DNA of 64,000 nucleotides from positions 62,001 through 126,000 of the forward strand of contig NZ_CANMEZ010000011.1 of assembly GCF_947496985.1 (NCBI RefSeq), read 5' to 3'. This document shows positions 1 through 64,000 of the stretch, in pieces (positions within the stretch are counted from its first letter, which is position 1; each line of letters starts with the position of its first letter). The DNA comes from an uncultured Kordia sp. (GTDB taxonomy: Bacteria > Bacteroidota > Bacteroidia > Flavobacteriales > Flavobacteriaceae). The position numbers and the translations under genes were made by a program. The notes beneath the pieces are model-generated. The model did no database searches. It saw only the letters and a list, made by a program, of their open reading frames with translations, and was not told the DNA's origin.

Positions 1-861
1 CAAAGCAGGATTGGAATGATTGAAGTGAATGAAAATAACTTTATTTTTTGTCGCTTTATCTTCGTTTTCAAACAGTTTTGCAGTTTCTACAATAAACGGA
101 TGTGGCACTTCGTTCATGGGTCTTGGAATTTCTCCATTTTTGAAAAATGTAGCGTCCAAAAAAGCATAATCTACTTTTTTGACTTCTTCCACAATATCTT
201 TTTCCCAAAGTTGCCATTTGTTAATGTCTGGAATGAACAACGCTGATTTATGTTTTCCTTTAATTTTATAACCAACCGTTTCTGAGAATTCGTCACGATG
301 TGGTACTAGAAATGGCGTGATTTCGATTCCATTTGTCAAATCTACAGAAGTATTATGCTGTAATTCTTTTAGCTTTATATTTTCTAAAGCAACTAGTTGA
401 TTCCAAGGTCCATTTGTTTCTAAGAATGTTTTCATTTTTGGCATTGTATAGACAGGAACTTGTTTTGCTCCCATAGCTTCTCTTCCAAAATACATGAGTC
501 CTGTGTAATGCCCGATATGTGCATGTGTGAGAAATACGCCATCTATTACACTTCCTGTTTCAAGCTGATTGGAAAGGTTTTGAACTTGCTGTGTGATATC
601 AGGTGTAGCATCAAATAACCATTTTTTCTTCGATTCGAGATCTAGTAAACCCAAACAAGAAATCAACTTCTTTTCTACTTTTCCTTCATGATAAAGTTGA
701 CAACATGATTTTGTACAATTGATTTGCGGATAGCCAGCATCTTGTGCAGTCCCTAATATTGTAAGGTATTGTGTGTACGTTTTATTATTGGAAACAGCTT
801 TCTTTTCTTGTTGACAATTTATAAAGAAAAGTGGAATAAGGAATAGCCAAACTTTTTTCAT
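1..861 (-). CDS. Metallo-beta-lactamase-fold lipoprotein, PqqB-like (3' end cut by window)
   Basis: The reading frame is open from an ATG at 861 to base 1, so at least 287 residues are visible and the C-terminus lies outside the window. The N-terminus (MKKVWLFLIPLFFINCQ) is a lipoprotein signal with Cys near residue 16. A metal-binding motif HAHIGHYTGL sits near residue 120, and later histidines (VPHRDE, FIHFNHSNP) fit the remaining ligands of the fold. PqqB proteins carry a very similar THAHxxHxTGL motif, so automated annotation may call this PqqB. No other pqq gene is present and the protein is predicted to be exported, so a generic MBL hydrolase is more likely. The substrate is unknown. 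It is followed downstream, on the same strand, by nothing visible in the window; the next upstream gene is a small exported protein. Confidence 0.8.
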   Translation of the reverse strand, partial: MKKVWLFLIPLFFINCQQEKKAVSNNKTYTQYLTILGTAQDAGYPQINCTKSCCQLYHEGKVEKKLISCLGLLDLESKKKWLFDATPDITQQVQNLSNQLETGSVIDGVFLTHAHIGHYTGLMYFGREAMGAKQVPVYTMPKMKTFLETNGPWNQLVALENIKLKELQHNTSVDLTNGIEITPFLVPHRDEFSETVGYKIKGKHKSALFIPDINKWQLWEKDIVEEVKKVDYAFLDATFFKNGEIPRPMNEVPHPFIVETAKLFENEDKATKNKVIFIHFNHSNPAL

Positions 862-891
862 CTGCTTAATTTTTAGAAAGATATTACTTTT

Positions 892-1338
892 TTAATATTT
901 TCCAGTTACATGATCATGCATTAGTTTGTAGTAAAAATCACTAAGTCGTTTAGCTTTGTGTTCTTTTTCGATAACTGCTAAGATTTGTTTGTAATATTTT
1001 CTGTCTGAATGTCTAAAAATCAGCCAAATATTCAACTTTGTACAATAGATGCGTTCATCACTAATCCAACCATATTTTTTTGTTAGTTTGATTAGTTTTT
1101 CTGTGTTTGTATTATCTAGTTTTTTTTGTAATTTTCTAACTGAGTCTTGCACTTTTTGTGGATACGTACTTTTTTTACCGAATGTTTTATCGTCTAAAAT
1201 TTCTCCACCTCTGTACATTCGATCATTTGTAATCATTTTTTTGAGTGTATTGCACATCTCAGTTTTATTTGTAATGGCTTCTTGCCCAAAACTTTGAAAT
1301 GCAGTATAGAGTATAATTAAAAATAAGATTTTTTTCAT
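892..1338 (-). CDS. Small exported protein, DUF6624-like
   Basis: A 148-residue protein with a clear signal peptide (MKKILFLIILYTAFQSFGQ, cleavage near residue 19). The C-terminal half has the pattern YGWISDE...LIFRHSDRKYYKQIL, which resembles DUF6624 (a YGWP...QHSD...LP pattern); this assignment is from memory and moderate. No catalytic motif is evident. It lies 31 bases upstream of the MBL-fold lipoprotein gene on the same strand, so the two may be co-transcribed. Function unknown. Confidence 0.7.
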   Translation of the reverse strand: MKKILFLIILYTAFQSFGQEAITNKTEMCNTLKKMITNDRMYRGGEILDDKTFGKKSTYPQKVQDSVRKLQKKLDNTNTEKLIKLTKKYGWISDERIYCTKLNIWLIFRHSDRKYYKQILAVIEKEHKAKRLSDFYYKLMHDHVTGKY

Positions 1339-1514
1339 CTATTAGGGATCTATTTGAAGGATAAGATACATTTTTTATTGAGATTAATGATCATTAAATT
1401 TCATTTCAAACAAAGGACTTGTTCTAATTATTCGTGTATTTTTGTAATGTCCATTTTGGTTTTAATTAAACCTTTTGTACTTTTTACTGTCTAAAAAATC
1501 TTAAATATATACTC

Positions 1515-2219
1515 ATGAAAAAAATCATTATTGCTTTTGTCGGATTGTTGATGTTGAATTCTTGTGCAGAATTGCAGCAAGTTGTAAATCAATTGCCACA
1601 GGGCGGCACACTTGGAAACGCTGATATTGCAGCAGGATTACGTCAGGCATTAGATTTTGGAATTGATAAACAAGTACAGAAGCTAACTTTAAAAGATGGT
1701 TTTTATGGTAATAATTTGGTAAAGATTTTAATGCCAGCAGAGTTACAGAAAGTAGATAAAGCATTACGTGACATTGGCTTAGGAAGCTTGGCTGATGATG
1801 GAATTAAGCTATTAAACAGAGCTGCTGAAGATGCTGTAAAAGAAGCAACTCCTATTTTTGTGAATGCTGTAAAAGATATTACGTTTGCCGACGCAAAGAA
1901 TATTTTGTTAGGGAATAATGATGCCGCAACTCAGTATTTACAAGGAAAGACAAATACAGCTTTGTATGGCAAGTTTCAGCCTGTCATTCAAAATTCGTTT
2001 GCGAAAGTTGGAGCAGATAAAATTTGGACAGATTTAATTAATAAATACAATAAGATTCCTTTTGTAAATAAGGTAAATCCAGACTTAACAGATTATGTTA
2101 CTACAGAAGCTTTAAAAGGTGTGTATAAAATGATTGCTGTTGAAGAAGCTGAGATTCGCACCAAAGTAGGTTCAAGAACAACTGCTTTGTTACAGAAAGT
2201 ATTTGCTTTGCAAGATTAG
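1515..2219 (+). CDS. DUF4197 family lipoprotein
   Basis: A 234-residue protein starting with a lipoprotein signal (MKKIIIAFVGLLMLNSCAE, lipobox LNSC with Cys at residue 17). The remainder matches DUF4197 along its whole length: GLRQALDFGI near residue 41, a helical region with KILMPAELQKVDKALR, then FADAKNILLGNNDAATQYL and a C-terminal TTEALKGVYKMIAVEEAEIR. The family is widespread in Bacteroidota and Proteobacteria and has no established biochemical role. It stands alone, with about 175 bases to its divergent neighbour. The ATG is preceded by an A-rich stretch, as is usual for this phylum. Confidence 0.85.
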   Translation: MKKIIIAFVGLLMLNSCAELQQVVNQLPQGGTLGNADIAAGLRQALDFGIDKQVQKLTLKDGFYGNNLVKILMPAELQKVDKALRDIGLGSLADDGIKLLNRAAEDAVKEATPIFVNAVKDITFADAKNILLGNNDAATQYLQGKTNTALYGKFQPVIQNSFAKVGADKIWTDLINKYNKIPFVNKVNPDLTDYVTTEALKGVYKMIAVEEAEIRTKVGSRTTALLQKVFALQD

Positions 2220-2383
2220 ATTCAGTTGACAACTTGTCGGTTGGCAGTTTTCAGTTTAAAATATATACATAACGTCGTGATGAGATTTAAAATGCTTGTT
2301 ACGACGTTTGTGTTTTTACGGTAAACCGTAAGTTAGTGTTATTTGGTTTAGATAGTTTTGGAAATTATTCTCAAATCAAAACT

Positions 2384-3310
2384 ATGATACTTAAAAACTA
2401 CATTTTCCTTTTTATTACTTTTATTTCTTTTCAACTAAGTTTATCCCAAGAATATGATGTTACCTATGAAACTATTGAAGTAATTAAAACAAGAAGTATA
2501 TATTTAAATGGCGGGCTTAGGTCTCAATTCGGAGGGAAATCTAGAATATACATTCCTATTGATTTGCCAAAAAATACTGTTAAATGGTATTATAGCTTTT
2601 CTACAAAAAAAGGGAAAAGTGGTATTCAAAATTTAAATCTAGCGCTTCAACTTTCTTCAATGATTCTTGATCCAAGTACTTTAACTTCTCAAGTAACTTC
2701 ACAACTAAAAATACCTGAGGGGTCTTCATCTGTAGACATCTATCTTACTGACAAAGAAAATATTGATAAATTTATTAGAAAAGAAGATAATGACGGTGCT
2801 GTTCTTTACTATTATGAAGAAGGTACAATTAGTAATACTAAATCAGCAATAGTTGAAATTGATGATACAAATTCAGGCACTGTATATTTAGGGTTAAAAA
2901 ATCCAAGCGCTAGCAGTGGAGTTAATATTAGCATTGAAGTTGTAGCTATTATTGAGAATAGAGTTTTAATAGAAAAATCTGATGGTCAACAAAAAGCTGA
3001 GTTATATGGAGACTTAGGTTGGACACAATTTGAAAAAGGAAATTATCAAAAATGTATTGAATATTCTGACAAAGCTAATAATGAATTTGAATTAGGTTGG
3101 GTTTTAGCTAATAAAGGTTTAGCACAGTTAATGTTAAATAAAGAATCAGACGCAATGGAAACCTATATTAATGCTATAACATTGATAAAAAAGCAACCAC
3201 AATCTGATTATGTATTTAGTGAAGTTATAAAGGACATTAATAATGCTTTGAAAATTAAACCAAATTTATCTGGAGCCGAAGAAATAAAACAGTTAATAGA
3301 AATACAATAG
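2384..3310 (+). CDS. Exported TPR-containing protein of unknown function
   Basis: I start this at the ATG at 2384, because the following residues (MILKNYIFLFITFISFQLSLSQE) form a proper signal peptide; an upstream GTG at 2336 would bury it. The result is 308 residues. The middle (residues about 20-200) is beta-rich without a recognised motif. The end (about residues 205-300) has TPR-like helices (AELYGDLGWTQFEKGNYQKCIEYSDKA, LGWVLANKGLAQLMLNKESDAMETY). Probably periplasmic or surface-exposed. It may form a short operon with the Cys/His-rich protein that follows 13 bases later. Function unknown. Confidence 0.7.
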   Translation: MILKNYIFLFITFISFQLSLSQEYDVTYETIEVIKTRSIYLNGGLRSQFGGKSRIYIPIDLPKNTVKWYYSFSTKKGKSGIQNLNLALQLSSMILDPSTLTSQVTSQLKIPEGSSSVDIYLTDKENIDKFIRKEDNDGAVLYYYEEGTISNTKSAIVEIDDTNSGTVYLGLKNPSASSGVNISIEVVAIIENRVLIEKSDGQQKAELYGDLGWTQFEKGNYQKCIEYSDKANNEFELGWVLANKGLAQLMLNKESDAMETYINAITLIKKQPQSDYVFSEVIKDINNALKIKPNLSGAEEIKQLIEIQ

Positions 3311-3323
3311 CTTCAATTAAAAA

Positions 3324-3803
3324 ATGAAAATCTTTGTTGCCATATTCTTATTTCTATTTTCTCTTCAATCTTACTCACAAGACGTTTACAAAACACCTTC
3401 AGGAAAACGATATCATTTGAGTACCTGCAGAATGGTAGAAAACGTTTCGAGTAAATTAGTTGGATTGAAAAATATTGAACGCTCTAAATTAACACCTTGC
3501 AAAATTTGCAAGCCACCACCAAAACATAAATTACAAAAACGTTTCACTTCTGAAAATAAAGCAGTTGGTACTGCTACTTCGGTTCGCTGTAAAGGGTATA
3601 CACAAAAAGGAACACGCTGCAAACACAAAACTAAACTTGCGAATGGCTATTGTTATCAACATACCAAACAAAATGGTAGTGTTAAAATTACTCCTAGAAA
3701 ATCTTCAACTACTTCAACAAGAAGGTGCCTTGGAAAAACAAAATCAGGTAAACAATGTAAACGAAAAGTCAAAAAAGGCAATTATTGTTATCAACATAAT
3801 TGA
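3324..3803 (+). CDS. Exported Cys/His-motif protein with two CxGxTKxGxxCK repeats (DUF5763-like)
   Basis: A 159-residue protein with a signal peptide (MKIFVAIFLFLFSLQSYSQ). Residues about 20-70 contain VYKTPSGKRYHLSTCRMVEN and CKICKPPP. The rest carries two copies of a zinc-binding-like unit: RCKGYTQKGTRCKHKTK...GYCYQH near residue 90 and RCLGKTKSGKQCKRKVKKGNYCYQH at the C-terminus. These units resemble DUF5763, recalled from memory. Each has three Cys and one His in the same spacing, suggesting a small metal-binding fold. Very basic (Lys/Arg-rich). It lies 13 bases after the TPR protein and is probably co-transcribed. Biological role unknown. Confidence 0.75.
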   Translation: MKIFVAIFLFLFSLQSYSQDVYKTPSGKRYHLSTCRMVENVSSKLVGLKNIERSKLTPCKICKPPPKHKLQKRFTSENKAVGTATSVRCKGYTQKGTRCKHKTKLANGYCYQHTKQNGSVKITPRKSSTTSTRRCLGKTKSGKQCKRKVKKGNYCYQHN

Positions 3804-3913
3804 TGGGTTTTGAGTTTTGGGATTTAAAAAAATATAATTCAATATTCATCCTTTAAAATCCACTAAAATCTTCCTCTATTTTGTATCTTAATACAGAACT
3901 TTAATAAAAAACT

Positions 3914-4117
3914 ATGGATAAGGTAAAAATATACACTAGTACCAAACATATTGAAATCATGGATGCTAAAAATATTTTGGCTGAAGCTGGAATTAAGTAT
4001 TTCGAAATCAACAAAATGGACACAGCACACGCTGGAATTCTTGGTGGAAGCATTGAGTTACATGTTGCGACAGGAGACGCTGAAGAAGCAATAAATGCGC
4101 TTGCAGATTTGAAATGA
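3914..4117 (+). CDS. DUF2007 domain protein (putative signal-transducing protein family)
   Basis: A 67-residue cytosolic protein that fits DUF2007 over its full length: the start DKVKIYTSTKHIEIMDAKNILAEAGI and the end IELHVATGDAEEAINALADL are typical of this small alpha-beta fold. The family is usually labelled 'putative signal transducing protein', but no activity is established. Its own start codon follows an A-rich stretch. It is monocistronic as far as can be seen. Confidence 0.85.
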   Translation: MDKVKIYTSTKHIEIMDAKNILAEAGIKYFEINKMDTAHAGILGGSIELHVATGDAEEAINALADLK

Positions 4118-4223
4118 TATTCTATTCAATCATGATCATAGTATACGTTTTACAAGCATTATAGTACTTATATTCTGCTTTTCACCTCATTTCATTGCGA
4201 TTTTATAAATTGTAAATTACAAT

Positions 4224-4256
4224 GTTTTCACGGTATCTCGTGTTTAGATACTTTTA
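4224..4256 (+). promoter_or_regulatory. Promoter-like segment upstream of a GG-leader precursor
   Basis: A GTTTT element at 4224-4228 and TACTTTTA at 4249-4256 resemble a relaxed -33/-7 pair (the consensus -7 is TAnnTTTG). The same block recurs at 6963-6995 upstream of another precursor: both contain GTTTT, then GTGTTT, then ATAnTTTTAnTTCA and GTTTAAT just before the start codon. Shared by sight only; no transcription start is known. Confidence 0.45.
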
Positions 4257-4283
4257 TTTCATGTTTAATTAAAAAATCAAATT

Positions 4284-4499
4284 ATGAAAAAAAGAAGTAT
4301 CGAACTTAGTACATTGAAATTGAATAAGGATAGTATTGCGAGTTTACAACATACTATTCTTGGAGGTCAAGAACAAAAGCATAAAGAAACCGCTCAAGGT
4401 TATGATACTAAACTACAATGTAGATCAGTCCTTACAGAAGTTACTTGCCCTACAACTTCTTGTATTGCTTGCCCTATGCCTGGTAGTGCTACAGATTAA
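4284..4499 (+). CDS. GG-leader Cys-containing peptide precursor (class I lanthipeptide-like)
   Basis: A 71-residue precursor. The leader MKKRSIELSTLKLNKDSIASL is the hallmark of the Bacteroidota GG-leader natural product precursor families, with LNKDSIASLQ followed by a Gly-Gly site (TILGG, residues 28-32). The predicted core of about 39 residues ends with VTCPTTSCIACPMPGSATD and contains Cys with nearby Ser/Thr, compatible with thioether or disulfide formation. Databases tend to call such genes class I lanthipeptides; modification is not proven here, and no LanB/LanC, peptidase or ABC exporter is visible in the window. It faces another precursor across a shared hairpin. A TPR-AraC regulator lies just beyond. 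Confidence 0.8.
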   Translation: MKKRSIELSTLKLNKDSIASLQHTILGGQEQKHKETAQGYDTKLQCRSVLTEVTCPTTSCIACPMPGSATD

Positions 4500-4506
4500 A
4501 ATAATA

Positions 4507-4545
4507 AAGGTCTGGAAGTATATTATTTCCAGACCTTTTATTTAT
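4507..4545. terminator. Bidirectional hairpin between convergent precursors
   Basis: AAAGGTCTGGAA pairs with TTCCAGACCTTT around a short AT-rich loop, followed by a T-rich run on the plus strand. It lies just after the stop at 4499 and before the convergent gene ending at 4563. Confidence 0.75.
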
Positions 4546-4562
4546 TATTATTAATTAACGAT

Positions 4563-4835
4563 TTAATCTCCTCCGCCAATATGAGAAGCGCAGCCTTTAC
4601 GTGCATTACTCAAAGGGTCATCAGTAGAACTTGTACATGATGGTTCTTTTGTTGTACATGTACCTCCATGTTGTGATTGACATGTAACTGGATCTGCTGA
4701 CCTGCAAATAGCTGGGTCAACTGAAGTGCCACACTCTACACCTGTTGTTAATCCAGCTCCAATGATTTGATGATTTCCACGAACAGATGCTATTGTATAC
4801 TTTTTTAGGCTGAGTAATAAACTTTTTCTTTTCAT
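4563..4835 (-). CDS. Divergent Cys-rich peptide precursor lacking the GG site
   Basis: I start this at the ATG at 4833-4835, giving 90 residues (MKRKSLLLSLKKYTIASVRGN...). The N-terminus looks like a worn version of the precursor leader: LSLKKYTIASVR occupies the place of LxLNKxxIxSL, but the usual Gly-Gly is replaced by IIGAG. The remainder is rich in Cys, Ser and Thr (VECGTSVDPAICRSADPVTC, GGTCTTKEPSC) and ends in GGGD. The gene faces the precursor at 4284-4499. It could be a functional member with another cleavage site or a decaying one. Confidence 0.6.
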   Translation of the reverse strand: MKRKSLLLSLKKYTIASVRGNHQIIGAGLTTGVECGTSVDPAICRSADPVTCQSQHGGTCTTKEPSCTSSTDDPLSNARKGCASHIGGGD

Positions 4836-5027
4836 AATTTTGAGTTTTGTATTTACGTTAGTGTATCTCAAAGCTACGATTATTTATAACTATATATCAC
4901 TGTAAAACAATGTCATATACGGACAATTGATCTATTGTCACAACTAAACACAGCTTTCATGCATGTATAAATGAAAAGAACTCCAGATACTTTAAAAAAA
5001 ATGTATTTTCGTATGTATATCATTTAC

Positions 5028-6728
5028 ATGAGATTAAAGCATTTTTATATTATTGCATATTTTCTACTAATTAGACTTCCTATATGCAGTCAAGAACAAT
5101 CTTTAAAGAATTTAGATTCTCTACTAAGAAGAGAGTTTAAAGAATTACGCACACAGTTTTATGACACAGATTCTGATAAGGACGCAAGTTTATATGCAGC
5201 TGCATATTTAAAAAAAGCCAAACAACTTCAAGATTCAAAAAAAATAATTGATGGTTATTACTATAAAGCCTTACTCAATTCTGATTCATTACGAACAATA
5301 TATATAGACAGCCTTATTCAACTTTCTTCAAAACGTACTGATCATTACTTTATGGAAAATGCGTTAGTAATAAAAGCTGGAGATTTTTTTCAAATTCAAT
5401 CCTATAAAGAAGCCTTAAACTTATATGTAAAAGCTCAGGAATACGCTAAGAAAAGTAATAATCATCTTATGCTATTTAATATTAATTATAATATTGGGAT
5501 TATTCATAACTTAATTGGGAATTATGAAAAAGCACTAAAAACACTGAAAAGATCACTAGTAAATTCAGAAACATTAGGATTTAAAGATAATTGGCGTCGC
5601 TTAAAAATAATATCAAGTATAATTACTTCATACAGGCAACTTAACATGAATGATTCTGTAACAATATTAGCTTCAAAAACTATTAAGGAAATTTACACAA
5701 ATCCAAAGTATAAAAATTTATACCATAAATTGGTTTTAAAACAAGGTATGAACTTATATGCACAACAAAATTATTCAGCTGCAAAAGATAGTATTCAAAA
5801 AACCGTTCATTATTTCAAAAATATACAAGATGATTCAAACTTGGCATATGCCTATTTTTATTTAGGTAAAACATATGTAGCTACTGAACAAAGAGAAAAA
5901 GCAATCAACTATCTAAAAAAAGTAGACTCTATCTTTCTAAAAGTAAATTATTTGTTTCCAGAAACAAGACCTACATATGAAATTTTAATTGACCATTACA
6001 AGAAGAAGAAAGATTCAGAAAAGCAACTTTTGTATATAGAACGCTTGTTAAAATTGGATAGCATTTTACATGATAAAGAATTATATCTAACCAATCGAAT
6101 TTCAGAAGATTACAACACACCTAGACTGCTAGCGAATAAAGAACAAATTATAACTTCACTTCAAAAGAAAGAACGTTCTTATTTCCTGGGTATTATTGGA
6201 GCAATCATCATTATTTTATTGATTGGCGGATTTCTGATTTATAATTATATCCAGAAAAAAATCTATAAAAAACGTTTTGAAGAACTCTTAAAAGCACAAC
6301 AAACCAAGAAGCAACATACTATTATTGATGTATCAGATGCTAAAAAAAATGAACTCAATATTCCAGAAGATATTATTAAAACGGTATTAAATAGTTTAGC
6401 AGTTTTTAAAGAAAATAATGAATTCTTATCATCAAATATTAATTTACAAAAATTAGCCAAACGTTTAAAAACCAATCATACTTATCTGTCAAAAATCGTA
6501 AATGTATATGAAGGAAAAAGCTTTAATACGTTTATGAATGATTTACGCATTGATTATACGATAGAACGTTTGCAAAACGATGCTGTTTTTAGAAAATATA
6601 CCATTGATGCGATTGCGGAAGAATCAGGTTTTAGTAATACACGAACATTTTCAAGATCTTTTCAACGAAAAACGAATTTAAATCCTTCCTATTTTATCAA
6701 AAACTTAAACGCTTCTTTCGAAAAATAG
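5028..6728 (+). CDS. TPR sensor - transmembrane - AraC-type DNA-binding regulator
   Basis: I prefer the ATG at 5028, which begins a clean signal peptide (MRLKHFYIIAYFLLIRLPICSQ), giving 566 residues; an in-frame ATG at 4971 would add 19. The N-terminal part (to about residue 370) is predicted periplasmic and made of TPR-like helices (MLFNINYNIGIIHNLIGNYEKAL). One transmembrane segment (FLGIIGAIIIILLIGGFLIYNYI) follows, then a cytosolic AraC HTH domain at the C-terminus (LQKLAKRLKTNHTYLSKIVN, FNTFMNDLRIDYTIERL, DAIAEESGFSNTRTFSRSFQRKTNLNPS). Such one-component regulators are common in Flavobacteriia. It sits between GG-leader precursor genes whose upstream regions share a sequence block, so it is a candidate regulator of them; that link is inference. 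Confidence 0.85.
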   Translation: MRLKHFYIIAYFLLIRLPICSQEQSLKNLDSLLRREFKELRTQFYDTDSDKDASLYAAAYLKKAKQLQDSKKIIDGYYYKALLNSDSLRTIYIDSLIQLSSKRTDHYFMENALVIKAGDFFQIQSYKEALNLYVKAQEYAKKSNNHLMLFNINYNIGIIHNLIGNYEKALKTLKRSLVNSETLGFKDNWRRLKIISSIITSYRQLNMNDSVTILASKTIKEIYTNPKYKNLYHKLVLKQGMNLYAQQNYSAAKDSIQKTVHYFKNIQDDSNLAYAYFYLGKTYVATEQREKAINYLKKVDSIFLKVNYLFPETRPTYEILIDHYKKKKDSEKQLLYIERLLKLDSILHDKELYLTNRISEDYNTPRLLANKEQIITSLQKKERSYFLGIIGAIIIILLIGGFLIYNYIQKKIYKKRFEELLKAQQTKKQHTIIDVSDAKKNELNIPEDIIKTVLNSLAVFKENNEFLSSNINLQKLAKRLKTNHTYLSKIVNVYEGKSFNTFMNDLRIDYTIERLQNDAVFRKYTIDAIAEESGFSNTRTFSRSFQRKTNLNPSYFIKNLNASFEK

Positions 6729-6962
6729 ATAGATTTTTTACTAATTTTCACCTAAAAAAGGACAATAGATCTATTGTCATACACACCATTTCACATTGTA
6801 AAGATTACTTTTTAAATTTGAACATCAATGTTTTAAAACTTAAACAAAAACAATTTTAAATTATTAAAAATCAATATTTTACACTTAAAACAAAATCTAA
6901 ATCCATATGAATTACTTAATCATAAAACAGCAACTGTCATTATATAAACTGACATAATAACC

Positions 6963-6995
6963 GTTTTTTTGACGTTATGTGTTTGTATAGTTTTA
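6963..6995 (+). promoter_or_regulatory. Promoter-like segment, second copy of the block at 4224-4256
   Basis: GTTTTTTTGACG is followed by GTGTTTGTATAGTTTTACTTCA, with TAGTTTTA at 6988-6995 as the -7-like element. It matches the segment upstream of 4284 in order and spacing and precedes the ATG at 7022. Confidence 0.45.
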
Positions 6996-7021
6996 CTTCA
7001 AGTTTAATCAAAACACATATT

Positions 7022-7243
7022 ATGAAAAAAAACAAATTACAACACGGAACATTAAAACTAAACAAAGGCCGCATTGCAACATTGCAAGCTGGAAACATCT
7101 TTGGTGGACAAGATAAAGGTGGAAGAGATAAAGTCACAGAAAACAATTGTATATATACAATAGACTGTACAGCATCTACTACGGTATATACAACTTCATA
7201 TATTGCATGTCCTAGCCACAGTAGAGAAAATTGTACGCATTAA
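7022..7243 (+). CDS. GG-leader peptide precursor
   Basis: A 73-residue precursor beginning at the ATG at 7022 (MKKNKLQHGTLKLNKGRIATL). The LNKGRIATLQ block and FGG (residues 28-30) define leader and cleavage site. The core (QDKGGRDKVTENN...) has only three Cys but many Thr and Ser (CTASTTVYTTSYIACPS), a composition compatible with Ser/Thr-derived thioether rings. No modification enzyme lies nearby. The next precursor starts 13 bases after the stop, so the two form a bicistron. Confidence 0.8.
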   Translation: MKKNKLQHGTLKLNKGRIATLQAGNIFGGQDKGGRDKVTENNCIYTIDCTASTTVYTTSYIACPSHSRENCTH

Positions 7244-7256
7244 AAGAAGTTAGGTT

Positions 7257-7502
7257 ATGAAAAAACAAAAATTAGGCTTTCATAAATTAAGTTTGACCAA
7301 ATCAAGAGTAGCTGAATTAAATAGACTAAGTGCTACAGGCGGCGAACAATCTACAAATCCACAATGTATCTTTACAGGAGTTATTGATGGATGTGATATT
7401 ACCAAAAATTGCAACACAAACGATTGTGGAAGTAATAACGGTACTGTGGGATGCAATCCTACAGCTACAAAAGCATTTCTTTCCTGTTACTATCCTTGTT
7501 AA
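7257..7502 (+). CDS. GG-leader Cys-rich peptide precursor
   Basis: An 81-residue precursor, 13 bases behind the previous one. The leader is MKKQKLGFHKLSLTKSRVAEL, close to the KKSKVASL form of the array at 14-15.6 kb, with a TGG cleavage site at residues 27-29. The core contains eight Cys (CIFTGVIDGC, NCNTNDCGSNNGTVGC, SCYYPC), more than its bicistronic partner. A hairpin terminator follows at 7568. Confidence 0.8.
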   Translation: MKKQKLGFHKLSLTKSRVAELNRLSATGGEQSTNPQCIFTGVIDGCDITKNCNTNDCGSNNGTVGCNPTATKAFLSCYYPC

Positions 7503-7567
7503 GTTGACTTAGTTACAATACAATATTTTAAAAGAAATATATAATTCAATAATTATATATCATTTGG

Positions 7568-7610
7568 TGGAATCGTTCGGATATTTTCTGGACGATTCCT
7601 TGGTTTTTTA
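7568..7610 (+). terminator. Rho-independent terminator after the precursor pair
   Basis: GGAATCGTTCG pairs imperfectly with GGACGATTCC, and the stem is followed by TTGGTTTTTTA. It ends the 7022-7502 bicistron. Confidence 0.7.
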
Positions 7611-7690
7611 TTTAAATTAAAACTACATGTTTTCACTCTTTCATGTATTGCGTTTTTTTTCATAATTTGTTAGACATAAAACTACACTCC

Positions 7691-8770
7691 ATGGAATGTT
7701 CAAATTTACTCGAAGCTGCTTTAAAAAAAGGTGATATTAGCAAGTCATTATTTCAAGGTTCCTCCGACAAGGAATTAATTATTGATTTACAACGTACACT
7801 TTTTGAATTGGGTTTCGAAAAAGAATTGAAGCTGTATAATTACGAAGCTGATGGAGATTATGGCCCAGCAACCGTAAAAGCAGTTGCCGCTTTTGCAACT
7901 AAAAACAATTATACAAGTGATGGAACTTCAGTTCCTAATGAATTATGTGAATTAATTGTACAACGCCATAACTTTCTTCCTGAGATGTATTTGTTATGGG
8001 CTATACATTCTGCTGATTTACGAACCAAAAAATATATCTCTAAAGGAACACGTACGAGTATTTCTGCCATTCAAACATTTTTGAATACTATTGGTTACGG
8101 AGCACAACTCAATTTTGCAAAGTTTGGTGCTGACGGATTTTATGGAAATAGTACACGTAACGCTGTTATAGCCTATACTAAAGATAATAATATTAGTTCT
8201 GATGGTGATTGGTTATCGCGCCCAGTTGTTGATCTATTTTTAAAGGATATTAATGTGTTTTACGGTCGCAAATGGATGGATCATGCTCCGAAAAATTTAC
8301 CTAGTGGAAAATCTCCATTAGTATTATTTGAAGCGTCAAATTTTCAAGGAAAACCTTGTAGAGCCGATGTTGAATTTATTCCTGCTTTAGAAAAAATTAA
8401 TGGGTATGCTGTACAAGCAAATGTAAAAATACATGTAACAAGTTCGTTTCGAACAACTACAAATGTAAAAGGAGCCATTGTAAAACCTGCCACTTACTCC
8501 AATCACTTAGCAGGTCATGGAATTGACATGAATATTGTATATGGAAATAATTCATGGGCAAATTCATCTGTATTGACAAAGTATCCTAATGTGCCGCAAC
8601 CTGTAAAATACTTTTTAAGCTTAATTATTGACGATCCAGAATTACGCTGGGGCGGAAATTTTAATACAAAAGATCCTGTTCATATTGACGATCATTTAAA
8701 CAAAGATCGTGCAGTGTGGAGAAAACGCTATGAAGTTATGCAAAAAGCTGTTCAACTTGGAGAAGTATAG
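7691..8770 (+). CDS. Peptidoglycan-binding M15-type peptidase
   Basis: Started at the ATG at 7691 (MECSNLLEAALKKG), 359 residues; an upstream ATG at 7643 gives an unlikely N-terminus. Two peptidoglycan-binding type 1 units are visible: one around residues 20-80 (DLQRTLFELGF...DGDYGPATVKAVAAFATKNN) and one around 120-180 (FGADGFYGNSTRNAVIAYTKDN). The C-terminal domain has the M15 signature SNHLAGHGID (SxHxxGxxxD, zinc ligands His and Asp) near residue 275 and DPVHIDDH near residue 330. The fold is that of D-Ala-D-Ala carboxypeptidases and phage endolysins. No signal peptide is seen, which is odd for a wall-acting enzyme. It is followed 15 bases later by a membrane pentapeptide-repeat protein. 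Confidence 0.8.
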   Translation: MECSNLLEAALKKGDISKSLFQGSSDKELIIDLQRTLFELGFEKELKLYNYEADGDYGPATVKAVAAFATKNNYTSDGTSVPNELCELIVQRHNFLPEMYLLWAIHSADLRTKKYISKGTRTSISAIQTFLNTIGYGAQLNFAKFGADGFYGNSTRNAVIAYTKDNNISSDGDWLSRPVVDLFLKDINVFYGRKWMDHAPKNLPSGKSPLVLFEASNFQGKPCRADVEFIPALEKINGYAVQANVKIHVTSSFRTTTNVKGAIVKPATYSNHLAGHGIDMNIVYGNNSWANSSVLTKYPNVPQPVKYFLSLIIDDPELRWGGNFNTKDPVHIDDHLNKDRAVWRKRYEVMQKAVQLGEV

Positions 8771-8785
8771 TTAATTTAAAAATCT

Positions 8786-9868
8786 ATGACAGAAGAATCT
8801 GAAGATCAAAATACAGAAGACAAATTAATTAAAATTGAGGCGCGTTTATTAGAGCAAGAACACAGACCTATACAATTAATTTTAAATTTTCTCAAACGAA
8901 GTAAATATCAAAAAAATGACCCTAGACGAAAAGCGGTCACAAGAGCTGTTATTTGGCGACTTTTTTTCTCTCCAACTACATTAGCCGTTGCAAGTAGTGG
9001 TATTTTAGCTATTGCGACTGTTTACTTTCTCAGCAAACAAAATGATATTTTGGATGCTCAGACAACATTGGTTGAGCAACAAGTTGAAATTTTGGGAAGC
9101 CAAAATAATATGATTGATCAGCAAATTCATATAGCAGAAGCTACACGCAGATCTTCTCAAATGATCATTTTAGATGGTATCTTAAGAGATATTAATATTG
9201 AATTAAATACTGGAAAGAAAGAGCTTTCAAGCAACTTAACTGCCCGAATAATTAGCTTGAGTCATTCCATAAAACCTTATAAATTTTTTGATTATCAAAT
9301 TGACTCAATATCTAAACTACTAAGTCCCGAAAGAAGCCAATTATTATATTCTATTTCATATAATGATTTAGAAAATTCATACGTATCCAATCAACTATTC
9401 AAGAAAACTAATTTTGAATATGCCGATTTGGACAGACTTGATTTGAAGAATAAGAAATTAAACAATGTCAACTTGCGCTATGCTAGTTTAAAGAAAACAT
9501 TATTACATAAAGCTGAGCTAAAAAAAGCTATTTTAAGAGAAGCGTACATTGTAAATGCTGGTTTTCCTAATGCTATTATGAATGGTATAGATTTAAGAAA
9601 CACATATCTTGAAGATGTAAATTTGAGCGGCGCCATTTTGACAAAAGCTAATTTAGAAAACACCATTTTTAAAAATTTAGACCTCAGTAAAATCGATTCA
9701 TTAGATAATGTGAGAGTTGGTCGCTATAATTGGTTTCAATATGTAAAAGATTCTATGATCGCTGTAAAAGGTGTTGATGAATTAATGAAAACGTATCGAG
9801 TTGATAGTGTTTATTATAGTAGTATGAAAAAGAAGTTACCGACATTAGTAAGGAAAGAACAACAATAA
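8786..9868 (+). CDS. Membrane protein with C-terminal pentapeptide repeats
   Basis: A 360-residue protein. The first 55 residues are charged and cytosolic. One transmembrane helix lies near residues 60-82 (LAVASSGILAIATVYFLS), then a coiled-coil-like stretch (DAQTTLVEQQVEILGSQNNMIDQQ). From about residue 215 a run of pentapeptide repeats with the A(N/D)Lxx pattern forms a right-handed beta-helix (NVNLRYASLKKTLLHKAEL..., IDLRNTYLEDVNLSGAILTKANLENTIF). Function unknown. It is probably translated with the upstream peptidase (15-base gap), suggesting a cell-envelope role. Confidence 0.75.
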   Translation: MTEESEDQNTEDKLIKIEARLLEQEHRPIQLILNFLKRSKYQKNDPRRKAVTRAVIWRLFFSPTTLAVASSGILAIATVYFLSKQNDILDAQTTLVEQQVEILGSQNNMIDQQIHIAEATRRSSQMIILDGILRDINIELNTGKKELSSNLTARIISLSHSIKPYKFFDYQIDSISKLLSPERSQLLYSISYNDLENSYVSNQLFKKTNFEYADLDRLDLKNKKLNNVNLRYASLKKTLLHKAELKKAILREAYIVNAGFPNAIMNGIDLRNTYLEDVNLSGAILTKANLENTIFKNLDLSKIDSLDNVRVGRYNWFQYVKDSMIAVKGVDELMKTYRVDSVYYSSMKKKLPTLVRKEQQ

Positions 9869-9883
9869 AAACTCCCTTATTCG

Positions 9884-10387
9884 CTACTTTTCTTTTATAT
9901 ACAAACCATCAAAAACTGTAGTCCACGTTTTTTGATCAGGAGATGTTTCCCAATGTTGACGAACGGAACCATCAGTATTCAATGTCCAAGTAACTCTATT
10001 GACATATTTTTGTCCTTTCGCAGAAGTTACCTCATCGCTTTGTAAAATCATTTGGTTGCCTACTCTATTTCCCTTTAAATGTAGATTTCCACCTTGATTG
10101 TCTACCCAAATTTGTTCCCACTGTTTCTTTTGCGCATTATAAAAGTTGTAACTCGTTCCTGTATAATTTGCTTTGGCGCTTGTCCAGTTTTCACGTAATA
10201 CACATTCGTTTTCAATTTTAGTAATTCTATTTTTACCTGCTGGCGTTCCGTCTGCATTGGTAACATTCCAAGTTCCAATCCAAAAATCAAAGGCTTGATG
10301 ATTTTCTGTACAACATGCACATGGCTTTTGCTGAGCGTTAATTGATGTTGAAATTAAAATTGCAAATAACAATACAAGTTTTTTCAT
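9884..10387 (-). CDS. Exported DUF1579-like protein
   Basis: A 167-residue protein with a signal peptide (MKKLVLLFAILISTSINAQ). After a short Cys-containing stretch (KPCACC) come FDFWIGTWNV and repeated beta strands ending in GSVRQHWETSPDQKTWTTVFDGLY, which is the DUF1579 (lipocalin-like calycin) pattern. The ligand is unknown. It converges with the pentapeptide-repeat gene, leaving only 15 bases between stops. Confidence 0.8.
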   Translation of the reverse strand: MKKLVLLFAILISTSINAQQKPCACCTENHQAFDFWIGTWNVTNADGTPAGKNRITKIENECVLRENWTSAKANYTGTSYNFYNAQKKQWEQIWVDNQGGNLHLKGNRVGNQMILQSDEVTSAKGQKYVNRVTWTLNTDGSVRQHWETSPDQKTWTTVFDGLYIKEK

Positions 10388-10584
10388 CTTTTTAGGGTTT
10401 TATTAAGAATATACAATATAGCAAAAAACCAATTTAAAAATCGTTAATCAATTATTAAACAGAATCTTAACTCTGAAACAGAAAAGCTTTTTGTCTGCAT
10501 ATCAAGAAGTAAATTTTCACAATTCTTAACATTCTTTAATCTATTTCTAATATTCTCTTAACATACCGAATGTGGTTTTCGACA

Positions 10585-10592
10585 TATATTTG
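10585..10592 (+). promoter_or_regulatory. TATATTTG -7 promoter element of a candidate small RNA
   Basis: An exact TAnnTTTG match, preceded by TTAACAT-containing repeats at about 10526 and 10558. No plus-strand reading frame follows before the terminator at about 10646, so the promoter appears to serve an untranslated transcript. Confidence 0.5.
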
Positions 10593-10596
10593 CACT

Positions 10597-10670
10597 GTTG
10601 TAAAAATCTAATACGACAAATTTGGGTTAGTTAAAGAAATTAAATCGGGTCTCATTGCCCGATTTTTCTT
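10597..10670 (+). ncRNA. Candidate small RNA, about 70 nt
   Basis: The interval runs from just downstream of a consensus-like TATATTTG to a strong terminator: AAATCGGG, loop TCTCATTG, then CCCGATTTTTC (10645-10670). There is no start codon with a meaningful frame inside. The hairpin also lies immediately before the stop of the convergent minus-strand gene, so it might only serve that gene; the T-run, however, is on the plus-strand side. No Rfam family is recognised. Confidence 0.4.
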
Positions 10671-10672
10671 GT

Positions 10673-11464
10673 TTATAGACTTTCGTGAAGTTTTTTGAAA
10701 TAAGCAAATGCTTTTGCCAAACGTGAGCCATACCAACTAAAATATTCTCCATCTACAAAAACGGTTTTAGCATGATGTGTACAACGTCCTAATTCAAACG
10801 CATGTTCTGACTTAAACGGATACGGTTCTGATGATAACATCACAATATCAGGATCGCCTTGCAAACGTATTTTTTTAATTTCTACTTCAGGATATCTACC
10901 ATGTGATTCATAGATGTTTTCAAACTTGCACAAATTCAATAAGTAATTGATAAATGTATCTTTTCCGGCTACCATCCAAGGCTTTCGCCAGATAAAATAT
11001 GCTGCTTTTTGAACAGGAATATCTTTTACAAACTCTTGAAAGTCTTTTAGATGAAATCGAATTTTATCATTAATTTTAGAAGCTTCTGTATTGCATTTAA
11101 ACAGTTTTCCATATTGTGAAATCATATCTAATGATTCTTCAATATTTTTCACATCAGAAACATGCACTGGAAATAACTTTTCTAAAGTTTCTACAATTTC
11201 TTTTGTATTCTCTTCTTTGTTACACAGAATAATATCTGGTTGCAACTCTTTTATTTTTTCTAGTTTGATGTTTTTGGTACCACCAACAATCTTTTTCGTG
11301 CTTTTTAAATGATATGGATGTACACAAAACTTCGTGATTCCTACAATATGATCTTCTAAACCTAAATCATATAGTAATTCTGTTTGAGACGGCACTAACG
11401 ATATGATTCGTTTTGGAGGCGCTTCAAAAAAAAGTTCTCTATTTAATTGATCTTTGATTTTCAT
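10673..11464 (-). CDS. Helical-backbone metal receptor protein, BtuF-like
   Basis: A 263-residue protein with the periplasmic-binding fold typical of cobalamin and siderophore receptors: RIISLVPSQTELLYDLGLEDHIVGITKFC near residue 19, then LEKIKELQPDIILCNKEEN near residue 70, a long linking helix, and DPDIVMLSSEPYPF in the C-terminal lobe. There is no signal peptide, so it is probably cytosolic; such signal-less members are common in Bacteroidota. No permease or ATPase gene is adjacent. The ligand cannot be told from sequence. pyrF follows on its upstream side, same strand, with a 37-base gap. Confidence 0.8.
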   Translation of the reverse strand: MKIKDQLNRELFFEAPPKRIISLVPSQTELLYDLGLEDHIVGITKFCVHPYHLKSTKKIVGGTKNIKLEKIKELQPDIILCNKEENTKEIVETLEKLFPVHVSDVKNIEESLDMISQYGKLFKCNTEASKINDKIRFHLKDFQEFVKDIPVQKAAYFIWRKPWMVAGKDTFINYLLNLCKFENIYESHGRYPEVEIKKIRLQGDPDIVMLSSEPYPFKSEHAFELGRCTHHAKTVFVDGEYFSWYGSRLAKAFAYFKKLHESL

Positions 11465-11501
11465 ATGTGAGATTCTGAATCAAGTTCAGAATGACGAAAA
11501 G

Positions 11502-12317
11502 TTACTTTGTTAAAATCTCTGCCATTTGTGTTTGTAAGTCTTTAGCATTTTTGGCTGCAGCCGAAGCAAAATCTTCTTGATTTGATGCATAAATAATTCC
11601 ACGAGAAGAATTAATTAATAAACCAACATCCTTTGTCATTCCATATTTGCAAACATCTTGCAGATTTCCTCCTTGCGCTCCAACACCAGGAACTAATAAG
11701 AAACTTTCTGGAATTATTTCTCTGATTTCTCCTAAGAAAGAAGCTTTTGTAGCACCAACAACATACATTAGATTCTGGCTATTTTGCCAATTTTTAGAAG
11801 TTTCTAATACATGTTTGTATACTTCTTTGTTATCAATAGTTTTCGTTTGAAAATCAAATGCACCTTGATTGGAAGTCAACGCCAATAAAATAGTATGTTT
11901 TCCTTCAAACGCTAAAAACGGCTCTACAGAGTCTTTTCCCATATATGGAGCAACTGTTACCGAATCAAACGCTAAATCATCAAAGAATGCTTTTGCGTAC
12001 ATTGTAGACGTGTTTCCAATATCTCCACGTTTTGCATCAGCAATGGTAAATATTTCTGGGTGATTTGTATTTAAGTATTGAATTGTTTTTTCTAACGCTT
12101 GCCAACCTTTTATTCCGTAGGCTTCATAAAATGCAGTATTAGGTTTGTAAGCCACTGCTAAATGATGTGTAGCATCAATAATTGCCTTGTTAAACTCAAA
12201 TATAGGATCTTCCATTTCAAGTAAATGCGTTGGAATCTTTTGTAAATCAACATCGAGTCCAATACAAAGGAAAGATTTCTTTTTGTGTATTTGTGCAATC
12301 AGTTGTGTTGTGGTCAT
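11502..12317 (-). CDS. pyrF: Orotidine 5'-phosphate decarboxylase, type 2
   Basis: A 271-residue enzyme, the usual length of the longer type 2 subfamily. It decarboxylates OMP to UMP, the last step of de novo pyrimidine synthesis. The active-site segment [15 protein letters not shown] (Asp-x-Lys-xx-Asp) lies near residue 92; [13 protein letters not shown] near residue 17 and VPGVGAQGG near residue 208 form the substrate pocket and phosphate-binding region. It lies between prfA and the metal-receptor gene, all on the minus strand. Confidence 0.95.
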
Positions 12318-12375
12318 TCTTTTTTGGGTGTTGGGTTGTTGTTGGATATTTTGTGTAGTTTATTAGATATAGTAT

Positions 12376-12403
12376 TTAAAAAAAGCCTCAAAATTGAGGC
12401 TTG
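12376..12403 (-). terminator. Rho-independent terminator of prfA
   Basis: Read on the minus strand, AAGCCTCAA pairs with TTGAGGCTT and is followed by a run of T, just past the prfA stop codon. Confidence 0.8.
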
Positions 12404-12409
12404 TATGCT

Positions 12410-13486
12410 TTACATTATCTCGCTAGCATCTTTCAGCTTCTGCGTATTTTCAACGAGCATTAATTCATCTAATATTTTTTGAATATCTCCATTGATAATA
12501 TTTGACAAATCGTATAATGTTAAACCTATTCGGTGATCTGTTACACGACCTTGTGGATAATTGTATGTTCTAATTTTCGCACTTCTATCACCTGAAGAAA
12601 CCATACTTTTACGACGTTCAGAGTCAGCTGCAAGTTTCTTTTCAAGTTCTTTTTCGTATAAACGAGAACGTAATACTTTTAAGGCTTTTTCTAAGTTTTT
12701 ATGTGATGATTTTTGATCCTGACAACTTACTACCAATCCAGATGGTCCGTGATGTAAACGAATTGCTGAATAGGTTGTATTTACAGATTGTCCTCCAGGA
12801 CCTGTAGAAGTTGTTCGTTCAATACGAACATCATTCATATCTAATTCTACATCAAATTCTTCTGCTTCAGGCAATACCATTACCGTAGCAGCACTTGTAT
12901 GCACACGTCCTTGAGTTTCTGTTTGTGGTACACGTTGTACACGATGTACTCCAGCTTCAAACTTCATTGTCCCATATACATCTTCACCTGAAACTTCAAA
13001 TATAATTTCTTTGAATCCACCAGAAGTTCCTTCACTGTAATCAACAACACTTACACTCCATCCTTTTCCTTCGCAATATTTTGTATACATACGGTGTAAG
13101 TCACCTGCAAAAATACTAGCTTCATCTCCCCCAGTTCCTGCACGTACTTCTACCACCACGTTTTTACTATCTTCCGGATCTTTCGGAATAAGTAAAAACT
13201 TGATTTCTTCTTCTAGTTTTGGAAGTTCTTCTTTAGCTTCTTCCAATTGCATTTTTGCCATTTCTACCATTTCTGCATCGCTTCCATCGGCAAGGATTTC
13301 TTCTGCTTCAGAAATGTTGTCTAGCAATTCTTTATAAATGTCTCGTTTTTCAACAAGCGTTTTTAAATCTTTATATTCTTTATTGAGTTCAACATATCGT
13401 TTTCTATCTGCAATAATATCAGGTTGAATGATTAAATCATTTACCTCATCAAAACGTTGTTTTACTATTTGTAATTTATCTAACAT
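12410..13486 (-). CDS. prfA: Peptide chain release factor 1
   Basis: A 358-residue class I release factor that recognises UAA and UAG. The PxT-type decoding loop region is in [18 protein letters not shown], and the GGQ motif that triggers peptidyl-tRNA hydrolysis is in [17 protein letters not shown] (near residue 230). The N-terminal helical domain has the expected charged coiled region, and the C-terminus contains [22 protein letters not shown]. Full length, no anomalies. A -7-like element (minus strand TAAATTTG) lies 25 bases upstream. Confidence 0.97.
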
Positions 13487-13510
13487 GTAACTTTCTTCTT
13501 TTCAGGTTTG

Positions 13511-13518
13511 CAAATTTA
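13511..13518 (-). promoter_or_regulatory. -7 promoter element of prfA
   Basis: On the minus strand the sequence reads TAAATTTG, an exact TAnnTTTG match, about 25 bases upstream of the prfA start codon. No clear -33 TTG at the proper distance was seen. Confidence 0.5.
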
Positions 13519-13664
13519 CAATTTTTATTGATTGTTTCAGATTTTATGTGTGACATCTAAAACTACTTCTTGCAAGAAAATCATTTTCTTTATATTTTTT
13601 TCGATTTATCTTACTTTTTAATTGTATTTAAATGCTATTACTTAACCAAGTAAAACTTTCACAC

Positions 13665-13801
13665 ATGAAAAAAAGAGGAATTAATTCATTAAAACTAGTA
13701 TTTCATCATTAAAAGAAATCATAAAAGATGGATTACATAAACCAATAGATGAAAATGGACAGTGCGATGAAACATATTGTAATTGTGAGACTAAAAAGTA
13801 G
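13665..13801 (+). pseudogene. Frameshifted GG-leader peptide precursor
   Basis: From the ATG at 13665 the frame reads MKKRGINSLKLVFHH and stops. In another frame from about 13694 it continues TSISSLKEIIKDG...CDETYCNCETKK to a stop at 13801. Together they look like one precursor leader (MKK..NSLKLNKTSISSLKE) with part of LNK missing. A loss of 10 bases between two AAAACTA repeats would explain both the missing residues and the frame change. The core is short (four Cys... C-D-E-T-Y-C-N-C type) and no Gly-Gly is left. A terminator still follows at 13829. The reconstruction is inference. Confidence 0.6.
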
Positions 13802-13828
13802 TTTCATAAAAAATATCAATCTTTTTTT

Positions 13829-13860
13829 ACTGCCTCATTTTTATAAAAATGAGGTAGTTT
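13829..13860 (+). terminator. Terminator after the frameshifted precursor
   Basis: ACTGCCTCATTTTT pairs with AAAAATGAGGTAGT around a very short loop, followed by TT. Its preservation suggests the pseudogene decayed recently. Confidence 0.75.
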
Positions 13861-13951
13861 ACTTATGCAAACATTACTAATACTACGGTATAGCCTTATT
13901 TATTTAAAGTCTGTTTTGACTAATTTTATCCCTTAACTAAAACCTATAATC

Positions 13952-14239
13952 ATGAAAAAACAAAAGTTAAACCTAGGGAAATTGAGCTTAAAAAAGTCGA
14001 AAGTAGCTTCATTAGAATCTGAAAGTGTTACTGGTGGATTCCAGTCATGGACAGGAACTGCTGAGCCTTGCTTTACAGATTTTTTCTGTGGACCGGCTAC
14101 TCAGAACTGCCCTACTAATGGTTGTGTAACTAATGGTTGTCCTCCACAAACAGGAAACTGCCCTACTAATGGTTGTCCACCTGCAACATTATTATGTGGA
14201 TCGCATTCAGTATGCCCTCCAGGAGTTTATTGCTACTAA
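13952..14239 (+). CDS. Cys-rich GG-leader precursor, array member 1
   Basis: A 95-residue precursor: leader MKKQKLNLGKLSLKKSKVASLESESV, cleavage site TGG at residues 27-29, then the core start FQSWTGTAEPC, shared word for word with the next two genes. The core contains the tandem unit NCPTNGC twice (with CVTNGCPPQTG between) and ends SVCPPGVYCY. Twelve Cys are present in about 66 core residues. The DNA of the repeat is nearly identical, showing internal duplication. Own promoter region and own terminator. Product class (lanthipeptide-like, disulfide-rich or other) is not established by sequence. Confidence 0.85.
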   Translation: MKKQKLNLGKLSLKKSKVASLESESVTGGFQSWTGTAEPCFTDFFCGPATQNCPTNGCVTNGCPPQTGNCPTNGCPPATLLCGSHSVCPPGVYCY

Positions 14240-14269
14240 GAATTTATAGTTTATACTATTAAGAATAGA

Positions 14270-14300
14270 AAGGCTTTCAAACATTTGAAAGCCTTTTTTG
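14270..14300 (+). terminator. Terminator of array member 1
   Basis: AAAGGCTTTCAAA pairs with TTTGAAAGCCTTT and is followed by a T-run. The terminators after members 2 and 4 are related in sequence, as expected of duplicated units. Confidence 0.85.
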
Positions 14301-14306
14301 TTTGTA

Positions 14307-14326
14307 TATAAAACTTACTATTTATA
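14307..14326 (+). repeat. Upstream repeat, copy 1 (second copy at 14761-14780)
   Basis: A 20-base block is identical at 14307-14326 and 14761-14780, followed in both cases by GGTTTT(c/a)AC and, about 65 bases on, by the start of a precursor gene. It is part of the duplicated unit and probably includes promoter determinants. Confidence 0.7.
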
Positions 14327-14393
14327 TGGTTTTCACAGATCAGTATACGTAACTGTTTTGTTATTTTTAATCTTTAACCATAAACCATATATC

Positions 14394-14687
14394 ATGAAAA
14401 AAAAGAAAATAAATTTAAAACAGCTAGCCTTAAACAAGTCTAATGTAGCATCATTTGAAGTTAATAGTGTAACTGGTGGATTTCAGTCATGGACAGGAAC
14501 TGCCGAGCCATGTTCCTATTCAGATTTTAATTGTAACCTAACTGACGATTGCGTTTCTGCTGCTTGCCCACCACAAACAGGGAACTGTCCTACAAATGGA
14601 TGTCCACCTCCAACTCAAAATTGTGGTACTTTGTATGGCTGTCAAACAGCGCTTTATAGCTTCTGTAATGGACTTCAGTGCTACTAA
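14394..14687 (+). CDS. Cys-rich GG-leader precursor, array member 2
   Basis: A 97-residue precursor from the ATG at 14394; the longer frame opening at 14298 is an artefact reaching into the promoter. Leader MKKKKINLKQLALNKSNVASFEVNSV, site TGG, core starting FQSWTGTAEPC. It keeps CPPQTGNCPTNGCPPPTQNCG from member 1 but has a different end (YSFCNGLQCY). The final Cys-Tyr is common to members 1, 2 and 3. Closest to member 3 in the leader (KKKKINLKxLxxNKSNVASFEVNSV). Confidence 0.85.
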   Translation: MKKKKINLKQLALNKSNVASFEVNSVTGGFQSWTGTAEPCSYSDFNCNLTDDCVSAACPPQTGNCPTNGCPPPTQNCGTLYGCQTALYSFCNGLQCY

Positions 14688-14713
14688 TTATACACATAGA
14701 AGAAATTAATAAG

Positions 14714-14746
14714 AAAGGCTTTTAAAATAATTAAAAGCCTTTTCTA
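14714..14746 (+). terminator. Terminator of array member 2
   Basis: AAAGGCTTTTAA pairs with TTAAAAGCCTTTT around a short loop, followed by TCTATTCT. Confidence 0.8.
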
Positions 14747-14847
14747 TTCTTAACACCGTTTATAAAACTTACTATTTATAAGGTTTTAACACCATATTTC
14801 AGAATGTTGTTTTTTTACTTTTGATAGTTAACCAAAATCAAAATATC

Positions 14848-15135
14848 ATGAAGAAAAAAAAGATCAATTTGAAAAAATTAGTTTTTAATAAATCAAATGT
14901 AGCATCATTTGAAGTTAATAGTGTAATTGGCGGATTTCAATCGTGGACAGGAACTGCGGAACCTTGTTCTTTTTCAGATATTAATTGTAATGATACTGAT
15001 ACTTCTGGCGATTGTATTACTGGAAATGGATGTGTAGCTCCAACAGTATTTGGATGCCCTTCAAACCATTGTAATATAACAATCATTGGTTGTAATTCAG
15101 ATTCTATTTGTCCTCCTGGCGTTTATTGCTACTAA
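14848..15135 (+). CDS. Cys-rich GG-leader precursor, array member 3
   Basis: A 95-residue precursor from the ATG at 14848. The leader is nearly identical to that of member 2, but the site reads IGG rather than TGG. The core starts FQSWTGTAEPCSFSDINC, then diverges (CITGNGCVAPTVFGC) and ends SICPPGVYCY like member 1, so it looks like a mosaic of its neighbours. A TACTTTTG -7-like element lies at 14816-14823, 25 bases before the start. Confidence 0.85.
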   Translation: MKKKKINLKKLVFNKSNVASFEVNSVIGGFQSWTGTAEPCSFSDINCNDTDTSGDCITGNGCVAPTVFGCPSNHCNITIIGCNSDSICPPGVYCY

Positions 15136-15158
15136 GAATACATAATCTATAAAATTTA

Positions 15159-15196
15159 AAAAAGCTTCCAGTCAGGTATTGGAAGCTTTATTTTTA
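15159..15196 (+). terminator. Terminator of array member 3
   Basis: AAAGCTTCCA pairs with TGGAAGCTTT, followed by ATTTTT. It differs in sequence from the other terminators of the array. Confidence 0.8.
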
Positions 15197-15301
15197 CCAT
15201 CTATTTACATTTTTATACCATCTATACAGTATTATTTATGATTCTTTTTTTCATACTTCTCTTTTTTTAGATTTGAGTTTTATTCAACAATAATTCACAT
15301 T

Positions 15302-15589
15302 ATGAAAAAACAAAAAGTATCATTAAAAAAATTAAATCTTAGTAAATCAAAAGTAGCCTCTGTAAATTCAAATCACGTTGTTGGTGGTTATTTATTCTTT
15401 TTAACAGATAATGGTTGTGGATCTGAGTATTCAGTTTGGCCAGATATCTGTCCTATTTCACATAATTGTCCTCCTGCACACACAGACGGTTGTCCTCCAA
15501 ATCCAAATACTTCTGATTGTAATCTTTCTTTTGATTGCCAAACAGTTGTTGGATGCACTACCGTAGGAACTCCAACGTTTGCTTGCTAG
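15302..15589 (+). CDS. Cys-rich GG-leader precursor, array member 4
   Basis: A 95-residue precursor with leader MKKQKVSLKKLNLSKSKVASVNSNHV and site VGG (residues 27-29). The core lacks the FQSWTGTAEPC start (it begins YLFFLTDNGC) but keeps the CPPxHTDGCPPNPN style and ten Cys. It ends in FAC rather than CY. A TAGATTTG -7-like element lies near 15269. It is the most divergent of the four and converges with the DUF5777 operon. Confidence 0.85.
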   Translation: MKKQKVSLKKLNLSKSKVASVNSNHVVGGYLFFLTDNGCGSEYSVWPDICPISHNCPPAHTDGCPPNPNTSDCNLSFDCQTVVGCTTVGTPTFAC

Positions 15590-15615
15590 TATTTTTAAAA
15601 AAAATGTTTTACATA

Positions 15616-15652
15616 AAAAAAGGCTTTCAAAATATACTTGAAAGCCTTTTTA
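15616..15652. terminator. Bidirectional terminator between array member 4 and the DUF5777 operon
   Basis: AAAAAAGGCTTTCAA pairs with TTGAAAGCCTTTTTA; T-runs exist on both sides, so it can serve both converging transcripts. Confidence 0.85.
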
Positions 15653-15678
15653 GTAGGTTACGTTCGTACTTTATATGT

Positions 15679-16533
15679 TTAGAATACACGTACAATATTG
15701 AATCCAAAAAAGATATCTCCATCTCCCCAATCGCCTTCTGCATTGCTTATGAAGCCTGGCTCGTTAGTTGATTGCGCATTTGAAAATAACAATTGAAATA
15801 CATGTCCACCAGTTTCAATATCGACTCCTATTGTTAATGGATTTTTGAATGCCGAATTGTCTGCTCTGCTAAAATTGTATACATAATCTAAGTTAATTGA
15901 CATACGCTTGCTTACTTTTAAACGTCCTCCTGCTCCCATAGCAAACTGATCATGTTTTTGACTTGCTTCCAATGTAAGGTTTTGACGTACGTATGATGGC
16001 GCTAATTCAAGAGAAAAATTGTTATTGAATCTTCTTGAGATTAATAACTGTGTTGCGTAGCTTAATCGATCTTCGAATGTTAAAAATGGAAAACGATCTT
16101 TACGAACTTGCGTATTAATGTTTGCTGTTGCATATCCTACAAGGTTTACAGGAAAGCTACTTGATTGACTTTTCAATTTCATCTTTGTAGATAATGCATA
16201 GGTTTGACGCAATGATTCTCTACTGACTCCAAATTGCCAGCCATCAAAAAGTCCATACACTAATTGTATTTTCGTATTTGCATTATCAAACCCAAAAAAG
16301 GTAGATAATCCGTCGTCTAATGTTCCAAATCGGTGAGAAACATAAAGGTATAAATCTCCTTTGGCTGCTACTTTCGTTGATTGTAAGTTTCCAATTTTCA
16401 TTGCTTTGAATGCTGGTGATTCAAAAGTTTCTGGCGTTGCTTCTCCTTCTAATTCGTCTAGTAAATCATCTTGCGCGTGCAAACTGCCTAGGCTACATAA
16501 ACATAGTAGTGCTAGTATATAATAGTGTTTCAT
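15679..16533 (-). CDS. DUF5777 family outer-membrane beta-barrel protein
   Basis: A 284-residue protein with a signal peptide (MKHYYILALLCLCSLGSLHAQ). The mature part begins with an acidic stretch, then ESPAFKAMKIGNLQSTKVAAKGDLYLYVSHRFG, the typical start of DUF5777, and continues as alternating beta strands ending with an aromatic-rich C-terminus (FFGFNIVRVF), fitting a beta-barrel of the outer membrane. Last gene of an operon of four. What it transports or holds is unknown; the neighbours suggest a redox or quinone-linked envelope system. Confidence 0.85.
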   Translation of the reverse strand: MKHYYILALLCLCSLGSLHAQDDLLDELEGEATPETFESPAFKAMKIGNLQSTKVAAKGDLYLYVSHRFGTLDDGLSTFFGFDNANTKIQLVYGLFDGWQFGVSRESLRQTYALSTKMKLKSQSSSFPVNLVGYATANINTQVRKDRFPFLTFEDRLSYATQLLISRRFNNNFSLELAPSYVRQNLTLEASQKHDQFAMGAGGRLKVSKRMSINLDYVYNFSRADNSAFKNPLTIGVDIETGGHVFQLLFSNAQSTNEPGFISNAEGDWGDGDIFFGFNIVRVF

Positions 16534-16572
16534 TTTATTGTTTAGTTAGTTTTGATAAAGTAGTCTTCTTAC

Positions 16573-16968
16573 TTATTTTAGGATGATTGATTTATCTAGC
16601 TTTAGCTCTTCTAATAAATCATCATATCCAATGATTCTACCTTTTATTTTTGTTTTTATTCCTTCTGATAATAATTTCGTTGATGCGCCTTCTTCTAATT
16701 GAAAATAGATACTTTCATTGATAGAAACACCTTTTTCATCTTTTGCAGTGATAACACCTGTGAGTTCTACTACTTTTTCACCTTGTGTCCAACTTTCTGG
16801 ATTTTCTTTGACTTTTTCTAAGAAATCTTTCGCACTCCCTGTAAAGGCAACTTCCATATCTTCAATTGCTGTATGCGGTTTATAGGCATAACTGTAACCT
16901 ACATACACACCAATTGCAATAATTAATATTAAGCCTATAAGGAATTTACTTTTTTTCGACAAGCTCAT
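16573..16968 (-). CDS. Membrane-anchored OB-fold (tRNA_anti-like) protein
   Basis: A 131-residue protein with one N-terminal transmembrane helix (FLIGLILIIAIGVYVGYSYAY). The rest (AFTGSAKDFLEKVKEN..., KVVELTGVITAKDEKG..., KIKGRIIGYDDLL) is the tRNA_anti-like OB-fold found in small envelope proteins; despite the name, binding of tRNA is not implied. Its start overlaps the end of the YceI gene by 23 bases, indicating translational coupling within the operon. Confidence 0.8.
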   Translation of the reverse strand: MSLSKKSKFLIGLILIIAIGVYVGYSYAYKPHTAIEDMEVAFTGSAKDFLEKVKENPESWTQGEKVVELTGVITAKDEKGVSINESIYFQLEEGASTKLLSEGIKTKIKGRIIGYDDLLEELKLDKSIILK

Positions 16969-17491
16969 AGTTCAAGGTTACATTAATTTCTTTTGCTATT
17001 TTGTTTCGTACGATACTTGGAATTTCAATACCAAAATCTTGTGGTTTTACAGAGAATTTTGATTTGATAATGATCTTATCTCCATCTTTGGAAATCATAG
17101 CTATTGTCTCAATGTCTTTTGCTTTTCCTCGCACAATTAATGTTCCTGACAGTTTAAATTCTTTAGCCGTACTTGACAAATCAGCCATATTGAAATCTTT
17201 TAATTTCCCTTTAAAAGTAGCTTTTGGGAATTTATCAGAATCCATATAGTTTTCATTGAAATGCTCTTCCATCAAAGCCACTTTAAAGTGAAATGATTTG
17301 ATAAATAAAAGCGCTGCTAAGTCACCTGAATCTGTTTTTAAGATTGCTGTTGTACTATTACTTTTAGCTTCTACAGGTTCAAAAGCTTCTACAGAGGCTT
17401 TAAAATCTGTTTCTCCTGTTTTAGTGTAATATTTTTGTGCAGAAACACTTCCTGCTACAAAAAGAAAACATAGTATTAACATTCTTTTCAT
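16946..17491 (-). CDS. YceI family periplasmic protein
   Basis: A 181-residue protein with a signal peptide (MKRMLILCFLFVAGSVSAQ). The YceI lipocalin-like fold is shown by FIKSFHFKVALMEEHFNENYMDSDKFPKATFKGK and LSGTLIVRGKAKDIE and the late KPQDFGIEIPS. YceI members bind polyisoprenoid (quinone-like) lipids in the periplasm. In the operon it lies between the cytochrome-like lipoprotein and the OB-fold protein. Confidence 0.9.
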   Translation of the reverse strand: MKRMLILCFLFVAGSVSAQKYYTKTGETDFKASVEAFEPVEAKSNSTTAILKTDSGDLAALLFIKSFHFKVALMEEHFNENYMDSDKFPKATFKGKLKDFNMADLSSTAKEFKLSGTLIVRGKAKDIETIAMISKDGDKIIIKSKFSVKPQDFGIEIPSIVRNKIAKEINVTLNYELVEKK

Positions 17492-17524
17492 ATTGTTATT
17501 ATTTTAAGTTGTTAGGCTATTCTT

Positions 17525-17902
17525 TTAGTTTTCAAGATATCCGTCTGCAATCCATTGGTCAATGATTTGACGTGTTTCTGGAGGTAGTATTCCACTTGGC
17601 GGCATCGGATTTGATCCATTATTGATACGATTTACAAGATTTCCTTGTTCTGCTGCAGCTCTTACGTTTGCATAACCTGTTAGTTCTAAGCCTGCATTTG
17701 CATTAGGACCACTGTGGCAACCTATACAATTATTTGTAATAATAGGCGCTACATCATCATCATATGTGACTGTCTCTACAATTGGTGGCAAATCTGTAAT
17801 ATCGCCTTCATCAATTGTGTTTGTGGTACAATTATACAAGAACAATACCATTCCTGTTAAAAAGAAAAGAGCTAGTTTTTGATACGTGTTGTTTTTGGTC
17901 AT
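17525..17902 (-). CDS. Cytochrome c-like haem-binding lipoprotein
   Basis: A 125-residue protein with a lipoprotein signal (LALFFLTGMVLFLYNCTT) and one haem c motif CIGCH near residue 60 (NNCIGCHSGPNANAG). A likely distal Met ligand is in NGSNPMPPSGILPPE. This matches the short planctomycete-type cytochrome c domain widely used in Bacteroidota lipoproteins. First gene of the operon with YceI, the OB-fold protein and DUF5777, suggesting an envelope electron-transfer function. Confidence 0.85.
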   Translation of the reverse strand: MTKNNTYQKLALFFLTGMVLFLYNCTTNTIDEGDITDLPPIVETVTYDDDVAPIITNNCIGCHSGPNANAGLELTGYANVRAAAEQGNLVNRINNGSNPMPPSGILPPETRQIIDQWIADGYLEN

Positions 17903-18434
17903 TTTTTTATTGTTTATCTTTATTTCTGTTGTTTTATTGTTTGAATAATTCCTGGGTAAACTATTTCTTTTGGGATTTACAACAAGCTAAATTTAATCAA
18001 AATTAATTAGTCATAACTATTAGTAAATTCTTTCTGTTTTTAAAAGCAAACATTTCAAATATTTTTTTTAGACTCTTTTTTCAAAAAGAAAACTCAAACA
18101 CATTTTTAATATTTTCTTATAATTTGATCAATTTCAATAATGATGTAAATTAAGCATAAAACTAGCTACACATACAAAGGAAATAGTGTGAAACGGAAAA
18201 ACAAGCCTTAAAAAGGAACTATTCTACCTTGCATACATTTCGTTTTACATATTGTATTTACTAGGTTTGTTCAAAATATATAGTTGTATCTCTAAAAAAT
18301 AGTTTGACATTGTAAAAGTAGTTGTGTTTTGATTATTTAACTGTAACGATGCCGCTTTTTACTAGCAATTTCCCGACACACTGACGTTTTTTTAACAGTA
18401 ACATATGATAATTCCTTATTGAATTTTCCAAGAA
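17903..18434. other. Intergenic region, no gene seen
   Basis: 532 AT-rich bases between two minus-strand genes. I see no reading frame of worth, no RNA gene and no clear hairpin. The part nearest 17902 must hold the promoter of the cytochrome/YceI operon; a minus-strand TAATTTTG occurs near 17996-18003. Confidence 0.5.
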
Positions 18435-20096
18435 TTACTTTGAGCTAAACACTTCTGTAGGACGTATTCCAAATTCTTTTTTGAAACATTTAGAAAAGTA
18501 CGATGGACTCGAAAACCCAAATTTGAATGCTATTTCCGCTACCGTATCATTGTTCGCTAATAATGCTGTTCTTGCCTTATTCAATCGTATAAATAATATT
18601 AATTGGCTTGGCGATTTACTTGTTGCTTCTTTGATTCGTCGTTGGAGTTTTCGTTCACTTACGCCTGTTTCTCTAGTTAACATTTCTACACCAAATGAAT
18701 TGTTGTCTAAATGCTCATCAATAATTTTCAGAACATCTTCTAAAAAAGAATCATATTTTGAAAAACCATACGGATATGATGCTTTTTCTTTGGTATTTGT
18801 TTTATCAGTAACACTATATAGTTTGCATATTTCATGTGTTTTATAGGTTAGAATTGAAGTCTCCTTTGAAAAATTAAAAGCGGCGCCTGATAATAGATGC
18901 TTGATTGCTTGTGTTACTAAAATTTTATTGGGTTTTATCAACGAAAGAATCGATGTAACTATATAATTGTCTCGATTTGTTAATGGATCATCGTGTTTTT
19001 CAGCACTTTCTCTTAGGTAGATTCCTGCCGAAAATGATACGCCGCTACTTTGCAAACTTCTTTGTAACTCTATTCCAAAACAAATGGCCTTGCTTGGAAT
19101 TTCAAATGCTATAGTGAAGAACTGCTTATCATTATTGATAATTGTAGCATTATATTCTTTTAAAAGCTCTACCATAATATCTGAAGCCAAACTTATACCT
19201 ACAGAAGTTATTATTTGTCCAAAAAGAATGGTCGATAAATGTTTCTTATAACAACCATCACAAGGCGCTAAGTCATATATAAAACCTTTCATTTCATCCA
19301 ATACTTCTTTTGTATTTCCTGCCCAAAAAAGATGATCGTTTCCATCAAATTCTACAAATTTTGAATCTTTGATACGTTCTGCTATAAATTTGCCTTCTTC
19401 TATTTTCACATCAATATCATTGGTGCGTTGCATTAATAAAGTAGGAACTTTTATATATCCTAAAATATCAATGATGTTTACTTGCGTATTCATTCTGGTT
19501 AGTTTCAAAGCTGCCCTAGGGCTGGCGCCAGATCGAAAATAACTTGCCAACCAACTCATAAACTGCTGATCATTCGCTTTGGAAGGCACTAAACTTTCAA
19601 GGTTCATTTCACCACTTCCCCAATTGTTTTCAATCATATCGTACACCTTTTGCCGTTCTTCATCGGTTGGCGCCCATGGATAATCTTCTGAATATCTTCG
19701 CTTAGCGAAAATTCCAAATGTAATTAATGCTATGACTCTATTTGGATATGTTGCACTAAATAAAGCCGAAACACTTCCTCCTTCTGAATGCCCAAATAAA
19801 ATGGCTTTTTTAGAATTTGTGGCATCCATGACAGCTTTGATATCTTCCATACGTTCTTCTAACGTAGAAAGTTCTACAATACGATCTGAAAGCCCTGTGC
19901 CTCTTTTATCAAAAAGAATAATACGTACCACTTTACTTAGTTCCCTAAAAAAGGCTACTAATTCTGGACATGCCCACATCCAATCAATATTAGAAACCCA
20001 ACCAGGAATGTATACCAAATCTACAGATCCTGAACCAAAAACCTGATAGGCTATGCTCAAATTTCCGCTTTTTGTGTATTGTATTTTAGGTGTCAT
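18435..20096 (-). CDS. Alpha/beta hydrolase - degenerate cyclase domain - AraC HTH fusion
   Basis: A 553-residue three-part protein. Residues 1-275 are an alpha/beta hydrolase with nucleophile elbow FGHSEGG (Ser near 100), oxyanion region YIPGWVSN, and a late Asp/His (NDIDVKIEEG, DGNDHLFW). Residues about 285-420 align in order with class III nucleotidyl cyclase domains as found in hydrolase-cyclase fusions (LSTILFGQII for the usual LFTDI, NNDKQFFTIAF for GDGFLATF, SFSAGIYLRES for RAGIHTGE), but the metal-binding Asp positions are lost. Residues 445-553 are an AraC DNA-binding domain (MLTRETGVSERKLQRRIKEA, VAEIAFKFGFSSPSYFSKCFKKEFG). Probably a ligand- or hydrolysis-sensing transcription regulator. 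The cyclase assignment is mine by eye. Confidence 0.75.
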   Translation of the reverse strand: MTPKIQYTKSGNLSIAYQVFGSGSVDLVYIPGWVSNIDWMWACPELVAFFRELSKVVRIILFDKRGTGLSDRIVELSTLEERMEDIKAVMDATNSKKAILFGHSEGGSVSALFSATYPNRVIALITFGIFAKRRYSEDYPWAPTDEERQKVYDMIENNWGSGEMNLESLVPSKANDQQFMSWLASYFRSGASPRAALKLTRMNTQVNIIDILGYIKVPTLLMQRTNDIDVKIEEGKFIAERIKDSKFVEFDGNDHLFWAGNTKEVLDEMKGFIYDLAPCDGCYKKHLSTILFGQIITSVGISLASDIMVELLKEYNATIINNDKQFFTIAFEIPSKAICFGIELQRSLQSSGVSFSAGIYLRESAEKHDDPLTNRDNYIVTSILSLIKPNKILVTQAIKHLLSGAAFNFSKETSILTYKTHEICKLYSVTDKTNTKEKASYPYGFSKYDSFLEDVLKIIDEHLDNNSFGVEMLTRETGVSERKLQRRIKEATSKSPSQLILFIRLNKARTALLANNDTVAEIAFKFGFSSPSYFSKCFKKEFGIRPTEVFSSK

Positions 20097-20287
20097 GTGA
20101 ATTGTTTTTGGTGCTAACTATACTTTTTAATTGCAATCGATTTTTAACATAAATATATAAAATTAACACAGTTAAGATTCTATTCTATTTATTTCTCCAC
20201 TGCATTCAAAGTGTTAAGTTTGATAGTTAATCTTTATGAAATGTACTCAAAATCGTATTTATTTTTATAAAATGATTTGAAAAATTG

Positions 20288-21103
20288 CTATTGTCGAATG
20301 AATTTTACGATTTTGCTTGCATTGGTTGCATACAATTTCATTAAATACATTCCGCTTTTCAAATTAGTAACTTCTATACTCTTTAGATTGTTATTTTTTG
20401 AAAGTAGCAATTGTCCATTTACTGTGTAAATTTCAATTTTCTCTATTGGAATGTCACTACTTTCAATGTTTAATATATCAACTACTGGATTTGGATAAAT
20501 TGAAAGATTTTTTAGCGCTATGTCATCTACAGAAAGGGTAGAAAAGTCAAACGAAGGATTTCCAGATAAAGCAGAAGTGTCTGGGGCTACTACATTGGTA
20601 AATGTGGCCGAACCATCATCAATCATATCTGCTTGCATAAAACTTTTTAAAGGCGCTAACGTGTTGGCTAAGGCAGAATCATTTGCTAGTATTTCGATAA
20701 TTCCGCTCGTCGGCGAACCATTTATTTGTATTGTTACTATCGGCGTTATGGTTCCTGCAGAAGGCGCTGGTAACGACACTGGACTTCCTAAAGTTTCCGT
20801 AATTAAGTATCCATCAATAGTAGGTTGTCCTACATCGGTTCCGTTAAAAAAATTAGCTCCAGCTGCGCTTCCTAAAGAAGAAATAACTGTTGCAGTAACA
20901 CCATCTGGAACAAGAATTGTAAATCCATAACTCTGTACAGACGTCGCAAAATTTGATGTACTTGTGTTTGGTACAGCTCCTATAGAAAAGTTATAATTTC
21001 CGTTGTCTATTAGTGTATATGTATATCCATCTTGCGCATTCATTTGCATTGTGAATAGGCAATAAATTGCCATACATAAATTTGTAAAAGTAATTTTGTT
21101 CAT
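20288..21103 (-). CDS. Type IX-secreted protein with C-terminal sorting domain
   Basis: A 271-residue protein with a signal peptide (MNKITFTNLCMAIYCLFTMQMNAQ) and a standard type A T9SS sorting domain at the end (LSIYPNPVVDILNIES, VNGQLLLSKNN, LKSGMYLMKLYA...KFIRQ). The middle is Thr/Ser/Gly-rich and beta-like, possibly an adhesin-type or cohesin-like domain (NFATSVQSYGFTILVPDG...). Expected on the cell surface or secreted. Its upstream region resembles that of the LRR gene next to it. Confidence 0.8.
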   Translation of the reverse strand: MNKITFTNLCMAIYCLFTMQMNAQDGYTYTLIDNGNYNFSIGAVPNTSTSNFATSVQSYGFTILVPDGVTATVISSLGSAAGANFFNGTDVGQPTIDGYLITETLGSPVSLPAPSAGTITPIVTIQINGSPTSGIIEILANDSALANTLAPLKSFMQADMIDDGSATFTNVVAPDTSALSGNPSFDFSTLSVDDIALKNLSIYPNPVVDILNIESSDIPIEKIEIYTVNGQLLLSKNNNLKSIEVTNLKSGMYLMKLYATNASKIVKFIRQ

Positions 21104-21431
21104 AATTTTAGTATTTAGTTATCTGGTAATTGAAATATGTTCATGTTAAAAGTGCTGGTAAAAACTATCGCATATGATGTTTCTTACTTTATTGATAGCG
21201 TAAGCAAAGTCAATTGTCGTTATGACAGGTGACAATCGCTTTGCATTCGCCATCTAAATTCAATTCATTGATCATGAAAAGAAAGTTATTATTGTTTGTT
21301 CTATTTTCATTACTTGCATTAATGATACAATGCTACCCATTTGTTGTTCTGATATCTATTAAAACTCCTTGAGAAGGAAAAAAGAACCGTTAAAAAGGAA
21401 AAAAAAGTTTTATTTTTAATGCCCTTTAGGC
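21104..21431 (-). other. Intergenic region with relic of a 'QLPDN' gene tail and a repeat shared with 25887-25950
   Basis: On the minus strand, bases about 21110-21150 read NMNIFQLPDN-stop, like the last residues (EQLPD) of the LRR gene. Bases about 21357-21420 (ACTCCTTGAGAAGGAAAAAAG...) match 25887-25950 closely. Both T9SS-type genes therefore share an upstream layout: a gene tail, an A-rich repeat, then the start. Confidence 0.5.
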
Positions 21432-24400
21432 TTAATCTGGTAATTGTTCTTGTATTTGAAATGTGCTAAAATTTAGAAAGTTACCAGGATGTGCTAGTAC
21501 ATTTTGTAGTATAAATGGTGCATCTGGTGAAATGCCTTCATATTGCACACTTCCATTCATATCTAAATCGTTCACATCATAACCATTTACACTAAAGGTA
21601 GAGAAGTTTAAAAAGTTTCCAATATCATTTAAGACCAATGATAAGATTGCTGGCGCATCAGGAGCGACACCAGAATATTGTACAATGTTGTCTCCGTTTA
21701 CATTTCCAGACCACATTCCAATAGTATCAATTGGCATACTTGCATCTGTTTGTGCATTGCTTCCAAACGTAATTTGGCTACTTGCATTGGTAAAATCAAC
21801 ATTTACACGACTACCATCCAACTGTAATGGCGTAGCAGTCATAATTGCTAAATGATTTCTATGATGTATTGCCACAAAGTAGTTATCATTTGCTGCTTCA
21901 AACTTTAATATAGATCTTCCGTTATTTCCTACTACATCTCCATCTCGTTGTAGTAATGCCGATTGTCCTTCTATCACAATAGTATTGTCTATGGCATCAC
22001 GTAATTCCACAAAAACCCAATCAACAATTGCGTCATTTCCTGTGGTATTCAATACCGAACTATTTATAGTTAGTCCATCTCCATAAGGTGATGTGGTTGG
22101 AATAATTCCTGCCACACGCAAATCGTCACGCATTAAATTTTCTTCTCCTGTATTTGAATTGAAAAATGCACCTTGTAAAAATACTTTTGGTTCTACAATT
22201 GTAGTTTCTTCTTCTATGATCGATTTAAAACCTGTCCAATTGGCATCTATATATACTTGTGTTGTTCCTGTAGGAATGAATAGATCTGTTATAGTACGAT
22301 TTCCAAATGTTCCATTGCTTATAGTAGGTGGATTCACAATTTCTGAGATAATCTCTGTTAGACCATTATCAAAAAAAGCTTCACTTCCAATACTTGTAAC
22401 GTTTGCTGGAATAGTAATACTGGTAAGATTTCCATTGTCTCGAAATCCTCTAAATTCTATCGTTGTTAATGTGCTTGGTAAACTGATCGTGCGTACACCT
22501 TGATTTCTAAACGCAGAATTTCCAATTGCTGTAATCGTAAAATCGACCCCATTTTTAGTCAGTAATTCTGGAAAAATATAATCTCCATTCGGAACATTTC
22601 CACTTTTCCCAATTGCTTTTACTGTATTTGGTGACAATGTGAGTATTTGATAGCGAATTCCACCTACAGAAAACGCACTTCCGATATCAGGTCCGCTTCC
22701 ATTTACAGAGAAAAAACCTGCCCAACCTGCATTTTCATAGTCCGTTTCACTATCTACAGGAATGGTTAAGTTTATATTTTCAGTATTTCCAAAAGAATTG
22801 GTTTCAATTGTTGCTGGTGTTGTTCCTAAAGCGATAACTTCTATCAAACTGATGGTTGAAAAAGCATTGACACCAATACTTGTAATGCTTGCAGGAAGTG
22901 TAACATTAGTTATTGGATCATTTTGAAAAGCGCTTGCGCGGATTGTTTTCACCGAAAAATTAAAGGTCTCAAAACTTGCTTGCTCAGGAATGATAACATT
23001 TCCTGTTATTGAACCGCCGAAAACTTCTACCTCGTTTGAATTGATTGCTGTAATTTGAAAGTTGATTCCATTTTCTACGAAAGTAGTACCAATAGCACCA
23101 TCTGAAATTTGATCATTTACACTAAAAAAATCGGTCCAACCTGCATTCATATAAGAAGTTTCTAAACCAAATGGTATCGTTAGCTTAATCACAGATCTAT
23201 CTCCAAAACTAGAAGTATTAATTGTAGCTGGCATTGCTCCTTGTGCATTCACTGCAATTAAGTTACTTCCTTGAAAAGCATTATTTCCAATAGACTGTAC
23301 ATTGTTTCCTATGGTAACATTGGTGATATCTGTATTTTGAAAAGCATTTGCTTCTATTGCAGTTACATCAAAACTAGTACCTGAATTTGTTTCTGTAACA
23401 ACAGCAGGAATCACAATATTTTGTGTAGTTGTCTCTCTATTGAGTACTTTTACAGCATTCGGATTAATAGCTGTTACTTCGTATCGTAAATCTCCTTCTG
23501 TAAATCGTGCACCAATTTGAAATTCTCCATTTACACTGGCAAAACCTGTCCAACCTGCCGTAATATAATCGTCAATGATTGTTTCTTGGTTTGGAATGAT
23601 GTTTAAATTTATAGTACTTCGAGTTCCAAAACTTGAAGACGTAATACTTGCTGGAGTAGCGCTGTCGGCAATGACTAAAGCAAGTGGGTTTCCTGTAAAA
23701 ACATCATTTTCAATACTTGTTATCGTAGAAGGAATCGTAATCGTAGTCAATTGATTCTCTCTAAAGGTGTTTGAACTAATTACTGAAATTCCAGCTGGAA
23801 TTGTTACCGATGTCAATCTATTATTTCTAAAAGCAAAACCTTCTAATATTGTTAAACTCGCTGGGAAATCAATATTTTCAATTTCATTATCACGAAACGC
23901 ATCATTTCTAATGGTTTGTATATTCGAGGGAAGTGTAACAGTAACTAAATTATTATTTCTAAACGTTACCGATTTTATCTCAGTAACACCATCAGGAATT
24001 ACGACACTTGTTAATTGATTATTTCTAAATGCGCCTGCTCCCAAAGTTGTTAAACTGTTAGGCAGATTTATACTTTCAAGTTCATTAGAAAGAAAAGCAT
24101 CCGTATCAATAGTTTCTACTGTATTAGGAATTACAACCGTTACAAGGTTATTATTTACAAAAGCTTCTCTACCAATGGTAACGACTCCTGTAGGAATTAT
24201 AACACTACTTAATTGGTTGTCACGAAAAGCTTCACGATCAATCAAATCTAGTGTATTTGGGAGACTTATATTTGTCAATTGATTGTTAAAAAAAGCTCCT
24301 TGACCAATAGTGACAGTTCCGCTTGGAATAACTATACTTGCCAATTGATTTCCTCTAAACGCATTGCTACCGATCGTTTCTGGTCCAGAAGAAAATGTAA

Positions 24401-25730
24401 TTTGTGACAAACTATTATTTAGAAATGCATCACTTCCAATCGTAATAACTGAAGCTGGCAGTGCAATTGTCGTTAAATTATTAAGTTCAAAAACCTCTGC
24501 ACCAATCGTTACTATATTTGAAGGTAATATGACACTATTGATACCTCTATTTATAAACGCACGATTTCCGATTGCTGATACCGTAAAAGAAATACTATTT
24601 TTAGTAGTTACAGAAGGCAATACCAAATCAAGAATTCCTGTTCCTCCACCTCTTAATTCTACGGTATTTGGATTTACTCCATTAATTCGATAATTAAAAC
24701 CATCTGCAGAAAAGTCTGCTCCAATAATTGGAGTCCCATTTATACTAAAAAAACCTGTCCAACCTGCATTTACATAGATTGTTTCTGAACTACTCGGAAC
24801 CGTTAAACTGATATCTCCGCGATTTATAATACTATTTGCTTGAATTGTAGGTGCTACCACTGCTTGTGAGATAACTTCTGTGAGTGGATTGAGATTAAAT
24901 GCTTCGTTAGCAATTGTTGTTACAGATGTTGGAAGTGTAATTGTAGTAAGATTATTGAGTTCAAAAGCTTCGTTTTTAATCGTTTCTATGGTATTTGCAA
25001 AAACCACGCTATTTAGACTTCCATTTCTAAAAGCGCGATTCCCAACAGCAGTAACAGTATAGGTTATACCAAATTGTGGTTCTACAACTGTTGGCGGAAT
25101 TACAACATCTACAATTCCATTTAAACGATTAGAAACTTCTACTTCTCTTGGATTTTGTGATGTAACTCTATAACGCAAATCATCTACATTAAAACTTCCT
25201 CCAAGAGGTATATCTCCGTTAACTGTATTAAAACCAGTCCAACCCGCTAAACGATATGTTTCCTCTAAATTATCTGGAACTATTAAATCCACATTACTAC
25301 GCGTTCCAAAAGAGCTATTTGAAATAGATGCAGGAACGCTTCCTAAAGCAATCACTTCATTCAATCCACCTCCAAAAAAGGCTTCTCCTCCAATATTGGT
25401 TACACTTGCAGGAAGTGTAATGCTCGTCAATCCGCCATTATCTCTAAACGCACGAAAATTAATCGTAGTAATGGTATTTGGTAATACTACGTTGCTCACA
25501 CTATTTCTGTATGCTGAATTCCCTATTGCGGTTACAGTATACGTAATTCCATTGTCAGTTACTATACTACGAATGGTTAGCGGACTGCTACCATCCGTTC
25601 CACCAGTTACCTCAACTTCGTTCGGGTTCGTTGAAATGACGTTGTAATTAAATCCGTCAACAGTAAAAGTTTGTGCAATTCCTAATATACAAAATAGATT
25701 TGCTATGAGAATGCTTAGTTTTGTTTTCAT
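21432..25730 (-). CDS. Giant BspA-type leucine-rich-repeat surface protein
   Basis: A 1432-residue protein with a signal peptide (MKTKLSILIANLFCILGIAQ). Most of it is LRR_5 (BspA/TpLRR) repeats such as VTAIGNSAFRN, ITLPASVTNIGGEAFFGG, LTSVVIPDGVTEI, grouped in about eight blocks, each opened by a spacer of the type 'F.(V/E)DGxxYxVxxxNPNxVEV' and closed by 'AGWTGFxSVNG'. A tight central stack (residues about 400-690) has 23-residue repeats. From about residue 1200 comes a different C-terminal module (MWSGNVNGDNIVQYSGVAPDAPAILSLVL, twice) ending EQLPD, a tail I associate with surface proteins of Flavobacteriia that are exported by T9SS or attached at the surface. Likely adhesin or surface-binding protein. 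Confidence 0.85.
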   Translation of the reverse strand: MKTKLSILIANLFCILGIAQTFTVDGFNYNVISTNPNEVEVTGGTDGSSPLTIRSIVTDNGITYTVTAIGNSAYRNSVSNVVLPNTITTINFRAFRDNGGLTSITLPASVTNIGGEAFFGGGLNEVIALGSVPASISNSSFGTRSNVDLIVPDNLEETYRLAGWTGFNTVNGDIPLGGSFNVDDLRYRVTSQNPREVEVSNRLNGIVDVVIPPTVVEPQFGITYTVTAVGNRAFRNGSLNSVVFANTIETIKNEAFELNNLTTITLPTSVTTIANEAFNLNPLTEVISQAVVAPTIQANSIINRGDISLTVPSSSETIYVNAGWTGFFSINGTPIIGADFSADGFNYRINGVNPNTVELRGGGTGILDLVLPSVTTKNSISFTVSAIGNRAFINRGINSVILPSNIVTIGAEVFELNNLTTIALPASVITIGSDAFLNNSLSQITFSSGPETIGSNAFRGNQLASIVIPSGTVTIGQGAFFNNQLTNISLPNTLDLIDREAFRDNQLSSVIIPTGVVTIGREAFVNNNLVTVVIPNTVETIDTDAFLSNELESINLPNSLTTLGAGAFRNNQLTSVVIPDGVTEIKSVTFRNNNLVTVTLPSNIQTIRNDAFRDNEIENIDFPASLTILEGFAFRNNRLTSVTIPAGISVISSNTFRENQLTTITIPSTITSIENDVFTGNPLALVIADSATPASITSSSFGTRSTINLNIIPNQETIIDDYITAGWTGFASVNGEFQIGARFTEGDLRYEVTAINPNAVKVLNRETTTQNIVIPAVVTETNSGTSFDVTAIEANAFQNTDITNVTIGNNVQSIGNNAFQGSNLIAVNAQGAMPATINTSSFGDRSVIKLTIPFGLETSYMNAGWTDFFSVNDQISDGAIGTTFVENGINFQITAINSNEVEVFGGSITGNVIIPEQASFETFNFSVKTIRASAFQNDPITNVTLPASITSIGVNAFSTISLIEVIALGTTPATIETNSFGNTENINLTIPVDSETDYENAGWAGFFSVNGSGPDIGSAFSVGGIRYQILTLSPNTVKAIGKSGNVPNGDYIFPELLTKNGVDFTITAIGNSAFRNQGVRTISLPSTLTTIEFRGFRDNGNLTSITIPANVTSIGSEAFFDNGLTEIISEIVNPPTISNGTFGNRTITDLFIPTGTTQVYIDANWTGFKSIIEEETTIVEPKVFLQGAFFNSNTGEENLMRDDLRVAGIIPTTSPYGDGLTINSSVLNTTGNDAIVDWVFVELRDAIDNTIVIEGQSALLQRDGDVVGNNGRSILKFEAANDNYFVAIHHRNHLAIMTATPLQLDGSRVNVDFTNASSQITFGSNAQTDASMPIDTIGMWSGNVNGDNIVQYSGVAPDAPAILSLVLNDIGNFLNFSTFSVNGYDVNDLDMNGSVQYEGISPDAPFILQNVLAHPGNFLNFSTFQIQEQLPD

Positions 25731-25780
25731 AATTTACTCCTTTTAGTATTACTTGTTGTTTTTATTTTGATTAAGCCATC

Positions 25781-26075
25781 TGGTAAATAGCTAAGTGTTA
25801 TTGTTCTATTAATTGAATTTTATTAAAGTTTAAAAAGCTCACTAATTACATTTACTAATTTCTTTTATATCATGCATTTACACCTATTAAACTCCCTGAA
25901 AGGGAAAAATGAATTCCAAAAAGAAAAAAAACAGTTTAAATTTTTAAGCTATTTTCATATTATTTAGGCTTTATCTCTAATGAGTTATTATAGTATTCAT
26001 GTATCATATTTCTATTTTTAGTTTTGCGGTAATTGTTCTGGTATTTTACGATAGAAAAGTTTCAATTAGAAATTG
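25781..26075 (-). pseudogene. Relics of C-terminal gene tails upstream of the LRR gene
   Basis: Two decayed ends can be read on the minus strand. At about 26018-26075 the frame gives KLFYRKIPEQLPQN-stop, and at about 25781-25850 an AT-rich, broken version with IEQ...LPDG. Both resemble the EQLPD end of the LRR protein. Between them lies the A-rich repeat shared with 21357-21420. Suggests loss of one or more paralogous surface-protein genes. The remaining bases to 26283 show nothing else. Confidence 0.45.
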
Positions 26076-26283
26076 CTTATTTACATCATTTCAATTCTAA
26101 TCTCACAATCTAAAAACAAAGAAATGCGGATGCTTTAGTAGATGCAAATTTTACGGGGTATCAAAAAGGTATCAACACTACAATTGACTGATTTTCAAAA
26201 TTTTAAATTTCAAAAAAGTCACATAAAAGAGATGTAAAAACTTATATTTTACTATGATTAAAAAGGCGTTTTAATCGTGTTTT

Positions 26284-27948
26284 TTAGGAATTAGAATATG
26301 TAGTGTTTTTGCTTTCTATAAAAGCAATAATATTATCGTTCGATGTTAAGTTTAATTTTTTACGAATGCGATATCTTGACGATTTTATTGAAGCTAATGT
26401 TGTATTGAGTAACTTACTTATTTCTGTTGAACTCAATCCTAATTTCATCATGCACAATAATTCTTTTTCTTTTGGTTTTAGTTCGGCATATTTTTTATCT
26501 AATAGTATTTTAAAGTCAATACTTACCTCTTCTAAATAGTTTTGTAAACTTGATGTAGAACTTTTAGCACTTGTTTCAGATAACAATGAAGCGGATAATG
26601 ATTTTAGTGCAACTTGTCGTTCTTGTTCATTTTCAAATGTGATGATTTGTTTGATATCATCTAAGGTTTTGTTCAATACTTCTTCCGTGATGGAGTTTTC
26701 TATGACTACTTTTTTGAGTTCTTTTTCTCTATTTGCTAACGCTAAATCTGTTTTTAGCTTTTCAACTTCCTTTAATTGTAATTCATTTTTGGTTATTTGT
26801 AAACATTGCTTGTTGTTTTTTCTAATTAAATAAATTAAAACACAAGCTGCCAATGCAGTAACAAATAACAATATAAAATAGAGTGTTTTTTTAGATTTTT
26901 CACTTTTAAGTTCAACCGCTGCAAGTTCTTTTTCTTTGTCAAACTTGTAGTTCAGTTCTAACTCTATGAAGCGTTTTGCTTCTGCTAAGTCATTAACAGA
27001 GTCATAGTAAATTTTATAGAATTCAAAGTCTTTAAATGCGGCTCTATAATCTTTGAAATGAAAATTAATATTACGCCGTGATGCATATTGAGATACCAAA
27101 AAATCTTTATTTCCTAAAACTTTCGAATATACAATAGCGCTATCTAGTGCTTGTAATGATTTCTCCTTTTGATTCAAAAAAGCATAAACACTACCAAGAC
27201 TTTGATAGCAACTACTTAACCCTATATACTTTTTAAGTTTTTTATGAGGCGTAATCAACCCTTCGTAGGTTATTTTAGCTTTTTTAAAATCTCTATCATA
27301 CAAAAAAAACGCTGCTAAGTTCGCATCAGCATTTATCTTAGTTTCCAAAGAATTGTCATACGTTTTTGCCAATTTCGTATAATATGGCATCGAATCTCTA
27401 TCTTTAGCATCGTAAAAAAATGATACTCCTAAATAAATATACGATTTTGAAATTCCTACTGAATCATTTATTTTTTTACGAATATCAATCGACTTTTTTA
27501 AATATTTTCTTCCAGTGATCGTATCTCTGTTTTTTATAGATAATGAACCCCTAATTCGATACGATTTCCCTAAACTTAAAGAGTCATTAATTTTACTAGA
27601 AATTTCAATAGATTTTTGCAAATTCACTAAAGATGCTACAATATTATCTTGCAACTCATCACATATAGCAAGTGTTTGAAAAAGTTTTGCTTTTTGTTTT
27701 TGATAATGTACACTTTCATCAGTATAAGTATCAATGATCCTTTGAGCACTCAAAGCAATCTGACGTGCTTCATCAACATCAAATGTACTCGTATAATCTG
27801 CCAATTTTAACATCAATGGCACTTTTACAGTATCTGTATCTACTTCTTTTATCTGTGTTTTAATTGCATCTATTATACTAACCTTTACCTGTGCAGTACT
27901 AGATAAAAAATACAAAAGAAATAGAATTACTGTGATTATAGTTTTCAT
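26284..27948 (-). CDS. TPR sensor - transmembrane - LuxR-type HTH regulator
   Basis: A 554-residue protein with a signal peptide (MKTIITVILFLLYFLSSTAQ), periplasmic TPR-like helices to about residue 345, one transmembrane helix (TLYFILLFVTALAACVLIYLI), a coiled coil (LKEVEKLKTDLALANREKEL), and a C-terminal LuxR-type HTH (LKPKEKELLCMMKLGLSSTEISKLLNTTLASIKSSRYRIRKKL, near residues 490-535). Same plan as the AraC version at 5028 but with another DNA-binding domain. It lies next to the LRR surface-protein gene, in the same direction and upstream of it, so it may control it (inference). Confidence 0.85.
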   Translation of the reverse strand: MKTIITVILFLLYFLSSTAQVKVSIIDAIKTQIKEVDTDTVKVPLMLKLADYTSTFDVDEARQIALSAQRIIDTYTDESVHYQKQKAKLFQTLAICDELQDNIVASLVNLQKSIEISSKINDSLSLGKSYRIRGSLSIKNRDTITGRKYLKKSIDIRKKINDSVGISKSYIYLGVSFFYDAKDRDSMPYYTKLAKTYDNSLETKINADANLAAFFLYDRDFKKAKITYEGLITPHKKLKKYIGLSSCYQSLGSVYAFLNQKEKSLQALDSAIVYSKVLGNKDFLVSQYASRRNINFHFKDYRAAFKDFEFYKIYYDSVNDLAEAKRFIELELNYKFDKEKELAAVELKSEKSKKTLYFILLFVTALAACVLIYLIRKNNKQCLQITKNELQLKEVEKLKTDLALANREKELKKVVIENSITEEVLNKTLDDIKQIITFENEQERQVALKSLSASLLSETSAKSSTSSLQNYLEEVSIDFKILLDKKYAELKPKEKELLCMMKLGLSSTEISKLLNTTLASIKSSRYRIRKKLNLTSNDNIIAFIESKNTTYSNS

Positions 27949-28205
27949 TCTTTAATAATTAGGACGCTTTAACTCTATAAAAACACTAAATAATTTACTT
28001 GTAGATTTTACTTTAGTTTGAGTCATAACTTAAGCTTAAAATACTACAGTAACAAAAGTAACTGTAACTTCCATGTATGTCTGTAACAATACCGTATAAT
28101 ACTATTACATTTCCGACGTATTGTCGGTTTTCTACACAAAACAAAATATTCGTAAAAAATTAATATTAACCTAATTAATCTTTTTTTAATGTAAATCTTA
28201 TAGTG

Positions 28206-28238
28206 TTGAAGCTACTGACTTTAGTTTGCTTATTTTTG
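28206..28238 (+). promoter_or_regulatory. Promoter of msrA
   Basis: TTG at 28206-28208 and TATTTTTG (exact TAnnTTTG) at 28231-28238, spaced by 22 bases. The -7 element ends only three bases before the msrA ATG at 28242, so the transcript would be leaderless or nearly so. Confidence 0.5.
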
Positions 28239-28241
28239 TAT

Positions 28242-28745
28242 ATGATTCAAGAAATTGCATTAGGAGGCGGTTGTCATTGGTGTACAGAAGCAGTGTTTCA
28301 ATCATTGATTGGTGTACAAGATGTGAAACAAGGTTGGGTACAATCTACGGAAGTGAACAACACGTTTTCGGAAGCCGTAATTGTACAATTTGACTCAGAG
28401 ATTATTCCGTTGAAGATTCTTGTAGAAATTCACCTGCACACGCACAAGTCTACCGTGCAGCATAGCATGCGGAAGAAGTATCGTTCGGCTGTTTATTTTT
28501 ACAATCAGCCGCAACAGGAAGAAGTTTTAAAACTTTTGTCTGAGTTACAAGTAGGTTTCAATAATGCTATTATCACCCAAGTGTTGCCATTTATTGCTTT
28601 TAAAGCTTCGCGTGAGGAAATTACCAATTATTATTATTCTAATCCTAAAAAACCGTTTTGCGAACAGTTTATCAATCCGAAATTGAAATTGTTGTTGAAT
28701 GCTTTTTCGGAATATGCGAATTCAGACTTGCTTAGACATCTTTGA
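28242..28745 (+). CDS. msrA: Peptide-methionine (S)-S-oxide reductase
   Basis: A 167-residue enzyme starting MIQEIALGGGCHWCTEAVFQ; the ATG at 28242 gives the usual MsrA start, so the longer frame from 28203 is rejected. The active-site Cys lies in GGGCHWC (GGGCFWC in most members). The segment HLHTHKSTVQHSMRKKYRSAVYF replaces the common HDPTxxxxQGxDxGxQYRS, so this is a divergent member with a His/Ser/Lys-rich substrate loop. It repairs oxidised methionine with thioredoxin as donor. No MsrB domain is attached and none is nearby. Confidence 0.85.
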   Translation: MIQEIALGGGCHWCTEAVFQSLIGVQDVKQGWVQSTEVNNTFSEAVIVQFDSEIIPLKILVEIHLHTHKSTVQHSMRKKYRSAVYFYNQPQQEEVLKLLSELQVGFNNAIITQVLPFIAFKASREEITNYYYSNPKKPFCEQFINPKLKLLLNAFSEYANSDLLRHL

Positions 28746-28768
28746 TTGTTAGATTCTACATCATATAA

Positions 28769-29950
28769 TTAAGAATACTCAAAAGTCCCATACGTACTTG
28801 TAATCGTCAGCTTTTTACTTTCGGAAGCTTCTACTCTACCAACAATTTTCGCGTCTACATTGTATGATTTTGAAATAGCAATGATATCTTCGGCAACTTC
28901 TGGAGCAACATAGATTTCCATACGATGTCCACAATTGAATACTTGATACATTTCTTTCCAATCCGTATTTGATTGTTCTTGAATGAGTTTGAATAATGGT
29001 GGGATTTCAAACATATTGTCTTTGATAATATGTAAGTTTTCCACGAAGTGTAATATTTTAGTTTGTGCGCCACCACTACAATGAACCATTCCGTGAATAT
29101 TTTCAGAAGTGTATTTATCTAAAATACTTTTAATAATTGGCGCATATGTTCGTGTTGGCGATAATACTAGTTGTCCAGCGTCAATTGGTGAGTTTTCAAC
29201 TGCATCTGTCAATTTTGTATTTCCTGAATACACCAAATCACTTGGTACAGCATTGTCAAAACTTTCAGGATACTTTTCGGCAAGATATTTATGGAATACA
29301 TCATGACGTGCAGATGTTAATCCGTTACTTCCCATTCCTCCATTGTATGATTTTTCGTAACTAGCTTGTCCAAAAGATTCCAATCCAACAATGACATCAC
29401 CTACTTTGATGTTTGCATTATCAATAACATCTTTTCGCTTCATGCGTGCCGTTACCGTAGAATCTACAATAATGGTACGTACTAAATCTCCAACATCTGC
29501 TGTTTCACCACCTGTAGAATGAATGGTTACGCCAAATTCTTTCAATTCTTGTATCAGTTCTTCACTTCCGTTGATAATTGCCGAAATTACTTCACCTGGA
29601 ATTGCATTTTTGTTTCTTCCTATCGTAGAAGATAACATGATATTATCAGTAGCACCAACACATAACAAGTCATCAATATTCATAATTAATGCGTCTTGCG
29701 CAATTCCTTTCCAAACTGAAAGATCGCCTGTTTCTTTCCAATACATATATGCTAACGACGATTTTGTTCCAGCACCATCAGCATGCATGATCAAACAGTA
29801 TTCTTCATCATTTGTTAAATAATCAGGTACAATTTTACAGAAAGCTTTCGGGAATAGTCCTTTATCAATGTTTTTGATAGCATTGTGTACATCTTCTTTT
29901 GATGCAGAAACGCCGCGCATTGCATAACGTTTTGATACTTCTTGACTCAT
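28769..29950 (-). CDS. purM: Phosphoribosylformylglycinamidine cyclo-ligase (AIR synthase)
   Basis: A 393-residue PurM-type protein; I start at the ATG at 29950 (MSQEVSKRYAMRGVSASKEDV). AIR synthase features: IMHADGAGTKSSLAY near residue 55, ALIMNIDDLLCVGATD near residue 92, STGGETADVGDLVRT near residue 150, VGLESFGQASYE, and a C-terminal GHRMEIYV. It makes AIR from FGAM and ATP in purine synthesis. The longer form (over 340 residues) is the version usual in Bacteroidota. A TATATTTG element lies 19 bases upstream of the start. Confidence 0.93.
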   Translation of the reverse strand: MSQEVSKRYAMRGVSASKEDVHNAIKNIDKGLFPKAFCKIVPDYLTNDEEYCLIMHADGAGTKSSLAYMYWKETGDLSVWKGIAQDALIMNIDDLLCVGATDNIMLSSTIGRNKNAIPGEVISAIINGSEELIQELKEFGVTIHSTGGETADVGDLVRTIIVDSTVTARMKRKDVIDNANIKVGDVIVGLESFGQASYEKSYNGGMGSNGLTSARHDVFHKYLAEKYPESFDNAVPSDLVYSGNTKLTDAVENSPIDAGQLVLSPTRTYAPIIKSILDKYTSENIHGMVHCSGGAQTKILHFVENLHIIKDNMFEIPPLFKLIQEQSNTDWKEMYQVFNCGHRMEIYVAPEVAEDIIAISKSYNVDAKIVGRVEASESKKLTITSTYGTFEYS

Positions 29951-29968
29951 AGTTGTGTTGTTGTGCTG

Positions 29969-29976
29969 CAAATATA
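29969..29976 (-). promoter_or_regulatory. -7 promoter element of purM
   Basis: Minus strand TATATTTG, an exact TAnnTTTG match, just upstream of the purM start codon. Confidence 0.5.
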
Positions 29977-30190
29977 CTTTTATTGTTTAAATTTTATTTT
30001 CAGTGAACGTTTTTTTTATTGTTTTTATCAAACAATCGTTCTTAATTATTCTTCATTTTGGTATTTACATCTTGAATTTAATCAGAAAAGTAATTTTTTG
30101 TTTACCATTTATAAATCATCAATTACTATTTTTCTTTTTCATGCTGTTTATACTTTCCTTTAGTATTCTTAATTTTTAAACCATTTAACC

Positions 30191-30439
30191 ATGAAAAAAA
30201 AGAATCTTAATTCGCTACATCTGAGCAAAAAATTAATTTCAAAATTGAATTTCAATTCATTACTAGGAGGCGCTGAAGGGAATACTACAATTATAGGTAA
30301 TACCTGTAATTCATGCCCAGATATGTATTGTCCGACTACCGGAGATCTTTACACTTCAAATGACCCTGCAAGATGCCCTAAACCAAAACCGCCAATCAGA
30401 AATGGTGCTTCAGCTCCGCATGAAGAAAGTACTCTATAA
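30191..30439 (+). CDS. GG-leader Cys-containing precursor
   Basis: An 82-residue precursor with leader MKKKNLNSLHLSKKLISKLNFNSL and site LGG at residues 26-28. The core (AEGNTTIIGNTC...) contains four Cys (CNSCPDMYC and ARCPKPKPP), is Pro/Lys-rich and ends PHEESTL. It stands alone with its own upstream region. No synthetase or exporter nearby. Confidence 0.78.
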   Translation: MKKKNLNSLHLSKKLISKLNFNSLLGGAEGNTTIIGNTCNSCPDMYCPTTGDLYTSNDPARCPKPKPPIRNGASAPHEESTL

Positions 30440-30552
30440 AAGAGTTTGTCAACTTCAGTTTGTTTTTTTATACTATTATTTTACTATGGCTTTCCCGTAA
30501 AGCATTTAGAATTAATTTTTATACATTTTATACTTAACCAAAACTTTATATC

Positions 30553-30708
30553 ATGTTAAAAAATCTTAAGAATTTAAAAAACGCAAAGACACTTAACAAA
30601 CAAGAACAACAAGCTATCAATGGAGGAAGATTACAATGTGCTCCTTTTGGTGTTTGCATTGATTTTGGCTGGAGATGTTCAGAATTAAAATGTAGAATAC
30701 TTCTATAA
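30553..30708 (+). CDS. Short bacteriocin-like precursor with NGG leader
   Basis: A 51-residue frame: leader MLKNLKNLKNAKTLNKQEQQ, then AINGG (residues 21-25), then a 26-residue core RLQCAPFGVCIDFGWRCSEL ending KCRILL. The leader differs from the LNKxxIxSL family and is closer to ComC/microcin-type double-glycine leaders (LNKxEQxxINGG). The core has four Cys, compatible with two disulfides. A strong UUCG-capped terminator follows 12 bases after the stop. The gene is short enough to be missed by automatic calling. Confidence 0.7.
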   Translation: MLKNLKNLKNAKTLNKQEQQAINGGRLQCAPFGVCIDFGWRCSELKCRILL

Positions 30709-30719
30709 TTTTTTTGAAG

Positions 30720-30742
30720 GCGATCTTCGGATCGCTTTTTTA
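30720..30742 (+). terminator. Terminator with TTCG loop
   Basis: GCGATC, loop TTCG, GATCGC, then six T. A near-ideal intrinsic terminator. Confidence 0.9.
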
Positions 30743-30855
30743 TTCACATATAACAACCTAGTTTTCTTTATGATAATTAAAAAATACGGCATCTGCCGAA
30801 TGTTTTCACTTTTGATTATTCAGCACATTTGTTGAGTAATTTAAAAGTAATTCTC

Positions 30856-33330
30856 ATGAAACGCCTTTTTATTGTTTTTTTTGGTCTTTTAACTAGCTTT
30901 TCTTTTTCACAAGAAGTACGAACACAGAAAGAAATTTTAGAGCTTCCCAATACGGATTTAGTCCTAGATTTTAATTTACATATTGGAAATGGAAACATTG
31001 TTCCTATCACAGTTTCAAAAGCTACGTATAAAGACATTGGTTTTTCTTTTATAGGACACAAGTTTCAATACATGAAAGATGATTATAGCTTAAATATTCA
31101 CACGTTTAAAGATAAAAAGTTGCTTCAAACTAAAACTACTTATAATTATGGAACCTTTATGAAACCACAAGGGTTTGTATTTAGTTATACATATGATGCA
31201 AACGGAAATCTTTCAAAAAGAACTAGCACTTCTACTTCAAGTACTTATACTAACGAAACTTTCTATAGTTATTCAAGCAATAAAATAAAACAAGTACGGG
31301 AAACTGGAACTTTTACAGATGGAAAAAAGTATGATAAAACGCGTAATTTTATTTATAAAGGAACTACTATTTCATACAATTTTGAGAATGGAACGAAAGA
31401 TCTTGAACTTAAAAACAAGTTAATTCACACAGAAAAAACATTTAATAAAAGTGCTAACAAAAATTACGTTTACAACTTCAAATACAATACAAATGGTTTC
31501 ATGATTGCGCAAGATAGAGGTGCATATCAAGCTACATATACATTGAATGATAAAAACTTAATAGCAAAAGAAGTAAACAAAACATATACACAAACTTTCA
31601 AATATGTGTATGACAAATACGGAAATTGGATTATTGCATATCCTTTAGCAACCAATAATAAAAAATTATATGGTTCGCAGTTTTCATACTATATCCGACA
31701 AATAAAGTATAGTAATGGTGATGTTACAGGTAGTATAAACCCTGATGACACCATGACAAAAACTTATATAGTGAAGCTGCGATCTGAATTGTATGATAGT
31801 TTGGTGGTACCAAATGTAACTTTCAGAAAAACAGCAAATTCTAGTTATTTATTTAAAATTAACAATCAACAAGAAGCTAAAAATACTACTTCTGTTTTTA
31901 TGGGACGAAGTTTATTGGTTTTTCACAAACCATCTAAACAATTATATATTCTTGAAGGTTTTGAAGACAAGAAAGTTGGAAAATATTTTCCCGTAAAAGA
32001 AGTATCAATAGACCTTAAAAATGGTTTTTGGTATAAAACTCAAAAAGGTGGTGTACACGTGTTTAGAAAGGATGGAAGTTATATTAAAAAAGTTGCCGTA
32101 TATGAATTTGCGCCAAATAATATAGATGCTATTTTTCAAGGCGAAGGCGAACCTGAGAAAGTGGTTTTAGAAAACTATAAAAACGTAAATATATATACTC
32201 CATATCCTGTTACATTACATAGTAATTATAAAAATGGTTCTTCTGGAAATATGACTAAAAATGCAAAAAAACTAGCTAAAAGTTTAGATGAATATGCTGA
32301 GTATTATACTGGAGAATGTGTAAAAGGAGATTGTGAAAATGGCTATGGAGAAAAAAAGTTTAAAGACGGAAAAAGAGCAGATGGTTTTTTTAAAGATGGA
32401 AAACCGTATGGACCGGCACATACATCAGATGATAACACCAAAGGTAGTTTTCTTTCTGTCTACAAAGGTTCATATCAAAACCGTGAAGGATTTGTGTATG
32501 AATTTAATGGTGATAATTTGATGATTTTTTATGATAAATCTAAAGATATTGGTTTTTACAACGATTATAAAACGAAGAAAACATACGTATTGAATTATAA
32601 AAATGGTAAAGTAATTTCTAAAACAGAACTTCAATATAACAACTCAAAAACCTGCGTGGTTGGTAATTGCAGCAATGGTATTGGAATTTACGAATACAGC
32701 AATTCTACCTACATGGGAACATTTAGAAATGGTAAAAGAGAAGGTTTTGGCTATTTGTTTTTTAAAGAAGGTGGCACTTATATCGGAGAATTCTATAATA
32801 ATAATTACCACGGATTAGGATCATATTCTAGGTCTGAGTTTGATTATTATATGGGATATTACCAAAACGGAAAACCACATGGACAAGGCGTTCAATATTA
32901 TTCAAAAGATAATTACAAAGCTGGGAATTGGGTACATGGACAATTGGCAGGAAAAGGAACAAGTAACAGCGTTTCTTTAAGTTCAAACTCAACAACAAAC
33001 ACAACTGCAAAGACTAGCTTTTCGGAAGCACAAAAGAACAAAATATTAGCTTGTAAAAATGATTCTGAATGTGTTTCAAGATATCTTACAAGTTTGTATG
33101 TTGAAGAACGAAAAAGTCTATCCGGAGAAGCATTGATCAAGAAAACAACCGATTATTTTCATAGTGTCTACATTATGAATCCGAAATTGGCTTATGACAC
33201 TTTATTTAAAATGGACATCAGCTTGATTGATCTTAAAATGTTACCTCAAGCTGTTCAAGTAGATTTAAGAGCTAGGGCACAAAAACTCTCAGAGGCCTAT
33301 CAAAAGCATCGAAAAAAGCAAGGGTATTAA
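30856..33330 (+). CDS. Exported MORN-repeat protein
   Basis: An 824-residue protein from the ATG at 30856 (MKRLFIVFFGLLTSFSFSQ signal peptide). The N-terminal third has YD/RHS-like strands (FSYTYDANGNLSKRTS, YNFKYNTNGFMIAQDRG, FKYVYDKYGNWI). From about residue 480 MORN repeats follow (GDCENGYGEKKFKDG, CVVGNCSNGIGIYEYSNSTYMGTFRNGKREGFGYLFF, YNNNYHGLGSYS, YQNGKPHGQGVQYYS). The end is helical (SEAQKNKILACKNDSECVSRYL). Probably periplasmic or surface. MORN repeats in bacteria often follow an outer-membrane or secreted context; no enzymatic domain is seen. Confidence 0.78.
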   Translation: MKRLFIVFFGLLTSFSFSQEVRTQKEILELPNTDLVLDFNLHIGNGNIVPITVSKATYKDIGFSFIGHKFQYMKDDYSLNIHTFKDKKLLQTKTTYNYGTFMKPQGFVFSYTYDANGNLSKRTSTSTSSTYTNETFYSYSSNKIKQVRETGTFTDGKKYDKTRNFIYKGTTISYNFENGTKDLELKNKLIHTEKTFNKSANKNYVYNFKYNTNGFMIAQDRGAYQATYTLNDKNLIAKEVNKTYTQTFKYVYDKYGNWIIAYPLATNNKKLYGSQFSYYIRQIKYSNGDVTGSINPDDTMTKTYIVKLRSELYDSLVVPNVTFRKTANSSYLFKINNQQEAKNTTSVFMGRSLLVFHKPSKQLYILEGFEDKKVGKYFPVKEVSIDLKNGFWYKTQKGGVHVFRKDGSYIKKVAVYEFAPNNIDAIFQGEGEPEKVVLENYKNVNIYTPYPVTLHSNYKNGSSGNMTKNAKKLAKSLDEYAEYYTGECVKGDCENGYGEKKFKDGKRADGFFKDGKPYGPAHTSDDNTKGSFLSVYKGSYQNREGFVYEFNGDNLMIFYDKSKDIGFYNDYKTKKTYVLNYKNGKVISKTELQYNNSKTCVVGNCSNGIGIYEYSNSTYMGTFRNGKREGFGYLFFKEGGTYIGEFYNNNYHGLGSYSRSEFDYYMGYYQNGKPHGQGVQYYSKDNYKAGNWVHGQLAGKGTSNSVSLSSNSTTNTTAKTSFSEAQKNKILACKNDSECVSRYLTSLYVEERKSLSGEALIKKTTDYFHSVYIMNPKLAYDTLFKMDISLIDLKMLPQAVQVDLRARAQKLSEAYQKHRKKQGY

Positions 33331-33333
33331 TTT

Positions 33334-33786
33334 TTACAATTGCTTTTCAAAGCACACACTTTCTGCTACGTCAATATATTGATCGTAATTAGGAATACGT
33401 ATATAATTATTCTTTTCATAAAAGCGAATAGCTTCTGGCAACATCGTTCCTGTTTCCAGAATACAACGTGTATTTCCAAGTTCTTTTGCCCAGATTTCTA
33501 ATGCGGTTAAAATATGAATTCCTAAACTTTTTCCTTGGTATTGCTTACTTATATACATTCTTTTGATTTCAACTGTTGTCGAATTGTATTGTTTGATAGC
33601 ACCACAACCAATTGGAGTTGCTCCAACATAAATTACAATCGCATGATTTAGATCTTCTAATCCATTAAACTGACTAAAAAAATCATCGCTTTCACCATTT
33701 CGGATCGTTAGAAAATCATCTAATTCTTTAACCAAGTTTATAAAGTTTTGATCTGATGAATTTGTTCTTTTAATTTGAATAGTCAT
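33334..33786 (-). CDS. GNAT family N-acetyltransferase
   Basis: A 150-residue acetyltransferase. The acetyl-CoA site is in EIKRMYISKQYQGKSLGIHILTALEIWAKELG (the Q/RxxGxG/A region reads QYQGKSLG), followed by a beta strand TRCILETG and the C-terminal FYEKNNYIRIPNY. The acceptor is unknown. It sits between the MORN gene (4 bases from its stop, convergent) and glnN. Confidence 0.88.
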   Translation of the reverse strand: MTIQIKRTNSSDQNFINLVKELDDFLTIRNGESDDFFSQFNGLEDLNHAIVIYVGATPIGCGAIKQYNSTTVEIKRMYISKQYQGKSLGIHILTALEIWAKELGNTRCILETGTMLPEAIRFYEKNNYIRIPNYDQYIDVAESVCFEKQL

Positions 33787-33802
33787 AAGTGTTACGAATA
33801 AT

Positions 33803-33832
33803 AAAAAATCCCACTCGCGAGCAGGATTTTTT
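33803..33832 (-). terminator. Terminator of the type III glutamine synthetase gene
   Basis: AAAAAATCC, then CTCGCGAG palindrome in the centre, then GGATTTTTT; T-runs on both strands. It lies between the glnN stop and the GNAT gene start. Confidence 0.75.
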
Positions 33833-33846
33833 CAGTTGTGTTGCAG

Positions 33847-36024
33847 TTATCTAGTAAATAATAATTCTCTGTATTTTACCAATGGCCAAATATTGTCATC
33901 AACTAACAATTCTAACTTGTCACAGTGGTAGCGAATTTCGTCAAAATATGGTTTTACTTTAGTACAATATGCTTCTGCAGCTTTTTGTCCTTCTAATTGA
34001 TTTGCTTTTTTACGTTCTTGCGTCATTGCATTAACTTTTGAATTGATCCCTGCAATATGTTCAGAAATACGTTCGATTAAATCAATTTGTTCTGTTGCTA
34101 ATTTTTTGAAATCTTTTCCAAAAATATCTTTTAATCCACTTACATTTTCAATCAATGTATTTTGGTAACGAATTGCGATTGGAATCACATGATTTCTAGC
34201 AATATCACCTAATACTCGACCTTCAATTTGAATACGTAAAATGTATTCTTCCAATTCAATCTCATGACGTGCTTCTACTTCAACTTTGCTCATTACATTC
34301 ATTTCTTCGTATAATGAGATTGTTTTTTGTGAGATTTGTGCTTTTAATGCTTCTGGAGTCGTTTTATTATTACTCAATCCTCTTTTGGCAGCTTCCTTTT
34401 CCCAAGCGTCTCCATATCCATTTCCTTCAAAACGAATCTTTTTAGAATCTTTAATATATTCTCTTAAGATATTGAAAACAGCTTCATCTTTCTTTAAATC
34501 TTTCTTTGCTATTAAGGCGTCAACTTCAATTTTAAAATCTTTTAATTGTTTTGCAATGATGGTATTTAAAACTGTCATTGGCCCTGCACAGTTAGACCAT
34601 GAACCGACTGCTCGCAACTCAAATTTGTTTCCTGTAAAAGCAAAAGGAGATGTACGGTTTCTATCTGTATTGTCTAATAAGATTTCAGGAATCTTCCCAA
34701 CAATATTCAGTTTTAAATCTGTTTTTTCCTGTGGAGATAGTTTTCCTTTAGTTACATTTTCTAATTCATCTAAAACTGCTGATAATTGTGAACCTATAAA
34801 TACAGAAATAATTGCTGGCGGTGCTTCATTTGCTCCTAAACGATGATCGTTACTTGCACTTGCAATGGCTGCTCGGATCAATTCTTCATTATCATGAACT
34901 GCTTTGATGGTATTTACAAAGAATGTTAAAAACTGTAAGTTTTTCATCGGTGTTTTCCCAGGACTTAATAAATTAACGCCTGTATTGGTTGCCAATGACC
35001 AATTGTTGTGTTTTCCTGAACCGTTGATTCCTGCAAATGGTTTTTCGTGAAATAATACTTTAAATTGATGGCGCTGTGCTACTTTTTCCATCACATCCAT
35101 TAATAGAGAATTGTGATCAACTGCTAAGTTTGCTTCTTCAAATATTGGCGCCAACTCAAATTGATTTGGCGCAACTTCATTATGGCGTGTTTTTACAGGA
35201 ATTCCTAGCAACATACATTCGTTTTCCAAATCGCGCATAAAACTCATTACACGCGTTGGTATGGAACCGAAATAATGATCATCTAGTTGTTGTCCTTTTG
35301 CTGATGAATGTCCTAATAAGGTTCTTCCGGTAAGTGTGATATCTGGTCTAGCTGCAGCCAAAGCAGAATCAATTAAGAAATATTCTTGTTCCCATCCTAA
35401 AGACGCATTTACTTTCGATACGTTTTTATCAAAATATTTACAAACTGCCGTTGCTGCTTGATCCACTGATTGCAATGCTCTTAATAATGGTGCTTTATTA
35501 TCTAATGCTTCTCCTGTGTATGCCACAAAGATGGTTGGAATACATAAAGTTGTTCCATATACAAATGCTGGAGATGTTGGATCCCAAGCTGTATAACCTC
35601 GTGCTTCAAATGTATTACGAATTCCTCCATTTGGAAAACTTGACGCATCAGGCTCTTGCTGTACTAATTGTCCTCCATCAAATTTTTCCATGGCACGACC
35701 ACTACCTATAGTTTCAAAAAATGCATCATGTTTTTCAGCAGTTGCTCCTGTAAGTGGCTGAAACCAATGTGTATAATGTGTAGCGCCTTTACTTAGCGCC
35801 CATTCTTTCATTCCTGTAGAAATATGATCTGCTATTTTCCGATCGATCTTTGTTCCAAATTCAATAGCATTCATGACACTCTTATACGCATCTTTTGTTA
35901 GATGTTGTAACATTGCATGTTCATTAAATACATTTTGTCCAAAAATTTCTGAACGACGACCATTTTCTTGAATTTCAACAGGTTTTCTGTTTAATGTTTC
36001 TTTGAGTGCATGAAATCTAAGCAT
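33847..36024 (-). CDS. glnN: Glutamine synthetase type III
   Basis: A 725-residue enzyme; I start at the ATG at 36024 (MLRFHALKETLNRKPVEI), since the 17 extra residues from 36075 are unlike family members. Type III GS makes glutamine from glutamate, ammonia and ATP. Recognisable: AHDKHEA-like stretch ATAEKHDAFF, NASLGWEQEYFLID (catalytic Glu), VKTRHNEVAPNQFELAPIFEEANLAVDHN, KPFAGINGSGKHNNWSL, and NRTSPFAFTGNKFELRAVGS. Length agrees with the family (about 730). Divergent from a GSII-type gene, with an inverted repeat in the shared promoter region. Confidence 0.95.
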   Translation of the reverse strand: MLRFHALKETLNRKPVEIQENGRRSEIFGQNVFNEHAMLQHLTKDAYKSVMNAIEFGTKIDRKIADHISTGMKEWALSKGATHYTHWFQPLTGATAEKHDAFFETIGSGRAMEKFDGGQLVQQEPDASSFPNGGIRNTFEARGYTAWDPTSPAFVYGTTLCIPTIFVAYTGEALDNKAPLLRALQSVDQAATAVCKYFDKNVSKVNASLGWEQEYFLIDSALAAARPDITLTGRTLLGHSSAKGQQLDDHYFGSIPTRVMSFMRDLENECMLLGIPVKTRHNEVAPNQFELAPIFEEANLAVDHNSLLMDVMEKVAQRHQFKVLFHEKPFAGINGSGKHNNWSLATNTGVNLLSPGKTPMKNLQFLTFFVNTIKAVHDNEELIRAAIASASNDHRLGANEAPPAIISVFIGSQLSAVLDELENVTKGKLSPQEKTDLKLNIVGKIPEILLDNTDRNRTSPFAFTGNKFELRAVGSWSNCAGPMTVLNTIIAKQLKDFKIEVDALIAKKDLKKDEAVFNILREYIKDSKKIRFEGNGYGDAWEKEAAKRGLSNNKTTPEALKAQISQKTISLYEEMNVMSKVEVEARHEIELEEYILRIQIEGRVLGDIARNHVIPIAIRYQNTLIENVSGLKDIFGKDFKKLATEQIDLIERISEHIAGINSKVNAMTQERKKANQLEGQKAAEAYCTKVKPYFDEIRYHCDKLELLVDDNIWPLVKYRELLFTR

Positions 36025-36090
36025 AGTGAATTTGTTATTTTTTACAAATATATCAATTTTAGACTTATTTTTCATCGATAAACAACATTA

Positions 36091-36107
36091 CCCCTAAAAA
36101 ATAGGGG
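36091..36107. promoter_or_regulatory. Inverted repeat between the two glutamine synthetase genes
   Basis: CCCCTA, five A, TAGGGG: a perfect six-base inverted repeat between divergent glnN (start 36024) and the GSII gene (start 36219). GC-rich runs like this are rare in the surrounding AT-rich DNA. Possible operator or 5' hairpin; unproven. Confidence 0.5.
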
Positions 36108-36177
36108 TTGTTGATAAATATTTAATAATTTACACAAACTTAACCTTATTTTTTTACAGGTAATCTCAAAAATAAAT

Positions 36178-36185
36178 TATATTTG
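36178..36185 (+). promoter_or_regulatory. -7 promoter element of the GSII gene
   Basis: TATATTTG, exact TAnnTTTG, 33 bases before the ATG at 36219. Confidence 0.5.
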
Positions 36186-36218
36186 CCAACGAATTTATTA
36201 ATGTGAATTACTATTATT

Positions 36219-37238
36219 ATGAGTAAAATTAAACTTGAATACATTTGGCTAGACGGTTATAAACCAACTCAAAACTTAAGAAGTAAGACCAAAGTTGAAG
36301 AACATGAAAATTTTCAAGGAACTGTAGAGGAACTTGATAATTGGTCCTTTGATGGTTCATCTACTCAACAAGCTTCTGGTGGAGCTTCTGATTGTTTGTT
36401 AAAACCTGTTGCTATTTATCCTGATCCTATAAGAAGAAACGGTTACTTAGTAATGACTGAAGTTTTAAACGCTGATGGTACGCCACACGAATCTAACGGA
36501 AGAGCTGCAATTGAAGATGAAGATAATGATTTCTGGTTTGGTTTTGAACAAGAGTACTTTATTATGGATAAAGAAACTCAATTACCACTTGGTTTCCCTA
36601 TTGGTGGATATCCAGGTCCTCAAGGAATGTATTATTGCTCAGTTGGTGGAAAAAATACACATGGTAGAGATTTCGTTGAAGAACATGCAGATTTATGTAT
36701 TGATGCAGGATTGAATTTTGAAGGAATTAACCAAGAGGTTGCTTCTGGACAATGGGAGTTTCAATTGTTTGCAAAAGGTGCTAAGAAAGCAGGAGACGAA
36801 ATTTGGATTGCACGTTATTTATTAGATCGTTTAACGGAAAAGTATGGTTACTATATTGAATATCACCCGAAACCTGTAAAAGGAGACTGGAATGGTTCAG
36901 GAATGCATGCTAACTTCTCTAATACTGTATTAAGAACTTGTGGTTCTAAAGAAACATACGAGAAAATTTGTGAAGCATTTAGACCAGTTACGGCAGAACA
37001 TATTGCGGTGTATGGAGAGTTTAATGATCAACGTTTAACTGGTGATCATGAGACTGCATCTATTAATGACTTTAGTTATGGAGTTTCTGATAGAGGAGCT
37101 TCTATTCGTATTCCTATTATTACAGTTGAGAAAGGTTGGAAAGGTTGGTTAGAAGATAGAAGACCAGCTTCAAACGGTGATCCATACAAAATTGCAGGAA
37201 GAATTATTAAAACTGTAAAATCAGCTAATATTAGTTAA
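36219..37238 (+). CDS. Glutamine synthetase, eukaryote-like type II
   Basis: A 339-residue enzyme with the short GSII plan: beta-grasp start KLEYIWLDGYKPTQNLRSKTKV, NWSFDGSSTQQA near residue 43, WFGFEQEYFIM (catalytic Glu) near residue 105, QGMYYCSVGGKN, GINQEVASGQWEFQLF, YHPKPVKGDWNGSGMHANFS and NDFSYGVSDRGASIRIP. Catalyses the same reaction as the divergent type III enzyme. GSII in Bacteroidota is well established; two glutamine synthetases side by side presumably respond to different nitrogen states (inference). Terminator follows. Confidence 0.93.
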   Translation: MSKIKLEYIWLDGYKPTQNLRSKTKVEEHENFQGTVEELDNWSFDGSSTQQASGGASDCLLKPVAIYPDPIRRNGYLVMTEVLNADGTPHESNGRAAIEDEDNDFWFGFEQEYFIMDKETQLPLGFPIGGYPGPQGMYYCSVGGKNTHGRDFVEEHADLCIDAGLNFEGINQEVASGQWEFQLFAKGAKKAGDEIWIARYLLDRLTEKYGYYIEYHPKPVKGDWNGSGMHANFSNTVLRTCGSKETYEKICEAFRPVTAEHIAVYGEFNDQRLTGDHETASINDFSYGVSDRGASIRIPIITVEKGWKGWLEDRRPASNGDPYKIAGRIIKTVKSANIS

Positions 37239-37264
37239 TTAGCTTTGATTTTTTTAGATATAAA

Positions 37265-37297
37265 AAGTGCTTACAACATGTAAGCACTTTTTTTTGT
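37265..37297 (+). terminator. Terminator of the GSII gene
   Basis: AAAGTGCTTACA pairs with TGTAAGCACTTT and is followed by a run of T. Confidence 0.9.
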
Positions 37298-37345
37298 CTT
37301 GTAATTTTTTTTCAAAGAAACTTCGCGTTTTTTTGAAAACCGACT

Positions 37346-38989
37346 TTATTCTTTTTTGATGATTGCTGGTAATATATATTCCTCCATAATTTTATCTACA
37401 TTAGGATGAGCTCTTGGATTATTATATGCTGAAGAAGTAATAACAACAACAAAAGGAATATCTTTAAATATGAAAATTTTATTTCCTCCTCTACCACTAC
37501 AGAAAGAAACTTGGTAATCTTTGCCATTTACAGTATACGTTTTATTCCAGAAAAGGTAACCGTAGTAACCATCTTTTATACCTGCATAAACTTGAGATAC
37601 TTGTTTTGATAAACTTTTTTCTACCCATTTTTCTGTTATAATTTGTTTACCATTCCATCTTCCTTTGTTTTTGTATACTTGTCCGTACTTAGCAAAATCA
37701 ATGGCTCTTAGTTGTATTCCTCCAGCAGTATTAGCAACTTTTTGAGGAGTATATTGCCATTTATAATTGGTAATATTAAGTGGCGCAAATAATTTTTCAT
37801 CTGCATAAGAAACGAACCCATCGGGAACAGATTTATGAATGATGTCTCCCAATATCACTACTCCTGGGGTAAAATAAGTAAAATCTTCTCCTATTCTTTT
37901 AGTTTTATGCATTGGTAAATCCAGTGAAAACTTGACCCAATTACCTGTCGGATACATGTTTTCTTCATTTCCTGGATTACTATAATCGCTATCATCTCCA
38001 ACAAATCCTGAACTCATGGTTAGAAGGGATTCTAATGTTACAGAATCTTTCTTTCTACTATAATTCTCAAATGATTTTAGATTGTAAAAATCGCTTAAAA
38101 GAACTTTTTCATTAGCTATATGATTTTCTTCAATGGCAATTCCTAGCATTGTAGAAGCAAATGATTTTCCAACTGATCTTGAATCGTGTAAGCTATTTCT
38201 ATCTTCACCATTAAAGTATTCTTCAATTAAAAGTTTATTTTCTTTTACAACGATGATACCATTAATGTTTTCAAATCTTTTTTCAGCAATTTTCCTATTT
38301 AGTGCTTCTATTTTGTGAACATCAAAACTATCATTAGATAATTGCCAATCACTTCCTGTCTGGATTTTTTGAACAGGCACTAAACTTTCATCTACAGGAA
38401 TCTTTGCTACCTCTATTGCTATATTTCCTTTGGCTAAAATAGAGCCTACTTTTAATGTTTTTTCTTTTATATAAGCTCTTATTTCTATAGTTAAAGAATG
38501 ATTGCCTTCTGTTAACAAATCTTCCCCTCCGTTTAATTTCATAAACTTAAGCCACATAAACCAGCCCCAAAAATCAATTTGTTCAGGATATGCTAAAGGT
38601 ATAGTATGATTAAGCCTAGTTATTTTAGAATCTTTAGTTCCAGCTCCATTATTTAAATTTTCTATGTGAATTTTTTCGCCATCAACCAAAATTGAAAATT
38701 GAAAATTTCCTTTACTTAGCAATTCTTCTTCCGTAAAACTAGGCTCTAATAATTTAAGACTTTCTACAAGAGGTTTATCTAAGGTAAAGTGAATATTTAA
38801 AAACGCATCTTTGTTTAGTGTAAAACTAGTGACGTAATCATCTGGCGTAACTTTATTTTTTTTGAAGTCAACTTTAGAAAAATATAGGTTTTCAGTTTCT
38901 GGTATTTGAGATGTATCTGATGTTGATTTTTTACTGGTATTGCAAGCTATTAAGAAGCAAGCAATAAGTAATAGATAAATTAATTTCAT
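37346..38989 (-). CDS. Serine beta-lactamase-like hydrolase (class C type), lipoprotein
   Basis: A 547-residue protein with a lipoprotein signal (MKLIYLLLIACFLIACN, Cys near residue 16). Residues up to about 220 form an extra N-terminal domain of unknown kind. The rest is a class C beta-lactamase/esterase fold: catalytic SVGK (SxxK) near residue 270, a YSN motif (DDSDYSNPG) near residue 335, and SGRGGN near the end in place of KTG/HxG. Members act as peptidases or esterases in the periplasm; actual substrate unknown. It is followed upstream by an AraC regulator on the same strand, 93 bases away. Confidence 0.85.
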   Translation of the reverse strand: MKLIYLLLIACFLIACNTSKKSTSDTSQIPETENLYFSKVDFKKNKVTPDDYVTSFTLNKDAFLNIHFTLDKPLVESLKLLEPSFTEEELLSKGNFQFSILVDGEKIHIENLNNGAGTKDSKITRLNHTIPLAYPEQIDFWGWFMWLKFMKLNGGEDLLTEGNHSLTIEIRAYIKEKTLKVGSILAKGNIAIEVAKIPVDESLVPVQKIQTGSDWQLSNDSFDVHKIEALNRKIAEKRFENINGIIVVKENKLLIEEYFNGEDRNSLHDSRSVGKSFASTMLGIAIEENHIANEKVLLSDFYNLKSFENYSRKKDSVTLESLLTMSSGFVGDDSDYSNPGNEENMYPTGNWVKFSLDLPMHKTKRIGEDFTYFTPGVVILGDIIHKSVPDGFVSYADEKLFAPLNITNYKWQYTPQKVANTAGGIQLRAIDFAKYGQVYKNKGRWNGKQIITEKWVEKSLSKQVSQVYAGIKDGYYGYLFWNKTYTVNGKDYQVSFCSGRGGNKIFIFKDIPFVVVITSSAYNNPRAHPNVDKIMEEYILPAIIKKE

Positions 38990-39082
38990 ATTAAATTTTA
39001 TATTTGATTGATAATTGAATTATTCGGCAAACATAAAATTATAAGGGCTTCCAAAAGCTCCATGTTATATATTGGGACTTAT

Positions 39083-40222
39083 TTAAGAGGTTTTGACGTC
39101 ATTTTTTATTGACTTTTTATAGTGAAGAGGAGTAACACCTTTGATGTTTTTAAAGACTCTATTAAATGTTGTTTTTGAATTAAAACCACATTCAAAAGAC
39201 AAACCTAATAAGGTGATGTGATCATGATTGTTACTATGCATTTTTTCGATAATAGCATTTACACGATATTCATTTATAAAATCTGAGAAATTTTTGTTTA
39301 AACCTTCATTAATTACTTTTGATAAAATATTAGGATGCATATCAAGGTTTTCTGCCAACGATTTTAATGTCAATTCTGAGTTAAGATAAAAACGATTGAT
39401 TACCATTTGTTCTTTTAGCCAAGAGGCTTTTTTTAAGATTTCTTCTGATGGCTTTTCTTTTTCGACACTATTTTTTTTATTGGTTTCCAATAAAATTATT
39501 TCTGGTCTTAAAAAAGCTTCAGCACTAATCCAGATAGTAATAATTGAAAGTAATACATATATTGGGTAATAATCAGCTATGCCTAATTGAAAATCAAATA
39601 GTACATAATCAATAATAGTATATGGTGTCCATAATAACCAAAGCATAGCAAATATGATGATTAATCTATATAGCCATCTTAAACTGTAGGCGTCATTGTT
39701 GCTATAATTTTTGTTTAACCATGTATGATAAGTTCTAATTTCTTTTAGCGCATATACACAATAGGTTACAATAGATACTATGGCAATAAACTGTACTATA
39801 GGCATCCACTGAAGATACATATTCGACTCGATACCAATAGTTTTATTTGTAAATGCCTCACGACTTATCATGAAATGTAATGCGAGTTCTATTATTAAAG
39901 GTAAAAAATGAAGAGCATCTTTTTTGGAAAGACGATAACTAAAGTTGGTTATTTTTTTTACATATAAATACAATAATGGTCCAAGAGCTAAAGAGTAATT
40001 TAATGGTATTAAATAAAAATGTGGAATATAATCGGTTATTTGAAAATCTAAACTCAATATCCAGATATTCCATAAAACAATAATGAAAGTAAGCAAACCA
40101 AGTAGCACATTAGCTTTTCTATTTATCCGTCTAGCAAAAATTAGTAATAACCCAAATGTAGTTCCTATAAATACAGATGCTATTATAATAAGGTTAAAAA
40201 TATTTAAATTGAATTCGCACAT
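39083..40222 (-). CDS. Multi-pass membrane AraC-type transcription regulator
   Basis: A 379-residue protein: seven predicted transmembrane helices in the first 245 residues (FNLIIIASVFIGTTFGLLLIF, NVLLGLLTFIIVLWNIWI, through YVLLSIITIWISAEAFL), then a cytosolic AraC domain (LTLKSLAENLDMHPNILSKVINEGL, ITLLGLSFECGFNSKTTFNRVFKNIKGVTPLHY). A frequent architecture in Flavobacteriia. It lies directly upstream of the serine hydrolase gene on the same strand, which is its likely target (inference). Confidence 0.88.
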   Translation of the reverse strand: MCEFNLNIFNLIIIASVFIGTTFGLLLIFARRINRKANVLLGLLTFIIVLWNIWILSLDFQITDYIPHFYLIPLNYSLALGPLLYLYVKKITNFSYRLSKKDALHFLPLIIELALHFMISREAFTNKTIGIESNMYLQWMPIVQFIAIVSIVTYCVYALKEIRTYHTWLNKNYSNNDAYSLRWLYRLIIIFAMLWLLWTPYTIIDYVLFDFQLGIADYYPIYVLLSIITIWISAEAFLRPEIILLETNKKNSVEKEKPSEEILKKASWLKEQMVINRFYLNSELTLKSLAENLDMHPNILSKVINEGLNKNFSDFINEYRVNAIIEKMHSNNHDHITLLGLSFECGFNSKTTFNRVFKNIKGVTPLHYKKSIKNDVKTS

Positions 40223-40403
40223 TAATTATATTTAATATCTGTTATTTTACTATTATGAGACCTGTCTTTCTGTTAAAAACTCAGCTATATTTAATAACCA
40301 TATTGTTCGTATCTAAAGCGTTTTTAAGATCTTCAGATATGCTTCAAAAAAAGCAAAAATCACTCTTGTGTTTTATATTGAATTGATTACTATATATTTT
40401 TTA

Positions 40404-41351
40404 TTAAAAGACAAGGTATATAAACAAAATATAGCTTAAGAATAATAAAACGCCTTCATACCGTTCAATTCCGAATTTCTTTGGTATAAATGCTAACGGA
40501 AATAATACAAACGCAAAACCTAACATCCAAAAGATGTCTCTGGAAAGTATTTGTGCCTCTACTACTGGAATTTCTGTAATCATTGCTGTAATTCCTAATA
40601 CAGAAGCAATATTGAATATATTGGAACCTATTAAATTTCCTAACGAAATTGCTTTTTCTTTCTTAATCGCTGCAATTACAGAGGCTGCTAATTCGGGTAC
40701 ACTTGTTCCTATGGCAATCATGGTGATAGAAATTACACCTTCACTTACTCCTAGGTTTTGAGCAACAGCTTTTGCACCTGTTACTAAAAATTCTGAACCA
40801 AAATATAACGCTGCTCCACCTATAGCCAACCAAATAAATATCTTACCATATGATACGGTTGCTACTGCATCATCTACTTCTTCAACATCTATTTCTTCTT
40901 TGTTTTTTCTCGCTGAGCGAATTAAAACAACCAAAAAAATTATTAAGCCAACAAATAGAATGATTCCTTCTATTAAGGTTAAGACATTGTCATTCCATAA
41001 AAAATAATAAATTAATATGGAAAATACCATTAAAACTGGCCATGTAAAATTATAAAACGTATTATTAACCGCAATGGGGCCAATAATGGCTGTAATTCCT
41101 AACACCAAACCTATATTAGCTATATTAGAACCTATAACATTGTTAATTGCAATTGCTGGCGAATCGTTTAATGCAGCATTGATACTTACTAATAATTCTG
41201 GTGCAGACGTTGCAAATGAAACAACCGTTAGTCCAATCACCATTTTAGAAATGTTCAATTTAAAAGACAAACCTACTGAAGCACGCACTAGAAATTCTCC
41301 TCCTGCCACAAGTAGTATTAATCCTAAAATTACATATCCAATATTTTCCAT
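40404..41351 (-). CDS. Calcium/sodium antiporter (CaCA family, YrbG-like)
   Basis: A 315-residue inner-membrane protein with about ten helices and the two alpha-repeats of the family: VIGLTVVSFATSAPELLVSINAAL...NNVIGSNIANIGLVLG near residue 40, and SITMIAIGTSVPELAASVIAAIKKEKAISLGNLIGSNIFNIASVLG near residue 205. The Glu in each SAPE/SVPE motif coordinates the ion. A charged cytosolic loop (RKNKEEIDVEEVDD) separates the halves. Monocistronic by context. Confidence 0.93.
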   Translation of the reverse strand: MENIGYVILGLILLVAGGEFLVRASVGLSFKLNISKMVIGLTVVSFATSAPELLVSINAALNDSPAIAINNVIGSNIANIGLVLGITAIIGPIAVNNTFYNFTWPVLMVFSILIYYFLWNDNVLTLIEGIILFVGLIIFLVVLIRSARKNKEEIDVEEVDDAVATVSYGKIFIWLAIGGAALYFGSEFLVTGAKAVAQNLGVSEGVISITMIAIGTSVPELAASVIAAIKKEKAISLGNLIGSNIFNIASVLGITAMITEIPVVEAQILSRDIFWMLGFAFVLFPLAFIPKKFGIERYEGVLLFLSYILFIYLVF

Positions 41352-41399
41352 GAATGTATTTTTTTTGCGAAGATACTATTTCCTTTTAGATGTTAAATA

Positions 41400-41463
41400 A
41401 ACTATAATTTTCGTTAACTAACTATTTTTATAGTTTCATAACTGTTTTTTTAGTTTATATTTG
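41400..41463 (+). promoter_or_regulatory. Promoter and operator-like palindromes of the BlaI/M56 pair
   Basis: TATATTTG (-7) lies at 41456-41463. Upstream, AACTAT-TTTT-ATAGTT at 41420-41435 is a perfect inverted repeat, with further half-sites AACTATAA at 41400 and TAGTTTATA at 41451. This would suit autoregulation by the BlaI-type repressor encoded immediately downstream. Confidence 0.5.
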
Positions 41464-41504
41464 TATTGAAATTAATTCACAGTCTATTTAATTTATATTG
41501 AATC

Positions 41505-41864
41505 ATGCAAAAATTAACAAACAAGGAAGAAGAAGTAATGCATATTATCTGGCAGCTGGAAAAAGCTTTTGTAAAAGATATTATGGCAGAAATTACTACA
41601 AAAAAACCTCACTACAATACATTATCTACCATTGTTAGAAATTTAGAAGAGAAAGGTTATGTTTCACACAATGCTTATGGAAATACACATCAGTACTACC
41701 CTGTTGTAACCAAAGAAGCATATCGTGAAAAGTTCATGGCATCTGCAATTCAGAATTATTTTAATGATTCATATAAGAATGTTGTTTCCTTTTTTGCAAA
41801 AGAAGAAAAGATTAGCGTAGACGATTTGAAAGAGATTATTAACCTCATTGAAAAAGAAAAGTAA
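41505..41864 (+). CDS. BlaI/MecI/CopY family transcription repressor
   Basis: A 119-residue winged-helix repressor: LTNKEEEVMHIIWQLEKAFVKDIMAEI at the start, then HYNTLSTIVRNLEEKGYVSHNAYGNTHQYYPVVTKEAYRE, the recognition helix and wing of the BlaI family, and a helical dimerisation end. In known systems the repressor is cleaved or released when a partner M56 metallopeptidase senses a signal. The partner follows with TAATG overlap, so both are coupled in translation. Confidence 0.93.
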   Translation: MQKLTNKEEEVMHIIWQLEKAFVKDIMAEITTKKPHYNTLSTIVRNLEEKGYVSHNAYGNTHQYYPVVTKEAYREKFMASAIQNYFNDSYKNVVSFFAKEEKISVDDLKEIINLIEKEK

Positions 41865-43603
41865 TGGACGAATTAACCTTATATTTTGTTAAGAGCTCAG
41901 GCGTACTCCTGCTCTTTTTGAGTTTATATTATGTGTGGTTACGAAAGGATACATTTTTTCATGGAAATCGTTTTTTCCTGTTAGCAGGAATGATTATTTC
42001 TTTGGTTTTACCATTCTTGGTGATTACAAAATATGTAGAAATTCCTTTTGTTGAAGAAACATTAGGTTCAAACATGTTTGTATATACAGAAACTGGAAAT
42101 GAAGTGATTGCTCCTATCTTTTCCTGGACAGATATTTTAATGTATACATATGTCGCTGGAGTTTTATTTTTTCTCTCAAAATTTTTAATAGAATTGGCTT
42201 CTCTGTGTAAACTGTTATGGACATCAACCGTTACAAAACGAGATGGGCAATTTATTTATATTGAAACAGCAACTTCTTTTACTCCTTTTTCATTCTTCAA
42301 CTACATCGTATACAATCCAGAATTGTATTCGGCATCAGAATTAGAAGCTATTTTAATACATGAAAAAGCGCATAGCCGTCAATTACATTCTATAGATGTT
42401 TTCATTTCTAAACTATACTGTATCTTCATGTGGTTCAATCCGCTTGCATGGGTGCATCAAAAATACATTTCACAAAATTTAGAGTTTTTAGCTGATAGCG
42501 CAGCTATTAAACAAACACCATCTAAAAAGGAATATCAACTTACATTATTAAAGGTCTCTGGAAATGCATATTGCCCTGCATTGACCAACAATTTTTATAA
42601 TTCATTAATCAAAAAACGAATCGTTATGTTACAAAAAAATCAATCTACACGTTTACACAAGTGGAAACAAGTACTTATTTTACCATTATTAGTTGCTTTT
42701 GTGATGCTGTTTAATACAGAAGTAATTGCAAAAGAAGTTAGCACTACAACAACTTCTACTCCATCATTAGAAAATACAATTGTTAAAGAAATGTATGGAG
42801 ATGTAATGGTAACTATTAACAAAAATACAACTGTAAAAGAGTTAAAGGCTATTCAAAAAATGTTCAAAAGCTTTGATATTACTTTGAATTATGATATTAA
42901 AAAATTTAATAGTAGAGATGAAATTGTAGCTATAAAACTTGAATTAAAGGATAAAGCAGGTGCAAAAGCGAGCGCTACTTTTGAATCTCAGAATGACAAG
43001 CCAATTCCAACTGTTAAGTTGGGAAAAAAGGATGGTACACTTATCGTGACTTCTTCTAAGGCAAAACATTATGTGACAAGCACAGCATATGAATTTCATT
43101 CAGATGAAGATCATGATGGTAAAGACGGAAAAAACAAATACGTTATAAAATCTAAGCACACAAATAAAAAAGGTGGAACTACAAAAACATGGATTCAGAA
43201 AGATGATGTAGAAACAATTAACATTAAAAAAGTAGATGGAAAAGAGGTAATAATTGTGAATGGAAAAAAAATAAATCCAGATGAAATCATTGAAGAAGAG
43301 ATTGAAATTAAAAAAGGGGATGGAAAGCATTTTGTTGTTGTTGGAAGTCATATTGACTCAGAAAATGAGGATGTAGAAGTTGAAGTAAACAATGGGAAAG
43401 ACAGTAAAATTGTTATTAGAAATTCTGGAAGTAAAAAGCCACTATTTGTTATGGATGGAAAAATTATTAAAGAAGACCAGATTAGAGGGTTAGATCCTAA
43501 TAAAATTGAAGGTATTTCAGTTCTCAAAGGCGATAATGCAACTGCATTATACGGAAAAAAAGGAGAAAATGGAGTCGTTGTAATTACTACTAAAAAGAAA
43601 TAG
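41864..43603 (+). CDS. BlaR1-type M56 metallopeptidase with C-terminal TonB plug-like domain
   Basis: A 579-residue membrane protein. The N-terminal half has four helices and the M56 zinc site LIHEKAHSRQLHSIDV (HExxH near residue 166). There is no penicillin-binding sensor. After a helix near residue 275 the periplasmic part is Lys/Asp/Gly-rich with repeated ion-binding-like strands (HFHSDEDHDGKDGKNKY-type), and the end (KKPLFVMDGKIIKEDQIRGLDPNKIEG...NGVVVITTKKK) matches the plug segment of TonB-dependent receptors. This fusion is common in Bacteroidota; the signal it senses is unknown. Confidence 0.88.
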   Translation: MDELTLYFVKSSGVLLLFLSLYYVWLRKDTFFHGNRFFLLAGMIISLVLPFLVITKYVEIPFVEETLGSNMFVYTETGNEVIAPIFSWTDILMYTYVAGVLFFLSKFLIELASLCKLLWTSTVTKRDGQFIYIETATSFTPFSFFNYIVYNPELYSASELEAILIHEKAHSRQLHSIDVFISKLYCIFMWFNPLAWVHQKYISQNLEFLADSAAIKQTPSKKEYQLTLLKVSGNAYCPALTNNFYNSLIKKRIVMLQKNQSTRLHKWKQVLILPLLVAFVMLFNTEVIAKEVSTTTTSTPSLENTIVKEMYGDVMVTINKNTTVKELKAIQKMFKSFDITLNYDIKKFNSRDEIVAIKLELKDKAGAKASATFESQNDKPIPTVKLGKKDGTLIVTSSKAKHYVTSTAYEFHSDEDHDGKDGKNKYVIKSKHTNKKGGTTKTWIQKDDVETINIKKVDGKEVIIVNGKKINPDEIIEEEIEIKKGDGKHFVVVGSHIDSENEDVEVEVNNGKDSKIVIRNSGSKKPLFVMDGKIIKEDQIRGLDPNKIEGISVLKGDNATALYGKKGENGVVVITTKKK

Positions 43604-43625
43604 GTTCAAAAAAATATTAGATACC

Positions 43626-43660
43626 GTAAAGGCAAGTTTTTATCGACTTGCCTTTACTTT
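43626..43660 (+). terminator. Terminator of the BlaI/M56 operon
   Basis: GTAAAGGCAAG pairs with CTTGCCTTTAC, followed by TTTT. Confidence 0.85.
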
Positions 43661-43713
43661 TATACAACAATCATTTTTTTAGTATCTTTCTTTACATTTT
43701 AGATGATTTCATC

Positions 43714-43866
43714 ATGAAAAAACAAATTTTTAAAATCTTAGCGAAGCTCAACAAAGTGCTATTACCTTCATTTTCAAAACGAAGACTCGATTTGGCAAAC
43801 GCTTCAAAATTGCAATTGGCAATTATTGGTTGGCGTTATTTTGTAACGACAAATGCTTTAAATTAG
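43714..43866 (+). CDS. Conserved small protein of Flavobacteriia (50 residues)
   Basis: From the ATG at 43714 the frame gives a 50-residue basic protein (MKKQIFKILAKLNKVLLPSF ... KLQLAIIGWRYFVTTNALN). I recall similar small proteins in many flavobacterial genomes, at times misnamed SsrA-binding protein. No motif gives a function. The amphipathic start and WRYFVT core might bind membrane or RNA; that is a guess. It sits just upstream of tRNA-Arg. Confidence 0.65.
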   Translation: MKKQIFKILAKLNKVLLPSFSKRRLDLANASKLQLAIIGWRYFVTTNALN

Positions 43867-43928
43867 AAAGCGTGTTTTAATAGATCCTAAAAAAAGCAAA
43901 AAAACTTATTTATTTTTCTTTGTAATCT

Positions 43929-43958
43929 TTGTATTTGTAACAAAAAGAAATATATTTG
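43929..43958 (+). promoter_or_regulatory. Promoter of tRNA-Arg
   Basis: TTG at 43929-43931 and TATATTTG at 43951-43958, separated by 19 bases, a textbook Bacteroidota promoter placed 18 bases before the tRNA. Confidence 0.7.
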
Positions 43959-43976
43959 CACCCGCAATAAGCAATA

Positions 43977-44050
43977 GGCCTCGTAGCATAACTGAATAGT
44001 GCACTTGATTACGGCTCAAGAGGTTGCAGGTTTGAATCCTGCCGAGGTCA
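43977..44050 (+). tRNA. tRNA-Arg (anticodon ACG)
   Basis: A 74-base cloverleaf: acceptor GGCCTCG pairs with CGAGGTC (44043-44049) with discriminator A; D arm GCAT...GTGC; anticodon arm CTTGA-TTACGGC-TCAAG with ACG at the anticodon; T arm GCAGG-TTTGAAT-CCTGC. CCA is not encoded. Promoter and terminator are both clear. Confidence 0.93.
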
Positions 44051-44058
44051 CAACAAGC

Positions 44059-44092
44059 AAGAACCACGTCAAATTGACGTGGTTCTTTTTTT
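44059..44092 (+). terminator. Terminator of tRNA-Arg
   Basis: AAGAACCACGTCAA pairs with TTGACGTGGTTCTT, followed by TTTTTT. Confidence 0.9.
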
Positions 44093-44189
44093 TATAAAAA
44101 ATTCAACCGCGTTTGAGCTTTTTGGAGAAATGGAAAACTAGAGTGATAGCTAGTGGTTTCCTATTTTGCAGCAGTAAGTTCCAAAGGAT

Positions 44190-44350
44190 TATAAAATAGT
44201 TCTGACAAGGTCACAAATAAATAAAAAAGCAAGCTAAAGTTTTAGCTTGCTTTTTTATTTTGGCATAGTTTTCATACTAAAAATGGAGTTTTAAGGAACT
44301 ATAATTCTGCTCCGAATCCACAACAAGCAAGAAGCCACGTAAAATGATGC
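44190..44350 (+). repeat. Decayed copies of the tRNA-Arg 3' region
   Basis: Around 44205-44216 the words GACAAGGTCACAA echo the end of the tRNA (CGAGGTCACAA). At about 44317-44350 CGAATCCACAACAAGCAAGAAGCCACGTAAAATGATGCGG repeats, with changes, the tRNA end, trailer and terminator stem. No complete cloverleaf is left. Probably remnants of tandem tRNA duplication. Confidence 0.4.
44223..44258 (+). terminator. Second terminator downstream of tRNA-Arg
   Basis: AAAAAGCAAGCTAAA pairs with TTTAGCTTGCTTTTT. It lies within the decayed-copy region and may be a leftover terminator or serve read-through. Confidence 0.75.
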
Positions 44351-44408
44351 GGTTTGATTATATCTCTAATTTTTCTATATATAGGTTTAAAATAAGCTAA
44401 AATTATTG

Positions 44409-44458
44409 AAACTAAGTTGCAATAGTGAATTTCTTTTGTAGTTTTGCAACTTAGTTGC
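44409..44458 (+). promoter_or_regulatory. Promoter with two operator palindromes upstream of the COG0523 operon
   Basis: A perfect 15-base palindrome TGCAACTTAGTTGCA lies at 44444-44458; an imperfect copy GAAACTAAGTTGC lies at 44408-44420. Between them runs a promoter: TTG at 44416-44418 (inside the first palindrome) and TAGTTTTG at 44438-44445 (running into the second), spacing 19. A dimeric repressor bound there would cover both elements. The same palindrome lies upstream of 50290. A zinc-uptake (Zur/Fur-type) repressor is the likely binder given the genes; inference. Confidence 0.7.
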
Positions 44459-44482
44459 ATTAATTAAATCAAACAAAGAGAA

Positions 44483-45700
44483 ATGATTGATAAAAAACTT
44501 CCCGTAACCGTATTAAGTGGCTTTTTAGGAGCTGGAAAAACTACTCTTCTAAATCATATTTTACATAATAAAGAAGGGTTAAAAGTAGCTGTCATTGTTA
44601 ATGACATGAGTGAAGTAAATGTAGATAGTGAACTGGTAAAAAGTCAAAATACATTATCTCGTACTGAAGAAAAACTGGTAGAAATGAGTAATGGTTGTAT
44701 TTGTTGTACACTACGTGAAGATTTAATGCTTGAAGTAGAACGGCTAGCAAAAGAAAATAGATTTGACTATCTACTTATTGAAAGCACAGGTATTAGTGAA
44801 CCTATTCCTGTGGCGCAAACTTTCTCTTTTGTTGATGAAGAAAATAACATCGATTTATCTCGCTTTAGTTATGTAGATACTATGGTTACTGTTGTAGATG
44901 CCTATAATTTTTTTAAGGATTTTGGTAGCCCTGAAAAGTTGATAGATAGGGAGTTGACGGATATAGAAGGTGATTATCGTACCATAGTGAATCTGCTAAC
45001 CGATCAAATAGAGTTTGCTAATGTCATTATTTTGAATAAAACTGATTTGGTAAAAAAAGAGCATCTAGGAGTTTTACGAGCGACTATCCAGAGATTAAAT
45101 CCATCTGCTAAAATTATTGAATCGGCTTTTAGTAAAGTCAATCCAAAAGAAATATTACATACTAGTTTATTCAACTTTGAAGAAGCAGAACAAAGCGCTG
45201 GTTGGATTGAAGAACTCAATAAAGATGAACACACTCCAGAAACAGAAGAATACGGTATTAGTTCATTTGTATATCGAAGTAAAAAACCTTTTGATCCTGT
45301 ACGATTTTGGAAATATGTTGAACAAAGCTTCCCTAATACCATTATAAGAAGTAAAGGGTTATTCTGGATTGCATCGAGACCTGGCCAAGCATTAGTTTGG
45401 GGACAAGCAGGAGGCTCTTTACGTGCAGATAATGCAGGCGTATGGTGGGCTAGTATGCCTTTTGAAGAACGTTTTCAATATGGTCCTTTCATTAATAATC
45501 AAGAAGAAATTGAAAGTGATTGGGATATCACTTTTGGCGACCGAAAAAATGAAATTGTTTTCATTGGTCAAAGTATGAATGAACCGCTTATTCGATTGAG
45601 TTTAGATTCATGTCTGGCTACTGATGAGGAATTGTCAACTCAAAAATGGGAAAAAGGATATGAAGATAATTGGCCCGTTCAGAGAGCTTATCCAATTTAA
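44483..45700 (+). CDS. COG0523 GTPase (CobW / ZigA-type metallochaperone)
   Basis: A 405-residue G3E GTPase. Walker [19 protein letters not shown] near residue 12, the metal-binding CxCC motif NGCICCTL near residue 73, [10 protein letters not shown] near residue 99 (switch region) and LNKTDLV near residue 188; the C-terminal CobW_C domain covers about residues 255-380 ([17 protein letters not shown]). Members deliver Zn2+ to target proteins under zinc shortage. First gene of an operon of four behind a palindromic operator. Confidence 0.92.
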
Positions 45701-45729
45701 ATAAAACACGAACTTTAAATTATAATAAA

Positions 45730-46209
45730 ATGATTACAAAAGAGCAAGTATTAAGTGCCCAAGAAAAGTGGGGCAATGGCGTAGTAAAAATTGGTTCGCT
45801 AAAAGATAGCAGAAAAGAATGTGAAGCATATACAAATGACTTTCTAGATAGTCGTTATGCATTTGAAATTGGTCCAGTTTTATTTAAACCTACCAAATGT
45901 GAGCACGAACAATTTAGACCTACCAAGCTAGATGCTTTATCTTACTTTATAGCTGGAGACGACAGAGCCCATGATGAAGATAAAGGCTTTGCTTTAGCAC
46001 CTTGGATAAAGGTTAAATTTAAAAATGACGGAGGAATCATTTTAGAAGAAAATCGTGCAATTGCTATGGGGAATTACTTTTTTACGGATGAAAAAGGGAA
46101 TATAGCAAAAGTAGAATATACATTTGGTTATAAATTAATGGATGGAGAATTAAAAATTGATGTACATCATTCATCTTTTCCATTTTCTCATCCTGAACCA
46201 GTAGCCTAA
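45730..46209 (+). CDS. NTF2/SnoaL-like protein linked to the metal-limitation operon
   Basis: A 159-residue cytosolic protein from the ATG at 45730 (MITKEQVLSAQEKWGNGVVKIG). The order AQEKWGNGV..., GPVLFKPTKCEHEQFR, LSYFIAGD, EDKGFALAPWIKVKF, IAMGNYFFTDEKGNIAKVEYTFGYK, HHSSFPFS is that of a small family, NTF2-like in shape, that is often found beside zinc-regulated COG0523 genes and is sometimes misnamed phosphoribosyl-AMP cyclohydrolase. Enzyme activity is not established. Its stop overlaps the next ATG (TAATG). Confidence 0.7.
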   Translation: MITKEQVLSAQEKWGNGVVKIGSLKDSRKECEAYTNDFLDSRYAFEIGPVLFKPTKCEHEQFRPTKLDALSYFIAGDDRAHDEDKGFALAPWIKVKFKNDGGIILEENRAIAMGNYFFTDEKGNIAKVEYTFGYKLMDGELKIDVHHSSFPFSHPEPVA

Positions 46210-46706
46210 TGAATAAGACTCTTTTTCTTTTATGTCCAACAGATTGTTTAGAAACAGCTGTCAATGATGCCTACGAGAACGAAAACTACTTTTACACTTC
46301 TCTTGGAAATTCATTTGCAGCTGATAATTCAACTTTAAAGAGTATAAAAGAACTGATTCTGAAACATGATATTAAAAACATTTATTTTGTACTTTCCAAT
46401 GACAATAAAATAATTTTAGATGCATTGGAAAGGCAATCTTTCTCTGAAATTATAGGTCTTGAAAATTTTTATAGCGAAATCATCAAGCAAAAAGAAGATT
46501 CAGAAATCATGTGGCTCACTACTAATAATAAAGATTTAATTATTTCTTATTTTCTTAACCATAAGATAAAAGAACTACAATTAGAATTAGGTAATTTATC
46601 GCTCAATTCAATTAAAGTTAGAGGTAAGATTTATGATATAAATAATACTTATTTTAAGAATATTTACTCTAGTCTAATTTGTTTGAAAAGTCATTGTTTA
46701 AATTGA
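46209..46706 (+). CDS. Hypothetical cytosolic protein of the metal-limitation operon
   Basis: A 165-residue protein I do not recognise. It starts MNKTLFLLCPTDCLETAVND, and its alpha/beta character (KDIKNIYFVLSNDNKII) is plausible for a Rossmann-like fold. Two Cys near the N-terminus (LCPTDC) and two near the end (ICLKSHC) could bind metal. It is coupled to the preceding gene by a TAATG overlap and followed 4 bases later by the PhoX gene, so it belongs firmly to this operon. Confidence 0.65.
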   Translation: MNKTLFLLCPTDCLETAVNDAYENENYFYTSLGNSFAADNSTLKSIKELILKHDIKNIYFVLSNDNKIILDALERQSFSEIIGLENFYSEIIKQKEDSEIMWLTTNNKDLIISYFLNHKIKELQLELGNLSLNSIKVRGKIYDINNTYFKNIYSSLICLKSHCLN

Positions 46707-46710
46707 AAAA

Positions 46711-48387
46711 ATGAAATATAGTCGTAGAAAATTCATTTCTTTTTTAGGAAAAGCTAGTATTGGAGTGTTGGTAACACCGCCGTTTTTAATAAGCTGTGGA
46801 AATACTACAAATCCTGCCCCTGAATTTAAAAATACCTCAGAAGAAGTATTAAAAAAGCTTAAAGACTTTGTGTTAGAAGCGATTGATCCTTCAGATAAAG
46901 ATGATTTATTACTAGCCAACGGGTTAAATTACAAAGTGATCATAAAATGGGGAGATAAAATCAACCTGACAGATACTTTTGGATATAACAATGACTTTAC
47001 TTGTTTTATTCCGCTAGACGAAAAAAATCCAAAAGATGGTTTACTTTGGGTAAATCATGAATATGTAAATCCGCTGTTTGTTTCAGGTTATAATTATAGA
47101 AACTCAGGAGAAATTAGAACAAAGGAACAAGTAGATAAAGAAATGTACGATGTTGGCGGCACCATTGTTAGAATAAGAGAAGAAAATGGGCAATGGAAAG
47201 TCGTTGAAAATGATCCGCACAATAAACGTATTACTGCTCATACTCCTATTAAATTAAATTGGGACTCACCTATTGCAGGACAAAATGTGGCAATTGGTAC
47301 ACTCAGTAATTGTTCTGGCGGAATTACTCCTTGGAATACATTTCTAACTTGTGAAGAAAACTATGACAATTGTTTTGGAGAAATTAAATATGATGAAAAT
47401 AACAAACCATCAAGAATACCGAGTCGAAATGGTTGGGAGCAATTTTACAATTATTCACCAGAACACTATGGTTGGGTTGTAGAAATAAATCCAAAAGATG
47501 GCTCTGCTCAAAAACATATTGCGCTAGGACGTTTTGCACATGAATGTTGTACATTATATGAATTGGCAGATAAACGAGTAGTAGCATATACTGGAGATGA
47601 TAAAAACAATGAGCATTTGTATAAATTCGTTTCTTCTAAACCTAGTTCCTTAAAAGAAGGAACGTTATATGTAGCTGATACAATCAATGGCAAATGGCTT
47701 GCGCTTGATTGGAAAAATCAGCCTTTACTGAAAGAAAAATTCAAAGATCAAACAGAAGTTTTAATAAGAGCAAGAGAAGCTGCAAAAATACTTGGAGCGA
47801 CTGAGTTAAATCGTCCTGAAGATATAGAAATTGATCCTATAACAGGACACGTTTTAGTGTCTTTAACCAACAATAAAAATAAAAATGACTTCCATGGTTC
47901 TATTCTTAAAGTGGAAGAAACTGATGGGAAATACGATGCATTAACGTTCAAAACATCTACTTACATTGCTGGAGGTAAAGAAACTGGATTTTCTTGTCCA
48001 GATAATTTAGCATTTGATATGTCTGGAAATTTATGGATCACGACAGACATATCAGGAAGCTCCATGAACAGAGCAGATAAGCCTTATATATCATTCAAAA
48101 ATAATAGCTTATTCGTAATTCCTAGATATGGTAAAAATGCAGGTGAAGTTATTCGTGTCATATCTGCACCAACAGATGCTGAATTGACAGGACCTTGGTT
48201 TTCTCCAGATGGAAAAACCCTATTTTTAAGTGTTCAACATCCTGGAGAACAAACAAAAGATATTAAGTCACCAACAAGCATTTGGCCTTTTGATAAAGAC
48301 AACATTCCAAAATCTAGTGTTGTCGCTATTACTGGAGATTTAATTGAAAAAATGAATAAATTACGACAGATAGAAAATATAAACTAA
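46711..48387 (+). CDS. PhoX-type phosphatase (DUF839), Tat-exported lipoprotein
   Basis: A 558-residue protein. The N-terminus has a twin-arginine motif SRRKFISFLGKAS and a lipobox (LISCG, Cys near residue 30). The PhoX/DUF839 beta-propeller is seen in DGLLWVNHEYVNP, GTLSNCSGGITPWNTFLTCEENYDN (conserved Cys and Glu ligands), LGRFAHECC and TGFSCPDNLAFDMSGNLWITTD. PhoX uses iron and calcium, not zinc, to hydrolyse phosphate monoesters, fitting a role as zinc-sparing phosphatase. Last gene of the operon. Confidence 0.85.
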   Translation: MKYSRRKFISFLGKASIGVLVTPPFLISCGNTTNPAPEFKNTSEEVLKKLKDFVLEAIDPSDKDDLLLANGLNYKVIIKWGDKINLTDTFGYNNDFTCFIPLDEKNPKDGLLWVNHEYVNPLFVSGYNYRNSGEIRTKEQVDKEMYDVGGTIVRIREENGQWKVVENDPHNKRITAHTPIKLNWDSPIAGQNVAIGTLSNCSGGITPWNTFLTCEENYDNCFGEIKYDENNKPSRIPSRNGWEQFYNYSPEHYGWVVEINPKDGSAQKHIALGRFAHECCTLYELADKRVVAYTGDDKNNEHLYKFVSSKPSSLKEGTLYVADTINGKWLALDWKNQPLLKEKFKDQTEVLIRAREAAKILGATELNRPEDIEIDPITGHVLVSLTNNKNKNDFHGSILKVEETDGKYDALTFKTSTYIAGGKETGFSCPDNLAFDMSGNLWITTDISGSSMNRADKPYISFKNNSLFVIPRYGKNAGEVIRVISAPTDAELTGPWFSPDGKTLFLSVQHPGEQTKDIKSPTSIWPFDKDNIPKSSVVAITGDLIEKMNKLRQIENIN

Positions 48388-48419
48388 GATATTTTTATAT
48401 CCTAAATTGCAAAATTATC

Positions 48420-48452
48420 AAAGCCTGTAATTTTTGAAATTACAGGCTTTGC
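48420..48452. terminator. Bidirectional terminator between the two arms of the palindrome-linked locus
   Basis: AAAGCCTGTAATTT pairs with AAATTACAGGCTTT. It separates the PhoX gene from the convergent lipoprotein genes. Confidence 0.85.
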
Positions 48453-48494
48453 TATAAATACTTTTTAAGATATCTTATTCTGTATTATTCTGTA

Positions 48495-49316
48495 TTATTC
48501 TGTAAGTGTTACAGTTCTGGTAACTTTATTAAAAGCTCCTGGGATTAATTTTCCGTTCTCATCTACTAGTTCTAATTGAATCACCACTTTTCCCTTTGGC
48601 AATCCTTTTATGATATGTGGAGCCCATTCTGTGATCATGAATTCTTCACCATTAATAGTAGCTTTTACCTTATGACCAGTTTTAGAAAGTGTCGTGTTCA
48701 AAACAAAGAAGTCTAATAATAAGTTTTCCGTGTCTTTTCCTTTATATGTTCCTTTAGGTCTGCTGTAAATCAATGTAGGTGCATCCATATCTAAACCGTG
48801 TGTATCTTGTGGATTTTTACCAACTTCTAACTTTTTTACAACTACAGAATTTTCATTTTTAACTGACTCATGGAATGAACGACTTAAAAAAGCAACTAAA
48901 TGATGTACACCTTCTGGAATTTCTTTTTTAAATGTCGGAGTATAATGAGCAGAATACGGCTGATTATTTAATATAAAATGAATATGTTGCCCTTTTCCAG
49001 AATTGGCTAATAATTTAGCATTTGGACCATCTGTTTGTTCTCCAAGATTGTAGTTATTAACAGTGAAGTTAAAATCAACTTCTCCAACATTCTCTATTTT
49101 AGTATTCGTAGGAGCTTCCATTGCCAATACAGCATCTGTATATGCAGGAGAACCTTCTAATTTTTCAAGTGTGATTTTTACCTTTTTAGTCTCAACAGAT
49201 TTTTTCACCTCTGTATTCTCAGGAGTTTTTTGGGTAGAATCTTTTTTTTCCTCTTTACAAGAAGATATTCCTGCAATAAGAAATAGCATTATTATAAATA
49301 CGCGTGCTGTTTTCAT
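48495..49316 (-). CDS. Lipoprotein of unknown function with His-containing motifs
   Basis: A 273-residue lipoprotein (signal MKTARVFIIMLFLIAGISSCKEE). After a charged linker, two beta-domains follow; notable words are GKGQHIHFILNNQPYSAHYTP, EGVHHLVAFLSRSFHE and DTHGLD, giving clustered His residues that could hold metal. No family recognised with certainty. It lies 29 bases behind the gene at 49346-50290 and is probably in the same transcript under the palindrome at 50439. Confidence 0.65.
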   Translation of the reverse strand: MKTARVFIIMLFLIAGISSCKEEKKDSTQKTPENTEVKKSVETKKVKITLEKLEGSPAYTDAVLAMEAPTNTKIENVGEVDFNFTVNNYNLGEQTDGPNAKLLANSGKGQHIHFILNNQPYSAHYTPTFKKEIPEGVHHLVAFLSRSFHESVKNENSVVVKKLEVGKNPQDTHGLDMDAPTLIYSRPKGTYKGKDTENLLLDFFVLNTTLSKTGHKVKATINGEEFMITEWAPHIIKGLPKGKVVIQLELVDENGKLIPGAFNKVTRTVTLTE

Positions 49317-49345
49317 TTGTAATAGTTTATATGGTTATTAATTTT

Positions 49346-50290
49346 TTAATAAATAGTTTTATTTAAATTTTTAAAACTCCAGGTGGATTCATTTCCCTCA
49401 TTAGTAATTGTTACGTTTCCTAATTGTATGATTCTATTATCTAGAGCATTTAGTCTACATTTTATCTGTGTAATATGACTAAATTTAATCGTATCTGTAG
49501 GATGAATACGGATCAATATATCACCACTGAGAATAGTAAGTTTTTTGTTTTCTTCTTTTAAAAGTTGACATCCTAAATGCCGCATTTCTTGTGCTATACG
49601 ATTGTAATCATTTACAGTACAACTCATAGAAATACTTTTGATATCTTTAAAAAGGCATTCCTTTTTGTATGATTTTTTTAAAAAAGCTTTACGCGAATAT
49701 CGCTGCTGTTTTAATTGATGTAAACTATTTAAAAAAAGAGGATTATAAAATGCATACCAAGTATGTAAATTAGTGTTTTTAGTAGGAGAATAAAATGCCT
49801 TAAACCAAGTAATTTCCTGTTGATTTATTGGCATATTAACAGTTTCAGAGGCACTTAAATAAGGAGTCTCGTTCTTTTTTAATTTAGGCTTTACACCCAC
49901 ATGAAAATGTTCTCCTTTATTACTAAGTGAAAAGCCAATACCACTCTTTCCAATTGGTTCTTGATATTGGTTGTTAGGTCCTAAAACCTCAATGTAATGA
50001 GTATGACCTCTTAAATAACAGGAAGATGTCTTTTTATCAATAGCTTCAAAATTAGGGAAGCCTTTATCAATAGCTACGTAGCTTTTATGTAAAAATGTAT
50101 TTTGCGTTAGTTGCGCATATGAAACACTATCTAGTACTACATACAAATGGTCAAAAAGTACCTGAGAAACATCATCTCCAAAAAAAGCATCTACTTGATC
50201 ATAATTCACAGAAGAATTGCGTTCACTTTGCTGTTTTTCAGCACATGAAAAAAAAAGAACAAGCATTAAAAGTAGTATTACTTTATACAT
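49346..50290 (-). CDS. Lipoprotein resembling DUF5829, under palindrome control
   Basis: A 314-residue lipoprotein from the ATG at 50290 (MYKVILLLMLVLFFSCAE); the longer frame from 50335 hides the signal. The pattern FDHLYVVLDSVSYAQLTQNTFLHKSY, then RGHTHYIEVLGPNNQYQEPIGKSGIGFSL, recalls DUF5829 or a vicinal-oxygen-chelate-like domain. His residues cluster (RGHTHY, GEHFHVG). The first transcribed gene of this arm; its promoter carries the same palindrome as the COG0523 operon, so it probably acts in periplasmic metal acquisition or substitution. Inference. Confidence 0.65.
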   Translation of the reverse strand: MYKVILLLMLVLFFSCAEKQQSERNSSVNYDQVDAFFGDDVSQVLFDHLYVVLDSVSYAQLTQNTFLHKSYVAIDKGFPNFEAIDKKTSSCYLRGHTHYIEVLGPNNQYQEPIGKSGIGFSLSNKGEHFHVGVKPKLKKNETPYLSASETVNMPINQQEITWFKAFYSPTKNTNLHTWYAFYNPLFLNSLHQLKQQRYSRKAFLKKSYKKECLFKDIKSISMSCTVNDYNRIAQEMRHLGCQLLKEENKKLTILSGDILIRIHPTDTIKFSHITQIKCRLNALDNRIIQLGNVTITNEGNESTWSFKNLNKTIY

Positions 50291-50415
50291 TCGGAAATAA
50301 CGCTCTTTGTAAATTCTAATTTGCACTATGATCAATTTTCAGTTTTAAATAGAAGTTTTTGCAATCATATCAAACCCCAAACAATAACATTAAAAATGCT
50401 AATACATTTGAATTG

Positions 50416-50453
50416 CAAAATTAAGAATAATTTATTAATGCAACTAAGTTGCG
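50416..50453 (-). promoter_or_regulatory. Promoter with operator palindrome for the lipoprotein pair
   Basis: On the minus strand GCAACTTAGTTGC (50440-50452) contains the -33 TTG, and TAATTTTG (plus 50416-50423) follows after 17 bases and runs into a half site GCAATT. The arrangement copies that at 44409-44458. Confidence 0.65.
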
Positions 50454-50724
50454 TTGTATTTATTTAAAGATTCTAAAAGAATATAGTAAACTCAGCGTGT
50501 ATTTCATTTTCTAAGCAAAGCTTTAAGGAACTACACTTATTACTTCAGCTATAGCACTTATATCCTCTTCTCTTACAAATATGGATTTGCTATTTTTTTA
50601 TGCGTTAGTATGTGTTATTTTCATCAAAATACGTTTTAAATAATACAAAGGCAATTTCTGCTTCTAATTTAAAAATCAATACATTTAACATTTCCAACGG
50701 CATCTAATCAAACATTGATACTTT

Positions 50725-52911
50725 ATGATTTTTATCAAAAAACACATTCTATTTTCCTTATTAGTTCTCAGTTTTACTATACACATACACTCACAAAATA
50801 AAGTTATTGATAGCCTAAAAATAGTATTACAAAATCATCCTGAAAAAGATTCTACAAAAGTGGATATCCTAAATGATATTGCTTTTAAGTATATTGGAAT
50901 TGATCAAAATCAACTAAAAGAATACTCACAAAAAGCAAATATTTTAGCACAGGAAATAACATATACAAAGGGACATGCTAGAAGTTTATATGTAATTTTT
51001 ATCAGTCACATCTCTAAAGGTGAAATGGAAAAAGCTGAAACTTCTATTCATGAATCATTAAACCTTTACAAAACAATTAAAGATGAACTTGGAATTTCAA
51101 ATTGTTATGATGCAATTGGAAAATTAAATCAATACCTAGGCAACTATGATAAAGGTATAACATATCATCATAAGGCTATTGAAATTGCAAAAAAAGGAAA
51201 AGATCGAGAAAAAATTGCAGATTTTTCAAATGGTCTTGGGAGTGCTTACTACAGAAAAGGAGAATATGACAACGCACTGAAAGCCTACGAAAAATCATTA
51301 ATTATTTATGATAGTTTAAATGTAAAAAAGATCTATGGTATTCTAAACAATATTTCACTCATTTATAATCGCCAAGGCAGGTATTTAGAAGCCTTAAATA
51401 CATATCAAAAATGTTTATCAAACTTTAGAGAAAAAGGTGATAAAAAAGGGATTGCAATTACTTTAGCGAATATTGGTGCTATTTATATAAATATGGAAGA
51501 ATATGAAAAAGCACGACCGTATTTTTTAGAAGCTATTGAAATAGATACAGAATTAGCAAACAAAAGAAGAATTCCAAAAAGCATGATAAGTATTGGTAAG
51601 ATCTTAAAAAATGCAGAAGAATATGAAAAAGCTATTGATTATTATAATGATGCTTTATTATTATTTGAAGAAAATAACGATAAACAAGGCATATATTCAA
51701 CTTACTCTAATTTAGGAAGTTTATACTCAGAACAAGAAAAATATGACCTCGCTTTAAATTATTTAAAAAAAGCACTAGAGCTAAGTATTTCTTTAGGCAG
51801 AAAACGAGCTATTGGAGAATCTTATATTGATTTAGGTTTTAATTATTATAACTTAAAAAAGTATACAAAAGCGTTTGAAAATGTCAAAAAAGGTAAAGAA
51901 ATCGCTGATCAATTGGCACTATTAGAAGCTCAAAAAGATGCTAATTTGCTATTATCTAAACTTTACAAAAACAAAGGAGCATATAAAAAAGCATTAGAGA
52001 GTCATCAACAATTTAAAATAATGAGTGATAGTCTATTCAATAAAGAAAATATTCAAAAAATAACAGCCTTAGAATATGACTATAAATATAAACAAGAGTT
52101 AGATTCTGCAAAGATTACAGAATTAGAACTAAAAAAAACGGTGCAAATTACGACTCAAGATTTAAGGAAATCACAACAAAACTTACTACTTGGTATCATT
52201 GTATTTTTAGTCGTTGCTTTACTTATGGGAGCAATTATTTTCTTTTTACGATTGAGAAGTGAAAAAGCAAAAACACAAAATGTTATTGTGGAACAAAAAC
52301 TATTACGCTCGCAAATGACACCGCATTTTATTTTTAATTCACTATCTGTTTTACAGGGCATGATTTTAAATAAAGAAGAAAAAAACTCTGTTTCGTATCT
52401 CTCCAAATTTTCAAAACTTTTACGAACCATTTTAGAGAACTCGCGGCATAAAGTTGTTTCGCTTGCTGACGAACTCACAGCAATTAATGAATATATGGCA
52501 CTTCAAAATTTGGATGTAAATCCTCCATATAAATACAATCTTACTGTAGCTTCTGAGATAGATACGGATGCATTGAAAATTCCTCCAATGTTGATACAAC
52601 CGTTTATAGAAAATGCTGTAGAACATGCATTTCCAAATCAAAAAGAAAACAAACAAATTGAGGTATCACTTACGTTTGAGACTAAAAAACTAACGTGCAC
52701 AATTGTAGATAATGGAATTGGCATCAATCTAGAAAAACAAAAAGCGGAAAAAGATAAAAACTCGTTAGCTACAAAAATTACGGGAGAGCGTTTAAAAGTA
52801 TTGTCTAAAGATTTTAAAGCACAAGGAAGTCTTAGCATACAAAATAGAGCTACTATTGGAGAAAAAGGAACATTGATTACTTTAGTTATTCCTTATAGAA
52901 TAAAAGAATAA
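50725..52911 (+). CDS. TPR - membrane - LytS-type sensor histidine kinase (copy 1)
   Basis: A 728-residue protein with a signal peptide (MIFIKKHILFSLLVLSFTIHIHSQ), about ten TPR units to residue 430 (ISLIYNRQGRYLEALNTYQ, ANIGAIYINMEEYEKAR), one transmembrane helix (NLLLGIIVFLVVALLMGAIIFFL) and a His_kinase domain: LRSQMTPHFIFNSLSVLQ (phospho-accepting His) and N-box PFIENAVEHAFPNQ, then DNGIGI. Typical of the LytS family acting with LytTR regulators. The C-terminal half is nearly the same as that of the next gene. Confidence 0.92.
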   Translation: MIFIKKHILFSLLVLSFTIHIHSQNKVIDSLKIVLQNHPEKDSTKVDILNDIAFKYIGIDQNQLKEYSQKANILAQEITYTKGHARSLYVIFISHISKGEMEKAETSIHESLNLYKTIKDELGISNCYDAIGKLNQYLGNYDKGITYHHKAIEIAKKGKDREKIADFSNGLGSAYYRKGEYDNALKAYEKSLIIYDSLNVKKIYGILNNISLIYNRQGRYLEALNTYQKCLSNFREKGDKKGIAITLANIGAIYINMEEYEKARPYFLEAIEIDTELANKRRIPKSMISIGKILKNAEEYEKAIDYYNDALLLFEENNDKQGIYSTYSNLGSLYSEQEKYDLALNYLKKALELSISLGRKRAIGESYIDLGFNYYNLKKYTKAFENVKKGKEIADQLALLEAQKDANLLLSKLYKNKGAYKKALESHQQFKIMSDSLFNKENIQKITALEYDYKYKQELDSAKITELELKKTVQITTQDLRKSQQNLLLGIIVFLVVALLMGAIIFFLRLRSEKAKTQNVIVEQKLLRSQMTPHFIFNSLSVLQGMILNKEEKNSVSYLSKFSKLLRTILENSRHKVVSLADELTAINEYMALQNLDVNPPYKYNLTVASEIDTDALKIPPMLIQPFIENAVEHAFPNQKENKQIEVSLTFETKKLTCTIVDNGIGINLEKQKAEKDKNSLATKITGERLKVLSKDFKAQGSLSIQNRATIGEKGTLITLVIPYRIKE

Positions 52912-52941
52912 TGAAAAGTTGATCTAAGTAAATCACAACTA

Positions 52942-55137
52942 ATGAAATATCTCTACACAAAAGTCTTTTTCTTACTCATTTCAATGCTTTTTGCGATAAA
53001 TACCTCTGCTCAAAGTAGAGTAATTGATAGTCTAGAAACGATACTACATAATCACAAAAAAAATGATTCTACAAAGGTAAATCTATTAAATAAGTTAGCC
53101 TTTAAATACAAAAGTAATGATATTAATAAAGCTGAAGTTACAGTACAGGAAGCGAACAAACTAGCCAAAGAATTAGGTTTTATAAGAGGTGAAGCAAGAA
53201 GTTTTTTGGTATTGAGTTTTATGCATATAACTAAAGCTGAGTATGATGAAGCTGAAAATGATGCGCTACAAGCACTTAATTTATTTAAAAGTATTGACAA
53301 TAACTATGGAATTTACTCAGCATACAATGAATTGGGTTCTATTGCTGCATATAAAAATAATCTTGAAAAAGCATTAGCATACTACAAAGAAGCATACTTT
53401 ATAAATGAAAAAAGAGGAAACCTAAAAAACAAAAGTGTATTAATGGCTAACATGGGAAATATTGCTTATGCTAGAGGTAATTTTAACCAAGCTATTGCAT
53501 ATTATAAAAAAGCTATTATTTCAAGTGAAAAAGGAGGTTATGTAAGTTATACATTATCATACCAAAATAACTTAGCTGTAATTTATGGAAATCAAGGCAG
53601 AACATTAGAGGCATTAAAGTGTTTCCATAAAAGTTTAGACATCTATAGAAAAGAAGAGAATAAAAAAGAAGTTGCTTCTTTAACTAATAATATTGGTCTT
53701 ACTTATGGAGAAAGAGAAGAGTTTGATAAGGCACTACCCTATCTTGAAGAATCTTTAAAGTTAAATAGAGAGTTACAGGATAAACTAGGCATTGCTAGAA
53801 ATTTAGCTGGCATAGGAGCTATACTTATAGGTAAGAAAAAATATGACAAAGCATTAGAATATTTTGATGAAGTTATTCCTATATATGAAGCTATTGATAA
53901 TAAAGCTGGGCTCATGAATGTATATAATCATATTGGAGGTATATATATATCAAAAAATCAACCTAAAAAAGCCTTGGAGAAATATAAATTATGTCTTGAA
54001 TTAAGCTTATCACTTGGAGATCAAAAGAAAGAAGGGTATTCATATGTAAGTCTTGCGGAAGCATATCTTATGTTAAAAAAGTATGATAAAGCGATAGAAT
54101 ATGGTCATAAAGGACAAATGATTGCTCATTTATTAGATATCTTAAAGCAACAAAAAGATGTCAGTATCACACTATCTAAAGCTTATGAAGCAACAGGACG
54201 CTATAAAGAAGCATTGGCAGATTATAAAATTCACAAAAAAATAAATGACAGCCTTTTTAATAAAGATAACATTGAAAAAGTAACACAATTAGAATATGAC
54301 TACAAATACAAACAAAAATTAGATTCTGCAAAAATCACAGAACTAGAACTTAAAAAAACAGTACAAACCACGACTCAAGATTTAAGGGAATCACAACAAA
54401 ATTTACTACTTGGGATCATTGTATTTTTAGTCGTTGCTTTACTTATGGGAACAATTATTTTCTTTTTAAAATTAAAAAGCGAAAAAGCGAAAACACAAAA
54501 TGTTATTGTCGAACAAAAATTACTACGCTCGCAAATGACACCTCATTTTATTTTTAACTCGCTTTCTGTATTACAAGGCATGATTTTAAATAAAGAAGAA
54601 AAAAGCTCTATTTCTTATTTGTCTAAATTTTCAAAACTTTTACGAACTATTTTAGAAAATTCAAGACATAAAGTAGTTTCACTTGCTGATGAACTCACGG
54701 CGATTAATGAATATATGGCACTTCAAAATTTAGATGTAAATCCTCCCTATAAATACGATCTTAAAGTAACTTCAGAAATAGATACGACTGCATTGAAAAT
54801 TCCACCAATGTTAATGCAACCTTTTATAGAAAATGCAGTAGAACATGCATTTCCAAACCAAAAAGAGAATAAACAAATTGAGGTAACACTTACGTTTGAA
54901 GCTAAAAAACTAACGTGCACGATTGTAGATAACGGAATTGGCATCAATTTAGAAAAACAAAAAAATCAACGAAATAAAAACTCGTTAGCTACCAAAATTA
55001 CGGAAGAGCGTTTAAAAGTATTGTCCAAAGATTTTAAAGTACAAGGAAATCTTAGTATAAAAAATAGAGTAACTTTTGGAGAACAAGGAACATTGGTTAC
55101 TTTAGTCATTCCATATAAAACAGATTTAATAGCATGA
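52942..55137 (+). CDS. TPR - membrane - LytS-type sensor histidine kinase (copy 2)
   Basis: A 731-residue paralogue of the preceding gene, 30 bases downstream. Same order: signal peptide (MKYLYTKVFFLLISMLFAINTSAQ), TPR units, one helix (NLLLGIIVFLVVALLMGTIIFFL), kinase domain (MTPHFIFNSLSVLQ; PFIENAVEHAFPNQ; DNGIGI). The kinase halves differ at few positions, while the TPR sensor halves differ much more, so the two sense different inputs but should address the same regulator. The stop overlaps the response-regulator start (ATGA). Confidence 0.92.
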   Translation: MKYLYTKVFFLLISMLFAINTSAQSRVIDSLETILHNHKKNDSTKVNLLNKLAFKYKSNDINKAEVTVQEANKLAKELGFIRGEARSFLVLSFMHITKAEYDEAENDALQALNLFKSIDNNYGIYSAYNELGSIAAYKNNLEKALAYYKEAYFINEKRGNLKNKSVLMANMGNIAYARGNFNQAIAYYKKAIISSEKGGYVSYTLSYQNNLAVIYGNQGRTLEALKCFHKSLDIYRKEENKKEVASLTNNIGLTYGEREEFDKALPYLEESLKLNRELQDKLGIARNLAGIGAILIGKKKYDKALEYFDEVIPIYEAIDNKAGLMNVYNHIGGIYISKNQPKKALEKYKLCLELSLSLGDQKKEGYSYVSLAEAYLMLKKYDKAIEYGHKGQMIAHLLDILKQQKDVSITLSKAYEATGRYKEALADYKIHKKINDSLFNKDNIEKVTQLEYDYKYKQKLDSAKITELELKKTVQTTTQDLRESQQNLLLGIIVFLVVALLMGTIIFFLKLKSEKAKTQNVIVEQKLLRSQMTPHFIFNSLSVLQGMILNKEEKSSISYLSKFSKLLRTILENSRHKVVSLADELTAINEYMALQNLDVNPPYKYDLKVTSEIDTTALKIPPMLMQPFIENAVEHAFPNQKENKQIEVTLTFEAKKLTCTIVDNGIGINLEKQKNQRNKNSLATKITEERLKVLSKDFKVQGNLSIKNRVTFGEQGTLVTLVIPYKTDLIA

Positions 55138-55871
55138 AAGCAATAATTGTAGAAGACAAAGAGCATATTCGTAAAGCATTGGTACATATATTAGCTTCTA
55201 TAGATGCCGAAATTATGGTTATTGGCGAATGCGAATCTGTACAAGAAGCCGTTGTGGTTTCCAATGCTTGTAAGCCCGATTTAATTTTTTTAGATATCAA
55301 TCTGACTGACGGGACAGGTTTTGATTTTTTAGACAAAACCGAACACCTCAACTTTAAAGTTATCTTTATTACAGCTTATGAAGAATATGCATTGCAAGCA
55401 CTAAAAATTGGCGCTGTAGATTATCTTTTAAAACCTGTAGATGTTGAAGAACTCAAAATAGCTTTAAAAAAGGTAAGCAAATTGTCTGTTGACACACAAA
55501 AACAACAAATAAAGACTGCAAAAAAAGTGTTAGATAATGATGGAAATACGCTAATTTTATCACTTCAAGATTCGTTTCATGTCATTGATTTAAAAGATTT
55601 AATGTATTGTGAATCTGATAAAGGGTATACTACTTTTTATTTAAACAATGGTAAAAAACATCTTGCTTCGAAATCAATAAAGGAATTTGAAGAACAATTG
55701 ACTAAACACTCGTTTACAAGACCACATCAATCATTTATCGTTAATCTGAAATTTATTGAAAAATATGATAAATCAGGAACGATTCACTTAAAAAATGGAA
55801 AGAAAATCCCCGTTTCTTCTCGTAAAAAAGACAACTTCATAACACGTCTTTTCTCTTGGAATAAAGGATAA
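55134..55871 (+). CDS. LytTR family response regulator
   Basis: A 245-residue two-domain regulator. The receiver domain has the acidic pair (IVEDKEHIRK), phosphorylated Asp in DLIFLDINLTDGTG near residue 54, FITAYEEYA and LLKPVDVEEL (Lys). From about residue 140 a LytTR DNA-binding domain follows (LKDLMYCESDKGYTTFYLNNGKK, FTRPHQSFIVNLKFIEKYDKSG, IPVSSRKKDNF). Coupled by a 4-base overlap with kinase copy 2. Target genes are not known; the small lipoprotein and precursors downstream are candidates. Confidence 0.93.
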   Translation: MKAIIVEDKEHIRKALVHILASIDAEIMVIGECESVQEAVVVSNACKPDLIFLDINLTDGTGFDFLDKTEHLNFKVIFITAYEEYALQALKIGAVDYLLKPVDVEELKIALKKVSKLSVDTQKQQIKTAKKVLDNDGNTLILSLQDSFHVIDLKDLMYCESDKGYTTFYLNNGKKHLASKSIKEFEEQLTKHSFTRPHQSFIVNLKFIEKYDKSGTIHLKNGKKIPVSSRKKDNFITRLFSWNKG

Positions 55872-56045
55872 TACAGATTCCTTTATTTTTTCTTCTTTAC
55901 GCTTATCAATCTAAACACAACACATATAACTTGAACGTATTCAGAAATGGATTTGCTATTTTTTAATAGTTAAATGCTCTATACTTTTATCTCATGATTA
56001 GCATTACAAACAACAATAAAAATGCTTTACACAGAGATAAAATAC

Positions 56046-56615
56046 ATGAAAAGAATTACACTACAACTACTAACTATTATTTCAATCTTCACTTTAATTT
56101 CTTGTGGAGAGAATTCTGCAAAACAACCAGCAACTGAAAGTGGTTTTTTTAACATTGAAAAAGACATTAAAAAGCAATTTGGAGACAATGCCTATTTCAC
56201 AAACTTGTCTATTATACATGATGCATCCATAGGAAATATAATCTCATTGACGGTTACAGATAACCCTGAATCTTTAAAAATGGGCGAATGGAATCAAGCA
56301 CAAGGAACATGGAAACAAAACGCTGAAGTTACACTTGAAGTACCAGAAGGAACAAAAGCTGCTGATTTTATGTTTCAGTTAAATTATCAAATAAACTTAA
56401 GCAAGTTAGGTGCTTTAATTGAACAATCTAAAAAACAACTTCAGGAAGAGAAAAATCTTGATAATCCAACGCTATCTATAGCGTCAATCATTTTCCCTAA
56501 AAACGGTGACATTTCTAAAACGGAATACTCCATAAACTTAAAACCAGAAAATGGCGGTACTACATTTCGCTTTTACTATACACGCAACGGAGAATTACGA
56601 AAAATGGATTATTAA
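56046..56615 (+). CDS. Lipoprotein of unknown function
   Basis: A 189-residue lipoprotein from the ATG at 56046 (MKRITLQLLTIISIFTLISCGEN, lipobox LISC). The mature part is alpha/beta with no motif I know (KQFGDNAYFTNLSIIHDASIGNIISLTVTDNPESLKMGEWNQ; NYQINLSKLGALIEQSKKQL). It lies between the LytTR regulator and two precursors, 175 bases after the former. Function unknown. Confidence 0.7.
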   Translation: MKRITLQLLTIISIFTLISCGENSAKQPATESGFFNIEKDIKKQFGDNAYFTNLSIIHDASIGNIISLTVTDNPESLKMGEWNQAQGTWKQNAEVTLEVPEGTKAADFMFQLNYQINLSKLGALIEQSKKQLQEEKNLDNPTLSIASIIFPKNGDISKTEYSINLKPENGGTTFRFYYTRNGELRKMDY

Positions 56616-56674
56616 AACAAAACGAGTATAGCTATATCACATATATATTAACATTTAAATTAAAACCACAAATT

Positions 56675-56902
56675 ATGAAAAAACAAAATTTGAAAAATTT
56701 GAAATTAAACAAAAACTCTATTTCAAGCTTAGAAGTAACAACTATTTCAGGAGGAAGATTCACATGGATTAATAATACTGAATGTTGCGATAGCAGAAAT
56801 CCACGCATTTGTGAAGTGCCAAAATCAGCTGAGTGTATTCCAGTTACAGCAGTTGGATGTGTAACAAACCAAGTAAATACGAATACAGTTCCTATTTGCT
56901 AA
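56675..56902 (+). CDS. GG-leader Cys-containing precursor
   Basis: A 75-residue precursor with leader MKKQNLKNLKLNKNSISSLEVTTI and site SGG at residues 25-27. The core (RFTWINNTECCDSRNP...) contains six Cys including a CC pair, and ends TVPIC. Pairs with the next precursor, whose leader is nearly identical, 77 bases downstream; a long hairpin lies between them. Confidence 0.82.
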   Translation: MKKQNLKNLKLNKNSISSLEVTTISGGRFTWINNTECCDSRNPRICEVPKSAECIPVTAVGCVTNQVNTNTVPIC

Positions 56903-56921
56903 CTATTAGAAGTTATTCAGG

Positions 56922-56956
56922 TATAAGAAATCGAACTTAGGTTCGCTTTCTTATCT
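56922..56956 (+). terminator. Long hairpin between two precursors
   Basis: ATAAGAAATCGAAC pairs with GTTCGCTTTCTTAT (one bulge). It has no long T-run, so it may be an attenuator or processing signal rather than a plain terminator. Confidence 0.6.
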
Positions 56957-56979
56957 CAATATTATAAAAATCATACATT

Positions 56980-57168
56980 ATGAAAAAACAAAATTTAAAA
57001 AGTTTAAAACTAAACAAGAACTCTATTTCTAATATTCAATCAAAAGAGAATACTGGAGGTCATAGACCAAACACTTGGACTTCTTACTGGGCATATTGTG
57101 AAACAAACAATCCTATTCAATGTAGATCAATGAAACATACAGGTTGTTTTTGTAATGCTAATAGTTAA
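56980..57168 (+). CDS. GG-leader Cys-containing precursor, short
   Basis: A 62-residue precursor, leader MKKQNLKSLKLNKNSISNIQSKEN, site TGG (residues 25-27). Short core (HRPNTWTSYWAYCETNNPIQ...) with four Cys and three Trp/Tyr early, ending CFCNANS. Followed by a terminator at 57191. Confidence 0.8.
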   Translation: MKKQNLKSLKLNKNSISNIQSKENTGGHRPNTWTSYWAYCETNNPIQCRSMKHTGCFCNANS

Positions 57169-57190
57169 TTAAACATTCGAATTCAAATAA

Positions 57191-57227
57191 ATGATGGCTG
57201 GAAGAAATTCCAGTCATTATTTTTTAA
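57191..57227 (+). terminator. Terminator after the precursor pair
   Basis: ATGATGGCTGGAA pairs with TTCCAGTCATTAT, followed by a T-run. Confidence 0.85.
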
Positions 57228-57259
57228 TAACATTTTTAAAATAAATAATACTTAACATA

Positions 57260-57460
57260 CTATTACTTATTCCTGTTTTTCTGTTGAGTCAACATAGTTG
57301 CAATAAATCTGGAAAAATAGAAATTTAAATATGTAAGGATATGTTTTTCAGACAAAAAAAATTTACTGATAAACTTGAAGTAGATTTCAATCTAAAAGAA
57401 TTAAGACCAGGAATCTATTTTATGAAATTCTATACTGGAAAACAAATAGTAAAGTATTAG
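57260..57460 (+). pseudogene. Remnant of a short exported protein with a T9SS-type end
   Basis: One frame gives a signal-like stretch from about 57260 (LLLIPVFLLSQHSCNKSGKIEI, without a start codon) then a TAA at 57326 and, in the same frame, FNLKELRPGIYFMKFYTGKQIVKY to a stop at 57460. The last part is the end of a T9SS type A sorting domain (LxxGIYxxKxYxxxxxxxK). Start codon lost, one in-frame stop, and most of the gene missing. Confidence 0.5.
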
Positions 57461-57529
57461 TAACAGTATATCTTATCTTTTTGACCTAGTTTTTCTTAAA
57501 AGTCCATTTCAATAATATAAAAAACACAT

Positions 57530-57560
57530 AAAAACCCTAACACAAACGGCTAGGGTTTTT
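57530..57560. terminator. Terminator of the 57.6-64 kb operon
   Basis: AAAAACCCTA pairs with TAGGGTTTTT around an 11-base loop. It lies just beyond the stop of the last gene of the minus-strand operon. Confidence 0.85.
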
Positions 57561-57590
57561 ACATAACTAATCATTTTAATAAATATGTAA

Positions 57591-58238
57591 TTACTCCAAA
57601 ATAATTACATCATCCGCACGGATAAGACGCGGTTTGTCCTTATCAAATGCTGGAAACTGACTGGTAAAGGTTGATTCGTCCGTGATGGTTTCTTCATCTA
57701 CAGAATCACCAAATGTGTATCCTAAACCATATTCTGTTAGTAGTGTTTTTATTTCTGCAAACGTTCTTTTATCTGTATCATTTTTATAGATAAGATTCGG
57801 TAAAAAACGAATAATTTGTGCATCTGTCGGTGGCACAGGAACAATATCAAATTGTATTTCTGCCGTAGCATTTAATCCTAAATTGTATTTATTTGTGTTT
57901 GATGCATTTACAGGTGTAGCATACATTTTTGGTCGAAATGCTCTCCCGTTTTGAATAGTACTTCCTGTGCTTTGTTGCGAAATTGACAATGAAATTTTTG
58001 CTTTTGCTGTTGTTTTCGGAATGGTATAAAATGTAGGTTGATACCCTACTTCTCGTAGCATTTTTAAGGTTTCAGAACCTTTATTCGGATCACTATTATA
58101 TATTTCTAATGTTTGTCTTAACGAACCTTCGTCAAGTGCTGCTTGCGCTTCTCCAACGCCTTCTCCTATAGAAGCAATAAAATCTCCTAGTGGCGCCGCA
58201 AAGGCATCTTTTACATAATCATATGAATTGCTTGACAT
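57591..58238 (-). CDS. Core-domain protein with PASTA-like C-terminus (operon last gene)
   Basis: A 215-residue protein without signal peptide. It opens APLGDFIASIGEGVGEAQAALDEGSL, the helical start shared with the genes at 61857, 62351 and 63325, then GYQPTFYTIPKTTAKAKISLSIS and AEIQFDIVPVPPTD, the two beta blocks of the shared core. The last 80 residues (LPNLIYKNDTDKRTFAEIKTLLTEYGLGYTFG...RADDVIILE) look like a PASTA unit. Unknown function; last gene of the operon, 7 bases after its neighbour. Confidence 0.65.
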   Translation of the reverse strand: MSSNSYDYVKDAFAAPLGDFIASIGEGVGEAQAALDEGSLRQTLEIYNSDPNKGSETLKMLREVGYQPTFYTIPKTTAKAKISLSISQQSTGSTIQNGRAFRPKMYATPVNASNTNKYNLGLNATAEIQFDIVPVPPTDAQIIRFLPNLIYKNDTDKRTFAEIKTLLTEYGLGYTFGDSVDEETITDESTFTSQFPAFDKDKPRLIRADDVIILE

Positions 58239-58245
58239 ATCTTTT

Positions 58246-59769
58246 TTAGTTTATTGGTTTTGCAAAAATTACTATTACTTCTTGTCCTTCTTCCACTCTT
58301 TCTTTTGGTGCTGGCGATTGTTTAAATGACTGTCCAGCAATCAGATTCGTGTCTTTTGTAGAATGATAAATTGCATCTAGTTTTAATCCGTTATTCGTTA
58401 ATACTTTTCTAACGGCAGTTTCTGTTAATCCAAGAATATTTGGCATTTTTTGACCTTCATTTATCGTTGTTGTAGCTGTTGGCACAATATCAATACTAAT
58501 ATCACTAATGGCCGCACTATTCACATCTTTGGCGGATTCATAATCTAACAAACCAAACACAGTTCCTTCCGGACCTTTTTCAACAGTAGTTTTCAAATTT
58601 AAAGACACATTGGCTAGTTTATATTTTGAATTGCCCAACTCTTCATCTGCTTTTATCACATCTTTTACAATACTTCCGTAGACTTTACTCGCCGATAATT
58701 TATTAGGATGAGCAGTTACTGTAAAATCTTTTACTTCCTCCAATTCTCGTTGCAAAACTTCTTTATCTTTCTTTAACGTTTTAATGAGTAATTCTTTGTT
58801 TTGTAATTCTTTGTTTTTTACGGTTACCAATGCTTTTTCTTGCTTTACTTCATTTTGTAACTGAGAAATACTTGTTAGAAACGCTGTCTTTTCTTGGTTT
58901 AAATTGTCTCGCTCTATGGTAATATCTACGACTTGCTGTTGCAAGCTGTTTTTATCTATATTGATACTGACAACTTCTTGCTGTAAATCGTTATATAAAA
59001 CTTCAAAATTACTTCCATTTACATTTACTGCTTCCATTGCTTCAATTTGCTCGCGTTGTGCTGCCAATTGTGTTTCTAAAGTAGTTTGGTTTGCCTGAAG
59101 CGTTTCTATCTGTAGTTTTTCATTAGCTAAATTAGCCTGTAATGTTTGCATGTTCGCATTCAAACTTGAAACTTCTTGATCTCTAATCGTAATATCATTT
59201 CTTACAGTTGCAAGTTCATTACTCAATGTTTCACGATCATTAGACAATGACGCAATTGTAGTATTCAAACCTGCAATTTGTGCTGTTGCTTCGTCTTTTT
59301 GTGCCGCTATTTCTTTAATTGAATTTGCCAATTCAAACATTGGAACTTCTGAAGCAATCACTACATGATCTTCTTTCGTTACATATGACTCTTTTTTGAG
59401 CAACCAACTTTTACCAAAATCAATTACAAGTTTGTCTTCTCCTGAAATTGTTGTTTTAAAGTTAGATGCAATGACTTCTGGAATTCGACTTTCTTTACTG
59501 TCTTTGATAATTCTGAATGAAGGTGTTCCTCCAGATTTTAAAACTTCACGTACAATACGAATAGTCTGATCTTTTGTAGAAATTCTAGATGGAATTGTCA
59601 ATTGATGCGCTAATTTTCCTTTTGTTAATGTCAATGAATCTGTCAATGACATCCACGATTTTACATTTACATTGTAAAACTGTACAATTACGGATACATT
59701 CTTCACTGCCGTGTTTGACGCATCAAGTAGCGAATGTCCGAATTGAATATATTTTATACTTACTGCCAT
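58246..59769 (-). CDS. Coiled-coil protein with shared core and C-terminal PASTA domain
   Basis: A 507-residue protein without signal peptide or membrane helix. Residues 1-115 are a beta-rich domain (IKYIQFGHSLLDASNTAVKNVSVIVQFYNVNVKSW). Residues about 125-345 are a long coiled coil (IAGLNTTIASLSNDRETLSNELATV...). Residues 380-435 have the shared core words KLANVSLNLKTTVEKG and ISDISIDIVPTATT, and the end is a PASTA domain (MPNILGLTETAVRKVLTNNGLKLDAIY...GQEVIVIFAKP). PASTA units usually bind peptidoglycan outside the cell; here nothing exports the protein by Sec. Confidence 0.7.
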   Translation of the reverse strand: MAVSIKYIQFGHSLLDASNTAVKNVSVIVQFYNVNVKSWMSLTDSLTLTKGKLAHQLTIPSRISTKDQTIRIVREVLKSGGTPSFRIIKDSKESRIPEVIASNFKTTISGEDKLVIDFGKSWLLKKESYVTKEDHVVIASEVPMFELANSIKEIAAQKDEATAQIAGLNTTIASLSNDRETLSNELATVRNDITIRDQEVSSLNANMQTLQANLANEKLQIETLQANQTTLETQLAAQREQIEAMEAVNVNGSNFEVLYNDLQQEVVSINIDKNSLQQQVVDITIERDNLNQEKTAFLTSISQLQNEVKQEKALVTVKNKELQNKELLIKTLKKDKEVLQRELEEVKDFTVTAHPNKLSASKVYGSIVKDVIKADEELGNSKYKLANVSLNLKTTVEKGPEGTVFGLLDYESAKDVNSAAISDISIDIVPTATTTINEGQKMPNILGLTETAVRKVLTNNGLKLDAIYHSTKDTNLIAGQSFKQSPAPKERVEEGQEVIVIFAKPIN

Positions 59770-59772
59770 GAC

Positions 59773-60477
59773 TTATTTTTGAATTGAGATTTTAGTGAGT
59801 ACATTTCCAACATTTACTTCTATAATAAGAATGTTTCCGTTTGCAAAGTCAACACCATCAACTTGCACTTGTATTGTTGCTTTTCCATCTGAATCTGTGC
59901 GAATTTCGCTTGTGCCTAAAAATGATGTGCCATGATTTAATGTTGCGCTCGGATTTAGCAACTCTGTCTTTGTTTGATTGTAATTGAATTCAACCAACGC
60001 ATCCGATATTTTTTCGCCGGCAGCGTTAAATACCTCAACATCTATATCATAAATGTGAATATTTGATGTTGCTTTTGGCGTTGCATTGATAATCATTTGT
60101 GGTAAACCTTCATTAGGAACCACTGCAATGAATCGCCCAGAAATTGTACTCGTTACTTTGTTTGTTTCTTTCGTATCCGTTGTGGTGTTTGCAACTGGTT
60201 TAAAGGCTAAAGCTCTTTCATATCCTTTTTGATATGAACGTGCATACGGAAGCGATTCTGGACTTTGAGAAGTCTGTATTTCTGAACTTATTTCTTTTTC
60301 AAATTCGGCTTCTACTTGCAAGTTAAAATCCAAATATGGTAAGGTATATAATGTGTTTGGTCTTCCAAATTCATCATAAGGTTTTACATTCCTGAGATGA
60401 TTTTGTGCTTCATTCAAACTATCGGAAATTCCCAATAGGATTTGCTTTAGCGTTAATGCGTTATTTGCTGTGCTCAT
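59773..60477 (-). CDS. Core-domain protein with Ig-like extension
   Basis: A 234-residue protein. Residues 1-120 follow the shared plan: QILLGISDSLNEAQNHLRN, TLYTLPYLDFNLQVEAEFEKE, and TSTISGRFIAVVPNEGLP. Residues 125-234 look like a bacterial Ig-like (Big-type) domain (DIDVEVFNAAGEKISDALVEFN...SDGKATIQVQVDG...ILIIEVNVG). No signal peptide. 3 bases separate it from the coiled-coil gene. Its kinship with the other core proteins is weaker than among those at 61.8-64 kb and is my reading by eye. Confidence 0.6.
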   Translation of the reverse strand: MSTANNALTLKQILLGISDSLNEAQNHLRNVKPYDEFGRPNTLYTLPYLDFNLQVEAEFEKEISSEIQTSQSPESLPYARSYQKGYERALAFKPVANTTTDTKETNKVTSTISGRFIAVVPNEGLPQMIINATPKATSNIHIYDIDVEVFNAAGEKISDALVEFNYNQTKTELLNPSATLNHGTSFLGTSEIRTDSDGKATIQVQVDGVDFANGNILIIEVNVGNVLTKISIQK

Positions 60478-60488
60478 TGTGTATATTT

Positions 60489-61853
60489 TTAAAATGAGAA
60501 ACTGTCTTTTTTATTCTTTGCTTCATTCAAAATCCCAATACCCTTTTTGATATTTTTAATGGTTTTGATCGCATTGATTGCAACATTTAACTTCTTGTTG
60601 GCAACATTAAAGTTTGTTGTTTCTTCTTTTTTTGTTTGTTGTTTTTGAATAAAATCAAAATCGAAAGCATCTTTCGTTTTGGCATCTTTTATGCTGATAA
60701 AATCGACTGCTTTGAGTTTTTTCTGAAATAGACTCGTTACTGCTTGTGTTTTTTCCAAATGCTTATTGGCAGTATTAAATACTTTATCAACTTTTTTTAT
60801 TTTGTTACCAACTTTATTGACAATTTCAGTTCCTTTGGTTAGTTTTTTACTCAATGATTTTAATTCAGGAGAAGCAACTACGGAGTTTAGTTTTTCAATT
60901 CCAGTTTGAACATCATTTCCAGTTTTCTGAATGGTCTGAAACGTATGGTTTGCTTTTTTTGCTTTTTTGGTAACTTTTTGAAAATTTTCAAGGTGTTCTG
61001 AAGCTTTTTTAACGACGGGTTGTACAGTTGCAATCGGCTTTGACTTTGTTGTATTCGTCACAAAATCATGTAATTTTTCTTTGCTTTTTGTAACTACTTT
61101 AGCAACCTCTTTCTTGCGTTTTTGTTGTGCGCCAATTACATCAGTAACTTTGCGTTTAGCGATTGTTTGTAAACCTGTTTTTTCTTGCCTTTTTGGGTTT
61201 TGCTTTTTTTCCTTTTGGGTTGATTTTTTTGGTTTTTGTATAAAATCGTCTATACTTTTAGCTGCTTTTTGAATCTTTTCACCATATTCAATAATCGTTG
61301 TCGGTTGATTTTTTTTCTTGGCAACTCGATTTGGTTGTTGAACTTTTTTTTGAGTTTTCGGAAGTTTCGGAAGCGTTACAACAAGATTTTGCGTTTTCTT
61401 CTTATGTAATAATTCTGTGTTAGGTTTTGCTTTTTTCCTTTGTTCAGCAATAGAAGGAACTGTTGATTTTTTTTTCTTTTTTTGCGTAAAAGAAGGTGTT
61501 ACGTCCCAACGTTCATCTTGTTTTTTTCGATGATTTTCCTTTCGTTTTTGTCGCTTTGCTGCGGCTGCTTTTTCTTCTTTTTTCTTCTGATCAATCGTTT
61601 TTATATCATTCTCATACCTTTTATCAGTATTTGATGCTGTCCTTTTCCCTGTCAGTTCTGCCATTTGATCTTCAAGCTGTTTTTGCTCTTCAATCAATGA
61701 CTTCAAACTCGAATTAAATTCGGCTACATCTTCTAAAGACTTGTCAGATGATTTTCTTTCCTGAGAAAGTAACGAACCAATATCTTCTAGTTCCTTATCT
61801 TCCTTTTTCGGAGTTTCTTCTTTTTTAACAAAGCTTTTCCAATGTTTAGCCAT
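60489..61853 (-). CDS. Lys-rich coiled-coil-like structural protein
   Basis: A 454-residue, extremely basic and low-complexity protein (long runs such as KKKEEKAAAAKRQKRKENHR, TPSFTQKKKKKSTVPSIAEQRKK, TKKAKKANHTFQTIQKTGND). It begins MAKHWKSFVKKEE, then is Lys/Gln/Thr/Ala-rich, becoming helical later (DVQTGIEKLNSVVASPELKSLSKKL...), and ends DSFSF. No motif. Composition suggests a scaffold or polyanion-binding backbone. The only operon member without the shared core. Confidence 0.65.
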   Translation of the reverse strand: MAKHWKSFVKKEETPKKEDKELEDIGSLLSQERKSSDKSLEDVAEFNSSLKSLIEEQKQLEDQMAELTGKRTASNTDKRYENDIKTIDQKKKEEKAAAAKRQKRKENHRKKQDERWDVTPSFTQKKKKKSTVPSIAEQRKKAKPNTELLHKKKTQNLVVTLPKLPKTQKKVQQPNRVAKKKNQPTTIIEYGEKIQKAAKSIDDFIQKPKKSTQKEKKQNPKRQEKTGLQTIAKRKVTDVIGAQQKRKKEVAKVVTKSKEKLHDFVTNTTKSKPIATVQPVVKKASEHLENFQKVTKKAKKANHTFQTIQKTGNDVQTGIEKLNSVVASPELKSLSKKLTKGTEIVNKVGNKIKKVDKVFNTANKHLEKTQAVTSLFQKKLKAVDFISIKDAKTKDAFDFDFIQKQQTKKEETTNFNVANKKLNVAINAIKTIKNIKKGIGILNEAKNKKDSFSF

Positions 61854-61856
61854 CTT

Positions 61857-62345
61857 TTATTGATTTGAAGTTGTTGCTTGTCTTTTACTTTCCAATTCGT
61901 TTTGAATCATTGCCTGTAAACGTTGTTCAAAAACTGGTGGATTTGGAACGGTTACTAGTTTGGTTCTAACTAATGAACTTGCTTCTGCGGAGTACTGATA
62001 TTTTTGTGAATAGCTTGCCGAAACGGAAGCACTTACGGCTGCAAAGCCTACATTAAATCCTGCACTTACCGAAACGGAAGCTCCAAATTCTTTAGATTCC
62101 ATCATGGAAACAGACATTTTACATTCAAAAAATGTATCTACAAATTGGTAAAAGGTTGGTGTAAAGCCTAATGATAGTAAGCTATATTCTTCACCGCCCA
62201 TTTCTACTTTGGTATTTACGAGTTCTTTTGCCAAGTCCATTGAAACTCTGTCCAAAGCCTGTTGCGCTTTCGCGATCCCTACACCCAGAGATTGGATCAT
62301 CTCTGGTAAGGGTGCGTTTTGTATTTCTCTGGTGATTCTACCCAT
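61857..62345 (-). CDS. Core-domain paralogue (minimal form)
   Basis: A 162-residue protein showing the core cleanly: IQNAPLPEMIQSLGVGIAKAQQALDRVSMDLAKEL (helical start), LLSLGFTPTFYQFVDTFFECKMSVSM (beta block 1), a Ser/Val/Ala-rich variable stretch, and YSQKYQYSAEASSLVRTKLVTVPNPPVFEQRL (beta block 2). It aligns without large gaps to the genes at 63325 and the truncated one at 63886, so it can serve as reference for the family. Unknown function. Confidence 0.7.
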   Translation of the reverse strand: MGRITREIQNAPLPEMIQSLGVGIAKAQQALDRVSMDLAKELVNTKVEMGGEEYSLLSLGFTPTFYQFVDTFFECKMSVSMMESKEFGASVSVSAGFNVGFAAVSASVSASYSQKYQYSAEASSLVRTKLVTVPNPPVFEQRLQAMIQNELESKRQATTSNQ

Positions 62346-62350
62346 GGATA

Positions 62351-63295
62351 CTAGTTTTCAGCTTCTTCTCTAGCAATTTCCATTTGTTGCTGAATACGTT
62401 CTTCCAACGCTGCTGGTGGCGGAATTGGAACAAGCTTCGTTTGTAACAAACTCGATCCTTCTGCTGAATAACTATATTTCTGAGAAAAATTAGCATTCAC
62501 CTGTGAAGTGGTTACTGTATTATTGGCTTTTAAACCTCGTCTCCAACTAAAACCAATACTTCTATCCGTGCTTTTAGTATTTCGCTTGTATTCATGAGAA
62601 GATGAACCCTCTCTTGTAAACTTGATCGTAATTGCCACTTTTATGATCGTATCTACAAATTGATAAAAAGTTGGAGCAAAACCAAGTTCTAGCATTGATA
62701 GACGTTGAGGAAGAAATATTGTTCTTTCAGTGGTACCTGGCACTAACATTTTTTTCCCAGCAATTGTTTCTGGTATTTCCTTTCCCGGAGTATCATCTAA
62801 CCTTACATATGCACTATTTTCTGAATCATATTTATAAAACGTAGTAGTTGGAGATTGCCCTGAGGTTACATGTCTATAATATACACCCGCATTTTTTTCA
62901 TTATCAGGTGTAAACTTTGTATTTGCATCACTTGGTGCCCCAGTAACTTTTACAATTGGTCTATCAAAAGCTGGCTCTGTTTCTCCATCTTGAAGTTTAG
63001 ATTCAATAGATGCTCTATACGCTTGATCCGTGTTTGAATTGTATAATTCGACAGCATCTGATAATTGTAATTTTTCCTTTCCGAAAAATACACGACTGTC
63101 TTTGAAGTTGATAAATTCTTTACCGTTAATTTCTGATTTGACAGGACTTAATCCGCCCATCATTTCTGCTACTTCGATTGAGTTAGAGTCTAACGCCATT
63201 TGTGCATTGGCAATAGATGTTGCCATACTCTCAATCATTTTTCCCATAGGTACATTTAGTAATTCCTGTCCTATTTCTGGATTTTTATGAAACAT
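62351..63295 (-). CDS. Core-domain paralogue with large insertion
   Basis: A 314-residue paralogue: LLNVPMGKMIESMATSIANAQMALDSNSIEVAE at the start, then an insertion of about 135 residues (FINFKDSRVFFGKEKLQLSDAV...GKKMLVPGTTERTIFLPQ) before LELGFAPTFYQFVDTIIKVAITIKF, and YSAEGSSLLQTKLVPIPPPAALEERI near the end. The insert looks like an autonomous domain with polar, Asp/Glu/Lys-rich strands. Follows the same order as its neighbours; 5 bases lie between the stop and the next ATG. Confidence 0.7.
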   Translation of the reverse strand: MFHKNPEIGQELLNVPMGKMIESMATSIANAQMALDSNSIEVAEMMGGLSPVKSEINGKEFINFKDSRVFFGKEKLQLSDAVELYNSNTDQAYRASIESKLQDGETEPAFDRPIVKVTGAPSDANTKFTPDNEKNAGVYYRHVTSGQSPTTTFYKYDSENSAYVRLDDTPGKEIPETIAGKKMLVPGTTERTIFLPQRLSMLELGFAPTFYQFVDTIIKVAITIKFTREGSSSHEYKRNTKSTDRSIGFSWRRGLKANNTVTTSQVNANFSQKYSYSAEGSSLLQTKLVPIPPPAALEERIQQQMEIAREEAEN

Positions 63296-63324
63296 ATTTT
63301 TTGTTTTTGTTTAATTTGTTAATC

Positions 63325-63879
63325 TTATTTTTCTATGGTTGATTTTAATATTTCAAAATAAATATCAGGTGCTGGCAAAGACACTATTTTTGCCGCAATT
63401 GATGATGAGCCTTCTGCCGATGTTGAATATTTACGTGCATAATGTGCTGATATAGAAACTCCAAACATTTGTGTAGATTTGGAATCTTTACTCGTACTAA
63501 TAGCACTTGTAGTACTGCCCGAAGTATTACTCGAAGTGTTGCTATTGCTTCCACTTATGTTGCTACCTGAGCTACTGCCTTTTCCAAAGCTGAATCCTAA
63601 TGCGCCTCCGTAGCTTTCAGATTCAGCCATAGAAAATTCCATTTTCATTTCTACAGAAGCTTCTGTAAAAGCATAAAATGTTGGTGCAAAACCAAGGCTT
63701 AATAAATTATATTCTTCATCGCCTATATTAATTTTTACCGCAGCCAATTCATTTGCTAACCGAATAGAATTTGCATCTAACGCCGATTGCGCATTCGCAA
63801 TTGACATTCCGAGCTTTTCCAACATCATCGGCAATGGAGCATTGGTAATTTGTTGTATTACTTTAGGCGTTGTACTCAT
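63325..63879 (-). CDS. Core-domain paralogue with Ser/Gly/Asn-rich middle
   Basis: A 184-residue paralogue, from the ATG at 63879 (a TTG one codon upstream also opens the frame). It has ITNAPLPMMLEKLGMSIANAQSALDANSIRLANEL, LLSLGFAPTFYAFTEASVEMKMEFSM, then a Ser/Gly/Asn/Thr-rich stretch (KGSSSGSNISGSNSNTSSN) and ARKYSTSAEGSSSIAAKIVSLPAPD. The low-complexity stretch sits where paralogues vary most. Confidence 0.7.
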   Translation of the reverse strand: MSTTPKVIQQITNAPLPMMLEKLGMSIANAQSALDANSIRLANELAAVKINIGDEEYNLLSLGFAPTFYAFTEASVEMKMEFSMAESESYGGALGFSFGKGSSSGSNISGSNSNTSSNTSGSTTSAISTSKDSKSTQMFGVSISAHYARKYSTSAEGSSSIAAKIVSLPAPDIYFEILKSTIEK

Positions 63880-63885
63880 CAATAA

Positions 63886-64000
63886 TTAGTTTGAAGTTGT
63901 AGTATTATTTGTCAAAGACTGAATGTAGTTTTCTAATGCTGTTGGTGGCGGTACAGAAATCATTCTAGCTGACACTGAAGCGTTTCCTTCTACAGACATG
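63886..64000 (-). CDS. Core-domain paralogue, C-terminus only (runs past window end)
   Basis: An open minus-strand frame enters at 64000 and ends with the stop at 63886-63888: MSVEGNASVSARMISVPPPT then ALENYIQSLTNNTTTSN. It matches the end of its neighbour (SAEGSSSIAAKIVSLPAP). The rest lies outside the window, so the operon has at least one more gene. Confidence 0.7.
   Translation of the reverse strand, partial: MSVEGNASVSARMISVPPPTALENYIQSLTNNTTTSN

What the first reader, a model, noticed from the sequence alone, without database searches (positions are those of the whole stretch)
57591..64000. Operon of serial paralogues with a shared unnamed core and differing additions
At least eight minus-strand genes follow one another with gaps of 3 to 29 bases. 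Four (61857, 62351, 63325 and the cut-off 63886) are clear paralogues with the order: helical 'PLPxMIxxLGxxIAxAQxALDxxS', then 'LLSLGFxPTFYxFxDxxxEMKM', then a variable piece, then 'YSAEGSSxxxxKLVxxPxPP'. Three more (57591, 58246, 59773) seem to keep the same two beta blocks and add PASTA-like or Ig-like domains or a coiled coil. None has a signal peptide. This looks like components of one large assembly, or a kit of parts with exchangeable middle domains. I recognise no known system.
Basis: partly seen in the sequence, partly recalled or inferred. Interest (0 to 1): 0.78.

Follow-up and report, generated by a model that had tools for sequence, protein, structure and literature searches.

The report
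Ten-gene cassette of serial hairpin-protein paralogues
A set of ten neighbouring genes, at least five of them variations on one small protein with extra parts of which one has been swapped between strains, is found as an intact block in scattered bacteria and probably builds one unexplained protein machine that may grip cell walls.

Summary
The eight genes are the downstream part of a ten-gene minus-strand operon (the cut gene and two more run beyond 64000) in a Kordia-like genome. Of 21 loci found elsewhere, 18 carry all ten genes in the same order; the other 3 are cut by contig ends. No flanking gene family is shared by more than 4 of the 21. Profile comparison shows the core in five of the ten genes and links it to DUF2589, whose genes also occur as serial paralogues. 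A model of moderate confidence gives helix, long beta hairpin, helix, with the variable piece at the hairpin tip. In p605 the tip carries an OmpA-type domain, in an insert swapped between lineages; p507 and half of the p215 orthologues scanned carry PASTA. None of the ten has a membrane segment by hydropathy. Best reading: one heteromeric particle made in the cytoplasm, with exchangeable wall-binding heads, perhaps used in conflict. Assembly, wall binding and function are inferred.

The parts
57591..58238 (-). p215, last gene of the operon: core plus PASTA-like C-terminal part
   Evidence: core profile E 1.8e-19; PASTA above cut-off in 5 of 10 orthologues scanned; the window's own copy scores no Pfam family; shares strand + PASTA with p507 (E 9.9e-9)
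58246..59769 (-). p507: N-terminal region, coiled coil of varying length (orthologues 422-606 aa), possible degenerate core, PASTA
   Evidence: PASTA E 2.5e-9 above cut-off; alignment; lengths
58258..58449 (-). PASTA domain of p507
   Evidence: Pfam PF03793, residues 440-503 of the 506 aa scanned
58720..59337 (-). coiled-coil stretch of p507 (approximate)
   Evidence: coiled-coil-type matches to SMC-like models over this stretch
59773..60477 (-). p234: possible degenerate core in the N half, weak Ig-like C half
   Evidence: alignment; Big_1 in 11 of 20 members, best E 0.0024; core not significant
60489..61853 (-). p454: very basic, fast-evolving protein (113 K+R, 56 D+E; mean identity 29%)
   Evidence: no Pfam family
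61857..62345 (-). p162: shortest core protein, used for the model
62214..62309 (-). p162 long N-terminal helix (aa 13-44)
   Evidence: AlphaFold2 model, block pLDDT 71-85; helical amphipathy p=0.003
62091..62153 (-). p162 hairpin strand 1 (aa 65-85)
   Evidence: beta alternation p=0.029
62007..62090 (-). p162 variable piece at the hairpin tip (aa 86-113)
   Evidence: pLDDT under 50; variable column block
61947..62006 (-). p162 hairpin strand 2 (aa 114-133)
   Evidence: beta alternation not significant, p=0.34
61866..61937 (-). p162 C-terminal helix (aa 137-160)
62351..63295 (-). p314: core with an extra piece (roughly 80-140 residues in different orthologues, by eye) before the long hairpin
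   Evidence: hhalign to p162 E 4.1e-43; sequences
63325..63882 (-). p185: core with a Ser/Gly-rich tip
   Evidence: hhalign to p162 E 6e-43; sequence
63886..64000 (-). C-terminal end of p605 (gene runs on to C11:127703, outside the window): core split by an insert holding an OmpA-like domain
   Evidence: full gene (OmpA 30.4 bits, cut-off 27.2); insert exchange

Best explanation
The ten genes encode one heteromeric protein assembly made in the cytoplasm. Its building block is a DUF2589-like unit: a long helix, a long two-stranded beta hairpin and a C-terminal helix. Serial paralogues take fixed places in it. Each carries its own addition at one of three positions: before the hairpin (p314), at the hairpin tip (p185, p605) or at the C end (p215, and p507 if it holds a core). 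The coiled-coil p507 and the basic p454 serve as spacer and scaffold; p353 and p180 as assembly adaptors. The OmpA and PASTA parts are wall-binding heads. As no export signal was seen, the particle meets peptidoglycan either after release by lysis or inside a damaged cell, and I think it is used in conflict between cells or with invaders. Shown: operon, co-inheritance, core homology in five genes, OmpA/PASTA parts, exchange of the p605 insert, patchy distribution. Indicated but without a tree: horizontal spread of a short form between phyla. Inferred: physical assembly, subunit places, the roles of p353, p180, p454 and p507, peptidoglycan binding, conflict function.
For: Block conserved: ten genes in the same order in 18 of 21 loci; 156 of the 162 gaps in these are under 40 bases, range -50 to 179. 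The other three are cut by contig ends; p180 is detectable by tblastn in all three, broken in L016, an open frame in L030 that my gene caller had missed. Of 187 flanking ORFs no family is shared by more than 4 of 21 loci. p353 was found in 4 of 395 family members, the same four genomes that hold the full core set. Gene distances over 19 operons correlate with p162 at r 0.84-0.96 for the eight other genes and 0.89-0.91 for the core halves of p605, but only 0.57 for its insert. Operons 69-96% alike in eight other genes differ to 18/27/19% in the three insert segments while the core halves stay at 83 and 71% (L019/L020); distant operons (36-81%) share the insert at 66-69% (L019/L022). The pattern TD...N..L...R of wall-binding OmpA domains is kept in 22 of 22 p605 orthologues (that its Asp and Arg bind diaminopimelate is recalled from OmpA/Pal work). 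PASTA in p507 and in 5 of 10 p215 orthologues scanned. No membrane segment by hydropathy in any of ten.
Against: No direct evidence of a complex. The model is only moderately confident (mean pLDDT 63, pTM 0.43) and an earlier one with 18 sequences failed (41.7). The five-gene form has no recognised OmpA or PASTA part (nine of its proteins from two sources scanned), and DUF2589 genes stand in a row in an archaeon (one passage), so wall binding is unlikely to be the core's general role. p234 and p507 do not show the core significantly. In the window's own p215 PASTA is not recognised. No toxin, lytic enzyme, NTPase or peptidase scored above a cut-off among the ten, only sub-threshold names such as Ntox25 in 3 of 76 core-set members (best E 0.012; not followed); so a conflict function rests on distribution and head exchange alone. 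Tight linkage alone could give the high distance correlations.
Confidence: 0.4

Rival explanations
1. A cytoplasmic sensor/adaptor module of a biological conflict system, related in design to Trypco/Pepco adaptors: hairpin proteins polymerise on detecting wall fragments or an invader and recruit an effector encoded elsewhere.
For: Same order of parts (helix, beta block, beta block) as Trypco2 (by eye, sequence). PMC7159879 (passages seen) names Trypco1/2 as neighbours of trypsin-like peptidases and lists OmpA and PASTA among wall-associating domains of iSTAND conflict systems. A DUF2589 trio lies near an ORF that looks like a trypsin-like protease in G212 (by eye). Pepco scores E 0.1 in 2 of 76 members.
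Against: No NTPase or peptidase family above a cut-off in the block and no constant neighbour. No Pfam Trypco match in the proteins scanned. No PADLOC model except coiled-coil matches in p507. Trypco2 was found in 2 of 118 genomes, not in the window's own.
Confidence: 0.25
2. Cell-envelope or cytoplasmic structural complex with an ordinary housekeeping role (scaffold, stress), kept as an accessory operon.
For: OmpA and PASTA modules and coiled coils are common in envelope proteins (recalled); A. fulgidus DUF2589-related genes AF0414-AF0417 respond to growth substrate (PMC3949148, one passage seen).
Against: Core rare and patchy: 4 of 395, 6 of 11 in the genus; short form on a plasmid in another phylum; no membrane segments by hydropathy.
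Confidence: 0.17
3. Tandem duplicates with separate functions and no joint assembly.
For: Serial paralogues can arise by duplication; DUF2589 genes are also found as pairs and triplets.
Against: Fixed order of paralogues and non-paralogues alike, strict co-occurrence of p353, no shared flanks.
Confidence: 0.1
4. A remnant or divergent form of a phage-tail-like or T6SS/eCIS injection particle.
For: Wall-binding parts without signal peptides, a coiled coil of varying length, one significant structural match in a viral catalogue (A0A516MP19, E 4.7e-6, TM 0.52, rmsd 8.5, no name available), and a PHROG minor-head-protein match over the coiled coil (E 1.2e-6).
Against: No sheath, tube, baseplate or tail family in Pfam (ten proteins), NCBIfam (seven) or PHROGs (ten). 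TssC model PF17541 is absent from 11 of 12 genomes examined, the window's own included (eCIS and other sheath models were not searched). No relative of the core in phage records or IMG/VR by sequence.
Confidence: 0.08

Closest known systems
DUF2589 (Pfam PF11655) genes and their clusters
   Same: Core and DUF2589 align over 143-156 columns from end to end (E 1.9e-7 and 4.3e-7 with 21 DUF2589 sequences; 6e-6 and 4.6e-5 with 28; reversed controls 0.012-0.3). Serial paralogues there too: several matches over the cut-off in a row in G212, G076, G244 and the Kordia-genus genome G396; in two Vibrio, a Burkholderia and a deltaproteobacterial plasmid one match with a neighbour judged alike by eye or by annotation.
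   Different: No hit to the Pfam model; ten genes instead of two or three; adds OmpA, PASTA, coiled coil, L7/L12-like and TPR-like members. Weaker comparisons: nine Kordia-genus sequences gave E 5e-4, prob 31%, over 58 columns, and another pair of alignments matched only in the helix (43 columns, E 3.4e-5).
Trypco1/2 adaptors of VMAP/MoxR conflict systems (PMC7159879, passages seen)
   Same: Small; order helix - beta - beta in Trypco2 by eye.
   Different: No sequence match; no peptidase, vWA or MoxR partner here.
iSTAND conflict systems with OmpA/PASTA wall-associating parts (PMC7159879, passages seen)
   Same: OmpA and PASTA parts are among those systems' domains.
   Different: There these parts typically follow a membrane segment; here there is none by hydropathy, and no STAND NTPase.
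Contractile injection systems (T6SS, eCIS)
   Same: Cytoplasm-made parts with wall-binding modules and no signal peptide (recalled for eCIS).
   Different: No sheath, tube, baseplate or ATPase gene found in the block.

Membership tests
DUF2589 (PF11655) | score over Pfam's cut-off | tested here: not met
   no match in the window proteins nor among the families listed for 76 members of A2 at E<=1 (25 of 34 families shown)
DUF2589 (PF11655) | homology by profile-profile comparison over the whole domain | tested here: met
   E 1.9e-7 to 4.6e-5 over 143-156 columns, reversed controls 0.012 or worse; but 58 columns at E 5e-4 and only the helix
DUF2589 (PF11655) | same fold | not tested
OmpA-like domain (PF00691), in p605 | model score over cut-off and conserved Asp/Arg pattern | tested here: met
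   30.4 against 27.2 bits; TD...N..L...R in 22 of 22
PASTA (PF03793), in p507 | model score over cut-off | tested here: met
   37.4 against 23.2 bits
PASTA (PF03793), in p215 | model score over cut-off | tested here: inconclusive
   met in 5 of 10 orthologues scanned, not in the window's own copy
Ribosomal L7/L12 C-terminal domain (PF00542), in p353 | model score over cut-off | tested here: inconclusive
   matched at E<=1 in 13 of 17 members, best 2.8e-5; window genome's copy 13.6 against 25.9 bits
Trypco2 (PF19631) | sequence match | tested here: not met
   no match in 7 window proteins at E<=1 or 10 related proteins at E<=10; own genome has no Trypco2
Trypco2 (PF19631) | shared fold | not tested
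   no Trypco2 structure was compared
VMAP / iSTAND conflict systems | NTPase and effector genes in the operon | tested here: not met
   no such family above a cut-off among the ten proteins (Pfam; PADLOC); no constant neighbour
T6SS / eCIS / phage tail | sheath, tube and baseplate genes in the locus | tested here: not met
   (one head-protein PHROG over a coiled coil); TssC absent from own genome
known anti-phage systems (PADLOC-DB) | model match | tested here: not met
   only coiled-coil matches in p507, best E 4.5e-6
FliF RBM3 / ring and pore proteins with long hairpins | structural match | tested here: inconclusive

The most novel reading that the evidence does not exclude
A class of protein machine not yet described: a ring, shaft or pore assembled from non-identical paralogous hairpin subunits in a fixed order, whose hairpin tips are sockets for exchangeable heads (here a wall-binding head traded between lineages). 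DUF2589 clusters in bacteria and archaea would be its simpler relatives, so that one structure would explain an uncharacterised superfamily.
Probability: 0.28. Interest if true: 0.87.

Novelty: new variant of a known kind. Interest (0 to 1): 0.62.

Why it matters
The finding turns an annotation desert (eight of the ten proteins score no Pfam model above its cut-off in the window's genome) into a defined, portable system with a testable anatomy, and ties it to DUF2589, for which a search of the held library found one paper, with a passing mention. The natural exchange of the p605 head between otherwise similar operons suggests selection on what the tip binds. One structure of the complex would test the assembly claim and say what a large uncharacterised superfamily builds.

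Tried and rejected
Structure of p162 with 18 orthologues failed (pLDDT 41.7); 76 paralogues gave a usable but moderate model. Foldseek against PDB gave nothing significant (best E 0.4). Many of its weak rows are ring and pore proteins with long hairpins, which may reflect only the hairpin shape; the FliF rows of the second look have rmsd 8 to 13. Neither is used as evidence. The viral library gave one significant match, A0A516MP19 (E 4.7e-6), unnamed, whose sequence and neighbours I could not reach. Sequence searches of phages and IMG/VR with the core found no relative; a DUF2589 query found only an unverified 4-kb faecal scaffold and nothing in IMG/VR.

The idea that p234, p507 and the short-form coiled-coil proteins hold a degenerate core stays unproven (E 0.005-0.5). 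A Trypco2 profile could not be built: two sequences were found and a plasmid search gave none. The idea of a T6SS accessory was dropped: TssC is in 1 of the 8 operon-bearing genomes and 0 of the 4 without the operon, so it is not needed. A hit in G490 (E 3.8e-4, five stops inside) was judged chance and is not counted as an operon. PDB sequence searches with core, DUF2589 and p353 queries gave nothing convincing. PHROG, NCBIfam and PADLOC matches of p507 were judged coiled-coil artefacts. Sub-threshold toxin names in Pfam for core members were not followed. Two adjacent peptides (56675, 56980) were tested against NCBIfam without a match. Three of five paper searches gave nothing on this system. 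In one search the set meant to be enlarged with plasmid DUF2589 sequences was not, by a pattern error, so it equals the 21-sequence set; one search repeated it with 28.


Full report
What is there. The window is C11:62001-126000 of a 5.48-Mb assembly; the closest locus in the named scan is Kordia jejudonensis (99% in p162). The finding's genes are confirmed, with gaps of 3-29 bases. The adjoining stretch shows that the operon has ten genes, C11:129331 down to 119591: p353, p180, p605, p185, p314, p162, p454, p234, p507, p215 (named by length in aa). Beyond 57591 come two short peptide genes on the other strand.

Families. In Pfam the ten proteins give two matches above a cut-off: OmpA in p605 (30.4 bits, cut-off 27.2) and PASTA in p507 (37.4, cut-off 23.2). 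NCBIfam, run on the seven window proteins, gives none above a cut-off. Over orthologues, p353 resembles the L7/L12 C-terminal domain (E<=1 in 13 of 17 members, best 2.8e-5), p234 weakly Big_1 (11 of 20, best 0.0024), and PASTA is over the cut-off in 5 of 10 p215 orthologues, after the core. p180 has only weak TPR matches. PADLOC gives matches only to p507's coiled coil; PHROGs give a minor head protein over the same coiled coil (E 1.2e-6) and weaker matches of mostly unknown function.

Core. hhalign of ortholog alignments unites p605, p185, p314, p162 and p215; p605 matches in two halves around its insert. p507 shares its last strand and PASTA with p215 (E 9.9e-9 over 86 columns). p234 and the rest of p507 are not significant.

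Conservation of the block. One scan of the species-genome collection gave 21 loci. In 18 of 21 all ten genes stand in the same order and strand; 156 of their 162 gaps are under 40 bases. L016, L024 and L030 end inside the operon. tblastn finds p180 in all three (in broken pieces in L016) and p353 in two; p215 is missing where the contig ends. Among 187 flanking ORFs of at least 80 aa, no family (blastp E<=1e-5, over half covered) occurs at more than 4 of the 21 loci. In Flavobacteriaceae the core was found in 5 of 397 genomes, one of them a chance-like hit with five stops, leaving 4; p353 was found in the same 4, of 395 searched. In the phylum sample the core was in 4 of 395, the window's own and three of family f18; in f18 it was in 3 of 86; in the genus in 6 of 11. 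Each of the eight bearers shows seven core matches.

Short form. Two unnamed f18 genomes (a family of 1.5-3.3 Mb genomes in the same phylum; perhaps Chlorobi-like, which is inference) carry in a row a 99-aa gene, two core genes, a 170-aa gene and a coiled-coil gene; a third f18 genome shows the two core genes on a short contig. The plasmid pSna507_unt10 of Sphaerotilus sulfidivorans carries the same five, all annotated as hypothetical: its small gene is 31% identical to the f18 one (E 1e-11) and its first core gene 76.9%. This indicates horizontal spread between phyla; no tree was built.

Relation to DUF2589. The window's own genome has a DUF2589 gene on another contig in a three-gene row. Core against DUF2589 profiles of 21 sequences: E 4.3e-7 over 144 columns, 1.9e-7 over 156 with p314 added, in the expected order of parts; reversed profiles 0.012-0.095, unrelated or unproven operon families 0.089-0.95. 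With seven more divergent DUF2589 members the values are 4.6e-5 and 6e-6, reversed 0.12-0.3. Weaker results: E 5e-4 with nine genus sequences and a helix-only match, E 3.4e-5. I take this as homology. DUF2589 genes stand as pairs or triplets in several genomes of the phylum and, partly judged by eye, on Vibrio, Burkholderia and deltaproteobacterial plasmids; a row AF0414-AF0417 is mentioned for Archaeoglobus in PMC3949148 (one passage seen). In Burkholderia the pair overlaps a lysozyme-like ORF, and in G212 a trio stands near a protease-like ORF; both labels are by eye.

Shape. AlphaFold2 with 76 paralogues: helix 13-44, short hairpin 46-55, strand 65-85, a low-confidence stretch, strand 114-133, helix 137-160; mean pLDDT 63, blocks of 65-85 in most of the ordered part, pTM 0.43. 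The variable piece of the finding is the tip of the long hairpin. The roughly 440-residue insert of p605 and the Ser/Gly-rich stretch of p185 are at this tip; the extra piece of p314 comes before it; PASTA follows the core in p215. Strand 1 and both helices show the expected amphipathy (p 0.029, 0.003, 0.041); strand 2 does not (p 0.34). No solved structure matches significantly. One unnamed viral entry matches (E 4.7e-6, TM 0.52, rmsd 8.5); I could not follow it.

Exchange of the head. Pairwise identities in p605 segments: L019 against L020, whose eight other compared genes are 69-96% alike, are 83% in the first core half, 18, 27 and 19% in the insert, 71% in the last half. L019 against L022, whose other genes are 36-81% alike, share the insert at 66-69%. 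Over 19 operons gene distances follow p162 at r 0.84-0.96, the insert only at 0.57. Both alleles hold an OmpA-like domain, and the pattern TD...N..L...R is in 22 of 22. So the insert is traded as a unit between operons.

Reading. The strict block, the paralogous core with position-specific additions, wall-binding parts without any export signal seen, variable-length coiled coil, basic protein and patchy distribution fit one cytoplasm-made heteromeric particle with exchangeable heads. I put a single assembly at about 0.7, wall binding at about 0.5 and a conflict role at about 0.35; about 0.40 for the statement as given, judged as mostly right. The parallel to conflict systems is from PMC7159879 (passages seen) and PMC10907252 (passages seen): Trypco adaptors beside trypsin-like peptidases, and OmpA and PASTA parts in iSTAND systems. 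Membership in those is not met, since no NTPase or effector gene belongs to the block.

Novelty. Paper searches of the held PMC library: DUF2589 gave 1 paper, trypco2 gave 2, a combination of PASTA, OmpA, Tenacibaculum, operon and unknown function gave 5, one of them PMC7159879 and the others by title on different matters, Pepco/Trypco1 nothing relevant by title in the 10 of 189 listed, Kordia and filaments nothing on this operon by title in the 10 of 58 listed. Passages of a Kordia bloom proteome paper (PMC12172471) mention T6SS proteins and have no hit for PASTA or OmpA. Within that limit I found no description of the operon. Because its core belongs with DUF2589 clusters I rate it a new variant of a known, uncharacterised kind.

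Noticed in passing
window 56675-56902 and 56980-57168, + strand; similar pair on G000:C2 743103-743728: Short tandem peptide genes with a shared leader that looks by eye like a RiPP or bacteriocin precursor leader; no NCBIfam match for the window pair.
   Followed up: partly
window 50725-55871, + strand: Two consecutive, similar TPR-histidine-kinase genes (728 and 731 aa) followed by a LytTR-type response regulator, upstream of the peptide genes.
   Followed up: partly
L085 (G212:C45 28103-33282): Three serial DUF2589 paralogues followed by two similar ~130-aa ORFs and a protease-like ORF (by eye); may be a protease-linked relative of the system.
   Followed up: no
L113 (Burkholderia stagnalis plas1) 4995-7009: Two DUF2589-type genes, the second overlapping a lysozyme-like ORF (by eye) by 17 bases, suggesting one operon.
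   Followed up: no
L111 5899-6174, L114 5833-6108, L115 6915-7199: A similar 91-94 aa ORF shortly after the DUF2589 pair in two Vibrio plasmids and a deltaproteobacterial plasmid; unnamed third member of that cassette.
   Followed up: no
BFVD entry A0A516MP19: Unnamed viral-catalogue protein of 178 aa whose predicted structure matches the core model along its length (E 4.7e-6, 19% identity).
   Followed up: partly
L009 12273-13328 (p353): Protein seems by eye built of several repeats resembling the L7/L12 C-terminal domain; Pfam support below cut-off in the window genome's copy.
   Followed up: partly
A2 members (core set): Sub-threshold Pfam matches with toxin names, such as Ntox25 in 3 of 76 members (best E 0.012); probably chance.
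   Followed up: no
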